Assembly: GCA_001600175.1 (NCBI GenBank)
Contig: BCJC01000004.1
Coordinates: forward strand, 620,001-684,000
DNA from: Erythrobasidium yunnanense
Lineage: Eukaryota; Basidiomycota; Cystobasidiomycetes; Erythrobasidiales; Erythrobasidiaceae
Reading direction: 5' to 3'
Length of the DNA: 64,000 bases
Shown here in pieces: positions 1 through 64,000 of the stretch. Made by a program: the position numbers and the translations under genes. Every line of letters starts with the position of its first letter. The first letter of the stretch is position 1. Under the pieces are notes generated by a model that saw only the letters and a program-made list of their open reading frames with translations, searched no databases and was not told the DNA's origin.

Positions 1-1
1 C

Positions 2-2569
2 GGAGCTGACAGCTGGACAGCAACAACCTTCGAGGCTTCACCCAAGATGTCCACGTATCTTGTGGCATGGGCGAACGGTGACTTCCGGCACTTAGACTCT
101 AGCTTCACCTCCCCTCTGACAGGCAAGAAGATTCCTCTAAGAGTCTACACGACGCCCGAACACATTCACCAAGCGCAAACCGTCCTGGATGTCAAAGCTA
201 GAGTCCTACCTGTCTACGAGAAATTGTTCGATGTAGAATATCCGTTACCGAAGCTCGACACACTCGTTGCGGACGATTTCGAAGCCGGTGCTATGGAGAA
301 TTGGGGCCTCATTACCGGAGCTACAGATATGTACCTGCTGGATGAGAAGAATGGCTCCATTGATAGTCGAAAATTGCTGACTATCGTGCAATCGCATGGT
401 GAGTCTACGTTTGATTTGAGGTAGTATCCCAAATACTGATAGTCCCTCGGGGGTTCAGAGGTTGCCCATCAATGGTCAGTCGGATGGGTCCCCAGAAGCT
501 CAATAGCTAAAGCTAAACTTTCCGCTCGCGCAGGTTCGGCAACGTCGTCACAATGCGATGGTGGGACAATCTATGGCTCAACGAATCGTTCGCGACCCTT
601 ATGGGCGAGGTCATATCAATAGCTGTGCTGCATCCTGAATGGAAGCCCGACTCCTCCTTCCTGGATACGCAAATGCGTCGAGCTTTAGAGCTAGATGCGC
701 TGCGATCGTCTCACCCTGTTGAACAGCCCTGTCCTGACACAGAGATGAGTACGTGTTACCTCACCGTCCTAAATTAGTAAACAAGCTGATCGCAATGCTA
801 CCTGCAGTTAGCCAGATTTTCGATGCTATCAGTGTAAGAGCCCTTTCCAGCTGGTATATATGACAGTCAACCCATACATCGCTACGTCTCGCAGTATTCC
901 AAAGGCGCTGCTGTTCTTCGCATGTTATCGAACATGGTCGGCCAAGACACATTTTTGAAAGGCGTTTCCATCTACCTCAAGAATCATCTCTATGGCAATT
1001 CCCGGACTGCTGACTTGTGGAATGGAATCTCGCAAGCTTCCGGTATCGACGTCGCCAAGATTATGTCCAATTGGACACTCAAGATCGGCTTCCCGGTCAT
1101 TACCGTTGAGGAGACGCCCGAGGGCGTGAAGGTCCGCCAGAATCGATTTTTGAGTAAGTCAAGCTATTTCGCGTCCTACATGACGGCAGCCAATCTCCTA
1201 TATTTCGATAGGCACCGGCGATGCATCGCCAGAAGAGGATGAGACTCTCTGGTATGTTCCCCTTGAGCTGAAGAAGGTGGATCGGACCGGCAAGGCGACT
1301 ACCGACCACAAGGCTATTCTTGAGTCGAGGGAGACTACGATCAAGCTCGAGGATGCCGCCAATGCTACCTATAAGCTCAACGCCGAGACAGCCGGTGTCT
1401 GTAAGTGGATATCCTATCCCAGTGAGACGAGAATCGTGCTAAAGATCGAGACACAGATCGTGTGTTTTACAGCCCTGAGCGCCTCGCGAAGCTTGGCGAG
1501 GAAGCCGGCAAGGGTGCCGAAGGAGCCTTCTCGCTCAACGATCGCGTTGGCTTAGTCCAAGATGCCTTCGTGTTGGCAAAAGCGGGATACGGTAAGACAT
1601 CCGGCTACCTGCAGCTCATTTCCAAGCTGCAGGACGAGAAAGAACACCTCGTTTGGAATGAGATTGCTTCAGGCCTTGCTGGCCTGAGAGATGTATGGTG
1701 GGAGCAGCCTGACAATGTTCGTGACGCTCTGCACAATCTTTCTGGAAAGATGTTTGCGCCTGTCGCAAAAGAACTGGGATGGGATATCAAGGACTCTGAT
1801 TCACCTGACACACGTCAATCGAGAGCCATGGCGCTGGCCAATCTAGCGGCAAGCGGGGACGAAGAGTAAGCTGGCTCCCGCTCAGAAGGATTAGAGAAAC
1901 ATACTGATGTGATATGTGAAGGACTATCAAAGAGGTTCAGCGTCGATTCAATCTGTTCGCAAAGCAGAACGATACATCGGCCATCCCTGGTGACTTGCTC
2001 AATTTGATACTGGCCAATGCGGCACGCTACGGGGGCGTTGAGGAGTACGAAGAGATTTTGAAGATTTACAGAAAGCCGCCTACGCCCCAGCACAAGACGG
2101 CATGCATGCACGCTTTCTGTGCGACCAGCGATTCTAAGCTAATCGAGCGAACTATCGCCTTCATGCACTCTGATGAGGTCAAGACGCAAGACCTGATGTA
2201 CTTCTTTGGAAGTCTCGCATCCAACAGACACAGTCGTCGACCGATTTGGCAGGATCTGCAGAAAGACCTGGCCAATATGATCATTCGCTTCCAGGGCAGC
2301 ATGATCCTAGGCAGAGTTGTCATATCTGGATTCGAGCGCTTCTCCACTGAAGAAGACCTCAAGGCCATTGTCGACTTCTTCGAGGCCAACGATACGAAAG
2401 ACTTCGATCAGTCGGTAAAGCAGGGCATCGATGCGATACGGGCTAGAATTGCTTGGCTCAAGCGAGACGCCAGAGATGTTGAAGGCTGGCTGCGAGAGAA
2501 TGGTAATCCTCAGTCTGTTCTCGCGCTTTGCTAAAGCTGAAAACTTACTGCTCAGGTCACCTCATGTGA
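2..2569 (+). CDS. M1 zinc aminopeptidase, copy A (5' end outside window)
   Basis: Seen: spliced exons 2-398, 459-474, 534-748, 808-833, 895-1153, 1212-1400, 1457-1865, 1922-2502 and 2556-2569 give one reading frame ending in ...RENGHLM-stop. The frame enters at base 2, so the N-terminal beta domain lies upstream of the window. GAMENW (exon 1) and HEVAHQW read across introns are the exopeptidase and zinc-binding motifs of M1 gluzincins; NESFAT supplies the third zinc-ligand Glu. The ERAP1_C-like helical domain follows from about 1220. Known: this family (Ape2/Aap1, puromycin-sensitive type) removes N-terminal residues from peptides in the cytosol or secretory space. No transmembrane segment is visible. 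All intron positions match copy B directly downstream, so the two are a tandem duplication. The zinc motif sits on a 16-nt exon (459-474). Confidence 0.93.
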
Positions 2570-3002
2570 TTCGAAGCTACGTTGGACTTGCTTCAGCCTG
2601 ACCATCTCTTCGTTATGGAGCAACAAATGCGAGAAGCTCACTGGTAGCAAACTGCCATGCTGCAGACGTGTAGATTGGGAGTCGGCTTCAGCAAAACGCT
2701 TACTCCAAATCCCCCCAGATCTTTGTATCATGTCTGCTACGATACACTCACAGTCTGTCAAATCTAAGTCATTCGGTCTTACTATCTTTTATCGATCCTT
2801 TTGCGCGTGCTTCTCCATGTGATCCCTTCGCAATCTGTCGAGTCAACTCCGACACCGAGAGAGCGGCCGACGGTCCGCTGTCGTTATTCAAGATGATGGA
2901 TTGGATGCAAAGCTTAACCTCTTGCCATTGCGACCCTCCGACTGCTTGCTACGACTGCCCAACCTCTTCGACAGCTCGGCGACATCCAGCTAAAGCACCA
3001 TT
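2570..3002. other. Intergenic between the aminopeptidase copies
   Basis: 433 bases between the stop of copy A and the proposed start of copy B. It should hold the terminator of A and the promoter of B. I see no open frame with family similarity, no RNA gene and no repeat. Confidence 0.6.
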
Positions 3003-6000
3003 ATGGCTTCGCAAGACCTGGCAAGCTCGTTTAGACTAAGCAGAGACGTGCTGTAAGCTGGTAGCTACTGGCCGGACGCGCTAGAAAGCCCAGACTGATA
3101 TGTGTCCTCGCCGGAAATCCTCAGCCCAACTCACTACAAGCTAGCGCTCCAGACTGACTTGGAGGCTCTGACATTCCAAGGCAGAGTTGAGATTGAGTGA
3201 ATGGAATACTTTTCAAGTACATGAAGCCTCTGCTGAATTGTCGGTCCCTTCGTGCCTGTCCGCCGCGATCAGTCTCGAAGTCCGTAGCCCGCCTAGCCAC
3301 ACACATTCCATCACGCTACATGCTGCTCCGAACATCCACGTCCATTCCGCCTCCTTGACATCTGGTCAAGATCAGTCGATCAAGGCCTCGAATATTACGC
3401 GCGACAAGAAGCTAGAGAGAGTTACTATCGAATTCGATGCAGATGCAGTGACTATTACGCCTGGCATAAAGTACACCCTTGCCTTGCGCTTCGGAAGCCC
3501 TCTTGGACACACGTTGATGGGCTATTACCGATCCTCTCGTAAGCGACCGGATGGCAGCACAGGGTACGATGGTGTCACTCTCTTCGCTCCTACAGCCGCT
3601 AGAAGAGGCCTCCCCTGCTTCGATGAACCTGACATGAAGGCAACGTTCGCTGTCACGCTGCTGGCTCGAAAAGGCCTGACAGTTCTTGCGAATATGCCAA
3701 TGGAAAGCACGGAGGAGGTCGAAGACGTGGAGGCCTATCTCACCAAGGAGGCCAAAATCGCATTCGCGAAAGATGCCAGCTGGACAGCTACAACTTTCCA
3801 GACTAGTCCCAAGATGTCTACATACCTCCTCGCCTGGGCGAAAGGCGATTTCCGCCATCTAGAATCAAGCTACACATCTCCTCTCACGGGCCGGAAGATT
3901 CCTCTGAAGATATATGCTAGCCCAGAACATATTCACCAAGCTCAGCTTACCCTGGATGTCACAGCCAAAGTCCTGCCTGTCTACGAGAAATTGTTCGACA
4001 TCGAATACCCGCTGCCGAAGCTTGATACGCTCGTCGCCAATGATTATGAATCGGGTGCGATGGAGAACTGGGGCTTCATCAGTGGCGCGACCATTGCCTA
4101 TCTTTTCGACGAGAAAAACGGCTCAATCCAAAGCAAGAAAGTTGTAGCCAATATCCAATCGCATGGTGAGGCTGCTTCCCTCATCTCGCCAGACCATCGG
4201 TGGGCTGATGTGTGACTACTTTGAAGAGGTGGCCCATCAATGGTACGTTTCTGTTACGACGTACGTCAAGTGTTGAGAGCACAGGCTGATCGAGGTGCCT
4301 CGCTTAGGTTTGGCAACGTAGTAACGATGAGCTGGTGGGACAATCTATGGCTCAATGAAGCTTTCGCAACCGTGATGGGAGAACTCATTTCGATCGCGGT
4401 CGTTTACCCAGAGTGGAACCCTCATTCGTCATTCATCGACAAGCACTTGAGAAGGGCCCTGGAGTTGGACGCTCAGAGATCATCGCATCCTGTTGAACAG
4501 CCTTGCCCAGATCCCGAGATGAGTACGTTTACCACTGCCTTGTGAGCAGTGGAGATAAGCTAACATCGTATTGGGCCCACAGTCTACCAGATTTTCGATG
4601 CTATCAGTGTATGTATCGTCCTCTCGATAGTTTACAGAGCTCAGCTGACGCTACGCTTCTTTCTACACAGTACTCAAAGGGCGCCTCGGTTCTTCGCATG
4701 TTGTCTAACATGATAGGAGAGGATATCTTCCTAAAGGGTGTCTCCACGCACCTCAAAAAACATCTTTACGGCAACTCTGTAACAGCCGATCTGTGGAAAG
4801 GCATTTCACAAGCTTCCGGCATTGATGTTGCGGGAATCATGGCCAATTGGACACTCAAAGTTGGCTTTCCAGTGGTGTCTGTTGAAGAGACGAACGATAG
4901 CCTGAAGATCCGCCAAAATCGGTTCTTGAGTGAGTCCTATGCATTCTATCTTTATCTGGATATCTGATCGACTCGCATGCAGGTACTGGCGATCCTACTC
5001 CTGAAGAGGACGAAACACTTTGGTATATTCCACTCGGCTTGAAAACAATCGATAAGAGCGGACGGCCAATCATTAATCACCAAGCTATCCTCGAAACACG
5101 CGAGACGACTATCGAGCTCCCAGATGCTGCCACTGCCACTTACAAACTCAACGCCGAGACTGCTGGAGTCTGTAAGTACAGTTGACGGGACCACGTTGAG
5201 AAGCAAGCTAAACCTATGACGCCCAGTCAGAGTCCTATACAGCCCTGAGCGGCTCGTAAAGCTTGGGGAAGAGGCAGGCAAAGGCTCAAGTGGCGCCTTC
5301 TCGCTCAACGACCGTATCGGCTTGGTTCAAGACGCTTTCGTTTTGGCAAGGTCAGGTTATAGCAGGACATCTGGATCTCTCCAGCTGTCCACGCAGCTAA
5401 AGAATGAGGCAGAGAATCTTGTCTGGAAAGAAATTGCTACGGGTCTTGCGGATATCCAGGATACCTGGTGGGAGCAGCCAGACGATGTGCGAGCTGCACT
5501 CGAAAAGCTTGCCAGGGACACATTCGCACCTGTCGTTCACAAGCTCGGTTGGGACATGAAAGACTCAGAATCATCCGACATACGCGAAATGAGGGCTACT
5601 GCCTTGACTGTTCTGGCTGGAAGCGGCGATAAAGAGTAAGCGATATTTTTCGACGAACCTCCCCGAAGTATAGTTGACGTGATGTATCTGCAGAACCATC
5701 AGTGAAGTCCGTCGCCGTTTCAACCTATTCATGAACGAAAACGATACGACGGCCATTCCGGGCGATTTCCTAGAGCTCATACTCATTAACGCTACCCGCT
5801 TCGGGGGTATCGACGAGTATGAGAAAGTCAAGAAACTGTTCGGAGAGCCACTCAGCCCACAACACAAGATCGCGTGCATTCGAGCTCTATGTTCAGCTCA
5901 AGATCCAGCCCTCATCGAACGGACGTTCAAGTTGTTGCACTCTGACGAAGTCAAGATGCAGGATATCAGGTACTTCATGACTGGACTTGCAGGAAATCGA

Positions 6001-6343
6001 TATGCTCGCAGACAGCTCTGGGAAGACTTCAAAGAAGATCTCCCTAACATCGTTGCTAGATTTACGGGAAGCTACATGTTCAGCAACCTCATACAGGCCT
6101 CTTTCAATCGTTTCTCCAGCGACGCAGACGTAGCTGCCGTCATCGACTTCTTCTCGGACAAAGATACAAAAGAGTACGACCAAGCGTTAAAGCAGGCTAT
6201 CGACGCCGTCAGAGCAAAGGCTGCCTGGCTCAAGCGAGATACTAAAGACGTGGAAGACTGGCTTCGGCAGAATAGTGAGCTCGGACGTCGCTCTCTTAAC
6301 CCGACTCTGGCTTAATCCATGCTTCACAGACTATCTCGCTTGA
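3003..6343 (+). CDS. M1 zinc aminopeptidase, copy B (complete)
   Basis: Seen: start ATG 3003 (MASQDLASSFRLSRDV...), then exons 3003-3052, 3125-3196, 3273-4165, 4227-4242, 4308-4522, 4583-4608, 4671-4929, 4983-5171, 5227-5635, 5694-6274 and 6330-6343. The joins give PTHYKLALQTDLEALTF, the usual N-terminal start of cytosolic M1 enzymes, and about 880 residues overall, the normal family length. GAMENW, HEVAHQW (16-nt exon 4227-4242) and NEAFAT are intact, so the enzyme should be active. The start was chosen because splicing 3053-3124 joins it in phase to the conserved PTHY segment; no other ATG nearby does so. Known: broad-specificity aminopeptidase of the Ape2/puromycin-sensitive group. It is a diverged paralogue of copy A with the same exon plan, so the duplication is old enough for many silent and some replacement changes. 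No signal peptide is visible, so cytosolic is likely. Confidence 0.93.
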
Positions 6344-6363
6344 AGATGCCAATCGTAATCTTA

Positions 6364-8305
6364 TTATACCAGTTTCCAGACTTTGATGCATGACGTTTTG
6401 CCGCTAGGCGAAAGTGTAGCTTTGCGTATTGACGAATCTAGTACTTGTGAGCTTTGTAAGCTGGCATTTTGCGTCCGTGAAGCTGTGCTTTCTAGCGTGA
6501 TCGCACTGGTTGTCGAGGAATTTATGGCTTGTCCTGCGCTATCCTCAGAAGTCTCATCTTCGCTGTCGCTGTCCTCACTTGACGATGAGGCTGAAGTCAT
6601 GGCGTTGCTGTTATTGTCGCTGAATAGACCCGCCGACCTGTCTCTGGCGCGGCTGCCCGAAGAGGTGAGTAGACAGGCCAGATACGGGTGAAGTGCTGCT
6701 GAAGACACTGCATCTGGAAGCGTAGGTTTTAGCATGCTTGAGTCTGTGCCCACTTGACACTCTGCTTACCGTCGCACAACTTGAAAGTATGCGCTGGTTC
6801 GTCTTCGGCGCTTTGTGTATCGAAGAAGTGGAGGTGGCCGTCCTGCAAACGCGTTCCTTCAACTCCGACGCTCTTGGGAACGGAACAGAAGGTTATTCAC
6901 CGTATCGCCAGTGGTGAGCCACTTGCCCTGAGCATCTATGTCGAACTCTATCCTCTGATTCGTGTTTCCTTTCCTCGCATAGCTCTGCAGTATATGTTTC
7001 GTGTTCCTTGTATCCCAAACAAGGATCTCATTCGAGCATCTCGATGCTGTATACAGGATTTCCGGCGAAGTAGGATGAAATTTCACTTGTGTAACGCCTG
7101 AGCCTTTATGCTGCTTGATGTTCAGAGACCGTATGAGACGTGGCTCCCCGCCGCTTGAGTCGTATAGATGGACACTGCGGCCGTAAGAGCCAGCTGCCAT
7201 CAGGCCAGACTGATCGGGACAGAGAGCTATGCTGGATATCAGGCCTACAAGCTTGCATCAGCTTCGATCTCCTATGTAAGTTGAGCAAGGAGAATGCTGT
7301 TTACCTTTCTGTCCTTGCCGGCTCTTGCGAGAGGGAGAAGTCTGGAATCTCGTGCCAGTGGCTCCCGGGTTCGCTATGTCAAAGCATTCTATCGCGCTTT
7401 CGAAGCCGCAGTACACCCTAATATCAGGTTAGAATAGTCAAAAGCAGTGTCGTGTACTTGAGTCGAGACTTACTTCATTCCGTCGAGGGAGAAAGTCATA
7501 CATTGTGGTCCGATGAAGCGTTCTTGATGATCTATGATAGAGTAAGACGCTCTAATCTGTGATACGCATAAGATAACGATCGAGGTTATAGACATAGTCT
7601 AGACTCACCTTGCCAGTGTAGCCATCTATAAGCGCAACAGGCACATCTCTACAGCTTCGAAGAAAGCAGAAAGTCTCCGGCCGATGTGAATGTGCGAAGG
7701 GATACCATTGAAGTCCAAGGAGTGCAGCTGGACTCCTCGACATCGACATGTACGGTTGGAGATCCGCTTGGGCGACTTGCGGGCGCACAAGATCAATGAT
7801 CAGACCAGGTTAGCCGGGCGTAGCATAGATAGCAGAGGGGTACTTACTACTTAGATCTGCCATTTCAGGCGGTCTTGTTGACACATCTCAGTCTTGTCAA
7901 GCAAATGATAGGTTTCTGGCTCACAGAGAGAAAATCTTGGCCAGGCGGTCTTCTTCATGCGAGAGTATACAGGAGCCATCCGGACACCTAATTGCATGCC
8001 AAACATACGGGAAGCGGGCATGAGGTTCATCATATAGCTGGAAGGACGGTTTCTTCGCACCATGCAGCGCTTCTGAAGAAGTTTGTGGGCCGATTAGGAG
8101 GAAGTACATCGGCTTGCACCTTCGTCAAGAGTGTAGGATTGCTATGGAAGGTCAACTCTGGCGGCTTGGAAGCAGCCTCAGGCTGCGCAGGATCTTGATT
8201 GGCATCATCGTGCAGCGGGGCATCTTGCAGCATGGTGGAAGCAGCGTGGTCGTTCATGGATGTAATATCAGACAGGTTTCCTCCAGTATCAGCCGTGTCC
8301 TCCAT
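6364..8305 (-). CDS. WRAP53: WD40 protein, telomerase Cajal body protein 1 (TCAB1/WRAP53, Swt21) homologue
   Basis: Seen: exons (5' to 3') 8305-8061, 7987-7925, 7873-7848, 7775-7609, 7556-7474, 7417-7305, 7244-6901, 6842-6770 and 6743-6364 keep one frame. Diagnostic stretches are CPDGSCILS, SLPPEMADL, LIDGYTGK, CGSYGRS-like AAGSYGRSVHLYD, NTNQRIEFDIDAQGKWL and a final SSAALHPYLACLLTSSGS, in the order seen in animal TCAB1. Known: TCAB1 binds the CAB box of scaRNAs and of vertebrate telomerase RNA; the yeast relative Swt21 acts in splicing. The C-terminus after the propeller is Ser/Asp/Glu rich and low in complexity. Exon 7873-7848 is only 26 nt. The intron between the last two exons would be 26 nt (6744-6769), far below its neighbours; the alternative is a small indel there. 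It is divergent from CHZ1 with 138 bp between start codons. Confidence 0.88.
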
Positions 8306-8443
8306 AGTATTTCTTGTAAATGTGCCTTCAATTCGAGAAACGCGTCTTCAAGGCTCTCGCTCTTCCCAAACACATCGAAATCAATACTCGAATTCAAGCA
8401 ACTCTTTAAACAGCTTCAAAGTCTCTTACATCCATCCATCTAC
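8306..8443. promoter_or_regulatory. Shared divergent promoter WRAP53 / CHZ1
   Basis: 138 bases separate the two start codons on opposite strands, so both promoters must lie here or extend into the genes. No clear TATA box is visible. This is inferred from layout only. Confidence 0.5.
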
Positions 8444-9177
8444 CATGTCCGAGTCTGCCTCACCCCAAAAGAGAAACGTCGATGAGGTGTCTGCCCCAGA
8501 AGTAGTCGACGACGCAAAGAGGTGGGCTGCTACAAACAGGCTGGAAACAGTGCATTCATCTGACTATGCTCTGTGACCTGGCTTTCCTTCAGATCCAAGG
8601 GCGAGGGCGAGGTCCAGGAATCTGTCCTTGACGAGTCTGCTGAAGCTGGCCCATCAACCGGCGAGAAGGAGGTCAACGAAGACGAAATTGACGAAGGTGA
8701 GTCTCTATCTGCTGGTGCAGCTGCTGAGCTAGCAGCTTCCACGCTGGCCTGCCTTTCTTCGACGCGTCTCTGATGCCTGCTTCTACTTCTTATTTTGGCA
8801 CGAACGCGCTATGTAAACAGACGAGCTGTCTGCCCTCGACACCAACAACATCATCTCTGGCCCCCGAACGCGTAAGAATCGCTTCAATCGCGCATGACAA
8901 GGCACCCAAAGCTGATGCACGTTTTAGGAGGCAAGAAGATCGACTTCCGCAAGGCTTCAGAGGAAGCTGGTGGTGAGGAGGATGTAAGCAAAGCACTCAA
9001 CCTCGCGTCTTGGTACAGGCGAGCTGACCTAGCCCTCTTTTTACGCAGGACGACGAGGACGATGCCGATGTGACTGTTAACACAACCGTCAACAAGACCG
9101 ACGACGGCACGTCTGACGAAGAGGAGGATGAGGAGAAAGTAGAAGTAGAAGGTGACACTGAGAAGAAGTATGAATAG
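8444..9177 (+). CDS. CHZ1: Histone H2A.Z-H2B chaperone CHZ1
   Basis: Seen: five exons (8444-8521, 8593-8696, 8821-8871, 8928-8983, 9049-9177) join into a small acidic protein of about 138 residues. The centre reads LSALDTNNIISGPRTRGKKI followed by DF, which matches the CHZ motif (acidic stretch, NII, then RRTRGKKIDY). The C-terminus is a long run of Asp and Glu ending EKKYE. Known: Chz1 binds H2A.Z-H2B dimers and helps SWR1 deposit them in chromatin; the CHZ motif and acidic tails contact the histones. The motif itself is split by an intron after the codon pair for RT. Length and charge fit the family. The start is the first ATG (MSESASPQKR). Confidence 0.88.
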
Positions 9178-9621
9178 GCGGGACAAAAAGCAAAAGCGAG
9201 AGTGACTCCAAGGCAGCGCACGCAGCGGTGTCGTCTGAGACGACAGAATATATCCTACTTCTGTGCTGCTATGATATTTGCTTAGCGTTGCAGGCTCATC
9301 TTTCTACCTTATCGATCTATCTTCGCTATTCTAGTGATCTCCGTCTTCCGAAAAATTACCTTGTCGATAGTCTGAGATGCTCGCGTCTAGTGGCTGTCGG
9401 TGATCTATACCAAATATAAATCTTCAAACTATATGCAGGCCTTGCTACATCGTTTGACTGCCTTCGATGCTGAGTGCCGGAAGGGAGGACGTAGCAGCGA
9501 CATGCGTCGTTTAACATGCTCGATATATGGCCATCGCTATACCAGATTGCTCTGCGGTTTGGCTAATGGAAATGCATGTGTTGCACTACACTTCAGGAAG
9601 TAAAGGAATTCTCTACCCAGT
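9178..9621. other. Convergent intergenic, CHZ1 / asparaginase
   Basis: 444 bases between two converging stop codons. AT-rich relative to the flanking genes and without a credible open frame, RNA gene or repeat. Expected to hold both 3' ends. Confidence 0.6.
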
Positions 9622-11952
9622 CTACTCCGCCACGGCCAACTTCCAGGTATCTTCTTCAGAAGTATCAGCGAAGATGGGTGGTCTCTCGCTCTCTCCCGTC
9701 GCTAGATGTGCTCCCGCCGCTTTCAGACTCTTGACCATTTCCAGCCTGATAGTAGGGGTCGTATCTTTCGCTATCGTAGCATAATATAAAGCCGAGTGGC
9801 CTTGGATATCGCGAAGATGGACTGACGCGCCATATCGGAGGAGAAGATCGACGTTTTGCGCATTGCCGTGTAAGCAAGCTATGTGAAGTGGAGACATTGT
9901 CGTAAAGACATTCAAGAGGGATAGTCCTTGCGATTTTATTGTTGTGCGTGTAGCAGAAGGTGTCTGTGCAGCGTCTTCTTTGGCTAGCAGACTGACAAGC
10001 ATATTCTTGAGTGATGAATCAGGTCGAGCGGCTGCTGCATTGATGAGAAGAGGGTTTATAGCATCTTCGACAGTAGCTAGATCCGTATCGCTGACGCCTT
10101 CGCCAGCCACAGTTTGGACTGCAGACTTGTGCGAGTCTCCATTGACAGAGCTAACCGTGTCAGAAGAAAGCAGGGATAGGCGTTGGAAGAGCCCTTCGAT
10201 GCGACTTCCTTTGCTTGCGCTGAGCTCGCTGATGAGCGGTCTCGAAGGTGTAAGATCGCCTCGAATAGGCTGTGCAATGAGCTCGCGAACCACAGCTGGA
10301 TCGAGACCTTTCCCGAGAAGATAAGCCAGTTTCGCCAATGCACACTGCGAATCAGGCGGATCAGATTGAGTAAGGTAATAGCGCACATAAGATGCGGCTC
10401 ACCTCGATGGTCATGTCCGCGCCTCCGATGACTCCTGCTTGCTGAAGCTTGCGGCCGTTCTCGTCTGCGAGATCGCTTTAGGCCATATATACAATCGAAT
10501 TAGCACAGTAGCTTACATATACTTCCGACCACCGCTCCAGTGTAGCACTGCGTGACATTGACAATGACACAACCTCGATCCGTCGCTTGTCGAAAGGCAT
10601 CCAGTAAATCCGGTCTCGATGGGCAATTCCCAGCTCCATATGTTGAAAGCACTACACCTTGTAGAGGGGAAGCAAGGAAAGCTTTGACGGATGCTGTTGT
10701 TATGCCAGGAAAGAGGCGGAGAGTAGCGACATTGGCGCATAGGCTTTTGTGCACTCGAAAGGCTTGTAGAGCGGTCGGGCGGAGTACAGCCTGCCAGTCC
10801 ACGTCTGTAGAGCTTCTCAGCCAAGTCGAACGTTACTGGCGGATTGGATGCTTACCGATATTGATGCCGACTTTCGCTAGCGGAGCCATGTTAGGCGAAG
10901 AGAAGGCTCTGCATTTCACGCGTCAAGCCTTGTCGCCGGAGTCTGTCAACTTCGACTTACTCAAACTCGAAACTCGAGCTTTTCGTACTGCGACAGCCTC
11001 TGAATAGCGTATGATGGAAGAAGAGGCTAGGCGGACAATCACAAAACTCAGTACTTTGGACCTTGCTGAGGCAGAAGATGACCTACGTGACTTCGGGGAT
11101 GAGGTAATTACCAGCTACCGCTAGAGCTCCTAGAAGATTGTCTACAGCATCGTTTCGCACTTCGGAAAGCGGTATTTGCGCGCCAGTAAGAATGACTGGC
11201 TTGCCCAGGTTTTCAAGCAGGAATGATAGTGCGCTAGCCTATCGACAGGTCAAATTAGCTGATTTATAATTGTCCTTTCAGCAAGACTACCCACAGTATA
11301 AGCCATGCTATCCGTTCCATGGCAGATGATGAAAGCGTCGTATAGCTTATAGTTGGCTTCGATATCACTAGCCATTCTTATCCAGTCCTCGAAGCCAATA
11401 TCCGACGAATCGATCAGGTTTTCGTACTCATAGATACAATACCTGACCGATCGTCCTGAAGATCTCGGCGTCTTCAAGCTCGGGAGCTTTATCGTTCCAT
11501 GAGGTGTAACCACAGGCAAGAACGATGTAGGTTCGAGAGCTTCTCTAGCGGGCGCATGTTGGCCTAGGAAATTAGTCGCAGGACTGGCTGACCTGCTATT
11601 GTTTCTGGATGAAGTGGTAGATTTACGCCATTCGCGAAATGTAGCTATGTCGGATGAATGAGAGAAGATAGTACTCGCGGAAGGATCGTTGAAACGAGCT
11701 TGGGACTGCAGATTATCGAAAAGAAAGCCGGGGTATGTTTTCTTGCCCTGGGGGCTTTCTAGCATGCCAATGGTGCCGCCTGAACATATGAAGGTGTCGA
11801 ATAAGTATGCGAACCCGTCAGATGCAGATGTCGTTGGCTTTGCGAACCGCTATAAATGACCAAGACTCGAGATTCATCTGCCGGCGAGTCTTAGCTATGG
11901 TTACTCTTCTGAAAGTACCTCGTAAGGTGGACAGCAGTAGCTACGCACCCAT
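9622..11952 (-). CDS. Type I L-asparaginase with C-terminal ankyrin repeats (ASPG-like)
   Basis: Seen: splicing gives [13 protein letters not shown] (exons 11889-11848 and from 11779), the first catalytic Thr motif. [11 protein letters not shown] then supplies the second Thr-Asp pair, and [17 protein letters not shown] follows. An insertion rich in Ser ([11 protein letters not shown]) lies between the two catalytic motifs. The C-terminal third (about 10380-9622) has ankyrin-like units such as [20 protein letters not shown] and [13 protein letters not shown]. Known: animal ASPG and several fungal proteins share this asparaginase-plus-ankyrin order; they hydrolyse L-asparagine to aspartate and ammonia, and ASPG was also described as a lysophospholipase. 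No signal peptide is visible, so an intracellular enzyme is likely. The start is a short first exon (ATGG at 11952-11949) joined by a GTGCGT intron; the exact acceptor (11889 or a few bases on) is uncertain. Confidence 0.88.
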
Positions 11953-12335
11953 GTTGATGGCCGGTCACCGTGCAAGACAGAAAAGAACGAAGAAGCCGGT
12001 TGATAGTAAACACGCGCAAGGGGATTGTCGTATTGGCAGGTGATGTCAAGTATCAAGAGAGAACGATGTTGGTATATGTGATGCAGGCGTCGAAGATTCA
12101 GGTGCGACTTTGCTAGATGGTAAAGACAAGACAGGCACAAAAGATGCGCGAAGGACCTAGGCAAGAAGGTAAAGCCATCTGCAACCTCGAAAGCTTGGAT
12201 TTTATTCAAAAACAAATATGTAGCTGGACATAAACCTCATTTATTGCGGGACATACTCGCGTGATACATTATTTCATCTGTCTTGTATTTGTCGTATATA
12301 TGTCAGAACGAACAGAGTTTCTACTATGGGGAGAA
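11953..12335. other. Intergenic upstream of the asparaginase gene
   Basis: 383 bases holding the presumed promoter of the asparaginase gene and the 3' end of the next minus-strand gene. No supported gene is seen. Confidence 0.55.
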
Positions 12336-13173
12336 CTAGCTGAACCAGCCAGACTTCTTTGCCTTAACCTCAGCCTGATCCTTCTTTGCCTCTGCTTCGT
12401 GGATGAACTGGTTCTTCTTTGCATCGGCGGCACCAAGCAGAGCTTTTGCATCTGCCTCAGCTTTTCCAAGCAAGCTCTTGCTCTCTTTTGCTGCCTCGTT
12501 GTATTGCACCTCAGCTCCTCGCTTGTACTCATTGAGCTTGGCTGTGCGAAAGAGGACGAAAGAAGACATATCAGACCTCTCTATCGCATTTGCAGAGTAT
12601 CAAACGTGGTTAACTTACCCTCTCCCTGCTTCTTCAGGCCCTCAGCTTTGCCCTTGAGCTCATCTGCCTTCTTCTCCGCCTCACTTCTCAGATCTTGGAA
12701 CTTCTCCTCGCCAGCTGCTTTCAGAGACTCAAGAGCATCGCCGGCCTTGTGTGCAGCATCTCTGGCTTTGACCTCAGCCTGGCCTGCCTTCTGCTTTGCG
12801 TCACCGGGTCGGGTGAAGAAGTAGACTCCAAGCCTGTAATGAAGATATTAGTAGGACAAGGTTCGCAAGAACGAAGGAAATGATGCCCACCCTGCGAGAA
12901 CTGCAGCGCCGCCGATCACCGCTGGATTTATGCCTCCGCCGTTCGAAACTGGAGGACTTGGTCCCGCTCTCGCTTCAGGCTTTGTTCGTGTGTCCTGGCC
13001 CTGTGTATGATGGTTAGACTACGTATAAGTGTAATACAATTCAGACTGCTCACCAATCCTGGTGAAGGCGCGCCAGTTGCGGTGTGATTGGGAGGGGTAG
13101 CATAAGTGCGGGCTGCTGCAAAGCGAGAAGCTGCAGCTCTGGTAATGACTCTGCTTGAGGTGGTAGTGAGCAT
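12336..13173 (-). CDS. Small mitochondrial-type protein: presequence, one membrane segment, Ala/Lys/Glu coiled coil
   Basis: Seen: four exons (13173-13054, 13000-12891, 12833-12619, 12541-12336) give about 216 residues. The N-terminus (MLTTTSSRVITRAAASRFAA) is rich in Arg, Ser and Ala with no acids, as in mitochondrial presequences. A hydrophobic segment (PAVIGGAAVLAGLGVYFF) follows at about residues 60-78. The rest is a heptad-like, Ala/Lys/Glu-rich helix ending KKSGWFS. Similar fungal proteins are often labelled calcofluor white hypersensitive protein, but no activity is known to me. Inference: an inner-membrane anchor with a soluble helical, LEA-like rod. It is divergent from the trehalase gene with 243 bp between starts. 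Confidence 0.75.
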
Positions 13174-13416
13174 TTTGATGGATTTGAAGCTTTAAAACTA
13201 GTCGAAGTGAAAGAAAGAAGCAAAAGCTGAAAGAAAGGTCGAATCTGCGACTGACAAAGTATGACGTCGCCCTGTTCCTGGCAACTCTTTCGGGCAACCA
13301 TAAAGCCGGGAGAATGCTACTGCCAAGCAAGACACGATCTGTCAACCAGAATCCATCTGTCCTCCTTGTCTCTGCTCCAAGCTGATTTCAAAGTATTCGA
13401 AAAGCTGACCTGACCA

Positions 13417-16372
13417 ATGAGACTGCTTCTCGCGGTAGCCGGGCTAGCTGCCTTTGCAGCTGCTGCACCTCGTCCTCAAGAACCCTCGAACAGCCTGGTA
13501 TCTGCGAGCGCATCCCAGTCCTCATCTGCTTCTGCCTCTACGTCCGCATCTCCTAGCTCGACTGCCGTCAGTACCGCTATTCCTAGCCCGTCTGCCGCAC
13601 CTGGAACCCCATTGACAAGCTATGAGCTACCTGAAGAGCAAGAATGGTGTGCCGGCCTGAACGGAAGCCAGATCTACTGTCCCGGAAGGTTGCTGCAGAC
13701 CGTACAGCTTGCCGGGCTGTTCGAAGACTCAAAGACTTTCGTGAGCACCTTTCTACTGTTATATAGCTCCATATATGTCTCATATACTGATGCTTCTGCA
13801 TGCAGGTCGACAAACCAACTACCGCCAGCGAAAGCGGAGTCGTTGCTGCCTTTAATCAGCTTCTAGCGAACAACGGGACAATCGAGGATTTAGTCACATT
13901 CGTAGAACAATACTTCGGAGGAGAAGGACTCGATGTCATCCCTGCTACTCTTGAAGATTTCGTAGAACAGCCCGAGTTCCTGCAGAACGTCGCCGATCCT
14001 GTCCTTCGAGGCTGGCTGCAGATCGTACATGGCTATTGTGAGTAACAGTCTGTCATATACTACTTTGTCTGCGTTGGACAGCTGAGTTCGACTGATCCGT
14101 TGCCAGGGCGGGATCTGGCTCGTACTTCTGAACGTAACGAAAGCTGCTCGGAGTGTGTATCCTCCCTGATTGAGCTGCCCAAGTGAGTAACACATATGTA
14201 TCATCGTGCTATACCTAACCCTTCCTTCCTCTTCTCTCCTCGCCATCTTATTGCTCTGCCTTTTCTTCCCTTCTTTGATCCTATGCAGCACCTTCATAGT
14301 CCCTGGTGGTCGATTCAGAGAGAACTACTACTGGGATACATATTTCGCATTACTTGGGATCCTGACGGGGGGATTGCAGACTACCGCAAACGAAACGATC
14401 CAAAACTACCTCTATCTGCTCGAGACCAATGGCTTCATACCTAACGGCGCCAGAATCTACTACAAGAACAGATCACAGCCCCCTCTGTTCATTCAGATGC
14501 TCGATCTTTACGTTACCTCTACGAACGACACATCTTTCCTGCCAAGAGCGCTTGAGCTGTCGGAGGTCGAGATGGCCTGGTGGGATACCAACAGGACCAT
14601 AGAGGTCACCTCTGGAAATAATAGCTATAGTATGCATGCATATAACGTCACAAACTCAGCTCCTAGGCCAGAGGTAGGCGAAATTGTTCAAATTTGTCTT
14701 ACGGGGGTTGAGCTTTATGACATTGTAGAGCTACCTCGAAGATTGGGAGACTGATAATGGCCCCGTAGGCGGTCCTTATCTCAACCTTAGCTCTTCCTTG
14801 TACCGGGATCTGGCAAGCGGCGCGGAGTCAGGTGAGCTCCCTTGAGCAAGGATGTCGCTTTCTACCTCTCATACCTGCACCATCAGGAATGGACTATTCT
14901 GTCGGAAGATGGGCAACCAATCCTACCGCAAACCTGACAGATAACCTGCCATCCCTGCGATCGCTCGACCTGGTCTCCATAGTGCCTGTGGATCTCAACA
15001 GTATCCTGTATCGGAATTATGTCCTCCTCTCTGAACTATATGAGAGGACTGGAAACACGTCAAGAAGCGATTACTGGTCAGATCGAGCGGAGACTCTACG
15101 GGGTGCCATACTGGTGCGCGTTCTATGGCCTCATCGACGGTATTGAGCTGACTAACTTTCGAACAGGACTTGTTCTGGGATTCCGAGGCGCTGCTATTCA
15201 AGGACTACAACATCACCTCCGGCGAACAGCACGATCTATGGTCAACTGCTGCGTAGGTCTTTGCTGTATTAAGGATTCGACATCATACTGAATTTGTATT
15301 ACAGCTACTATCCTTATTGGTCTGGCATAATTCCTTCTGAAGTATTATCGAACCAGACAACGGCACAAAAGGCGATGTCGGGCCTGGCATATATCACCGC
15401 TCAGTAAGTGATAGTAGCTGAATTGGTAACATGGAGTTGAGCATGTTGGCCGCCCAGCTATAATGGAACCATCCCCGTGACTCTGATCGAAACCGGTGCT
15501 CAATGGGTAAGTACCACGACGGCCTCGCTGTAGATTTTGCAAGACTAATACTTATGCCCAGGACTTCCCCAACGGATGGCCACCCCAAATCTGGATTGCA
15601 ATCAAAGCTTTGCAAGCCCTTCCTACCAATGTCAGCTCGAGCGGATTCGATGCATACAGTCAAGACATCGTAGACTTCGCTTATCTTCCTCCTGGACACT
15701 TCGGGGGATTGACCCAGGGAGACCTACCAGAACAGGTGGTTCTAGGAACTAACGCTAGCAACATCACAAGTGTCTCAGCCTTCAACGAGCTCGGTAACGT
15801 TGGCAATACCACCGGCTTGAGCTGGAGAGATGGGCTCGCGGAAGCTATTGCGAGCAGATATATGAGCGCAGCATTCTGTTCTTGGTATTCCACGGGAGGA
15901 GCTGTGCCAGGCCTCGTCAACCAGCTTCCGCAGTCGGATCTCGAGTTGACCAACTCTGTACGTCGTAGTTTCTAACTATAGGTTTATCGAGCTAAAGTCC
16001 TGCATCGCAGGCCGGGCAAAGCGGTCAGATGTTCGAGAAGTTCTCGACAATTGATCTTGATGCCGCAGGCTCCGGCGGAGAAGTGAGCACGATAAATGCA
16101 TCTCGGAACGCACTAAGCTGACACATTGCTGCGACAGTATACTGTTCAAGCTGGATTTGCCTGGACAGTGAGTCGTAATCTCTGCATGCTCGAGCAGGAA
16201 GCTAATGCCATCTCAGAACGGTGTCGCTATCTGGATCGGCCGAAACTTTGGCAACAGATTGCAGCAGCCTCAGTGCCCAGCCATAGAAGCCGAAGCGGCA
16301 AGCTCAGAAGGCGCACAGTCCATGCTGAGACAGCTGTCCTTGCGACCGAACCTCGCTGCCAAGCGCTCTTGA
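13417..16372 (+). CDS. Secreted GH37 trehalase
   Basis: Seen: 13 exons (13417-13740, 13806-14037, 14107-14183, 14289-14673, 14729-14831, 14887-15113, 15167-15252, 15305-15403, 15458-15506, 15562-15957, 16011-16082, 16138-16167, 16217-16372). A signal peptide (MRLLLAVAGLAAFAAAA) leads into a Ser/Thr/Pro-rich linker. The two GH37 signatures are intact: PGGRFRENYYWDTYF and QWDFPNGWPP. ESGMDYS, split by an intron, supplies the catalytic acid Asp, and GGEYTVQAGFAWTNGV the basic Glu near the C-terminus. Many N-x-S/T sites fit a glycoprotein. Known: GH37 enzymes hydrolyse trehalose to two glucose molecules; secreted forms allow growth on external trehalose. Cytosolic fungal neutral trehalases carry a calcium-binding N-terminal extension, which is absent here. 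About 740 residues. Confidence 0.93.
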
Positions 16373-16612
16373 TCAGATTGCGTGAGGAGATTATCACAAG
16401 GAGAAGCTTATTGTTCATAGTCTAATCCCGAAATAGTTTGTCAGTAAGAGTTTATAGCGAGTTCAAAATGTCAATAGTTTCAATGTAGCTGACGTCGAAA
16501 GAGATTCAAACGTGTTTGGTTTGGTATTAAGCGAGGAACCTAGGGACTACATCGGACTGAGCCGGTAACATGCACTGCTAAAACTTTGCGTTTCGGAGAA
16601 AGCACGAAAACC

Positions 16613-19600
16613 CTACGATAGAGAAGCCTTATTCAAGCTAGTGAAGAATTGGAGGAAATCGATTGATGATGCGTTGACTGAGTAGGTATAGAGGAATCGC
16701 GAGGCCACGTAGCTCGAGAAGATGGATCTCGAGTAGCTTTCCGGCAGTCGCTGAATGAGGTTATCGAGCCCAACCTTATCGACAAGCGCCTTGGGCATTC
16801 CTAGAGTCAGTACTCTGCGACGTGCTTGCTCGTCGTAGTTCCATAAGTTGGAGGATTCCCTGATATCTGATGTCAGCGAGGTCTGCAGTACTAAGAGAAG
16901 GCGATGCTTACAGCTCGCTTTGCAGGTTCATAAGCTGCCTTCCAATATCGTCGGAGATCAAAGTTAGAGGTCGCTTAGATTTCTGCCACTCCTGCCACAT
17001 GGCCTTGAATTCTAGAGCAGCATTGTTCGAAATGACTCTTTGGATGCCTTGCACGTAGTCGATGTAGAAGTCGCTGAAGCCTTCTTCATGCTGAGACGTC
17101 ATGAGATCGATGAACTCCTCGTCTTGGAGACCTAGACCAGCCAGGACCTCCAGGGATGACGAAGTGACACCACCCTTATTCGCGCTACTGTCCTTGAAAA
17201 GAATGACACCGTGCTTCTCGAGGCTGAGACGGGCTTGTTGCGTGATAAACAGATTTGCACCCTCAACTATGTACTTAAAGTTGCACTTGCCCTCTTCGTC
17301 GTACAGACGGTCAACGTTTGAGATGTTGATGGCTTCCGGACGACCACCACAAGGTACGAAGAGGTCGCTCTTGTAGCGGAAGTGGGCGTTGTTGCGGAAG
17401 TCTGCACCGTCGGCGATAACTTCTCCGTCTGTCGTGGATTACAGTCAGTAACTTGTCAACATTGTGAGCATTCCGTACTGACTTGGTAGCTTGAAATCCT
17501 GATCTTCGACCAGGACTCGGTAACCGTCTTTAGAGAGCTTCGAAGCATCGAAGTTTGAAATCATCTTTCGCTCTTTCGCCAAGCGGGTAATCTCTTCTCG
17601 GTCAAGACCAATAGGATCGTGCAGTACACCGCTGCCATCGATGATGCTGTATATTGATGTAAGCACGATGTCGCAAAACACATAATGGTAAGGTAAAACT
17701 TGATGGCTACTCACGTTGTTGTCTTGTCCTTGCTGAGCAGAATCTCATTGGAGCCCAGATCACCATCGGGTCCTCCAGTCTGGACTTTAGTGATGTTCTT
17801 TTCGTCCAGTCCAAGCTCGCGGTAGATACCGATAATGTACTGTCTGACAGACAAACTTGTCATGCCGAACTGTAGTGTCAATAAAGTCAGCAAAGTTACT
17901 AGCAAGCTATGTCATCATGACTAACCAGATCGTGCGGCACTCCTCCGAGGGTAGCTTGGGTCTTTCCGGTGGTGAAGGACTTCCAGCCAGGTAGACCGCG
18001 CTCACGAGCGTGAAGTGCAGCCCAGTCCATCCTGTTGAGATACAGCATGAGCTATACAAGCCTCCGAAGGGGGACAAGCAGACCTACATGTCGGCAGTGC
18101 CCTCATCTGGCCCGAAGAACAGGATCTCCTCTTGCTTGTAGAGGTCGACAATCTGTTCCTTGATACCTGGTGATGCGCCCGGAATGAGGAGATCCAGAAT
18201 GGCGTCTACGTATGACTCGAAGCAGACTCTTGGCTCGGCATTCAGATCCGGCAGGATGGTACCCTTCGAACCGCCTTCTGGGATATCTTTATTCTTGAGC
18301 GCTTGTGTACTAGCCAGAGCATAGTTCTCATCGAAGAGGTTTCGGACGTTGATCGAGTATCCCTCCCTGTTTCGCGACCGAATGATACGGATACCACCTC
18401 TGGCAATATCTTTGAAGCGGACATGGAAACCTCTGAATTGGGAGCCGACGACAAAGAAGATGCCAAAAGGCTTGTTCGGGTACTCGATGTCGGGGAGGAA
18501 AGTAGGGTCAAGTCGGAAGGAGAGTGCGACCTTTGTTGGCTGGTAGAAGCTACGAAGGTGCGTCAGCGCCATATTTCGCCAGCTGGAAAAGATGACACAG
18601 CTTACTTGGTCTTCAAGACTGCCTTATTAAAAGTTAAGAAACTCTGCAAGACTTGCAGATCGTGCGAGTTGGCCGCGATTCTCTTTAGTTTCGCCAACAG
18701 CTCGTCCTCGCTAAGAACCTGATCGGTGTGCAGTCGCTGATAGGAGAGTGTAGGCATGAGCTGAGCGCCCTGAGCCTGGATGTAGTGCGTCATGGCGAAC
18801 TGAATGTAAAGGAGGCGGATCATCTCAGGGTAGCTGAGCAAGGCGACTGTCAGTTTGATTCGTTGCTGGAGGCTTCTGTTACTCACTTCTGAATGACCTC
18901 GAGTATACTCTGACGAGTGAAGGTTTCGGAACGCAGTTTCACTCTGATGTCGTTCAGAATCTGAGCGTGACTGGGGTTGTTCTCATCAACGAGCTTCTTC
19001 AAAGCCATATAAGGTGTTCCCAGTCGATTCAGGAAGTGTTGTCTAGTAATACATTCGGTCAATAGAGGAAGTGGTCAACGAACTAAGGTGCTCACGCAAA
19101 GATCCAGCCAACATTGGCGTATGCAGCTTCTTGTACTGCGTGTCCACTTGTAGGCGTGTAGAAGCTACGCGCAAAATTGCATCAGTACAAGGCTTTAGAT
19201 CGACTGCCAAGTACCTACGGGTTTTCCGGCAGACAGAACAGCAGAGATGCTTCTCGCATAATCTGGTAGACGGATGCATCGATGGGAGGTCCACTGAGAC
19301 AGGTAATCTTAGACACCATGTCATGATATAGTGCGCAAGAAAGCCTACCGGAGTGGATTGAGGTAAAGAGACATGATAGTATAGCCGTTGGAGAATTGCT
19401 CGACATACTTTCGGGCGGAGTACAGGCCCTGTATGCAGAAGTGTCAGGATATGGCGGGATGTAACGAAGTCGGAATCGGTGCTCACGTAGAAATGGTAAA
19501 GGTTCGACATAGCCGAGAAGTATGACTTGACGGTTCCTTGCTTGTAGCCAATAACGACACGTCTTTCCCGGGTGCCTTGGACTTCGTAGCATTCTACGAT

Positions 19601-20844
19601 CGGACCAGTTCTTTGAAGGGCGTTGTTCATGACTTGCTGGTAGATCTCGAGCGTGTTGGGCGACACCTGCGGCACAGGTGAATGTTAGCCTTGGCAATCC
19701 ATATAAATCTCAATAATGTGCAACGTACCTTGTCGAGGAAAGCTTTCGCGCTCATCTTGCGAATATCGGTCTCTTTCGGATCTGGGTTAGGGTTCTCGAA
19801 CTCGCACTCGGCGACGAAGTAGCATCGCAGCTCTGTATCGGGAAATGCAATGTGAGCGGACAAGTACATTGCGATGCCTTGGGTCGGGATGGAAGCTTAC
19901 GATGAGCAAGGCCATTTTGCGGACTGCCGGAGGAGCGGTAGGTCTCTACACGATATGCCTTCTTGGGGTTCGAGCCGTCGAGGTATCTCTCGTCGATTCT
20001 GTCAGTGTAAAATGTTAGCACACGCTCGCTATCGATACTCTAGGCAGGAATGACATGTACTTACCGCTTTTCAACTTGCGGTCCAGCAGGATCTGTAACA
20101 CCCGGAGTACTTGTGTTGATGTATAGCTGTGAAATATGGCAGCCAGATCAGTATTGGGTCGCCGCTAGAGCGCTCCGGCTGTACTTACAGCGCTCTTCTC
20201 GCCCTCCTTCTCCAGGTTGATCAGGAGCTTGTGATCATCTCTAGCGTAGGCCATTACTTTGCTACCGTAGAGCGAGATGATATGCGAGACAATCTCCTCG
20301 ACCGAGGTAGATTGGAAGTACGTGTCATCAATGCCTAGCGAGTGGAAGAACCTGAATAACACAGTCAGTACATGCACTCAACATGCGAAAGAAGAAGTCG
20401 CGTACCATTCCACTTCGCCAGGTACCAGGTTTGCCGGGATGAAGCCGGACTCCTTGAGCTTGTCTGAGACTCTGCTTGCTTGCGCTTTCTTGCCGCTGAA
20501 GGTGATATCCTAAACACGCGTTGCGACGCTCGTCAGCTCAAAAACCTAAAAGCCCGCTGCTTCGACCGGCGGAGTTTGAGCACAGCCTACATGGTAACCC
20601 AAGTCGTTCGCCAGGACTGTTCTAGGAGTAGACGGTGTACCAGGAACACTGTCATAGTTGTGCGAACATTCCATCAAGTCAGCTTCTGCAGGCCCCGCCC
20701 AGAGCGCAACACCGGCTCAAACACTCACCTTAAATGATGATGCGCGCCGTTCCCAACAGGTCCAGGAGAACCAGCTGTAGGATGGCCATTGACAGTAGCC
20801 TGGAAGTTGGTTTGTGCGACTCTTTCGAGCGAGGGCGACGACAT
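16613..20844 (-). CDS. GDH2: NAD-specific glutamate dehydrogenase (large, GDH2 type)
   Basis: Seen: a multi-exon gene whose N-terminal part reads SGFIPANLVPGEVEWFFHSL then GIDDTYF, close to yeast Gdh2. The middle holds KPFGIFFVVGSQFRGFHVRF followed by KDIARGGIRI, and EGGSKGTILPDLN, the glutamate-binding and catalytic lysine region. GSNEILLSKDKTTT and DGSGVLHDPIGLDREEI belong to the NAD-binding half. The last exon ends LQFFTSLNKASLS-stop. Length is about 1,050 residues, as in fungal Gdh2. Known: it deaminates glutamate to 2-oxoglutarate with NAD, the catabolic direction, in mitochondria or cytosol. The start is placed at 20844 (MSSPSLERVAQTNF); an in-frame ATG at 20967 adds a 41-residue Ser/Thr-rich leader that could be a presequence, so the start is uncertain. 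It converges with trehalase, 240 bp apart. Confidence 0.92.
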
Positions 20845-21581
20845 CTTGCACGACGGGGTCCGGTAACTTGAAGAAAAGGGTTCGCTGTAGAGGGTCTTAT
20901 GAAGGGTAGAAGTAGCAGAGGAGTGTATCAGTATGGAAGTATGGGATTGAAGTAAGGCAACAAACATGAGAACTTCGAGGGTCTTGTCTGTATATAGCCG
21001 GAGTCTAGATCGCAGGGCAAAGTCAGGGTTTGTATCTGTCGCTTAAGCCAACTCTGGTAGAAGCAGAGGCAAGAGGCAATCTACACACGCAAAGCAATAA
21101 CAAGACACCTGCTGGCAGAGTTTTCGTGTCCGCGTGACCTGGTGTGCCTGGTCGGACTCTTTGCCGAGTTCCGCTGGTCTGGCTGACTGCACAACGCGTT
21201 GCACGATGTTCTGTAGGGTTCTCTGATCTTCGCGATATGGCGCGACCTTCGTACACGTTCGTCGTCTTCCAAGCTCGCTTATTCGATGGTTGCAACACCC
21301 CAGTTTGGTCGTCGATGCATCGCGAAGAGTGATTGTGGTAGCCGAGCTACCTCGTCGCGTTCTGATTTGTCTTTCCAAAAAGACAAGACGCCATAGAGGC
21401 GCTTCTGCACCTCGGAGTCGTAGAAGCTCCAGCACGGCGAATCTTAGTGCGCAACTCCTCTGCCCAGTCAAGATTACAGTAGGATCCGTCCACATGGGAG
21501 CATTGAATGGCACTGCGGTCCTGTGTCGCCCGGTATGCTCGCAGGTTGGTATCCCGCCTGTTGGCATTGCGCTGATAATCT
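20845..21581. other. Intergenic between Nif3-like gene and GDH2
   Basis: 737 bases upstream of GDH2 and downstream of the Nif3-like stop. On the minus strand several frames stay open for 80-240 codons, but none gives a recognisable domain, a clear start or agreement in phase, and they overlap each other. A short run, DSEVQKRLYGVLSFWKDKSE (minus, about 21417-21358), looks protein-like, so a small unrecognised gene cannot be excluded. Most of this stretch is probably GDH2 promoter and 5' leader. Confidence 0.4.
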
Positions 21582-22518
21582 CTAGCCTTCCGTAGCACCA
21601 GTTTTCGGTGGATCCTTCTTCACTATCTCCTTCCCTGCAGGCTTCTTGGCATTGAGTGTCCTGATGACCGGCTCTTCGGGCTCGTCGACTCGTACAACCT
21701 CTAGGCTCGGGAAGGTCTGGTCGAGAAGTTGCTGGAAGTGTTTCAAGCCCCAAAGCTCGCATCGTCGGTGTCCCACTGCCACCACGCTGAATCCAATGCG
21801 CTTCGCTTCTTCCAAGCCGATCTCCCGCACTGCCCCTGTCAGGCAGACCACCTCTGAAGGCGGGATTTGTAATGCTGCAGCCGCTGCTGATACCCTTTCC
21901 AGTACCTCTGGCGTGAAGGCGTTCAAGCTTGCCAACGCGCTGACTGTACCGGTCGAATTGCTTGGGTCCTGGTGTATCAGATCGAAGCCTTCGAAGGCTT
22001 CAGCGAGGCAGAGCGTATACTGTGCTAAGGGTTGTGGATGATGTAGCTTTCCGACTAGCCCTATACGCCTCTCCGGATTGTCTTTGTAGCCTTTAATGCA
22101 GTAACGATCTTCTGGGTTTGCGGAAACAGCATGTTCTGCTGCGAAAGCTTCGTTGAATCCCGTTGTATATAGCTCATCGTACCGAACATGAGATGCCAAG
22201 ACTAGCGTACCGTGCTATCATAATAGTACTGTGAATCAGCGCGATTCGTCAGCTCGCGTTTTCTGTACATACCGGAACGCGCTTGCGATCTAATCTGAAT
22301 GGTCTGTGTAGGAAGAGGACAGACTTGTTGGGGAGGTTGGCATGTAAAGCTTGGTAGACCCCTTCTGTCGGAGTTAGAGACAGGATGCACTTGTTGACGT
22401 AGAAGGAGGATCGAGTAGGATCGAAAGGTCTATGAGGAGGGAAAGGACTGTGATAGGGGAGTTCTTCTGCAGGCAGTAATCTCTGGAAGAAGTGGAAAAG
22501 GTCTGAATGACGGGCCAT
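21582..22518 (-). CDS. Nif3/DUF34-like metal-binding protein
   Basis: Seen: two exons (22518-22273 and 22214-21582) joined in phase. KSVLFLHRPFRLDRKRVP matches the position of the Nif3 His-x-P metal motif, and VVAVGHRRCELWGLKHFQQ carries the C-terminal G-H-x3-E motif, the two metal-ligand clusters of the family. Known: Nif3/DUF34 proteins form rings with a dinuclear metal site and are almost universal; bacterial members are called GTP cyclohydrolase 1 type 2-like, but the cellular role is unsettled. The tail (DPPKTGATEG) is low in complexity. Start: the in-frame ATG at 22668 would leave only six bases to the ATG101 start on the other strand, so I prefer 22518 (MARHSDLFHF), though the longer form stays possible. 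Family call from motifs only. Confidence 0.7.
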
Positions 22519-22674
22519 GTCGTAATTTAGAGGAGATCTTCGTAGTGGTCTGAAACAAGCATGTACTTCGCGTACGACAATAGCTGAGGTATAGCTTCTG
22601 CACTGTATCCTGTCGAGTAAAGACACAATCTCGGAGCTCTCTCTTTCGTATCGCCCTCCGTACAACATGTCGAA

Positions 22675-23289
22675 ATGGACGCGCCGGCTGAATCTTTCAC
22701 AGCTTCAATAGTAAATCAGTACACCAAGAGAGAAATGTCCGTACTAATCATAAGCTTCAGACATGCGAACGAAGTCAGCTCAAGGCGGTCGCCGGAGCCA
22801 TCATGTCAACAGTCCTGTTCCTTCGCGCACTCGGAACCGTATCGCCTGCAAGCCAGCAGATATGCGGTGTCACCTTCCCTACACTGTCCCCGAATCCTGA
22901 GCTTGACGCGGTCGTCGAAGCTCGAGTCGACGAGCTGTACTCCACAGCGAAGCCCGGCACAAAGGGCGTCCTAATCATCGAGTTCTGCGAAGAAAAGACG
23001 CGAAGGACGTGGTATGGCAAGACAGTAGAGTGAGTTGACAGCTCTTACCTATCGACTCCGCTGACCTTCATTCAATAGGGACCTACCATGGGAAGAGTAC
23101 CGTCTGACTATCGAAGTGGTCTCGGGACAGTCTGAACGCGAACGCGCAAAGACAGAAGCTATCACGAAGACGCAGCTATCACGCTTCCTGATGTCCCTTC
23201 TCGTCTTCGCCGAGACCACGAAGTCGCACGTACCTCCCATCACCAGCAACGCAGTTCTTCCGTTTCCATGGCGTATCACTATATCGTAA
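22675..23289 (+). CDS. ATG101: Autophagy protein ATG101 (HORMA domain)
   Basis: Seen: three exons (22675-22710, 22761-23029, 23079-23289). The first join gives FTASITCERSQLKAVAGAIM, then STVLFLRALGTVSP, the usual ATG101 N-terminus (F-x-L-x-V-x-R-x-x-V-x-x-V-L-x-x-I-L-F-x-R-x-x-G-x-V). LPWEEYRLTIEVV matches the PWE-W/Y motif after the central strand, and the end PPITSNAVLPFPWRITIS matches the family tail. About 172 residues, slightly short of animal ATG101. Known: ATG101 pairs with the HORMA protein ATG13 in the autophagy initiation complex and is present in most eukaryotes except budding yeast, where Atg29/Atg31 act instead. It is divergent from the Nif3-like gene. Confidence 0.88.
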
Positions 23290-23569
23290 TGCTGCCTCAT
23301 GCGGGATCCAAGCCTCCCAGGCGCGATGTCGCAGGCCTGTAAGCGCCATGTATTCCAGTATCTTCAGTAGTCCTGTATTTTCCGTATCAGGCGGAGTCAC
23401 CGATGGGTGTATGTAGCCTAGTCAAGGGCTTGTCAGTATATCGTTGTGATATTAGAGAATGATTGCACGCGTCTCCCGCTATGATGATATGGTATGGGAT
23501 ATACAGGATGGAATGATATTAAAATCGACCGAAAGGCTCTAACGACGCTATGCTGTAATTACGACACTA
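23290..23569. other. Convergent intergenic, ATG101 / CPL1-like gene
   Basis: 280 bases between converging stop codons; no gene seen. It should contain both polyadenylation regions. Confidence 0.6.
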
Positions 23570-26500
23570 CTAATGTATCAGACCAGAGCTGACACCCTTG
23601 TGCCGTCTCGCAGCACCGGTGTGGATCTTGACACATTTAGAACCGCTGGCAGATACCGCGTACCCCTTGTTGCAGGACAGGACGACACACTGTCCAGTGG
23701 AGCACCCAACTCCAGACGAATGCCTGATTCGTGTGCAGTCGAAGCCTTCGCCAGTCGAGGCACAGCCTCCGCAAGACTCGACCGCCGATGAGGTATCCAA
23801 GCATTCATATCCTCCGGCGGAGTGTGCCAGAGTGCTTGCATTGTCCTGTGATTTGGAGAAAGTACTGAAGCTTGCAGACCCTGCAATGGGGCAGGCAGTT
23901 TCACCGGCAGGGCATAGGGTAACCGGCTTCTGAGCTCGCTTCTTCTGACGAGGAGCCGCCGACGCTTTGAGTACACAAGCGCCGTTGACAGAGTTGTAGA
24001 GACTGGTGCAGGTCACAGTGCATTGTCCATTTGAGCAGGTGGCAGAGTTGGCGACATATCCACTTCCTGCGTTCGCGGCACAGCTGTACTGATACGATCC
24101 ACAGCTGGAAAAGAGCAACACTGTTTGAGTATAGAACCTTTGCCAAAATACAGACATGTTCGCTTACTTGAGGACGTCATTGTAGGCCCTCTTACAGACG
24201 TAGTCTATACAGATCGCTCCCGTGACACACGTGTTGTCATTGCCGGGCGGGGCGGTCTCAGCACCGACACCGCATTTGGAGCCAACCGGAAGACCAGCAG
24301 AGTCTGTGATTATATATGTAAGTCTCGTCAAAGCGAAAACTGTGCAATCGACTCACTTGACGAAGGCGCGTAGCAAGTGTTGTAGGTGCACAGAGCACCT
24401 GCAATACCGATCTTCTTCACGCAGTCGGCGGCTGTAGAACAGGTAGCTAGAGCCAGATCGCCGTCAGTAAAGGGTTCTTCACACTCGCTCATTAGAACCC
24501 ACCTCTGATGCAGCCTCCACTTCCGTTGGGCTGAGCGCCGTCTTTGCAAGCCGAAACGCAAGAGGTCTTGTCGGCTGACAAAGTGTAGCCACTAGAGCAG
24601 GAAAGAACACATGCGTTGTTTTGGCAGGTGCTTGTTGCAACGCCGTTTCCGACTGCGGCGCATGTGTTTCCAGTTCCTCCACAGTTCTTCGGGTCTGAAG
24701 CTTGAGAAACACAACTCTGACCTGCGGTCGTTGTGGTGAGCGTGTACCCGTTCGAGCACGACAGAACACAGCCATTGTTCTGGCAGACGCTCGTGGCAAC
24801 GCCGTTTCCTACTGCTGGACACTTTTTGTTGGGGCCACCGCAGTTGTTGATGTCCGAGGCTTGTGACACACAGCTACTGCCATCAGGGGAGAGATTGTAG
24901 CCAGAGGAGCATGTAATAACACAATCGCTGTTGCTGCAGCCACTGGTTGCGATGCCGTTCCCAGTCGCAGGGCAAACGTTTCCGTAAGAGCCGCAGCTGC
25001 AAACAAGTACGTCTTAGCTCATTCGGCAAGTTGGCCACATGACTGTCTTACTTTTTAGGATCTGACTTGAAGACGTTGTAGCAGACGCCGTAATAGCAGA
25101 CCAGGTTTGCTGCACATGAATTGTCTGCTCCTGATCCTGTGCTGCCGCAGGCGCTGCCTTCAGAAGCACCAGCAGTATCTGCGAGGTTCACGTCACGTTA
25201 GAGGTGGCTACAAGGACACAAGCACATGCCTTTCGCTTACTGGAGGAAGGAGTGTAGCATTGCCCCAAGTAACACCCGGTTGCGGCGGTACCTATTTTGC
25301 TCTGACAGTCTGCACTGCTTAAGCAGGTGTCTGACACATTGAGAACATGATCAATCAATACGTTCCTCTTCATAATTGATTAGAAGGGCGGGGTGGACTT
25401 ACATCTGAGACATTGACCCAAGCTGTAGTAGGTACCGTCTTTGCAGCTGGAGGTACAGGCGCCGTTCGAGGCTGAATAGCCAGCATCGCACTTCACTCCA
25501 CAGACCCTGCGACAAAGTTGTGAGTATATAGCAAACAAAATGCATGCAAAGTAGCGCACCCTCCAGAACATGTTGGAGATCCGTTTGCGGGATCTGGGCA
25601 AACTGTACCAACGGCTCCGCAGTTGTTGATATCGTTGATGGAGATACAGCTTTTCTTGTCGACGGATTGGGAATAGCCGGAATTGCAGGTCACTTGACAG
25701 GATGAGTTGGAGCATTGAGCTCCAGAGACACCAGTGCCAGTAGTAGCGCACTTCTGCCCGACACCTCCGCAGTTGTTGATGTCGTTGGTGGTACTGATAC
25801 AGCTCTTCTTATCGGTTGATTGTGCGTAGCCGGGGCCGCAGGTGACTTGACAGGATGAATTCTGACACTGCGCGCCTGTGACTCCTGTACCAGTCGTGGG
25901 ACAAACTGTTCCAAGACCTCCACAGTTGTTGACATCATTGGTCGTAGAGACACAGCTCTTCTTGTCGGTGGACTGTATATAACCGGAACCGCAGGTGACT
26001 TGACAGGATGAGTTTTGACATTGCGCGCCTGTAACTCCAGTACCAGTCGTGGGACAAACCGTTCCAAGGCCGCCACAGTTGTTGGGATCATTGCTAGTAG
26101 AAACACAGCTCTTCTTGTCAGTCGACTGTATGTAATTGGGACCGCAGGTGACTTGGCAGGCCGAGTTCTGGCACTGCGCGCCTGTAACTCCAGTACCAGT
26201 TGTGGGACAAACTGTTCCAAGGCCTCCGCAGTTGTTGGGATCATTGCTAGTAGAGACACAGCTCTTCTTGTCGGTTGACTGTATGTAATTGGGACCNNNN
26301 NNNNNNNNNNNNNNNNNNNNNNNNNNNNNNNNNNNNNNNNNNNNNNNNNNNNNNNNNNNNNNNNNNNNNNNNNNNNNNNNNNNNNNNNNNNNNNNNNNNN
26401 NNNNNNNNNNNNNNNNNNNNNNNNNNNNNNNNNNNNNNNNNNNNNNNNNNNNNNNNNNNNNNNNNNNNNNNNNNNNNNNNNNNNNNNNNNNNNNNNNNNN

Positions 26501-28336
26501 NNNNNNNNNNNNNNNNNNNNNNNNNNNNNNNNNNNNNNNNNNNNNNNNNNNNNNNNNNNNNNNNNNNNNNNNNNNNNNNNNNNNNNNNNNNNNNNNNNNN
26601 NNNNNNNNNNNNNNNNNNNNNNNNNNNNNNNNNNNNNNNNNNNNNNNNNNNNNNNNNNNNNNNNNNNNNNNNNNNNNNNNNNNNNNNNNNNNNNNNNNNN
26701 NNNNNNNNNNNAAGGCCTCCGCAGTTGTTGGGATCATTGCTAGTAGAGACACAGCTCTTCTTGTCGGTTGACTGAATGTAATTGGGACCGCAGGTGACTT
26801 GGCAGGATGAGTTCTGGCACTGTGCGCCTGTAACTCCAGTACCAGTTGTAGGGCAAGCTTTTCCTAGACCGCCACAATTGTTGGGGTCATTCGTAGTGGA
26901 TACACAGCTCTTCTTGTCGGTTGACTGTATGTAATTGGTACCGCAGGTTACTTGGCAGGCTGAGTTGACACATTGAGCGCCGGAGACACCGGTTCCAGTA
27001 GATGGACAAGCTGTTCCCGCTGTCCCGCAGTTGCTGGCATCGCTGGAGAAGGCTGAGGAACACGTATAGTTGATGCAGATGAGGCCAGCAGCGCATTGGT
27101 TGTCATCGCCGGCAGCGAAACCTTGACTGCCACAAGGCGTGCCGGCTGCCTGACCACCGGTATCTGCAGAAGAGGGAGGAGGGGAAGATCATCAGCCCAT
27201 TGTACATGATTGAAAACCACCGCCAGAGCTTACTGGAGGATGGCGTGAAGCACGCATTCTGCGAAGGTATGCAGTAGGAAGTAGAGACTCCGCCCGGCTT
27301 ATTGACGCAATCTGCAGTAGTCTTACATCCGTAGTCTGTAAGATCAAAATTGATCGTAAGCCTAAATCTAAATCGTTATCGTGGAATATAGTACTGACAG
27401 CGACCACAGTTGCTAGTTGTCGGATCTGTGCCATCCTTGCAGGTAGCAACGCAGGTGGAGCCAGAAACCGTATAGCCGGAGTTGCAAGTGATTCCGCACA
27501 ACTTGTTTCCACAGGTTGCGCTACCGTTGGCGGGCGATGCGCAGACTTTTCCAACACTTCCGCAGCTGGAAACACAGAGACACGTCAGATAAGTCTCGGG
27601 ATATCGGTAGAGCCTTTGACGCACTTGTTGGGGTCGATGGAAGTATTGATGCAAGTTTTGCCGTCTGATCCCAGGACTTGTCCAGACGGGCAACTGACGG
27701 TCGTGGTGGAAGTACAGGCGCCGTTCTTCGCTGTGAAGCCAGAATTGCATGTGATTCCGCACCCTCTGTCAGATGTAGAAGTCGTCAGCCGGAACGCTTC
27801 TTGTACATCGCGATGCAGACTTACCCATTGGTACAGGTCGGAGACCCGTTGGTAGGGACCGCGCACTGTCTGCTGAGTTGTCCGCAGTTGTTGACGTCGT
27901 TGTTGAGGTTGACACATGTCGTGCGGTCCGCAGACAGAGTAAGACCGGATGCACAGTTGAGGGTGCACAGAGGCAAGCTGCCATCGGAGCTACGTGTGTA
28001 CCCATCTACGCAAGTAGCATAGCATTGATCTCTGCCGTTGTTGTCTTGACCACATCCGACTGTGGCTGTCGAGGTACCGATCTGATTCAACAGGGTCTTG
28101 CATTGGTTATTGTAGGTTTGGTCTCGGCACCTGCAGCGCGAGAACACTCTTAGCTATCGAAGAAATCTGATCGAGATGTGAACCACAAACACGAATGAAC
28201 CATAGTGCCGCTTCTCGAGATCACGCTTTTGAATCGGGTTGTATAGAACCGGAGGTCGATTTTCGAGGCTGAGACCAGCAACGCCAAGGGCAGCGATGCT
28301 ACCTGAGAGCGCCGCAAAGAGTGAGAATGATCTCAT
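23570..28336 (-). CDS. Secreted cysteine-rich repeat protein with C-terminal CPL1-like domain
   Basis: Seen: a signal peptide (MRSFSLFAALSGSIAALGVA) followed by KR-type sites, then many introns and a very Cys-rich body. N-terminal units such as RCRDQTYNNQCKTLLNQIG lead into CGITCNSGYTVSG-type modules. A tandem block of 51-residue units surrounds the N gap, and a second subfamily of about three units (VGNGVATSTCQNNACVLSC) follows. The C-terminal part has GYECLDTSSAVESCGGCAST and CVVLSCNKGYAVSASGSKCV, the pattern of CPL1-like domains. Known: Cryptococcus Cpl1 is a secreted, capsule-linked protein reported to act on host macrophages; other family members are mostly unstudied. Inference: an extracellular, disulfide-rich surface or secreted protein whose length can vary with repeat number. 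The exact exon list and total length cannot be given because of the gap. Missing sequence inside the gap is an assembly matter, not a defect of the gene. Confidence 0.82.
24550..25010 (-). repeat. Second tandem repeat subfamily of the CPL1-like gene
   Basis: About three units of roughly 50 residues, each with C-x-x-VGNGVATS-x-CQNN-x-CVLSC-S-x-GYTL and an SCVSQASD-x-x-NCGG linker. The shared Cys spacing with the 51-residue block shows common origin, but the residues have diverged more, so this block is older or less homogenised. Confidence 0.75.
25600..27020 (-). repeat. 153-bp tandem repeat (51 residues) in the CPL1-like gene
   Basis: Units repeat every 152-153 bp; the CTCTTCTTGTC landmark recurs near 25649, 25800, 25952, 26105, 26258, 26751 and 26904. 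Each unit encodes a module with IQSTDKKSCVST, NDPNNCGGLGTVCPTTGTG and VTGAQCQNSSCQVTCG. Neighbouring units near the gap are almost identical, while those at the block ends differ more, as expected from recent unequal crossing-over in the middle. Confidence 0.9.
26297..26711. other. Assembly gap of 415 Ns inside the repeat
   Basis: A run of N interrupts the 153-bp repeat. From the landmark at 26258 to that at 26751 is 493 bp, which is not a multiple of 153 or of 3. The written length therefore cannot be the true one if the frame is kept: in-register lengths would be 381, 534 or further steps of 153. Confidence 0.97.
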
Positions 28337-28728
28337 CTTTGGCGACTAGGACTTGAGCTTTTGGGAATGGAAGTCGAGGAAGTTGAGTTCAAAGCTGTAG
28401 ATGGTAATGATAAGGCGCGATCGTGGCAGAAGTCGAAACGAATGAAGTCTGCTGTTCCGGATTGGATTGTGTATAGTGTGCGTATGTGTGACGGTGGGTA
28501 CGAATAGCGCAGTTGTGCGACTTGATGCTGCTGTGGTGCTTGATTGCGTGCTGCCTTGTGGAGCAGAGTAGACGAGGTTGTTGGAAAGAAGCAGACAGAC
28601 GGTGTGTTTGAGGGTGTATATGAGGAAGTCAGCACATATGTCGCATAATTCCGTCCAGACAGGCCAGGCCAGCTCAAAATCCTGATTCTGGTATGGTCAG
28701 CGAGGCTGCTCTGACAAAGTTTAGCAAG
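28337..28728. promoter_or_regulatory. Upstream region of the CPL1-like gene
   Basis: 392 bases upstream of the secreted-protein start. An open frame on the minus strand runs into the gene but is Ser/Thr/Pro rich without domain similarity. It most likely represents 5' leader and promoter. Confidence 0.45.
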
Positions 28729-28950
28729 TCATTCTATTTGAATCCGTCCTTGTATCCTTTCAGTAATGCATCTAATGCGCTCGTCCAGCTCTTCGTCGCA
28801 TTTGGCAGGTCGTGGAGCTGCCACCTGCCTGATTGGGGTCGGATCTTGGTTCTCGACGAAACGTACACCTTGAGTGAACTGAAGCGCGCGTAACAGACTT
28901 CGCGTCAATATCCGGATATCGTTGCGAGACGCTGGCAGCTGGTCCTTCAT
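28729..28950 (-). CDS. Small hypothetical protein
   Basis: Seen: an ATG at 28950 opens 73 codons (MKDQLPASRNDIRILTRSLL...) ending RIQGRIQIE-stop. The helix-like, Arg/Leu-rich start and the acidic EELDERIRCITERIQ segment look protein-like rather than random. It lies 50 bp from the FKBP2 start on the opposite strand. I do not recognise a family. The N-terminus faintly resembles LYR-type small mitochondrial proteins, but the LYR triplet is absent, so I make no functional claim. It could also be chance. Confidence 0.3.
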   Translation of the reverse strand: MKDQLPASRNDIRILTRSLLRALQFTQGVRFVENQDPTPIRQVAAPRPAKCDEELDERIRCITERIQGRIQIE

Positions 28951-28999
28951 CGTAAATTGATCTGGCGGGCTCCTCAAGGCATCAGGCGAGACGGCCAAC

Positions 29000-29825
29000 A
29001 TGAAGACGTCGATCGTGGGCGTTGCAGTAGCGGCGCTGGCATTTCTTGGGCTCTTCAGTAATCTTGTTGGAGCCAAAGTAACACAGCTGCAGATTGGAGT
29101 CAAGCACCAGATTCCTGCGATGTCAAGTCTCAAAACGGCGATGAACTGAGGTGCTTTGAGCCGGACGTATTACCACGTTGCTGATCAATCTAGGCTGATC
29201 AATCTAGAACTGACTCTGATTCATCTATCACTATCTATCTATCTTCCATGACAAAGCATGCACTACACAGGGTCGCTGGAGGCCGGCGAGATCTTCGACA
29301 GCAGCGTCACCCGCGGCACATACTTCTCCTACTCGCTCGCATGGAGACTGCTGATAGGTATCGCAAACATGCCAGGTACACCTTTCGACTTCACGATTGG
29401 TGCCGGCCAAGGTACAGACCACGCGACTCTGCTCAGATTTGAGGCAACTTGCTGATATAGGAGTCAGTCATTGCCGGATGGGAGCAAGGGTGTGTGAGGA
29501 CGTGAAGAGAGTATACGAGGTGTCTGACGAACTACGTTGGCAGCCTGCTAAATATGTGCATCGGAGGTGAATCTCGTATCTCTCAAGCTCGGCGGTCAGG
29601 ATGATCAGCTGAATTTGCTGCCTGTAGAGAAACGGAAGCTCAAGATACCTTCCAGTATGGGATACGGCGAACGAGGTAGCGGCAAGATCCCTGGCGGCGC
29701 GACCCTGATCTTCGAAGTTGAATTGCTAGAGTAGGTCTATTGCATCCGCCTGTTCGCCGCAACTTCAGCTGACTTGTTACATCCGCAGCATAAAGAACCG
29801 ACAACCGAGAAGATCTGAGCTATGA
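29000..29825 (+). CDS. ER FKBP-type peptidyl-prolyl isomerase (FKBP2-like), with a frame break
   Basis: Seen: a signal peptide ([20 protein letters not shown]...VGA) then [10 protein letters not shown], the usual FKBP2 start. Exons 29000-29150, 29257-29315, 29376-29411, 29468-29489, 29544-29566, 29628-29730 and 29789-29825 give [66 protein letters not shown] and a final RRSEL. Human FKBP2 ends RRTEL, an ER-retention variant, so ER lumen is likely. Known: FKBPs catalyse prolyl cis-trans isomerisation. Oddities: the frame shifts by one base between 29104 (GVK) and the conserved [14 protein letters not shown], as if one base were missing. The intron at 29316-29375 has a GC donor (GCACAT) rather than GT. 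Either the assembly has an error or this gene is decaying; the rest of the domain is fully conserved. Confidence 0.82.
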
Positions 29826-29829
29826 TGCT

Positions 29830-30870
29830 CTACTTGGCAGGCGCTCGAGCTACTGCAACCATGGCCGTATTTGTGAAGGTCACCATCTCAAGCTTCTGTT
29901 CCTGAAGATACTCCAGGACAGCTCCTTCAATCTTGCCAGCGTATTCTTGTACCGCTTCTGCCGGCCAGAAGAGAGCGACCATGGCCTTTACTACGAATCC
30001 TCCGAACGTTGTGCCAAAGACAGTAGCTGGCAATGTCTGCTCATTCACGATATCTTCGATCCGAATATCCGTGTATCCCTGACTCTCAAGCTGGGCCTGA
30101 ATGAATTGCTCGGTCTGCCACTTGTTGCCATTCTGTACTTTGGCAAACATGGTCTCATCATCCGGGAATGCTGGACAGCCAGGAATACGGGCAACGGCTT
30201 CGCGAACGATGCCAGTCCAGCCAACTATCTTCCATCCGGTTATACCAATGATGGCATTTGCTTGACAGACCTGCTTGATTTCTGCGAAAACGCTTGTGTC
30301 AAGAGGACCGCACACTACTCCCGAACGCTGCCGACTTACCCCGCAACACGACTTCAGGGCTTGGAGGAAACTGCACGGCGAAGTTGGAGAAGCAGTGTGT
30401 AAAGCTCGAATCGGTCACGTCCTTCATGTCCTACAGAAGACGTCAATATAACCGGATGAGACTTGGAATCATCCCAGCATACCTGCATATCAATGACCAG
30501 CGCTTTCGCCGAGGACCAGCCGCCTGCTTCGATGCGCTCGCTCGCGAACTTCACCATGACGGGACTGAGATCGCCGCAGACCAGCTCGAGGTTGGCCTTC
30601 AATGCATCATCGAGGCTATCCCAGACCAGCTGCGCGACAATGCCGTCGCCGCATCCGTTGTCAAGGACCTTGATTGGGCCTCTGGCATCTTTTATACCCG
30701 ACATCTCTATCTGTAGGAGGCTGTCAGCGCAGACCAGAGGAGAGCCTTTCTCGAATTGAGCTCACCATCTTGAGGGCAGGCGGGGTCGTCATCTGCTCGC
30801 CGACCTTGCGATTTCGGGTCATCGCATCGACATCGTTCCACATAGCGTTAATGACATTGTTGGACGCCAT
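29830..30870 (-). CDS. Class I SAM-dependent methyltransferase, tandem copy 1
   Basis: Seen: start MASNNVINAMWNDVDAMTRN at 30870, first exon 30870-30766 ending PPALKM. A second exon carries IKVLDNGCGDGIVAQLVW (motif I, the SAM-binding loop), LVCGDLSPVMVKFA (motif II acidic residue) and AKALVIDMQ. A third carries SSFTHCFSNFAVQFPP (motif IV region), and the last holds the C-terminal cap up to VAVARAPAK-stop. About 280 residues. Known: the fold transfers a methyl group from SAM; the TTPPALKM-VLDNGCGDG layout is found in many uncharacterised fungal methyltransferases, some in secondary metabolism. Substrate unknown. Its stop codon is only four bases from that of the converging FKBP2 gene. Copies 2 and 3 follow upstream in the same direction with the same exon plan. 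Confidence 0.85.
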
Positions 30871-31162
30871 GGCTGGAGCAGGAGTTTACTGCACTGTTAC
30901 GAAGGAAAGCAAGAGGCATTGCGAAACTCTCGGCCTAACAAGAGAAACGGACTCGGCGGAACCCAAACTCACGGATCTCATCCGGTCGTATCGTCATCTC
31001 ACAACGCCTTAATTCCTCAAGCTAGGACCTGCGTCAGCCTTGATGATTTCGGTTGGCGGAATCCTCATCTGAAACATAACAGATCAAAGCCCATTCGTCG
31101 CGCGATACAAATGGCTCATTTACGACTTTCGTCGGTCCTACGCCTTTTAGATGGGTCGCTGT

Positions 31163-32214
31163 CTAATTTCCTGCCTGCTTGTCGGGAGTCCGAGCTACTA
31201 CAACAAGTGCGACGTTGTTGAATGTGACCTCCTCCAGGTTTTCCTCCCTGAAGTAGTTCAGCAAGGCATCTTCAATTTGTCCACCAAAGTCTTGCACGGC
31301 ATCTGCAGACCAGAAGAGGGGTACCATCGATTTTGCCATCATCCCACCCATCGCCGATGCAAATACGTGAACAGGGAGCGTATGCTCATTGACACTTTCT
31401 TCGATCTGGATATTCGTAAAGCCGCTGCTGCTCAGCTTAGCCTTGATGAACTGCTCTGTGTGCCAAGCATTCCCGTTGGTGACTGTGATAAACATTGTCT
31501 CGTCCTCGGGAAAAGCTGGACAACCGGGCACTCGAGCAAGCGCTGCGCGGACGTAGGCTGTCCATCCGACCGCTTTCCAAGTAGTGGCTGCGACGACGGC
31601 ATTGGGCTGACATACGCGCTTGAGTTCTGAAAAAGTTGTTCAGGTCAAGCGTAACGAGAAGCAGCAAGAACACCTACCTCCAAGGACGGCGTCGGACTTC
31701 TCAGGGAATTGGATCGCAAAGTTCGAGAAGCAATGCGTGAAGCTCGAATCGTCTATGCCAGTCATGTTCTTTGACAGGATGTCAGTATATCGCTGTAATC
31801 CAGCTGCAAGTGCGGACTCACCTGCATGTCTGCTACCATGGCTTTGGCCTTCGGCCACTTGCCCTTTGCTATACGTTCCTCTGCGAGCTTCACCATCGCT
31901 GGGCTGCGATCGGCGCATAGCAGCTCGAGGCCATTTCGCGCGTTCTGGCCGAGGCTTTCCCAGACAAGCTGTGCGACAAGGCCGTCTCCGCAGCCGTTAT
32001 CAAAGATGCTGAGCGGTCCTTCAGCTTCTTTTATGCCTGCCATCCTGATCTATCGCAACTTGTCAGTTTGAATTGGCCAGGAACACCGCCTGGAACACAG
32101 CAAGCTCACCATCTTGAGTGCGGGCGGACTTGAGAACGCAGCCCCAACTGCACGGTTGCGAGTCATGGCGTCTGTATTTTGCCAGATAGAATCGAGTGCA
32201 TGCTTGGAGGTCAT
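31163..32214 (-). CDS. Class I SAM-dependent methyltransferase, tandem copy 2
   Basis: Seen: start MTSKHALDSIWQNTDAMTRN at 32214. Exons then give SSPPALKM, LSIFDNGCGDGLVAQLVW (motif I intact), LLCADRSPAMVKLA, SSFTHCFSNFAIQFPE and a C-terminal domain ending VVVARTPDKQAGN-stop. The C-terminal cap has the FWSADAVQDFGGQIEDALL segment shared by all three copies. It is closest in sequence to copy 1 in the MTRNR start and the SNFA segment. About 285 residues, no membrane segment, so cytosolic is likely. Promoter and leader must fit in the spacer 32215-32602. Substrate unknown. Confidence 0.85.
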
Positions 32215-32602
32215 CTTTCGCCTGACCGCGGACCTGGCTTGAAACGCTGTGAGTGGATGAAAGCGAAGTCGGATGATGATGGAAGAGAAAGAGGGCAATC
32301 TACGAATGACTGAAACCCAAGGCCATCATCTGCCGGACTTGCGCTCTGCCGAACTGGGCATATGCATCGAAGAGAACGCGCGTTCTGCGGCAGCAGCGCC
32401 AGACGCAAGACAACGCTCGCCAGGCCTCATCAGCAATGTCACGTAGTACTGGTGCATTTCTATCTGGTTTGCGGTGGGCCGCTGTCTTTCTCTTCATGGC
32501 TTTCGAAGGTGCGAACTCGAACTTGACATAACTTGGTCGACGCGCGGCATGCGAGCGAGGTAGTATAGGTGTATTTGTATAACATGGCACACGAGCTTGA
32601 CA
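32215..32602. other. Spacer between methyltransferase copies 2 and 3
   Basis: 388 bases. A minus-strand frame of 96 codons crosses it but shows no family similarity. I read it as the promoter of copy 2 and the 3' end of copy 3. Confidence 0.5.
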
Positions 32603-33667
32603 TCACTGATGGCTTAGCCGAGCCACTCGTCTACATTTGGTCGGCGTGCGAGCTACCGCAACGAGCGCTACATTGGTGAACGTCGCCTCGTGCATTCCTT
32701 CCGCTTCAAAGTACTTCAGAAGAGCACCCTCCACCTCCCCTCCAAACCTCTGTACTGCGTCTGCGTCCCAGAAGAGCGCCAGCATGGGTTTCACCATCAT
32801 CCCGCCCGTTGCAGCAAAGACTGGGGCTGGAAACTTATGCTCTGCCACGCTCTCTTCAATCTTCACATCCGCAAAGCCATGCTCCTTCAGTTTGCTTTCG
32901 ACGAATTTATCTGAATACCAGGAATTGCCCCAGTGCAGCTTGGAGTGAATGACATCGTCTTCTGGGAATGCGGGACATTCAGGGACTCGAGCAAGAGCCT
33001 TGCGTACATACTCCGCCCATCCAAACTGCTTCCACGTAGTCAGGCCAATCACCGCGCTTCCCTGGCAGACGCGCTTGATCTCTGTAGAAACCCGTCAGCA
33101 CCACGGATATTTGGCAGGGCTTTAGATGACGGACCTTCTAGAGCCACGTCATGGTTGGGAGCGAACTGAACAGCGAACCCTGAGAAGCAGTGGGTAAAGG
33201 TCGAATCCGCCAATTCTTGCATGTTCTGTATCAAGTTTCAGGCAGTCTCTCTTTTGTGTCTGCATCGCATGGGACTCACCTGCATATCCATTACCACTGC
33301 CTTTGCTGCAGGCCAGCTCCCTCTCTCAATACGTTTCGTAGCCAATTGCACCATGGCGGGGCTCAGATCTCCGCAAACGAGCTCCATGTCCTTCCTAGAT
33401 TCCTCCGAGAGGTTGTCCCATACTTGCTGAGCTACAATGCCATCGCCAGAACCGTTCTCAAGCACTTTGAGCGGTCCTTTCGCGTCGGCTATGCCAGACA
33501 TATGAACCTGTCAAATAGGATTAGCAGGTCGTTCATTGGGGGCATCCTTGCTGTCATACCATCTTCAGTGCCGGAGGCGAAAATAGCTGCTCCCTCGCCT
33601 TGGCAGTTTGCATCATTGTATCTGCATTGCGCCAGAAAGATCCTTGGGTCGCATTATCTGTACTCAT
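32603..33667 (-). CDS. Class I SAM-dependent methyltransferase, tandem copy 3 (divergent motif I)
   Basis: Seen: start MSTDNATQGSFWRNADTMMQ at 33667, first exon ending SPPALKM. The next exon carries LKVLENGSGDGIVAQQVWDN, where motif I differs from copies 1 and 2 (Asp to Glu and Cys to Ser in DNGCGDG). Then come LVCGDLSPAMVQLA, STFTHCFSGFAVQFAP and a C-terminal cap ending RRVARLSHQ-stop. The GxGDG glycines are kept, so SAM binding is still plausible. About 290 residues. It is the most diverged copy and the tail is longer. It lies 184 bp downstream of the PEX5 stop on the same strand. Confidence 0.85.
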
Positions 33668-33851
33668 ATTCAGTGACTACTACAAGTCCCGATACGTAGG
33701 AAGGCAAGAGGTGTGCGTAATCATGGATGCTCTGCAGCTAGTCAGCAGCGGAAAGGCTTCGGGCTCTGTAAGCACGTGGAGGTTTGCCAAACAGCCAAAC
33801 ATACAGGAACAGCTTCTAGAAGCGCCGTATATCTGCGCACTTAGTACCCTG

Positions 33852-36091
33852 CTAGAATTCAAAGCCATCTTTACGGAAGCTGTCCACGTCCGCGCCCGGC
33901 TGTGCTCTTTCCGCGAGATCCGCCCTGTCCATGCAGAAGAGGGCTCTTCTGAGCGTATGCCACAGGTTCTCGCTTCCATCATCGCCTTCGATGGCCAAGT
34001 CTGGGTTCGCTTTCTTGCCGATCAGCTGATCTTTGCGATGCAGATCGAGTGCTGCCAATAGGTGTTCGGCAGCTTCGTGGAAGCAATTGATGTTCAAGCA
34101 TGACACGCCAAGATTGTAGATAGCTCGTGTGAAGGTAGGACGCAGCTCGAGTGCTTTACGATAGGCTTCAATGGCGTCTTCAGGCTGTCCTCCATTAGCC
34201 AGCGTGGCTCCGAGTCGGTTCCAGAGCAGGAAGTCCTATAGTCTTGCATAAGTAGGTAGTGTATCTGGCATAAAGAAGGGCACTCACATCTGGGCGCACA
34301 CTGAGGGCCGCTTCGAAGCAATCCTTGGCTCTTGCATAGTCTGAGCTGGTATAGAACAGGACTCCAAGCCCGCTCTGAACATCGGCATCTACTACTGAAG
34401 CTTTTGCATTCGTGTTGGAAGTCACCTGTCTAGCACCGGGACCAGCGATTGCAGCAGCGACAAACATCTGGATGATCCTTTCGGAGATCGCCCACGGAGA
34501 GGGTTGCGAGGATGCTTCAGAGAGCTTCTCTTTCGCGACTCCCGGATAGGCTGTTGTGATCCACTTCTCCAAGGTAGCGAAGGCTCGCATGTCCTGGCCT
34601 TCGTTGACATACGAGATGGCAAGCGACATCCATGCGCCCTCTCCTCCACCATCAGGGCAAGATACCGCTCGTCTGCGACAGCACGAGACGTCAGCACAAA
34701 ACGCTCATCGCTAGAAAGATGGGGATATACTTACTCTAATGCTTTGATCGCCTTCAGTTCCTTCTCATCTGCAGCCAAGGTATCTCCAAGTGCCCGCCAT
34801 GCTTCTCCTCTATGCTCATTCTGCTTACAAGCAGCCTCGAAGGCGAGAGCAGCCTCACTAAGCGGATGACCCTCTCTTAGTAGCCGCTGACCCTCAGCAA
34901 ACGGATCGAAGCTATCTAAGAATGGATTATCCTGCTCTTCTGCAAACGGATAGGGTTTCTGAGTAGCTTCTTGAAGCCACTCATCGAACTTAGCTGGATC
35001 GTAGCCCGCTGGGTATTCGCTTGCATCTTGTTCGTAGTCGTATTCTCCGCCATGCAAGTCTGCGAAATTGGTCCCGTACTGTGCTTCCCATGCCGCTAGC
35101 TCCTGATCGTCTAGCTGGGAGGTATCGAGGGTATCTCTTAAATTGCGCCATGTCTTCTCCAGACGCTTTGCGAAATCTGCATCGGTCTCCTCGTCCGCTT
35201 CGCGAACCGCTTCCTCGTCTTCCTGAACAGCATCTTGGAAAGGCTCAGGCATCTGAGCTGAAGCATCTTGTGTAGATGTCTTCGAGGATTCGGCCAGCTT
35301 AGCGAACTCTGCTTCCCAGGCGCTATGGTCGAGTTCGACGAAGCGTTCTTTCCCTTTAGAGCTTGCCTTCGTCGCCATAGGAGCTTGTTGGTATTGCATA
35401 GGAGGAGGAGCATACTGCATATAGTTGCCCATCATGCCGCCGCCAAAAGCTGGCTGATACTGGGCCATAGGATTCATAGCACTCTGGAAGATTGGCATCG
35501 AAGGCTGTTGTTGTACAGTAGCAGATGAAGCTTGTGGCTGCTGTTGGGAAGATGCGCCAGCAGGAGAGGCCAGATATGCTTGACGCCACGACTCGGCTGA
35601 AAGAACGTCAGTACCCAAAGCCTGTCTCGAATAGCGATAAATCATACCTTGCTGAGCTGGGCTTCCATTTGCGAATTGTCTAGCCCATTCTGGAGCTCAA
35701 AGTCAGTATAGATGCATAGTAAGCTCGCGAAGCAGATAGACGGACCAGGATTGCTTGGAGTAAGAGTCCCCGAGCCACTGTTGCTCCCATTACGCTGTTG
35801 ATGCTGATGGAAAGCAGCAATCTCCCTCTGCATTGCATCCATAGCAAAAGCATCACCGGGTATCTGTCCCGATTGACCGTTCTGAGTTACCATGAATCTG
35901 CTGAACTCTGCATCTTGAGCAGCAGGATTGGCATTGCCGTTCATCGTTCGCATGCTCGCATTGCTGCTTGATCCTGGCTGCGTGTGAACCCATCGGTCAT
36001 GCTGGCCAGCGCCGGCGTCTCGTTCGCTATGCTTGAGCAGCGACTGCAGCGGATTGACGGGTCCACAGTCTGGGCCATCAAGAAAGGACAT
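33852..36091 (-). CDS. PEX5: Peroxisomal targeting signal 1 receptor PEX5
   Basis: Seen: the N-terminus MSFLDGPDCGPVNPLQSLL has the conserved Cys (residue 9) used for ubiquitin-linked recycling. The disordered N-half holds W-x-x-x-F/Y motifs WARQF, WEAEF and WEAQY, the docking sites for PEX14 and PEX13. From about 34950 the frame reads NPFLDSFDPFAEGQRLLREG and then TPR repeats (EAALAFEAACKQNEHRGEAW; VQSGLGVLFYTSSDYARAKD; FEAALSVRPD) up to ENLWHTLRRALFCMDR near the end. Known: the TPR ring binds C-terminal SKL-type signals and carries matrix proteins into peroxisomes. Several introns are present, one between SNP and EWARQF. It is divergent from the permease with 116 bp between start codons. 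Confidence 0.93.
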
Positions 36092-36207
36092 GGTAGATAG
36101 ATAGATAGGTATACTCTTGATGTTTCCTGACTTCAATGCAAATTCAGGCTTTCAAGGCTTTCTCTCTTATCGAATCATCCGAAATTCAAGCTCAAACAGA
36201 TTCAAGA
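36092..36207. promoter_or_regulatory. Shared divergent promoter PEX5 / permease
   Basis: 116 bases between the two start codons, containing a short GATA repeat (about 36094-36109) next to the PEX5 start. Promoter role is inferred from the layout. Confidence 0.5.
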
Positions 36208-38936
36208 ATGTCCAAACAAGCTCTCGCCGACGACGACGCTCAAAGCTTCAGCAGTGACGAAGCTCAGCTTGTCAGTCTTGCTGGCTAAAGCTGCATGGTC
36301 GCTGGCTTCTTTTCCTCCGAAAAGCCCGCTCAAAATCTGAGAAGATCTCTTCTACGTAAATCGCAATTCATGGTGGTACAGTAGCCCTTGATACTTTCTT
36401 TCGCTCGTCTCGGTATATACTATCTACACACGGTTTATGCCCTCTTCGTCGCCTGCTCTCTCTCGCTGCTCTCCCTCCTCCTCCTGCTTCTCTCCGTTCC
36501 CCACAAAGTCTTGTCCTATCTTGGGTGATCGGTCGTGGTAAGGCATAGGATCTTGTCCTTCGATAGACAAGTATAATACTGACTAGGCTCTTGCCCAGGT
36601 GGGAGTGAGTGAGAGCTCCAGCGAGAGCAGGCGGCGTCGAAGTGCGCCGAGACTCCCGAGGAATGCACAACGGGTGCTGTAGAGGCTGCGCTGCGCTCAT
36701 CTGCTAGATCATTCGTCTCTCCAATCATCACACTGGTCCGCTGCTTCGTCTTGCGAAGGCTTGCGACCGGTGTGTAGGGGATGTCAGATCGCAAAGGCAA
36801 TGAGCAAAGCGCAGTCTCTCGGCTGAGATCATACCGTTCGAACCTGAATCACAAGATAATGCTTGCGTAGGGATCGTGCTTTTCTTGACAATCCTCCTTA
36901 CCGTCGAGTCTCCCTTCCCTTGGTGCCTTCTCTCGGTCTCTCGTTCGTAAGACGGGAACCATGCGAGCAAGCGAGCGAAAGAGACTCCGTGTCGAGGTGT
37001 CAAGCTAGTGAACCTTCGTTCCTTCCCTGTCTACGGGGAAGAGCGTTTGTTCCTCGGAATCATCTATTTTCTTCGTGAAATAGATAGGAAGCAAACATCA
37101 TGCTGCTTTGTCACCCTTCACCTATTCACACTTTACATGTAATACTAACCTACGTGTTTTATCAGCGCGCGTTCGGCTACAAACAAGTATGTCGAGCTCG
37201 ATCCCCTCTGAACGGGGATACTTGGCTGACTGCCTCCTCTTAGGTCCTCCATCGATCCTGGGGACAGTGGGAGAACATATGTGCTTCCTTTTGCGCTCTC
37301 TACTTCGTTGGTGGTATTCGATATGTCTACTCCGTCGGTCTGCTCGCTGGCGGTCCTCCTGCCATTTGGTCCTCTTGGCTAGTCACGATCGTCTTCATGT
37401 GCATCACGGCTGCATCACTTGCAGAAGTATGTAGCTCCATCCCGCTTTCCGGCTCCATCTATATCTGGGCTGCCGAGTGCGGAGGACCCAAGTATGGCAG
37501 ACTTTGCGGGTTTCTAGTTGCGTTCTGGGTGCGTTGAGCCCTCTTGTCCTTTTCATGCATGAAACTAACGTTTCGGACAGGCAACTACCGCCTGGACGTC
37601 GTTCTTGGCCGGTATCAACCAAGGCACGACCAACTACCTTATGTCTGAGCTAGTCGTCTTTGGTGTTGCCGACCAGTTCCCAGGAGGACTGGACAGCTCG
37701 AACGTCAAATTCCGAGCAGTCGTATGGGTTCTCTCGCAGTTCTTCCTGTGGAGTGCCGTCATGGTCAACTGGATTCCGCGTGAGTGCAATCCATCTAGCC
37801 AGAGCGTCCATTTCACTGACAATACATCTACAGCCCGCGCCTTCCGATGGGTGTTCTTCGGGTCTGCTGCCATCATGATGCTCGACTGGCTCTTGACCCT
37901 CATTTGGCTACCAATCGGAGTTAGCAAGACGTACGGCTTCCAGGACCGATCTTTCTTCACCACCACCTACAATGGCACCGGCGCTCCTTCAGGCTGGAAC
38001 TGGGTTCTGTCATTCCTCTTCACCTCTGGCGTTCTTACCGGCTTCGATGCCTCAGGACATGTTGCTGAAGAGACCAAGAATGCAAGTTTGACAGCTGCCA
38101 GAGGCATCTTCTGGTCATGCTTCATCTCCGCCGTACTAGGAACACCTATCATCTTCCTATACCTCGCTTGCTCACCTGACCTCGACACGCTCTTCTCGCT
38201 TGGCGCTCCTCAGCCATTCGTCCTCATCTTCGAGATGGCCCTTGGCAAAGGCGGCCAAGTTGTAATGGTCGTCCTTTCCATCCTTGGTCTATGGCTCAAC
38301 ACCGTAATTGTCGTTATTGCTGCCTCCCGTCTGGTCTTCGCTATCGCAAGAGACGGTGTTCTGCCCGGATCAAGCTGGATTGGCAAGGTTCGACCGAACG
38401 GCCAGCCAAAGAACGCTGTCATCTTCACCGGCACTGTGGCCAGCATCATATTGTGCTCCATCCTGCCAAGTCCCGTTGCCTTCACAAGCTGTAAGGCACA
38501 TTCACATCTTCATTGCTGCATTAGCTGACTTTGGAGGTTTCTCGTAGTGATCTCGGCAGGAGGGTTGCCCACTATCGCTGCATATGCTTTCATTCCAGCT
38601 CTGAGAATCTTTGTTACGCCTGGCCAACTCAAACATGCAAAGTGGTCCCTTGGACGTCTCAGCACTCCCTTCTTGTGGATCTCGATGATCTGGAATCTCT
38701 TTATTCTTACTACCTTGATCTCACCCTACTTCTTCCCTGTTACCGCGGACTCATTCAACTTCGCACCAGTCATCTTCGGCGCTGTCACGATCTTCGCATT
38801 CGTGGCTTGGTGGGTCATTCCAGAGGACAGATGGCTATCTGCGAAGAAGATCAAGGAGATTCGAGATAACGAAGCCTATTCGAAGGCTACCTCTCCCAAG
38901 CCCTATGGCTCATCCAGCCACAAGGCAGTCGATTGA
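36208..38936 (+). CDS. APC-superfamily permease (amino acid / GABA / choline type)
   Basis: Seen: exons 36208-36270, 37166-37186, 37244-37528, 37581-37779, 37834-38490 and 38548-38936. Exon 1 ends SSDEAQL and joins across an 895-nt intron to the 21-nt exon RAFGYKQ, giving SDEAQLRAFGYKQVLHRSWG, the classic cytosolic start of fungal APC permeases. Hydrophobic helices then follow, including CGFLVAFWATTAWTSFLAGI, WVLSFLFTSGVLTGFDASGH (with the following VAEETKNA loop), and IILCSILPSPVAFTSL. About 535 residues and 11-12 helices, normal for the family. Known relatives import GABA (Uga4), choline (Hnm1) or amino acids at the plasma membrane; the substrate cannot be told from sequence. Long first introns are unusual here and may hold control elements. 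Confidence 0.88.
36271..37165 (+). other. 895-nt intron near the 5' end of the permease gene
   Basis: Donor GTCAGT after codon 21 and acceptor ATCAG after a good branch site (ACTAACC). Most other introns in this window are 50-100 nt. The centre is pyrimidine-rich on the plus strand (36430-36500). Open frames on either strand show no known domain. Confidence 0.7.
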
Positions 38937-39138
38937 GAGATTCATGCACGAAGCGATCGTCCTTCTCGGTGCTGGGACAATCACGCACATGACAAGGTCG
39001 ACTTGCCTCCCCCTATGGTAAATGAGTTTGCTACGTGAACATGAATAGATAGACAACGACAAGCTAGCCTCAACTGCGATGCACGAGTCCTGTTTTGAAA
39101 GAGCGAAAATTGAGAGAAATACAAACATGATTCCTGCT

Positions 39139-40664
39139 TCAGTCGCATAGTTCCGCCGCTTCGAGCAGCTTGTCTGACTGAATGTGTTGCTTGTTCGCTA
39201 GAGCCATCAGCTTGAGTATATGAGCCGACAAGTATTGTTTCTGTGACGAAAGATCAGCTATATGTCCACGTACGTGGTACATGATGTTGCCTGAACTTAC
39301 CAAGCTCGAATCTTCAGTCTTCTGCCAGCAATCCGCAAGGAAATCTGCGAAATCGTCTACCAGCTCTACGCTACTGGACACCTCGAGCAAAGCTGCCCGA
39401 TACTCGTGAACAGCACTCCCAACTGCATCTGTCCATTCTATCGAATCTATCGGAATCTCCTTCAAGCTCAACCCGTCTTTTGAAGGATTGGCGAGATCAA
39501 GGAGATGCCGTCTGGCCAGAATCATGCGCGCTTGACCAGCTTGACTATTTGTCGTGAATGTGTCCATATGTGACCGCACAGAAGTATAGATCTCTTCCAG
39601 AAGCACCGGTCGTAGCGGGGTTGGCAGGGGGCGGATCAGTCGCAACATATCCGCATAGATGGCTGCTTTGCCGGGAAAGGCTGCCAACGCATTCTGTAGA
39701 ACGATCTTGGCGATCCCTCCCTCCAGCACTGCATTCCTTCCTTGCGATTCTTTCGCCGCCTCAAGCTGCTTTTCGGCTTTCGCGACACTCTCTTCTGTAG
39801 GTTCCCCATCTACTTGCATGTCCTCCACGTCCAAATTGGCTTCTCCGCTCATGGCATCCTTGATTCCGAGTATCTCCCATCTTTTCCTCATCTTCTCGAC
39901 GAAGGCGATCTCCAGTCTCGCCCACTCCACCCATAGCAGACGTGCATCTTCTTCTCTTGCTCCTTTCGTAAAGCGGATGCCTCGCATTGCGAGTTTCCGG
40001 GCCGCGTCGATGTTTCCACCTCCAATCGTTGCCTCCGGCTGATCGTCTTCGAATGTGTTAATATCATCACGAGCATATGAAGCTGTTCCATCAGCCTCGA
40101 AGCGGATTGCCAATAGCCAGATTGCAGGATTTGTAGGATGTAACGTGAGAGCTCTTGCCAAGACTCTCGACACTTCGGGCGAGCTGTTCGACGTTCGCAA
40201 GACATGCGAAATATATTCTTGCCATAGTTTCGTACTACCGGGGACACGAGTAACGGAAGAGCTGTAGAGGGAGAGGATATGTCGAGAGATGGAATAATCA
40301 GAAACTGTAGGCCGGCCCTTAAGCTCTGCAAGCAATGCGTCAGAATGTGATCATGCTTGAGACATAATTGACATGGCTAGACTTGCTCATCTTGCTGCAT
40401 CGTAGCTTCCTGAGTTTTTCAAGCTTTTTTTCGTAATCGATGTATTCGAGCCAGTCGCGCTCATTGCTGCCTTTCCGGATGAGAGATGTCTCGTAGGCTG
40501 TACGTCGTTTGACAATCTCTGCTATTTCAGTCTGCAGAGAAGTTTCAGTACGATGATTCAAGGCTTTCCAGCTGGTCATGCCATACCCTCGTAAAGACCT
40601 TCTTCTTCTCGAGATCTCGCAGTTCTGGCAGTAGACGCTCCAAATTCAGCGATACGCGCTCCAT
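39139..40664 (-). CDS. UTP6: U3 snoRNP protein UTP6 (HAT repeats)
   Basis: Seen: start MERVSLNLERLLPELRDLEK at 40664, then an intron and EIAEIVKRRTAYETSL, NERDWLEYIDYEKKLEKLRK, closely following the Utp6 N-terminus. The large last exon (from about 40327) holds HAT-type helices with the W and Y/E pattern: TKLWQEYISHVL, NPAIWLLAIRFEADG and DARLLWVEWARLEIAF. Known: Utp6 is part of the UTP-B module of the small-subunit processome and is needed for 18S rRNA maturation in the nucleolus. About 470 residues, near the family norm. It converges on the permease with about 200 bp between stops. Confidence 0.85.
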
Positions 40665-41008
40665 GGCGAATACTGGAGAGTGATTGAGCAAAGCAAAGCC
40701 TTGCAAGCCGTCACGTGCAGAGGTATCGCAACAAATGTGTCCATGTTGTATAGCAGCGGTAAGCAAAGAGACTAGGCTACATGTGTAAATGAGGGAAGGT
40801 TGAATGGGAGTATGATGCGAGAAGTCTAGTTTGTCTATGTCCTGAGCGCCGCAACCGAGCAAGTAGGCTATTCTCGTCTGAAGAGCCAGGCTGCAAAGCA
40901 TATCGTCAGTATGTTGATATTTTCTAAGCAGATTCCAGCGGCTGACTATGTCGGATGAGGCAGACCTCGAGCAGAAAGCCGACCCCGTAAAGCTAGCCAA
41001 GGGATCAG

Positions 41009-41518
41009 CTAGACTTCTGACAGCTTGAATAAAGGTATGCTTACGATGTATGGGCCAGGTTTGACTTCATAGTGCTGCTTGTATCCGATGATAACGTACG
41101 CGAAGAGGACAGCTAGCGTGAAGAGGGCCATCTCGATGACCGTGAACTGAGACCGAAAGAAATGTCAGTCCTATCTGTACAATATAGGTGATCGAGAAAG
41201 GTGCTGCCGGGCTCACATGATACCAAATCAGTATCTCGGATCTGCCTTTGAACTTGCGTTCCAGTTGTGCTACGCCTGCGCATACGAAACAGATCACACA
41301 GATAGCTATCCAAGCGTATCCAAGATCTTTCGAGAGGTATATGGCGCTGAGAGGAGCTGAAAACAATGCAAAGCGTAAGCTATAGGATCGAGTTGGTAGG
41401 TGCATGAACAGGCCTTACCATAGACAGTGAAGGTGGAGATAGCGTTGAGCAGAGCGAATATAGCTACTGCAATAGAGAAGAGCACAGTGCCAGTCTTGCC
41501 CATGTAAGCTTTAGCCAT
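41009..41518 (-). CDS. Small membrane protein, three predicted helices
   Basis: Seen: three exons (41518-41419, 41356-41217, 41146-41009) give about 125 residues starting MAKAYMGKTGTVLFSIAVAI. Hydrophobic helices: TVLFSIAVAIFALLNAISTF, YAWIAICVICFVCAGVAQL and MALFTLAVLFAYVIIGY, with a basic loop (ERKFKGRSE) between the second and third. The end is either read through to LSEV-stop at 41009 or spliced with a 28-nt intron to a stop at 41005. I do not recognise the family. Inference: an integral membrane protein of an internal or plasma membrane. Confidence 0.6.
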
Positions 41519-42309
41519 CGCGGTAACTCTCAGAGTTTCGACGGGAGAAGGCAGGTAACGATATGCACAGGGGCTATGCGAAGCAGTATATAAGGGAGCG
41601 GAGGGCGAACGAATGTGTAAAAGCAAGAGGAGAGAGCCTGCTCGATTTGCGAAGAAAACCTCGATGCTTTGGCAGCGTGGATGAAAGAGGCGTCGAGTCT
41701 AGGTATAGCGACGGATGTTTGTATGAAAGTGGTAGTAAAGGGACTCGTGAACCGTCAGCCAGTAAGCTCACGAGCTGCGCCTTCTTTGTCGCGAGCCTGG
41801 AAGTGCATGGCCTGTGGACGTCAGCGAGAGGCGTCTCGACGCATGACGCAGGGGCAGCAGAGCAAGCACGTCGTTGTTAAAAGACTCTAGAGAGCTCGTA
41901 CCAGTGGGGAGGTGCTCGAGCAACGAGATCCCAGCTTCAAGGCGTCGACAAAAGCGCTTCGCACGGGCTTTAAGCGGGATCGCATTGGAAGTTAAGCTGT
42001 CCGCCATAGGAACCTTGAACTCTTGTACGGTTGGTAAGGATTGATTGGTACAGGAGTTGTGAGCGCTATGACAGCCAGATGCATGACGGCCCGTCGCGAG
42101 AGAGCTGGAATTTGGAGTCTCGACAGACTCAGCAGTCTGCATGTTGCTTTGACTGGATATACTCTGAATGCTAGACAGACGTCGACCTTCCGATTCAGAG
42201 TGATTTGTCCGAAAGGAAAGCAAGGACGAGGCGAGCAAAACACAGCAGGTAAGTTCCAGACTAATTGTATCGATGCGATCTAAGAGCCAGTATATGGTTG
42301 CTATAAGGG
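41519..42309. other. Intergenic with a possible short gene
   Basis: 791 bases. On the minus strand a frame from ATG 42007 (MADSLTSNAIPLKARAKRFC...) runs through a helix-like segment (RRLEAGISLLEHLPTG) to a basic Arg-rich end near 41768, with a GTACGA...CCACAG intron possible inside it. No family is recognised, and the same frame is open far upstream, so I do not call a gene. The first 100 bases upstream of 41518 should be the membrane-protein promoter. Confidence 0.35.
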
Positions 42310-43437
42310 TTACCCTGACGGTACAGCTTCTCTCAGTTCGAGACGTTTTGATGGAGCATACTTTCGCAAGGTCTGCTGAATAACTTCGCAGTCTTCGTAT
42401 GCCTGTAAATTTTGCCGCTTCTCGACTAAAAGACCGCGAACCTCTTTGATGTACTGACGATCCTTTCGCTTGTCGGTCGTTAGACACTCCATGGCTTGGC
42501 TTGTCTCCAAGATATCCTTGTCGAATTTTGGGATCAATTTGCGGATGAGAGAAGCTCCCGACAGGTGTCTGGCAGCGGGCGGCGATACCACCTTTCCTTG
42601 CTCGATGTTTTTGCGATACACAGTCAGTTCATGATGTGTATGACTTGCATACGAGTTGTATTGAACTCGATCTTCGGCGGATGTCACGGGGAACAGAGGT
42701 GACATGCGTTCTAGAGCATGCTCCAGCTCCCTTCTGATCGCCCCCAGCTTGCAGAACAAGCGGTCTTGGGAGCGAGTGTCTGCCGCTGCCATGGGTATGA
42801 AGACACTGGAAGTTGCAGACGATCTTCTCTCTTTCTTGCCCTGCGCCCAGTACTCTATGTCCTTATCGATGTCTTTCAGCGTTGCCTTGTGCTTCTTGCC
42901 GGGATCATCGGAGGACTCTGAGGCGGAGGACTGCGAGGGACAGGAACTCAAGGAGCGTGCTAAGCTAGGCGATCGGGGGGAAGCGGAGATCGACCTCTCT
43001 ACGAGCACGTCCGAATCAACTTGCGCTGCAGAAGCTGATCTGCTGGACTGAGGCTCTGAGGATATTGATCGAGAGCTGACGTGGGCTTTCTGACTGGGCC
43101 GAGAGGACATCATATGATATGCCGATCTTGCTGTGAATACTGAGCAGATGATGCTTGGCCACGAGCGGAAGTGACAGCGCTTGAGGGGACAAAGCTGTCT
43201 TTTGAGTCGCATTCGGAGGCGCTGTCTGGTGAAAGGTATACTGACGACAAACGGACAAGTGTCAGACAGAGTGGGCGAAAAGACTGAGGAGGTACTTTGG
43301 TGAAGTCTCACATAGTCCATGTCGCTGAACGCATGCCTAAGGAGACAGCCGGCTGACAGGGTCATTCCTCTGTGAGGATTGCCTCGGTAGGAGAGCACGG
43401 CTTGTTGCGTTGATGTCGGAGCGAGCAGCTTAGACAT
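42310..43437 (-). CDS. Hypothetical Ser-rich protein with coiled-coil C-terminus (start uncertain)
   Basis: Seen: an uninterrupted frame of 375 codons from ATG 43437 to the stop at 42310. The middle is Ser-rich (SISASPRSPSLARSLSSCPS), followed by a basic patch (DDPGKKHKATLKDIDKDIEY) and a charged, helix-rich C-terminus (ELEHALERMSP; FDKDILETSQAMECLTTDKR) that may form coiled coils. I do not recognise it. The ATG at 43437 overlaps the stop of the upstream ChaN-like gene by 8 bp, and a good intron signal (GTGAGA...GTCAG, about 43314-43244) lies in the first part. The true start may therefore be 43113 (MMSSRPSQKAHV), which would give 267 residues. Coding status of the C-terminal two thirds is fairly likely; the N-terminal part is open. 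Confidence 0.5.
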   Translation of the reverse strand: MSKLLAPTSTQQAVLSYRGNPHRGMTLSAGCLLRHAFSDMDYVRLHQSTSSVFSPTLSDTCPFVVSIPFTRQRLRMRLKRQLCPLKRCHFRSWPSIICSVFTARSAYHMMSSRPSQKAHVSSRSISSEPQSSRSASAAQVDSDVLVERSISASPRSPSLARSLSSCPSQSSASESSDDPGKKHKATLKDIDKDIEYWAQGKKERRSSATSSVFIPMAAADTRSQDRLFCKLGAIRRELEHALERMSPLFPVTSAEDRVQYNSYASHTHHELTVYRKNIEQGKVVSPPAARHLSGASLIRKLIPKFDKDILETSQAMECLTTDKRKDRQYIKEVRGLLVEKRQNLQAYEDCEVIQQTLRKYAPSKRLELREAVPSG

Positions 43438-44500
43438 CTACCGCTTCATAGACGATGATGCCATCCGCTATCGATAGCTCTGAGGCGGGTCTAGAGTCGC
43501 CTTGTTGAGTTGCTGATTCTGTTCTCCAGTAGCCGCCCTCATCTGGCTTGGTCGATATCCTTAGGATTGCTTCCTTCTCGCAAGCTCTTATGCGCTCCGG
43601 GACGCCCAGTCCAAAATCGCAATGTCCGCTTCCACAGATAACGAGAAGTAGCTCTTTCTTGTGCTCCCCGCCGTTGCCGTCTTCTTGTCTCTTCTGCATA
43701 GCGTGTACCTCTTCATCGATCTTCCACGCCATGACTGTGTCTTTGAAAGCCTGAGCTGCGCTAAGGCCATCCTGTTTGATCTCGCTTTCTTCCTCTAGAA
43801 CAGGCTTGTTCCCTCCGCTTATCATAGCTTTGATATATGCCGAGTGTTCTCTTGAGACGTGTAAATCTTTCCATCTATCCTCGCTGAACCCGCTTAAGAC
43901 GCCTGTGTTATGAATTCGTTCGTTCGTTTGTATGCCAGGGATCCCTTCGCGCATGATGATTCGCGCCCATTCTCTAGGTGGGAACCCAGCGACGATCTCA
44001 CTATTCACGTTCTCAAGCTCTCTTGCAAGCTGCAAGAAAGGCAGATATCCGAAGGTCGTCAATCGAAATCCTTCGCTCGATTTGCCATACTCAGTCTGTA
44101 GTGTCTCAGCGTCTCCATCTTTCGCGAAATTGCGTAGAAGAGGCTGTTGTAAGAGATTGAAATGCTCCATCAGGATCGTGACTTCGTAGTTCAAAGGAGG
44201 GGTCGCGAGCGCTTTTAGCAGACTGAGCTGGGCAGCTAGTACACGAGGCTGATGATGTTGTTCTCCAAAGATGATACATCGTAGAGGATGCGCAGACTGT
44301 TGTTGCTTTTCTTGCACGAAATCAAGGAGGGTGATGGATGGTTCGGCGTTGGCGTACTCGGACCAGGACACCTCGGTAGCATGGGAAGAGAGAGCAGCTG
44401 AAAATGTTATATGGGAAGAAGAGCGGACTGCGGTGGGAGATAAGCGCGAGACGAGTGACGAGACGGACATCGGTGTGATCGACAGAGGGTCAAGGTGCAA
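43430..44500 (-). CDS. ChaN-like haem-binding / Tiki-superfamily protein
   Basis: Seen: a single 356-codon exon. LRCIIFGEQHHQPRVLAAQL carries the GE-x-H motif, MEHFNLLQQPLL and FPPREWARIIMREG follow the family order, and LLLVICGSGHCDFGLGVPER is the C-terminal GxGH-x(4)-GxP motif. Known: bacterial ChaN is an iron-regulated lipoprotein that binds two haems, and the wider family shares a fold with erythromycin-esterase-type and Tiki proteins; fungal members have no firm role. The N-terminus (MHLDPLSITPMSVSSLVSRL, basic and Ser-rich) could be a mitochondrial presequence, best starting at the internal Met. It overlaps the downstream hypothetical gene's first ATG. Lacking introns is unusual here. 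Confidence 0.75.
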   Translation of the reverse strand: MHLDPLSITPMSVSSLVSRLSPTAVRSSSHITFSAALSSHATEVSWSEYANAEPSITLLDFVQEKQQQSAHPLRCIIFGEQHHQPRVLAAQLSLLKALATPPLNYEVTILMEHFNLLQQPLLRNFAKDGDAETLQTEYGKSSEGFRLTTFGYLPFLQLARELENVNSEIVAGFPPREWARIIMREGIPGIQTNERIHNTGVLSGFSEDRWKDLHVSREHSAYIKAMISGGNKPVLEEESEIKQDGLSAAQAFKDTVMAWKIDEEVHAMQKRQEDGNGGEHKKELLLVICGSGHCDFGLGVPERIRACEKEAILRISTKPDEGGYWRTESATQQGDSRPASELSIADGIIVYEAVDV

Positions 44501-44648
44501 GCAACTACGAGATACGAGAAACGGAGTAACAAAGCCGCAATAGCTGTACTGTCAAGGTGATAAAACCTGCTTGCTACCGGGCTCTGTCTATGCTACATGA
44601 GATTCCTTAACGTGCCAATTTGGCAGCGTATGCGTGTGTATTGTTTCA

Positions 44649-45823
44649 CTAGGCTTGTTCCCCTACAAAGCGTTTCCAGTTCTCCTTCAGCTGTTTCACA
44701 GCATGTTCTTTCTCCCATCCCTTCGCGTCGCAGACAATACCCAAGATCTCCCAAATCCTGACCTGGCTCTTTCTGACATCCGGGAAGTCGCTCTCTACCA
44801 ACAATCTCTTATCCGGGACTGCTCGTATGAGATCCTCTAACCTCGGCAGGCGTGCATTTATCGTAGTCGAGAAGGAGAAGTATAGTCTGTCTTTATGTAT
44901 AGCTATCATTCTTCCGATAGTCTCTGCTGATCCGCCGAAAGAATGTAGGTCTATTTTACTCTTGCTGTTCATCCATTGTTCGTCTTTAGCTAGCGATTGG
45001 AGTAAGTCGACTGTGGCCCCCTGAGCTTGCACTGAATGCATCGAGATATTCCGATCAAGCTCGAACGCTACTTCCAGCTGAGCTTTCAGAAGCTTCAACT
45101 GATGCTCAATAGGAGTCTGGAGCTTCGTAAGTCTCTTGCGAACCCTCTCACCAGTCTCCCAGTTTGTTTTCGGTTCTTGCGCAGGTTTAGGTATCCGGAA
45201 TGACTTGTCGAGTCCTACTTCGCCCAGCATAGCGTTCGCGTGTGCCTCTAGGTAGGGTCGAAGCGTCGTTTCCAGGAAGGTCGAGAAGAGTGTAGGATCG
45301 GGGAACGAGTCTAGGAGCTCTGAGACGGAAGGATCGGAGGTATCGTCGAAATAGTCTGGGAAGACATTACGGTAGTGTGTTATCTTGTCAGAAAGTATGT
45401 CCTCGAAGGAGATGTGATGCGACCACCATGGATGTAGGCCTGCCGGAACAGACGAGCTGGGATCAGAGCAAGGTTCGCACCGATCTTCATTCAGGAGAGG
45501 CACATACCGAATGCAGGAAGGATCTTTCGCGGATAGTCTGATGCCAATTTCTCCACCCTGCCTTGATCGCCGAGATTCGAGCTCATTGCGCAAAGCTACT
45601 GCGATGTTACGCGTTCGCAAGTCAGCGAACCTCTCCAATGTACTCAGAAAATGTTGTTCAGGCTCACCTTGCCTAGGGAGATCTTGCCCGTCTCATCGCG
45701 ATACTGCTCTGAGAACTGCCTGTAGTCTGTAGGATGTGCATGGACGTCTGTGAGTTGGTTCAGACATGCTTCATCAGGCTCTTCGCTCCATCCAGGGAGC
45801 TCTCTTGATCCGAGCAGGCTCAT
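44649..45823 (-). CDS. TatD-related metal-dependent hydrolase (Scn1/Cut9-interacting type)
   Basis: Seen: start MSLLGSRELPGWSEEPDEAC at 45823. Exon 1 carries LTDVHAHPTDYR, the H-x-H metal motif at the first strand of the TIM barrel. It ends ISLGK and joins, after an intron, to VALRNELESRRSRQ. Later SKIDLHSFGGSAETIGRM provides a metal-binding His, and VPDKRLLVESDFPD the Glu-x-Asp end of the barrel. About 365 residues. Known: TatD proteins are metal-dependent nucleases; the fission yeast relative Scn1 was found with the anaphase-promoting-complex subunit Cut9. Role here is unproven. It is divergent from the epimerase gene. Confidence 0.82.
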
Positions 45824-46147
45824 GGTAGCCGTGACTTCTTCCAGGCAGACAGCGAAGAGGATGGGATGGAATTGAACGGGAGAGGAGCGGGCAGCAAGAA
45901 TACGAGAGCTTCCTTGATACGTTATGGGAGATCAGCACAGATATGCTTCCTTCGTGCCTTCTACACGGTCTTATCCGAATCAGGCAGGGCGAGATTTCAG
46001 GTACGCGCCGATAAAATTGGGGGAGAGAGGACAACGTTGAAGACTTTCTTTTCTTTGCTCTTCCTTCTGCTCCAACATCTTCGTCAAATCTTCTGCCAAC
46101 AACAACTTCAACACTCTTTCAAAGAAACATCTGACAAGTCTACAAAC
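45824..46147. promoter_or_regulatory. Shared divergent promoter TatD-like / epimerase
   Basis: 324 bases between the two start codons. CT-rich on the plus strand just before the epimerase start (46041-46080), as often seen at fungal transcription starts. No other feature is seen. Confidence 0.5.
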
Positions 46148-47875
46148 ATGCCCGGAAAGCCCGTCGTTCTCAGTGAGTTTGGGGGAGATAATCATGTCAA
46201 CGGAACTCAATGCTGATAGCTGTCTGACGCTCGACAGTCGTAAGCTATACGCTCATGAAGCCCTACAGTCCATGATCAATCCGCTGACTCTCGCCGTTCC
46301 GCCCTTTCTCCCTGAACTTCTTGATCTCAGACGTGCGTGCATGACTTTCCCTAATAAACGCAGACCCTAACTGATTCTGTGTCTTCAATGCAGCGGAGGA
46401 GCTGGATACATCGGTCAGTCGAGTCTTTCAAATACCGTTGAGACACGAGTCGCGGTAGAAACGTGATGATCTCGATGAACTCAGTTCTAACAGTCGCATT
46501 CTTGATACAGGCTCCCACGTCGTTCTATGCTGCCTCCTCGCAAACAAGTTCCGCGTCTGTGTGATTGAGAAGTAGGTCGAGCATCTATGGGCATCTTCCG
46601 CCTAAAAGCGTGTACTTAACGACCGTACGATCAGCTTCGACAACTCCTTCCCCGAGGCACTCAACCGCGTATCCAAGATCGCGCTCTCGGAGCTTCCCAG
46701 CAATGCTTCCGAGCAAGAGAAAGCCGATTCACAAGTCAAGGTCTTCAAAGGAGACTTGAAGAACGCTGCAGACGTACAGGCCATCTTCGACTACTACAAC
46801 AAGGAAGGATCTGGAATCTGGGGTGTCATCCATATCGCTGCTTTGAAAGCTGTTGGTGAATCGGCAGAGAAGCCTATCGAATACTACATGAACAACATCT
46901 CTGCTACTATCGGACTCTTCGATGTGAGTTCGCTTGCTTGCTACGTCATGCTGCGCGTTCTTGAAGCTGACGACTTCCTCCTATGCTTCCAGATCATGCG
47001 CAAGAACAACTGTTTCAGACTCGTCTACTCTTCCTCCGCCACCGTCTACGGTGCACCCAAGCAGATTCCCATTCCCGAGTCTTCGCCCATGCAAGCCGAG
47101 TCCGTGTACGGCCGCACAAAAGTGATGGCCGAGCTCATCATCAAGGATATTGCCGACTCTGATCCTCGCTGGAGAGCATTGGGATTAAGGTACTTCAACC
47201 CTGCTGGAGCACACCCCTCTGGCCTCATTGGTGAAGACCCTCATGGAAAACCGGGAAACTTGGTTCCGTTGCTCGCACAGATGGCTGTTGGAAAACACGC
47301 AGAAGCTGGACTGAAAGTGTTTGGAAACGACTACCCTACTCCAGACGGTACTTGTGTCGTGAGTCCTCTCCTCGCTGTCCATTCTAATTGAAGTGACCTG
47401 ACTTAGTTCGGGGTGCCAGCGCGATTACATCCACGTCATGGATCTTGCAGGCGGCCACATTCTCTGCCTCGAAGCTCTTGACCGAGACGACATCTACGAA
47501 GTGATCCAATCGTCCGGCGGGTCGTCCGGCTTCGGCGGCTCAGGCGGAAAGTACAAAGCCTACAACTTGGGTAAAGGCAAGGGAATGTCCGTCTTGAACA
47601 TGATCGACGCAATGAAGAAAGCATCTGGCTTCGACTACAAATTTGAGATTATCGGACGCAGAACGGGAGATGTGCCTGATCTCACCGCGGACCCAGCTGT
47701 TGCGGAGAAAGAGCTCGGATTCAAAGCTAATAGATCCCTAGAGGAGATGTGCAGAGATCAGTGGAATTGGCAGTCCAAGAACCCTAACGTGAGTCGCGAA
47801 CCCTTCTTTCCGTTAGCGATTTGTCTTTCTATGCTGACGATTAATCATATTTTGGCTATACAGGGATACAACTAG
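46148..47875 (+). CDS. GAL10: UDP-glucose/galactose 4-epimerase, with two 2-nt exons needed
   Basis: Seen: MPGKPVVL at 46148-46172, then [52 protein letters not shown], the active-site pair in [11 protein letters not shown] (Tyr-x-x-x-Lys), [26 protein letters not shown] and a final WQSKNPNGYN-stop. Exons: 46148-46172, 46238-46239, 46331-46332, 46394-46413, 46511-46571, 46635-46923, 46993-47358, 47420-47788 and 47864-47875. The family needs V/I-T between VVL and GGAGYIG; that is met only if TC (46238-46239) and AC (46331-46332), each flanked by AG and GT, are spliced in. Known: the enzyme interconverts UDP-glucose and UDP-galactose with tightly bound NAD. No mutarotase domain is attached, unlike budding yeast Gal10. 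About 375 residues. Confidence 0.9.
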
Positions 47876-48453
47876 ATGTATGCGTCTTAGGGAGGTCATC
47901 ATAATTGACCTTGTCTCGTTTTTCCAGTAGATTCAGTTCTAGATCTAGAGATGTCCGCTTATGCAATGCAATGCATGCTTTCTTACTTGCGCACTTCTCG
48001 CATGGATCGCTATTGAGTCGCTCTCTACAGTACCTCTCTGCGGGACAATATCCAATCGTTAAGCCAAAAAGCACTCGCAGAACAGCAGTTGCAAGCAGAT
48101 GGGATTTCCGTAATTTGGAATTGTAAGCGGATTAAGCCTGTCTGCATTTCTTAATTATACAACAAAGAGAAGAGCATACAGCTATGATGGCATAATTTCC
48201 CTGCACGTATGAAGAACCCCCCGTGTCTAACCCTAAGTCGGAGCTGAGAGCGACACATACTGACGCGCTTCGTCAGAACGAGGAGCAGAAGAACTGTGTA
48301 TCATGATATTTGGAGGCTCGGAAGTGGATGAAGTAAGATTGGGATCTGATATGTAGGGAGGGAACTATAGGAGATGGAAAGAGAGGGTGGGAGAAGAGTT
48401 GAGGATCCGAAATTTGGTTTCTCGCGAAAGTCACATAGGTGAATATTCCTCTC
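47876..48453. other. Convergent intergenic, epimerase / CK2 beta
   Basis: 578 bases between converging stops. Mixed composition, several short frames without similarity, no RNA gene or repeat recognised. Confidence 0.55.
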
Positions 48454-49450
48454 CTACTCTATGACCAACCTCTCCAGCCTGTCTACCTGTTTATCCCTCA
48501 TCGCCTCTTGCCATCTCATCAATTTCGCGCTTTCATGCAACTGGAATCCGAATATCCTAGGTCTGAACCTCTCCGCTTTTACCGCAGCGTTTGCTCCCCC
48601 GGTTGCAGCTCCTCCATGCTGTCCCCCACCTCCTGCTCCCCTACTCAATCCTCCTTCGCCTGCATTGTTGTTCGTGCCTGAGTTGTTCCCGTCTCCTGCA
48701 CTGCTCGTACTACCTGAATCTCGTGCATTGTTTGCAGACCCAGAACCAGAAGCCTGTGCAGCAGCTGCTGCAGCTGCATTATTTGCGAATCCCATACTTG
48801 CAGAATTCGCTCCCCCGGGGACTGATTTGGGCACTATTAATTGCGGATACACCATGAGGAGCATATGGGGGAACGTGCTTCCAAAGTATGCACCATCGAT
48901 CTGTCCATGTCGTGTAGATTTTGGCGAATAGATATCTTCGCATCTCTGGCAGAAGAGCTTTACTGCTTTTTGATAAGGTATGTCACTTAACCCCACGGGA
49001 AGTAAGGGTTGTCCATAGCATAAGACGCGTGGACAGCGCCCGAAATCGTATTTCTTATACTTGTCAACCATCTTTGCTAAGCCCCGAGAGGTGATTATGA
49101 ACCGCGCGTGGATGAGGCCGTATAAGTGGCGCGCGGAAGCTTCGATCTGATCTCGTAGCTCGTCGTTCGGTTCGTCTTCTGCAGTTTCACATCGAGGATC
49201 TATGTCAGCCTAAAATCACAAATGAAGCGAGGAGAGAGAGTATATGCGCACCCAAATTATCTGTAATCATATCTAACGCCTGTGTATAGTGATGCACTTC
49301 TCCATTCAGGCCCGTCAAGTTGAATCTATCGAGGATGTACTCTTCGTCGACTTCGCAAAAGTATTCGTTTCCCTTTGTCGATAGGAACCATGATATCCAT
49401 GTGTTTGAATACTCTGAATCGGAGCCTGTGCTGAGGTCGTCCACTGCCAT
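48454..49450 (-). CDS. CKB1: Casein kinase 2 regulatory (beta) subunit
   Basis: Seen: the N-terminal part [40 protein letters not shown] and [14 protein letters not shown], an intron, then [20 protein letters not shown] and the zinc ribbon [18 protein letters not shown] ... [15 protein letters not shown] (four Cys), [19 protein letters not shown] and the end [20 protein letters not shown]. Known: the beta subunit dimerises through the zinc ribbon and assembles the CK2 holoenzyme. Oddity: roughly 80-90 residues of Ala/Gly/Asn/Ser low complexity (about 48800-48560) split the conserved C-terminus. A longer N-terminus is possible: an open Gln/Ala-rich frame up to about 49790 could join through a GTGCGT intron ending at 49445, placing the start further upstream. 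Confidence 0.9.
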
Positions 49451-50082
49451 CACACGCAGATAAGTGTCAGCAAGAGGGTTTCTCCTGGGTCTGCCTGTTG
49501 TCGGACAGCCTTGCAAGCCAGGCTGGCCCTGACGCTGGATGTAAGGGATGTAAATGGGACGCACTCTCTTGATCTTGTTGCTCGTCTTGCTGCTCCTGAT
49601 TGTACTGCGCCGCTATCTGCTGTACTGCCTGTGCTGCCGCTGCTGCCTGAGCTGCTGCCTGTTGGTTCTGCTGGATGTATGCTCTTTTCGGTAGTCCTTT
49701 GATGTCCCTTCGACTGTTGTCTCCTCTATCTGTGCCCTGCTGCTTGTTGGTGGATGGAGCAGCTGGCGCCAGGATGGACGGCCGGGCTGATGCCTGATGA
49801 TGCTCGGAGGAGCCTTGATTGGGGTTTAGAGGGATGTTATGGTGAATAGATCAACGTAGATGCTGCTCTGAAGCTTTGATCAATGCTTGGTGCTCGGAGG
49901 TGTTGGACGGGAGCAAGGGATCAGCAAGCAGGGAGCAAGAAGGTAAGAGCAATGGTATACGACGGAATAGAATAGAAACATCAAGTGTGATGTGACATTG
50001 CAGTGATTGTGCTTCCCAAGCCTTCGACCTCCATTCTTATCTTATTCCAATCTTCACTCTGACTGTGTAATTCTACGATAAG
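49451..50082. other. Divergent region CK2 beta / SMC4, with a Gln/Ala-rich open frame
   Basis: 632 bases. On the minus strand about 49580-49790 reads RAYIQQNQQAAAQAAAAAQA and further Gln-rich sequence. It is open to a donor-like GTGCGT and in phase with the CK2 beta exon, so it may be an upstream coding exon; no start ATG was found in it. The remainder should be the SMC4 and CK2 beta promoters. Confidence 0.45.
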
Positions 50083-53000
50083 ATGCCTCCTCGACGAGCA
50101 GCAAGTACAGCAGCTGCCACCAGGAAGAAGGCTGCTGCCACCACCAAGAAGCGGGCAGTCGTAGAGAGCAGCGATGAGGGAGAGGGAGAGGAGCAACACC
50201 AAGTCGCAGTAAAGAAGGAGCAGCAAGAAAGCGACAATGACGAAGACGACGATGATTCAGATACTGTAGAACAACCTGTCAAGAAAGGCAAAGCTACTGC
50301 AACGACTCGCAAAGCGCCAGCGAAAGCCCCAGCCAGATCCAGCGTAAACAACAACACCAACAATACGCGCAAGGCAGCGCCGAAGAGAGGCAGCAAGGCC
50401 AAAGTAGAGCCTGTAGAACAGCAAGAAACGGATAATGATGAAGAAGTGTCTACGGCCCAGCCTGCCCGAAGAGAACCCTCTGAAAGCGCGTCCAGTATGG
50501 CAGACCAGACATTCCAGGACGCACAGGATAACAGCAACGAGCATGCAGAACAGCAAGAAGAAGATATCAAACCTCCTCCTCCTGGTCAAGGTGCTCCCGC
50601 GACTCGAGAAGACGCGTCCGATTCCGCGTCCTCTCGCGCATCTTCGCCTGCTCCATCCACTCCCGCCGCCAATGATGACGATGCAGAACCAGTTCTACCA
50701 TCTTCTCAGCCTGCGATAGCTGCGCCGGAGGATGACGAAGACGATTTACTACAAGCTACGATCCAGCCTGCTCCTATCGCGCCGGCAAAAGTGGTGCTAC
50801 AGCCCGTAGTAGTCGATGAAGGGCCGAAGAAACGCCTTGTCATTCATAAACTCGTACTTGTAAACTTCAAGTCGTATGCTGGAAGACAGGAAATCGGGCC
50901 ATTCCACAAGGTGCGCTGAGCGTTCGCCCACCACAAAGGGATGACTATGAATGCTGAAGCGTGGAAGATTAGTCCTTCTCGTCCATTGTTGGGCCGAATG
51001 GATCGGGCAAATCGAACACTATCGACGCACTCCTCTTTGTATTCGGGTTCAAAGCTACAAAGATGCGACAGGGGAAGGTGTGCACTATTTCTCATTCTGT
51101 TCATATGTGCTAGGCTGATCCCGCACTCGAATTGCCAGCTCAGCGAACTCATCCATAACTCTGAAGGAACAGAAGATATCGATTCATGCAGTGTCGAAGT
51201 GTGGTTCCGGGAGATTATCGACTTGGTAAGCTCTCTATCATGCTGCCGGTTGCAGATTCCCCTCTGATCCTCATATGCTTTCGCGCAGCCCGGTCCAGAC
51301 GACTATGAGATCGTCCCTAACTCCACACTCGTCGTAGCCCGCGAGGCTTCCCGGAACAACTCTTCTAAATACACGATCAACAAGAAAGGCTCCACTTACA
51401 AAGAAGTGCAGACGTTGTTGAAAGGAAGGGGGATAGATCTGGATCATAAGAGGTTTTTGATCCTCCAAGGAGAGGTAGAGAGTATTGCGCAGATGAAGCC
51501 GAAAGCGCCTAATGAGCATGAGGATGGCCTGTTGGAATATTTGGAGGATATCATCGGGACATCGAGCGTGGGTCCTACCTTCTCTTGATTACTTGACGGA
51601 AATTGACATCTTATGATTATTGTTCCGCAGTACAAGGAGCCTATTGCGGATTACCTCAAACAAGTAGATGAGCTGAACGAACAACGCACAGAAAAGACAA
51701 ATCGCGTAAAGCTAGTGGAGCGAGAGAAGTCTGCCCTCGAAGCCGCTAAGAAAGAAGCCGACAGCTACCTCCGAGATCAGAACGAGTTGATACACCGTCA
51801 GAACGAGCTGTATCAGCTGTATCAGCACACGTATCAGCACAACATCACTGTTGCGACAGAGGACGTCACTAGCGCAACAGCTGCGCTGGAACGGGAACAG
51901 AGTGAACAAGCTGGTATTCGCGCCGAAGTGCAGGAGTTGGAGAATGAGCATACAACACTTCTGAACGACGTGAACCAGTTGGAGAAACACATGACTGAGG
52001 TCAGTAAAGAGTTGATAGCATTCGAGAAGGAGGATGTACAGATGCAGGAAAAACGCAAGCATCTAAGTACAAAACTCAAGAAATTGAAGAAGAGCATAAC
52101 GGACGACTCGCATGCTAAGAGCGAAGCTTCGAGCTCATTCAAGAACTATTCTGAAGACATCGAAAAACTAAGAGATGAATTAGGTACTCTTGAGAAGAAT
52201 TTAGCTAAAGAAGAAGCCGAGTTGGAGAAGATCTGCGATGGATTGAAAGACAAGACATCTGTATTCACGAGGCAGATCGATACTCTGCAAACAGATCTAC
52301 AGCCGTGGTTGGATAAAGTGGCTACTAAGAAAGGGGAGATTAACTTGAAGAAGAACGAGATGGATTTATTGAAGGAAAAGAGCGAGAGCGTGAAGAGGAA
52401 TTTGGATGAGGCGGAAACGACGGAGAAAGAGGTCAAGAATGCAAATGAGGAGCTGGAGGAGAGATTGGATGGATACAGCAAAGAAAAGCTCGGAGTGGAG
52501 AAGATGTTGGGCAAGCTGAAGACGGAGCTGGAGGTGAGCACGATCTTGAGTATTAGTTGATAATTGCTGAACCATAAGAGCTCTGGTCAGAAAATCACAA
52601 CGCAAGACACGAAAGCGCGCACTACGGCGTCGGCTGCGAGAGCCAAAGTCGAAGAAGCAAAAGCCTCGCAGGCTGCCAGTCGCTCGAAGGGAGATGTGCT
52701 TTCGAGCTTGACCAAGCTTAAAGACCAAGGGCGCTTGAATGACTTCTACGTGAGTGGCCCAGTCAGGAGGTTGTGTTATAAGCCAGAGAAGCTGAGGTGG
52801 TGGACGTGCAGGGCCGGCTTGGAAACCTTGGCCGCATCGACGACAAATACGATGTAGCCATCTCTACGGCCTGTGGAGCTCTCGACAATCTCGTCTGCGA
52901 GACAGTAGCAGGCGGGCAAGCGTGTCTCGAAGTTCTCCGGCGAAACAACCTGGGTCGAGCGACTATTCTCTGCCTGAAGGCGCTCAACAAGCGTGATTTG

Positions 53001-55178
53001 AAGCCCCTCCAGACGCCCGAGAACGTTCCCAGGCTATTCGACCTCGTCACTCCCAAAGATCCAATCTTCGCTCCTGCTTTCTACCAAGTCTTGCAAAACA
53101 CACTCGTAGCTGATAACCTGGCACAAGCCAACCGTATCGCATTTGGAGGCACTAAACGATGGAGAGTCGTCACGCTTGATGGAAAGCTTATAGATGTGTC
53201 GGGAACGATGTCTGGCGGAGGTAATCGAGTCGCAAGAGGTGGAATGAGCAGCAAATTCAGCTCGGACGAAGAAGCTACTCCTGAAGCTATTGCCCGACTG
53301 GAGAAAGATACAGCTAAAGCAGAAGATACAGTGAAAGTCCTTTCTGAAGAGAAGATGGAGAAAGAGCGAGAATACAATGAATTGCAGAGGAAGATACCCG
53401 AGATCGAGATGAATATCAGCAAGACGGAGATGGCTGTACGGGCTGGAAAGAAGAGGATCGAGGAAGCTCAGAAACGGATTCTAGAGCTGAAAGGACAGAA
53501 CAAACAACCTCAAGGAGACGATGTGAAGCGCATCGCAAGCCTCGAGAAGGATATTCAGAACCTGACGGATGAGCTCTGGGCACTCGAAGAGAAGAGGGAC
53601 AAGATCCAATCTGAGATCAAGTCTCTGCAAGACAAGATCCTCGAAGTCGGAGGTGTCCGCCTTCGCTCTCAGCAAGTGAAAGTCGAGGGAATCAAAGAGA
53701 TGTCAGACCACGCAAACGACCAGCTTACCAAAGCAGAAGTCGGCAAAGCGAAAGCTGAGAAAGATCTCGTAAAACTTGAGAAGAACCTTAAAGTGAATGC
53801 GCTAGCTGTGGAAGAGATGGAAGAAGACCTGGCTGCGCTTGAGAAGAGTATCAAAGAGAAGAGTAATGCACTGGAACATGTTAGGAAGAATGTGGAAGAT
53901 GCGAAAGAGGTCCTGGAGGAGAAGAAGGAGGAACTGAATGAGATGAAAGCACTACTCGACGAGAAACAGACGGAGATGAACAAGTTCAGAGTGAAGGAGG
54001 TACGTAGGAATCAAAGGAATTGAGCATGTTAGCTGACTGGAGTCATGGCAGGCTGAATTGGCTGAGAAAGTCAAAGCTGCGAAAGCGACGCTTGCGGAAA
54101 ACACAAAGTCACTAAATGCAGTCATCAAGATGCTCGAGAAGCTAGAGCTCCACGACATCGAGGAAGATGACGATGATGAAGAAGAGCAAGCTGCCAGAGA
54201 CCCGGAACAGCAGCAGGCGGAGAAGCCTGCAAACGTCCTTCAAGTCTTGGCAGAGGAGGATCTAGAACGGCTTAATGCCGGTGCTCTCAAGGGACAGATT
54301 GCCGTCCTGGAAGGTGAGTGTTTGTTAGCATCTTTGTTGACACAGAAGCTGATTTCCTTTGTCTGAAGAACGCATTCAACAAGCCAAACCGAATCTCGCC
54401 GTCCTGAAAGAGTACAAGAGACGAGAGAAGGAGTTCCTTGAACGAGCACAAGAGCTCGAGCGCGTCACTCAAGAACGCGATGCCACCAAGCAGAAACATG
54501 ATGATATGCGCAAACAACGCTTGGAGGAATTCATGGTCGGCTTCCAGATCATCAGTATGAAGCTGAAGGAGATGTATCAAGTGCGTTCGAGTTCATTTCT
54601 CCTACTGGAACAGGTGGGGAGTTGGGCTGATGAGGGGATTTATAGATGATCACGATGGGCGGAAATGCGGAACTCGAGCTTGTCGATTCATTGGATCCGT
54701 TCTCGGAAGGAATTATCTTCAGCGTCATGCCGCCCAAGAAGTCATGGAAGAATATCTCCAATCTGTCTGGAGGTGAGAAGACTCTATCGTCTCTAGCGCT
54801 GGTCTTCGCTCTGCATGTTTACAAAGTATGTTTGCATTTCATTACTTGCGAGACGTTGCTGAAAGTTTGGCTAGCCAACGCCGCTGTACTTCATGGACGA
54901 GATCGATGCTGCTCTGGACTTCCGGAACGTCTCGATTGTGGGACACTACCTGAAGGAACGGACGAAGAATGCCCAGTGAGTTGCGGTATAGGTTCCTCAC
55001 TTAACTACTGCTGACAGAACATGCTATCAGGTTCATTATCATCAGCTTGCGAAACAACTGCTTTGAATTGGCTGCCCGGCTGGTCGGGATCTACAAGGTC
55101 AACAACAGGACGCGCTCAGTCGTCATTGACAATCATGAGCTATCTCAGATTGAAGATACACCAGCTTTGGTGCGGTAG
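50083..55178 (+). CDS. SMC4: Condensin ATPase subunit SMC4
   Basis: Seen: a long disordered, charged N-terminus (MPPRRAASTAAATRKKAAAT...), then RLVIHKLVLVNFKSYAGRQE, Walker A SIVGPNGSGKSNTIDALLF, the Q-loop region FLILQGEVESIAQMKPK, coiled coil one, a hinge with FYGRLGNLGRIDDKYDVAIS and SGTMSGGGNRVARGG, coiled coil two, the signature NLSGGEKTLSSLALVFALHV, Walker B YFMDEIDAALDFRNVS and the end IDNHELSQIEDTPALVR. Roughly 1,500 residues over about 12 exons. FKATKMRQGK and KAPNEHEDGLLEYLEDIIG identify SMC4 rather than SMC2. Known: with SMC2 and the CAP subunits it compacts mitotic chromosomes. The ATG follows a short leader; it is divergent from CK2 beta. Confidence 0.95.
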
Positions 55179-55838
55179 TCGCCAGTTATGACCCTTTCTT
55201 TCCATCCTCCGTGGCCGGTCGCTGCTTCTTCGAATTTCTTTCCTTCCTTCCTCACCCTTGCACAGTGTGACAAGGACCTATAGTACTTTTCTTAACTTCT
55301 CTTGTTATCGTACATACGCACATTGTAGGAATATGTTGGCTTTACTTGTCTCGGTCAGGGTTGCTGGCCGTACGAAGTATGTTGTATGAAGAGATGTTCT
55401 GCTCGTGATTCTTCAGTACTTCACCCCAAGTCTTGTCTTGAACTCCCGTCGTAGATACCGTGATGACAAAGCGTCGGGCGATCTTCTCCTCGCATGGACA
55501 TGTCTCAGATGACATTACAGGGTCAGTCAGCAGGTGAAGAAGAAGAAGGTTCTGTGGGTCTACAGTCAGAGGGAGTGTGTTCCGCGAAGCTCCAGATATA
55601 GCCTTGCGGAGATTCGCCAGGGCTTTCCAGTGACAGGCTCTTCTGACTTCTCTCCGCCTCGCTGCTGCTTCTTGTCTTTCCTCCAACTCCCATATCATAT
55701 CATATCTTTCTGCACCTTTACATCTGACCCTAAAGCTCCATCGTACCACAGCAGCATTCTATCTTGCTCAAGCACCTCCGCACCTTCACCGTTTCTGAGC
55801 CGGCAAACGCATAGCCGCCCTATCTAAACATCCACAGC
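55179..55838. promoter_or_regulatory. 3' end of SMC4 and promoter of SDR copy 1
   Basis: 660 bases. From 55591 on, the sequence is repeated upstream of SDR copy 2 (from 57441), sharing TCCAGATATAG, ATTCGCCAG and GGCTCTTCTGACTTCTCT, so it is conserved with the gene and probably its promoter. A 135-codon minus-strand frame here is not kept in the second copy. Confidence 0.6.
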
Positions 55839-57190
55839 ATGTCCCTCGTCCTCATAGGCGCCGGTCCAGGCATTGGACTCGCCGTCGCAAAGCTCTTCGC
55901 GTCAAAGAGATTCTCAAAAGTCGCTCTCCTCGCTCGTTCGCAAGACAAGCTAGACGATGCAAAAGAAGCTGTAACAAAGGCTGCTTCTTCTAACAAGGAC
56001 GGTCTGGATGTCAAGACATATGCAGTCGATATCTCAGATGACAAAGCACTGCTTAAAGCGCTGGAAAAAGTAGAAAGCGATCTGGGTCAGCCGGAATGTG
56101 TCTACTTCAATGCTGCAAGAGTTCAACCGTCGTCGTTCTTTGATGTGGGTTTGGAAGAGATGGAGCAGGATTTCAAGGTATGCGACCTCCCCCACCTCGG
56201 ATCGAGTAGAGCGAGTCGTGCCAACATACTGACTGTATTCCCTTTCTTTCATTTCAGATCACCACTACTGCACTCTACGTGACTGCCAAGTGGGCAATGC
56301 CTTTACTTAAACAAGCCAAAAATCCGGCCTTGCTCGTCACGACTGGCCTTCTCCACGTCAAGCCCGAGACCTTTGTCGTCTCCCTCACCATCACAAAGAC
56401 AGCTCAGCGAAGCTTGGTCATGCTGCTTGATAAGCAATTTGGCAAAGAAGTTCACATCGGATTGATCGCTGTGGATGGACAGGTCGCACCAGAGAACAAG
56501 CGCCTGAACCCGACGTATATTGCAGAAAAGGCCTGGGAACTGTATGATCAGGAGAAAGGCTCATGGAAGTCGGAGATCACGATCGCAGAGGGATGATCAG
56601 ATGCCCCAAGCCATACAGTGACCCTTGAAGGGAGGCGTCCTGTCAGCTTCCCGTTCGTCGCCTACCCTCTCAGCTAAAACACGAAGCAGGTCACACAAGA
56701 ATACTGCGACCGCGACGTTCCCAACCAGCTTATCCTGCCTCGCAAAACCCACGCTTCCTCCCGCTGTCGTCCAGAAGCTCATATTGTATGGAGTCTCTGC
56801 ATCATAAATCATACTCACATACATTATGGGTTAGCGTATCAACTCTTGATCGAGAGGTTGTGAGAGGTTGTAGTCGTGCACCGTCTCGCATATGTATCTC
56901 GTCTATTCACGCATCAACACTCAAGAAAGGGGTACGACAGCTTCAGCGGCTTATATTATATAAGCCATGAGATCTTTCGCAGCCGACCTTGGCATTGGAC
57001 TTCTTGCATCTCACACAACATGAGGCCAAATTTTGGCTACATAGCACAGAGTCTATGCTCGAGATACACGCAACAGCCTCACTTGGCAAATCCTCGGTGC
57101 ATGTGAACCGCCTATGGCCTTCCCTCCTTGATGTTTCGCCCAAAGCTTGTCGAATTTCCGAACCCGATACAGACTTTGGGCTGATCTGAC
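55591..57190 (+). repeat. Segmental duplication, unit A (SDR copy 1 with flanks)
   Basis: Unit A runs from TCCAGATATAG at 55591 through SDR copy 1 to about 57190, where CAAAGCTTGTCGAAT and GACTTTGGGCTGATC appear. The same order of landmarks occurs in unit B about 1.85 kb downstream. Genes are closely alike and flanks moderately alike, so the duplication covered promoter, gene and 3' region. Confidence 0.75.
55839..56596 (+). CDS. SDR-like Rossmann protein, tandem copy 1
   Basis: Seen: two exons (55839-56177, 56258-56596), about 225 residues. MSLVLIGAGPGIGLAVAKLF is the dinucleotide-binding loop (GxGPGIG instead of the usual GxxxGxG), ALLARSQDKLDDA the Arg that favours NADP, and CVYFNAARVQPSSFF stands where classical SDRs have NNAG. 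After ITTTALYVTAKWAMPLLKQA the substrate region reads LLVTTGLLHVKPETFVVSLT with ITKTAQRSL; the catalytic Tyr of Y-x-x-x-K is replaced (Leu four before the Lys). Known: fungal relatives are annotated as short-chain dehydrogenases, but few have known substrates. Either the chemistry differs or the protein binds NADP without classical SDR catalysis. Confidence 0.85.
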
Positions 57191-57682
57191 AGCTGCTGAA
57201 AGGGTGTTCTGCCAGTTAAGAGGAACGCTTCAGATGCAATCAGTTGATGTAGGATATTGGAGAGGATTGTCAGAAGGCAAGATTGAGCAAGAATGAGCAA
57301 GGATGAGCGCTCGGTCAAGAATTGACTACAGCGAGCAAGACTGTGAGCAAGATTCTTGCTCGCAAGAGGTCATATGCCTATTCCTGCTTGTTCCTGCTTA
57401 TTCCTGCGGACTGACCATCTTCTTGCTCATCCCCGAACACTCCAGATATAGATGCAGGACATTCGCCAGTGCTTAAACGATAGGCTCTTCTGACTTCTCT
57501 TCGCTCCGCTGCTCCTTCCTAACTGTCCCCCAGCACCTATAGCATACCATATCTTCCTACACCTCTGCACCCAACTTGAAGTCCTAGTCACCACAGCAGC
57601 AGTCTATCCATCTCGAAGACCTCGAGCACCTCTTTCGTACTCAGCCGGCAACAGCGCAGCCGTCTACTCCACAGCTCAAAGC
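56597..57682. other. Intergenic between SDR copies 1 and 2, including the duplication junction
   Basis: 1,086 bases. 56820-57190 is the 3' flank shared with unit B. 57280-57440 is a cluster of GAGCAAG/CTTGCTC repeats outside both units. 57441-57682 is the promoter-like flank shared with unit A. No gene is supported. Confidence 0.6.
57281..57430. repeat. GAGCAAG / CTTGCTC palindromic repeat cluster
   Basis: At least five GAGCAAG-like words on the plus strand (57285-57350) and CTTGCTC words further on. The perfect 17-bp inverted repeat GAGCAAGATTCTTGCTC lies at 57345-57361 and the 8-bp palindrome GAGCGCTC near 57305. An ATTCCTGCTT-type short tandem repeat follows (57379-57408). It sits exactly between the two duplicated SDR units. 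Confidence 0.75.
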
Positions 57683-59015
57683 ATGTCCCTCGTCCTCATA
57701 GGCGCTGGTCCAGGCATCGGTCTCGCTGTCGCGAAGCTCTTCGTGTCCAAAAGATTCTCCAAAGTCGCGCTACTGGCTCGTTCGCAAGACAAGCTAGACG
57801 ATGCTCGAGAAGCTGTAACGAAGGCTGCTTCTTCTAACCAGAATGGCCTGGTTGTCAAGACCTATGCAATTGACATCGCAGATGATAAAGCTCTGCTGAA
57901 AGCGCTCGAGAAGGTGCAAAGCGATCTGGGTCAGCCGGAGTGTGTCTACTTCAATGCTGCAAGGGTGCAGCCATCGTCTTTCTTCGACGTGAGCCTAGAA
58001 GAAATGGGGCAGGACTTCAAGGTATGCGACCCACTCTAAAGCGCGAGGCCCGAAGGGTTATCGACGCTGACTATACTGCTGCATCGCTTCTTGACAATCT
58101 AAATAATCTAGATTACTACGAACGCACTCTACGTAACTGCGAAATGGGCTATTCCTCTGCTCAACCAAGCACAGCAACCGGCCCTCCTGGTGACGTCTGG
58201 GACTGTGTATATCAAGCCAGAAACCTCGTTCGTATCCCTCACTGTCACAAAGACAGCTCAGCGAAGTCTGGTCATGACACTAGACAAGCAATTTGGCAAA
58301 GAGGTTCACATTGGATTGATTGCTGTCGACGGTGTGGTGAAGCCGGAGAATAAGCGTCTGAACCCGACATATATCGCAGAAAGGGCTTGGGAATTGTATG
58401 ATCAGGAGAAAGGACATTGGGAGTTGGAGATTACGATTACAGAGGAATGATGAGATGCCTCGTCTCATAGAATGAGCCTCGAAGGTAGGCCTCCGGTCAA
58501 CGTCATGATCGTGATCTGTCCGCGCAGCTAATCCACAAACCAGATCATATCACAGTACCGCATCTGCGATGTTACCGATCAATCTATTTTGTATCCCAAG
58601 CCCAACGCTTCCTTCCGCTCTGCGGAACATATTTACACACTGTATCGGTTAGTTGGTTGGTTGGTTGCTAAGATCGCAAAATCAAAAGTCTTGGTCGAGG
58701 GGTGGGCCCGTCTGGCATATGTATCTCCGTCTATGCACACATCAACGTTACGCAGTGGTACGATAGCTTCAGAGCTACTGCACTATACAAGTCATGAGAC
58801 ATTACGCTCATCTTGCTTTGCACTTCTTGCTTCCCGCCCAACACGAGTCCAAATTGCCGACATACCGCGGAATCTGATACGGTCGAGTCGCACGTAACAG
58901 AATCACCGGCACACCTCAATGATCGCGTATCGCCTGTGGTCCTTCCTGTAACGCTTCCGCCAAAGCTTGTCGAATCTCCGACCTTCGCGATCGCCGACCT
59001 AGACTTTGGCTGATC
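57441..59015 (+). repeat. Segmental duplication, unit B (SDR copy 2 with flanks)
   Basis: Counterpart of unit A: TCCAGATATAG at 57441, SDR copy 2, and the 3' landmarks GTACGATAGCTTCAG and CAAAGCTTGTCGAAT at about 58755 and 58970. Spacing of landmarks is 1,830-1,850 bp from unit A. Confidence 0.75.
57683..58450 (+). CDS. SDR-like Rossmann protein, tandem copy 2
   Basis: Seen: two exons (57683-58021, 58112-58450), same length and intron position as copy 1. MSLVLIGAGPGIGLAVAKLF, ALLARSQDKLDDAREAV and CVYFNAARVQPSSFFD are almost identical to copy 1. The second exon reads ITTNALYVTAKWAIPLLNQA, LLVTSGTVYIKPETSFVSLT and VTKTAQRSLV, so this copy keeps a Ser in the VTSG segment but again lacks Tyr four residues before the Lys. 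The protein ends EITITEE. Closest paralogue is copy 1. No signal or membrane segment. The intron has a TCTAG acceptor rather than the usual CAG. Confidence 0.85.
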
Positions 59016-59202
59016 AGCAACGAATATTCTTCATGCTGGCTGATGCTGCTGACGCTTGTCTCCACTCTTCATTATTTCTGACCTTTCTCCCACTTCTAGA
59101 TCTACAGCTCTCTACGACATTGTTCTCCGGCCCCGCCTACATCTCGAACACATCTCTTTCTCCTCGGATACTACTACGTGGTCTATTCTATTCATCCACA
59201 CA
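58451..59202. other. Intergenic between SDR copies 2 and 3
   Basis: 752 bases. The first part to about 59015 is the unit B 3' flank. A TTGG microsatellite (about 58646-58668) is present. The last 180 bases are the promoter of copy 3 and are not clearly alike to the other two promoters. Confidence 0.55.
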
Positions 59203-59987
59203 ATGTCGCTCATCCTCATAGGTTCTGGCCCTGGCATCGGATTGTCCGTCGCAAAGCTGTTTGCCCGAAAGAGAGTCTCCAAGATTGCTCTGCTAGCTCG
59301 TTCCCAGGACAAGCTTGATGAAGCCAAAGAAGCTGTCACAAGCGCTGCTTCCTCTGCCTCTCGCGAGGGGAATGGAGGCTCTCTGGACGTGCGGACCTAC
59401 GCCCTTGATATCTCGAATAGCGAAGCTCTTCTGAAAATACTGGAAGCAACGCTCCAAGATTTAGGCTCGCCCGCATGCGTCTACTTCAATGCTGCAAGAG
59501 TCCAACCATCATCCTTCTTCAATACTACCGTAGAGGAGCTGGAAATGGACTATAAGGTAGGCGAAACAAGGGAAGATCAGAGCTTCTTCTTTGTAGCCAG
59601 TCGGCCGCGGCCGGATGAACATAGTGGACTGACGGTAGTGCCTTGTCACAGATCACTACCACCGCGCTCTACGTGGCTGCGAAATGGGCAATTCCTCTGC
59701 TTAAGAAAGCAGAAAAGCCGGCACTCCTCGTCACAAACAGCTTGCTCTACAAGAACCCCGAGACGTTCGTCGTCTCTCTCACAGTCACAAAGACGTCCCA
59801 GCGCAGCTTGGTGATGTTGCTCGACAAGGAATTCGGTAAAGAAGTTCATATTGGATTGATCAACGTCGACGGACCTGTAGCACCGGAGATGAAGTTCAGG
59901 AACCCGACATACATTGCGGAGAAGGCTTGGGAGATGTATGCTCAGGAGAAAGGATCTTGGGAGTCGGAGATTCTGATTCAGGAGTGA
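59203..59987 (+). CDS. SDR-like Rossmann protein, tandem copy 3 (older paralogue)
   Basis: Seen: two exons (59203-59556, 59652-59987). MSLILIGSGPGIGLSVAKLF, ALLARSQDKLDEAKEAV and CVYFNAARVQPSSFFN keep the family motifs. An insertion of about six residues (SASREGNGGS) separates it from copies 1 and 2. The second exon reads ITTTALYVAAKWAIPLLKKA, LLVTNSLLYKNPETFVVSLT and VTKTSQRSLV. A Tyr is present in LLYKNP, but not at the normal Y-x-x-x-K spacing to the later Lys. It ends SEILIQE. More divergent from copies 1 and 2 than they are from each other, and its flanks are not shared, so it split off earlier. Confidence 0.85.
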
Positions 59988-60296
59988 AGAAAGTAGGATT
60001 TGGTCACAACTCAGCAGTCTTCGGCTCATCCCCAGTTGTGATTAAGAGCGTCCGTACAGTCTTGTCTGATACTATACGTGCTGTTGTACGATTTTTCGAA
60101 GTACCTTGCTTGGGTTCCTTGACCTCTCCTTGAAAGGTGGTGACATAGCCCGTCAAACATCGCATCTTGCCTTCAACCCAGCTTCGCATTTCACACTCGT
60201 TGATGCACAACCTCCAACATCTGTAGCTGGCCTGTTTTGACAATCTACACCTTTCACTGCGCGAACAAACCGCGTCTTGGTCGATCCTCCCAAAAC
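59988..60296. other. Intergenic between SDR copy 3 and the kelch gene
   Basis: 309 bases. No supported gene; expected 3' end of SDR copy 3 and promoter of the kelch gene. Confidence 0.55.
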
Positions 60297-62432
60297 ATGG
60301 TCAAACGACCACGCAAAAGCGCCAGATGTGCGTGCGGCGCTGCGTTACTGCTACTATCAGTAGCTGTGCAGGCGCAGCAACTCAGCCAGGCAAGCTAACC
60401 AATTTCTCGAGACATGGCTCGACCGCGTCAAAGTGATGGCCGGCTGGCTGGACAAGCGCTTGTCTGACTGACCGTGGTGTATTCTTGACAGCCTAATCCT
60501 TGCATACGATGGGGACAGTCTAGTACACTTGGCGCATCGTCCTCGAATGCGTCCGCAGTGTCGACCTTATACATTTATGGGTGAGACTTGGCAGCCCGTG
60601 ACTTTAGGCAAGATTTGTCATTGACGCGCTTCTTGCAGAGGAGATGCGAAAACAAGCACAGATCAAACTGCAGGCACGCGGACCAATGCCCTCGTTTCGC
60701 TGGACTTGACGAGAGACTTCTCGATCGCGAATCCGCCTTTCAACTTGGTCAAGGCAGATAATGGAAACCCGTATGATCCACCTCAGACAAGCTTGGGAGC
60801 AATGTGGAGCAGCACGGACGGAAAGTCCTTGTTCTAGTGTGTCCCAGCCCTTTCACGAGCCTACCAAGAGCTGAAGGAGCGTACTTCGAGCAGCCAAGGC
60901 GGATATACTTCTGACAATCCGATAGTTACGCCCGACGAGTTCAAGCTATACCAGTACAGCGTCGACTCGAGCAGCTGGTCCACGGTGCAGACGCGAGGCG
61001 ACACCGTTCTTCGGGTCGCAGAGGGTTCGTCGGCCGTCATCCCACCAGAACAAGGTACAAGCGCACAGCCTATCTTCCACTACTTCGGAGGCCATCTAGA
61101 TTCATTCACCGTTCCGGGCTGGTCGAATCAAGTCGAAAGAGTCTACTTGAACTCGATGATCGAATACAACGGTGCAAGTTCAACATGGACGAATCGATCT
61201 ACATACGCGAGTACAGCATCTGTCACCGCGAACAGTACTTGGGAGAGCGCGCCGCTCTTGAGAGCCGACGCAACGCTTACTTTCGTACCTGGACTCGGAA
61301 CGGATGGGAAAGGTATCTTGGTCTCAATAGGAGGAGGAAACGCGAACCAGATGATGGACAATAACATTCTGGACGTATACGATCTAGGCGCGCAAGGATG
61401 GGTGAAGCAAGCTACGCAAGGTACTTCCTGCAAGAAGCAGTCGACCTGAAACAATATGTACTGACCACATCGATTGACCAGGCGCGATCCTGGGTCCTCG
61501 AGTATCCCACTGTGCAGTTCGGGGGTCAGCAAAAATCGGAGGGGTTCAGCAGCACCAAATCTTCGTTTACGGAGGTATGTCTAGCGACATCGTTAAATCA
61601 TTAAAGGTACAATTGCTGACTTTGCTTCTCAGGACAAGCATCGAATCGTACTACGCAGATCTTGCAAGGCCAGAACAGCGATCTTTATGTCTTGTCCCTG
61701 CCCTCTTTCACCTGGACATTCGTGGGGTCTAACTTACCTTCGCAACCGACTGGCCGGGCAGCACATAGTGAGCCAGTTTTGACCTTTCGTTCCGAGCCAG
61801 CTGACTTCGTCTGCACCATTCAGCATGTACATTGATGGGCTCGCAAATGGTCGTAGTTGGCGGCTTCGTCAGCGAGGATTTGATGTGCGCAAAGGCGTAC
61901 GATACCCCCAAAAAACTGTACTGACCATCCGGTTCACAGCTGCGAACAACCGGGAACCTACGTGCTCGATACGTCTGAGCTGAAATGGGTGACTTCATAC
62001 ACTGCGAACACAGTCTACACGACGCCCAATCATCCGGAGATTCTAGCAGTGACTGGCGGCCGGGGAACCGGCTCTTCAGTCTCTGGATCTGGCTACGCGC
62101 TTGGCACGGGCGTGAACGACACAGACACAAGCGCTTCTTTCGCTAGCAACAATAGCAGTGGAGGCGGCACAAGCAACACCGGCGCTATTGCAGGAGGGGT
62201 AGTCGGAGGTATCCTAGGCCTGCTCCTCATAGCAGGGCTTGCGTTCTTCTTCTGGCGAAGGAGGAAGCAGGAGAAAGAACGATCTGAGAAAGCTCAAAGC
62301 GAGAAGGATCTTGGTGGAAGCCACTCTTCTTCGCCTGGCAGCTTTGGAGCTGGCAATCCGTACGAAGATGCCTTGCCTGCGGATGACGATGTCGAGAACA
62401 CGACACAGGGCTTCAATGCACAGTTTAGGTAG
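60297..62432 (+). CDS. Kelch-type surface protein with signal peptide and one membrane segment
   Basis: Seen: start MVKRPRKSARCACGAALLLL then SVAVQAQQ, a signal or anchor sequence. The first intron has a GC donor (CAG|GCAAGC, 60390-60491). Exons then give PNPCIRWGQSS, NALVSLDLTRDFSI, a kelch-like DEFKLYQYSVDSSSWSTVQT, ADATLTFVPGLGTDGKGILV with SIGGGNANQM, HQIFVYGGQAS and DLYVLSLPSFTWTFVGSNLP. These are repeats of the beta-propeller blade (Y-x-x-D, W, GG). The C-terminus has a Gly/Ser linker, the membrane helix GGVVGGILGLLLIAGLAFFF, a stop-transfer RRRK and an acidic cytosolic tail (ALPADDDVENTTQGFNAQFR). Inference: a type I plasma membrane or wall-facing protein, similar to many fungal kelch-propeller membrane proteins of unknown function. 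Confidence 0.8.
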
Positions 62433-62711
62433 GCCGCCCAACTTTTCAATCGGAGCCAGATTAACGGGGTCCCTCTCGCGCAGCCATCTTGTCCGAAACC
62501 AGACTCTTCGGGTCGTCAATGCATAAGCGTCAGGTAGCTCGGTCAGTAATGGACACTTTAGGTCGGCAGGCCCGGCTTTCTCGCAACTCGTTCGCAGTCG
62601 TGCAAGTAGTCACGTATCGTTGTATCTATAGCTGCAGAAGAAGTAATGCTTACTCGTTTCCCGGTTATCTAGACACAGACATGCGACTCTAGCTCTCCTT
62701 CGCATTCAGTC

Positions 62712-64000
62712 ATGGCTATGTATCGCAGTCCAGAGTTCATAGCAGTGATTCTGCTAGGCGACGAGCAGCCAGCAGACAGCACGGAAGAGCCTATCGATGT
62801 CGACGAAGCAGAAGAGCCAGCAGAAGCGTCGACTTCGAAGCGCAAGCAGAAAGCAGCCAAAGGACAGGACAAGGACAGCCAGTCGCAGCCTCGCGCACTG
62901 CAGAACGTCGATGGGAAACCAAGACTGGACGGGATCTTGCGCTGGATTGAAGATGGAGGCATATCGGGTATGGCATCGAAGTCAAGGTCAGAAGTTGAAG
63001 CCAGAAGCTGAATCTGGTGAAAAGACATTGTAATCCTGGCGCCAGAATGGCAGATGCAAGCTATCTCGTCGCTGCTACGTTCCAGGAAATCGAGTACATC
63101 CAATGCCAAAGACGCTGCACTTTTACCGGGCGAACAACCTAGTCAAGCTGGATCAGGCTCGGGCGTCAAGATAGACCTTGAGCAGATACAGGACTATCGT
63201 TATTCGGACAATGACTGCATACGGACATGGTCACAGAAGAACCCCTACAAAGTAAGCTTGAGGTATCATGCGACCCATCATTCTTCTGAAACGCGTGTTC
63301 TAGAACGCAGACTTGGTCATTCTAGCACCAGAGTTCATGCGAGAATGGTCTGCGAGACTTACGAATCCGTATCCACCGCTGTCTACGCTGCTGGACAGGC
63401 ATAGAGTGGATGAGAATCTGGTCACGACCTTGATATACGAGAAGAAGGCTGCTCCATCCAAGAAGCAGAAGGAGGGTATGTGCAGCGTACTTTGATCTGA
63501 GGCCAAGCGGACTGACCGTCTCTGCTGCAGCGGAAGTGCCTCCGCCTGTGATGATCGCATACGATGCAAAGACCTCTACACTGCTCGATGTACGCGACTT
63601 GGACGAGTTTGATGAGGATGTCTCTATCCGTAGCTCTCTCCTTACCAAGTAGATACATTCGGCTTCGTAGTCGAAAGTCAGTCTAATGAGCTTCACTGCA
63701 GATATCCCGTCCTATCATTATCCACCAAGCTACAGCTGTCACATATCTATATTTCATCTAAGCACTTCCTTCCCCTCCTTGAAGCTTACCCTACCTTACA
63801 TTCTTTAAGCGAAGAGGTGATACCCTTCCTGTCGAAAGCGCAATGGCAAAGTAAGCTGCTAGCAAAGACCGCGCAAATACGAAGGAGTAGAAGTGCGACT
63901 ATAGATGCAGATGATGAGGACAGAGAGGAAGCAGTCAAGGAGAACGAACAGAATGAGCTGATGCATTCGCAAAGAAATGCTTTGGAAAAGAGCACGACTC
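62712..64000 (+). CDS. GCD1: Translation initiation factor eIF2B gamma subunit (3' end outside window)
   Basis: Seen: MAMYRSPEFIAVILLGDEQP starts the nucleotidyltransferase-like domain. An acidic insertion (IDVDEAEEPAEASTSKRKQK) separates it from PRALQNVDGKPRLDGILRWI, matching PKALLPVxNKPxIDY of eIF2B gamma. Splices lead to DIVILAPEWQMQAISSLL, then NADLVILAPEFMREWSARLT, PPLSTLLDRHRVDENLVTTL, PPPVMIAYDAKTSTLLDVRD and SSLLTKYPVLSLSTKLQLSH with IYIFSK. Known: eIF2B exchanges GDP for GTP on eIF2; gamma pairs with epsilon in the catalytic subcomplex. The normal N-terminal loop (GxGxRLxPLT) is changed to LLGDEQPADST, as expected for the catalytically idle gamma subunit. The left-handed beta-helix C-terminus lies beyond the window. 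Confidence 0.85.

Follow-up and report, generated by a model that had tools for sequence, protein, structure and literature searches.

The analysed window, a stretch of 64,000 nucleotides from Erythrobasidium yunnanense, contains a UDP-glucose 4-epimerase gene at positions 46148-47875 of the plus strand, with nine exons and 381 residues. Membership in the UDP-glucose 4-epimerases (GalE/GAL10 epimerase) is indicated by the match to the TIGR01179 (galE) profile, 366.8 bits against a cut-off of 262.3, and by the near full-length alignment with the solved epimerase 3enk_A, which runs across residues 3-380, GGAGYIG loop included (E 1.5e-99). The nearest named relative is the protein of Cystobasidium minutum (81 %). 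The neighbours at 43430-45692 and 48454-49209 are both on the minus strand; one side of the epimerase has a protein with a ChaN/Tiki-like haem-binding domain and a TatD-type DNase, and the opposite side a casein kinase II regulatory subunit.

The gene is intact beyond its 5′ part. The 5′ end (46148-46571) is a cluster of small exons, with predicted sizes of 25, 2, 2, 20 and 61 nt. The predicted features are listed here with splice-site scores from the model described in the next section.

46148-46172, plus strand: exon 1, 25 nt, ATG CCC GGA AAG CCC GTC GTT CTC A; MPGKPVVL and base 1 of an Ile codon, ending in phase 1; homologue support from P0001 (MSAKPVVLITGG) and P0005 (MSSKPVVLITGG)
46173-46237, plus strand: intron 1, 65 nt; donor GTGAGT (6.44), acceptor GACAG (4.73); branch-like motif CTGAT 21 nt or CTGAC 10 nt before the intron end
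46238-46239, plus strand: exon 2, TC, 2 nt; bases 2-3 of the Ile codon ATC; flanks ACAG and GTAAGC
46240-46330, plus strand: intron 2, 91 nt; donor GTAAGC (8.50) and acceptor CTCAG (7.25), the strongest of the three introns; single CTRAY branch-like motif, CTGAC, 43 nt before the intron end
46331-46332, plus strand: exon 3, AC, 2 nt; bases 1-2 of the Thr codon ACC; flanks TCAG and GTGCGT
46333-46393, plus strand: intron 3, 61 nt; donor GTGCGT (5.37, weak), acceptor TGCAG (3.04, weak); branch-like motif CTAAC 23 nt before the intron end
46394-46413, plus strand: exon 4, 20 nt, C + GGAGGAGCTGGATACATC + G; base 3 of Thr, GGAGYI and base 1 of Gly; the NAD-binding glycine loop, based on the family alignment and 3enk_A
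46511-46571, plus strand: exon 5, 61 nt
46635-46923, plus strand: exon 6, 289 nt
46993-47358, plus strand: exon 7, 366 nt
47420-47788, plus strand: exon 8, 369 nt
47864-47875, plus strand: exon 9, 12 nt; GYN and the stop TAG; sequence from 47864, GGATACAACTAG

The predicted spliced junction, GTTCTCA/TC/AC/CGGAGG, would appear in a cDNA read as the 20-mer GTTCTCATCACCGGAGGAGC.

The two dinucleotide exons were proposed to bridge a gap in the reading frame. The next recognisable coding sequence after exon 1 is C GGA GGA GCT GGA TAC ATC G, from 46394, and two bases are wanted upstream to fill its first codon; a direct join of 46172 to 46394 is out of frame and runs into a stop at codon 33. A sequence-only reading of the locus had placed the end of MPGKPVVL at 46172 in phase 1, TC at 46238-46239 and AC at 46331-46332 between AG and GT flanks, and a 20-nt GGAGYIG exon starting at 46394, separated by introns of 65, 91 and 61 nt with the donors GTGAGT, GTAAGC and GTGCGT. 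All of these were found in the sequence at the positions given, the GGA codon proper beginning at 46395.

Both dinucleotides are short enough, and flanked by AG and GT as expected, to be counted as ultra-small micro-exons (at most about 15 nt). They are also needed for the frame and the conserved motif, since skipping leads to a stop at codon 33-35 and a single parse restores the motif. In computed translations, a stop is reached at codon 35 without exon 2, at codon 35 without exon 3 and at codon 33 without both, which bears out the earlier statement that skipping either dinucleotide breaks the frame, and retention of intron 1, 2, 3 or 4 gives a stop at codon 23, 21, 17 or 34. Exons 2, 3 and 4 together measure 24 nt, so skipping all three stays in frame and gives a predicted protein of 373 residues without the NAD loop.

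Such fragility could suggest a pseudogene, or a gene that is usually mis-spliced while epimerase is supplied from elsewhere, and 9 of the 12 alternative products computed do end in an early stop. However, the protein as a whole shares 78-86 % identity with its five closest relatives, the one at 86 % sitting on a 1,260-nt cDNA-like contig, and among the best-scoring candidates of a genome-wide search (20.9 Mb, 10 contigs) no second copy was found, all four epimerase matches falling within this gene. We regard a pseudogene as exceedingly improbable. The gene is very probably an ordinary, functional UDP-glucose 4-epimerase whose first coding stretch would be cut by three short spliceosomal introns, leaving two constitutive 2-nt exons.

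Splice sites and alternative joins

We enumerated all parses in which introns begin with GT or GC, end with AG and measure 30 nt or longer, with at most three internal exons, and searched the products for the family pattern (M, three residues, K/R/P, at most two residues, two to four of V/I/L, T/P/S, GGAGYI). Exactly one parse matched under these rules, 25/2/2/20 with TC and AC, so the earlier claim that only these dinucleotides supply Ile-Thr holds under broad rules. None of the variants covered, with a single 4-nt exon, a 1+3 or 3+1 split, GC donors or a different donor for exon 1, yields the family motif.

Splice sites were scored with a model built from 97 introns of the same genome, with the epimerase held out; these training introns were chosen automatically, without transcript support, and were sought at 45-130 nt and found at 49-129 nt (median 68). 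A first intron collection, based on long open flanks, gave a mixed set of just 38 unique introns and was dropped. The model scored 14 GT dinucleotides between 46141 and 46413, and the three that reached 5 or more (46173, 46240 and 46333) are precisely the donors of the parse; the next best GT scored 1.51. The acceptors are less telling. Unused AGs before 46220, 46261 and 46364 score 6.0, 5.2 and 4.7 and match or beat two of the three used acceptors, so the parse is distinguished by its donors and the motif rather than by its acceptors. On these grounds the reading with TC and AC is supported: no other canonical parse that we found would restore the family motif, and this one leaves none of the three strong donors unused.

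The donors had been described as good. All three do score at least 5, but GTGCGT of intron 3 is weak, at the 12th percentile of the training introns, and the acceptor of the same intron lies at the 3rd percentile. This weakness is not disqualifying, as introns 5 and 7 of the same gene have similar or weaker acceptors (2.20 and 1.31). Intron 2 is without a good branch-like motif near its acceptor. The lengths of the three introns are near the training median. RNA folding of 46148-46413 was unremarkable in stability (z 0.67, with 147 of 200 shuffles equally or more stable), and we therefore claim no structural aid to splicing.

A second search ignored the motif. It kept exon 1 and the last exon fixed, accepted GT donors, required every intron to span 40 nt or more, and permitted no more than two internal exons with a combined length of up to 28 nt. 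It added three other frame-restoring parses, namely CT (46220-46221) with AC, giving Thr-Thr, CCCTACA (46261-46267), giving TLH, and CCCTACA with ACGTGC, giving TLQRA. In every one of them, one donor or more scores about 0.2 or less, beneath all 97 training introns. The first two were weighed as rival joins. Their products, VVL-TT-GGAGYIG and VVL-TLH-GGAGYIG, are back in frame, reach the normal stop and score 364.6 and 360.0 bits with TIGR01179, against 366.8 bits for the TC and AC product and far above the cut-off, and their acceptors (6.0 and 5.2) are good. Nevertheless, their donor scores are 0.2 and -2.0, neither join makes use of the strong donor at 46240, and Thr stands at the hydrophobic position before the loop in none of 139 homologues. 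We consider either join very unlikely.

The frequency of such parses by chance was estimated by shuffling the interior of the 221-nt interval between exons 1 and 4 with dinucleotides kept, allowing at most two internal exons that must spell Ile-Thr. With any GT and AG accepted, a parse appeared in 45 of 20,000 shuffles and in 92 of 19,993 real 200-nt genomic segments. When donors had to score 5 or more and acceptors 3 or more, the counts fell to 0 of 20,000 and 2 of 19,993; these cut-offs were set after the real scores were known, which makes the quality counts somewhat flattering and leaves the any-site counts unaffected.

Fungi mostly splice by intron definition, in which short introns are recognised as units. 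At the epimerase, the three introns would each be recognised singly in this way and removed sequentially, because the splice sites flanking a 2-nt exon probably overlap too closely for joint occupancy. Intron 2 may leave first, as it has the strongest donor and acceptor, which would create a transient 4-nt exon TCAC; this order is a guess. In the final product TC would complete the Ile codon and AC would open the Thr codon directly before the NAD-binding GGAGYIG loop. Similar reasoning on stepwise removal is given for a 1-nt exon of Arabidopsis in PMC4674806, and for plant micro-exons PMC8831610 describes reads which suggest that the flanking introns are removed successively, with the downstream intron more commonly the earlier of the two to go. 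Tiny exons can also be spliced other than by intron definition, since the authors of PMC9929638 invoke an exon-definition region for a human minigene in which exons of 2, 1 and 0 bp were spliced without marked loss relative to the natural 4-bp exon. The sequence-only reading had held that exons this small challenge exon-definition models. The challenge is less dramatic than claimed, given the prevalence of intron definition in fungi, the proven 1-nt exons of plants and Fusarium, and the spliced 2-bp minigene exon of PMC9929638.

A nested arrangement would also produce stepwise removal: one larger intron would be excised in steps, as in a stwintron or in recursive splicing, and the 2-nt "exons" would be by-products. 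Three adjacent introns in a fungus call this to mind, as stwintrons have been described in several fungi (PMC6616335). However, in a stwintron an internal intron interrupts a splicing signal of the external one, whereas all three introns here carry their own complete donor and acceptor. TC and AC also lack the donor motif at the exon start that marks recursive-splicing exons, and removing the 221 nt entirely, TC and AC included, shifts the frame and gives a stop at codon 33. A nested arrangement is highly doubtful, and two separate 2-nt exons are the preferred reading.

The glycine-loop junction in relatives

We fetched 142 homologues, the best 120 of each of two lists, of which 139 have a readable loop. 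The two residues before GGAGYIG are VT in 107 of these, IP in 13, IT in 11 and VA in three, with VP, VS, GT, RT and WT found once each. The family had been said to require one hydrophobic residue and Thr at this place; the hydrophobic residue stands and Thr is usual (VT 107/139, IT 11/139), but it is not always present, as the 13 proteins with IP show. The close relatives P0001, P0002, P0004 and P0005 (78-86 % identical) read VLITGG or ILITGG. Their sequences are probably cDNA, because the longest contigs, of 1,260-1,904 nt, hold a protein of 380-383 aa. The annotated protein of C. minutum has an intact motif and is uninformative on its exons.

Orthologous fungal DNA was sought with three query proteins in viral contigs and in bacterial and archaeal genomes and was not found there. 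The first query of the viral contigs recovered 27 GalE loci at 27-47 % identity on IMG/VR contigs and the two other queries no relative, and the search of bacterial and archaeal genomes gave at least 596 matching stretches, from which 80 loci were kept, all with bacterial titles.

A check of the motif flagged eight of the 142 homologues, and five of these are named Pucciniales or Mixia proteins (P0014, P0026, P0030, P0036 and P0057) with wrong or missing residues before or in the NAD loop. At the motif, the annotated epimerase reads ILGTGG in Melampsora larici-populina, ALTRTGG in Mixia and ELSWTGG in Puccinia striiformis; part of the loop is missing in P. striiformis PST-130, and the loop is missing in Austropuccinia. 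The other three flagged proteins are P0064 (rust-type, with an internal start), P0086 (starting at VTGG) and P0132 (Schizophyllum, a plain T-to-S change). For the 93 of 142 proteins with an NCBI source, clades were counted by hand. The motif is broken in five of nine rust or Mixia proteins and in none of the 84 others (Fisher p 2.4e-6), or in one of the 84 if the Schizophyllum change is counted (p 1.4e-5); as the sequences are related, these p-values are only a guide. Intact at the motif among the nine are two Melampsora americana proteins, Cronartium and Puccinia coronata, the last being odd further upstream.

These annotations also bear on the possibility of an assembly or sequencing error in E. 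yunnanense, by which bases were lost or changed and the true junction would be simpler, such as a single intron or a single 4-nt exon. The frame gap is known from a single assembly. On the other hand, a random error would not produce two extra strong donors, each 2 nt past an acceptor, that jointly spell Ile-Thr, and the same place also fails in five of the nine annotated rust or Mixia proteins. An error is highly improbable as the source of the gap.

Three of the five broken proteins keep Thr and have a wrong preceding residue (G, R or W), at the very codon that is completed by TC in E. yunnanense. This is compatible with an overlooked 2-nt exon followed by an exon that carries Thr; other small-exon layouts would fit as well. 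The partial or complete loss of the loop in the two remaining proteins could likewise result from gene finders passing over such an exon. The motif defects of rusts and Mixia are probably annotation errors caused by tiny exons, and their recurrence at the same place hints at an old micro-exon. Taken further, the TC exon might be an ancient fixture across Pucciniomycotina (rusts, Mixia, Cystobasidiomycetes), and a second intron, gained later in the present lineage, might have detached 2 nt more; the result would perhaps be the smallest constitutive exon cluster known. We offer this history tentatively and think it rather unlikely.

Tiny exons elsewhere and other features of the window

Exons of 1 nt are known from APC11 and VPS55 of plants (PMC4674806 and PMC8831610). 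These resemble the epimerase exons in being ultra-small, frame-essential and overlooked by annotation, and the APC11 exon of Arabidopsis is constitutive; they differ in being single and proven by RNA-seq and RT-PCR, whereas the epimerase has two adjacent 2-nt exons, in a fungus, predicted from DNA, the protein family and cDNA-like relatives. Another parallel is the 1-nt exon of CYP621A in Fusarium (PMC12940212), which is fungal and was first inferred, as here, from a phase mismatch within a conserved motif. It is one exon, conserved in 20 orthologues and covered by SRA reads in two species. The 4-nt exon of human MPC1 is likewise tiny and of a length that is not a multiple of three, with minigene versions of 2, 1 and 0 bp also spliced; it is human and single, and PMC9929638 describes neighbouring introns that contain an exon-definition region. 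For Arabidopsis, Drosophila and humans, PMC12940212 cites individual exons of the same size class (2-5 bp), with no indication in the portion seen that any two are adjacent. Neighbouring micro-exons are represented by a 5-nt and 12-nt pair in plants, fused in other algae and read by the authors as gradual intronization (PMC8831610 and PMC11096116). That pair totals 17 nt and the epimerase pair 4 nt.

In the accessible text of the open-access literature on micro-exons, fungi, basidiomycetes, Puccinia and 4-epimerase we found no report of two consecutive 2-nt exons, and the portions seen of the literature on Cryptococcus genomes and non-canonical splicing held nothing on exons this small. Single ultra-small exons are already known; two adjacent 2-nt exons, which by the sequence evidence are very likely real, look like a new extreme. 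If confirmed by cDNA, they would be natural back-to-back 2-nt exons in a housekeeping gene, and would allow a clean test of the removal of short introns, and of its order, in a case where the splice sites flanking an exon overlap. They also carry a warning, as gene finders and read aligners handle such exons badly, and the wrong epimerase residues in several rusts and Mixia suggest a similar blind spot.

A crude scan of 264 kb for single micro-exons of 1-15 nt gave 89 frame-consistent and 184 frame-inconsistent candidates, equal to the chance ratio of 1:2. Stricter site cut-offs left 29 and 54, again at chance level, and stricter coding flanks left zero candidates of either kind. The scan gave no indication that exons of this kind are frequent in the genome; as it is blind to two micro-exons in a row, a wider habit is neither supported nor excluded by it.

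Elsewhere in the window, a tandem array with a 153-bp unit occupies 25595-26296 and 26725-27017, within minus-strand open frames (25493-27188). The 455-residue frame at the array has a Pfam CPL1-like match (35.5 bits vs a cut-off of 27.4). The G+C content falls to 0.419 at 26001-28000 from about 0.49-0.53 elsewhere in the window. Strand bias is strong at 50001-54000, with AT skews of 0.20 and 0.30 and a GC skew of 0.205 in the second half, and an open frame at 52782-54023 on the plus strand matches the SMC hinge domain.
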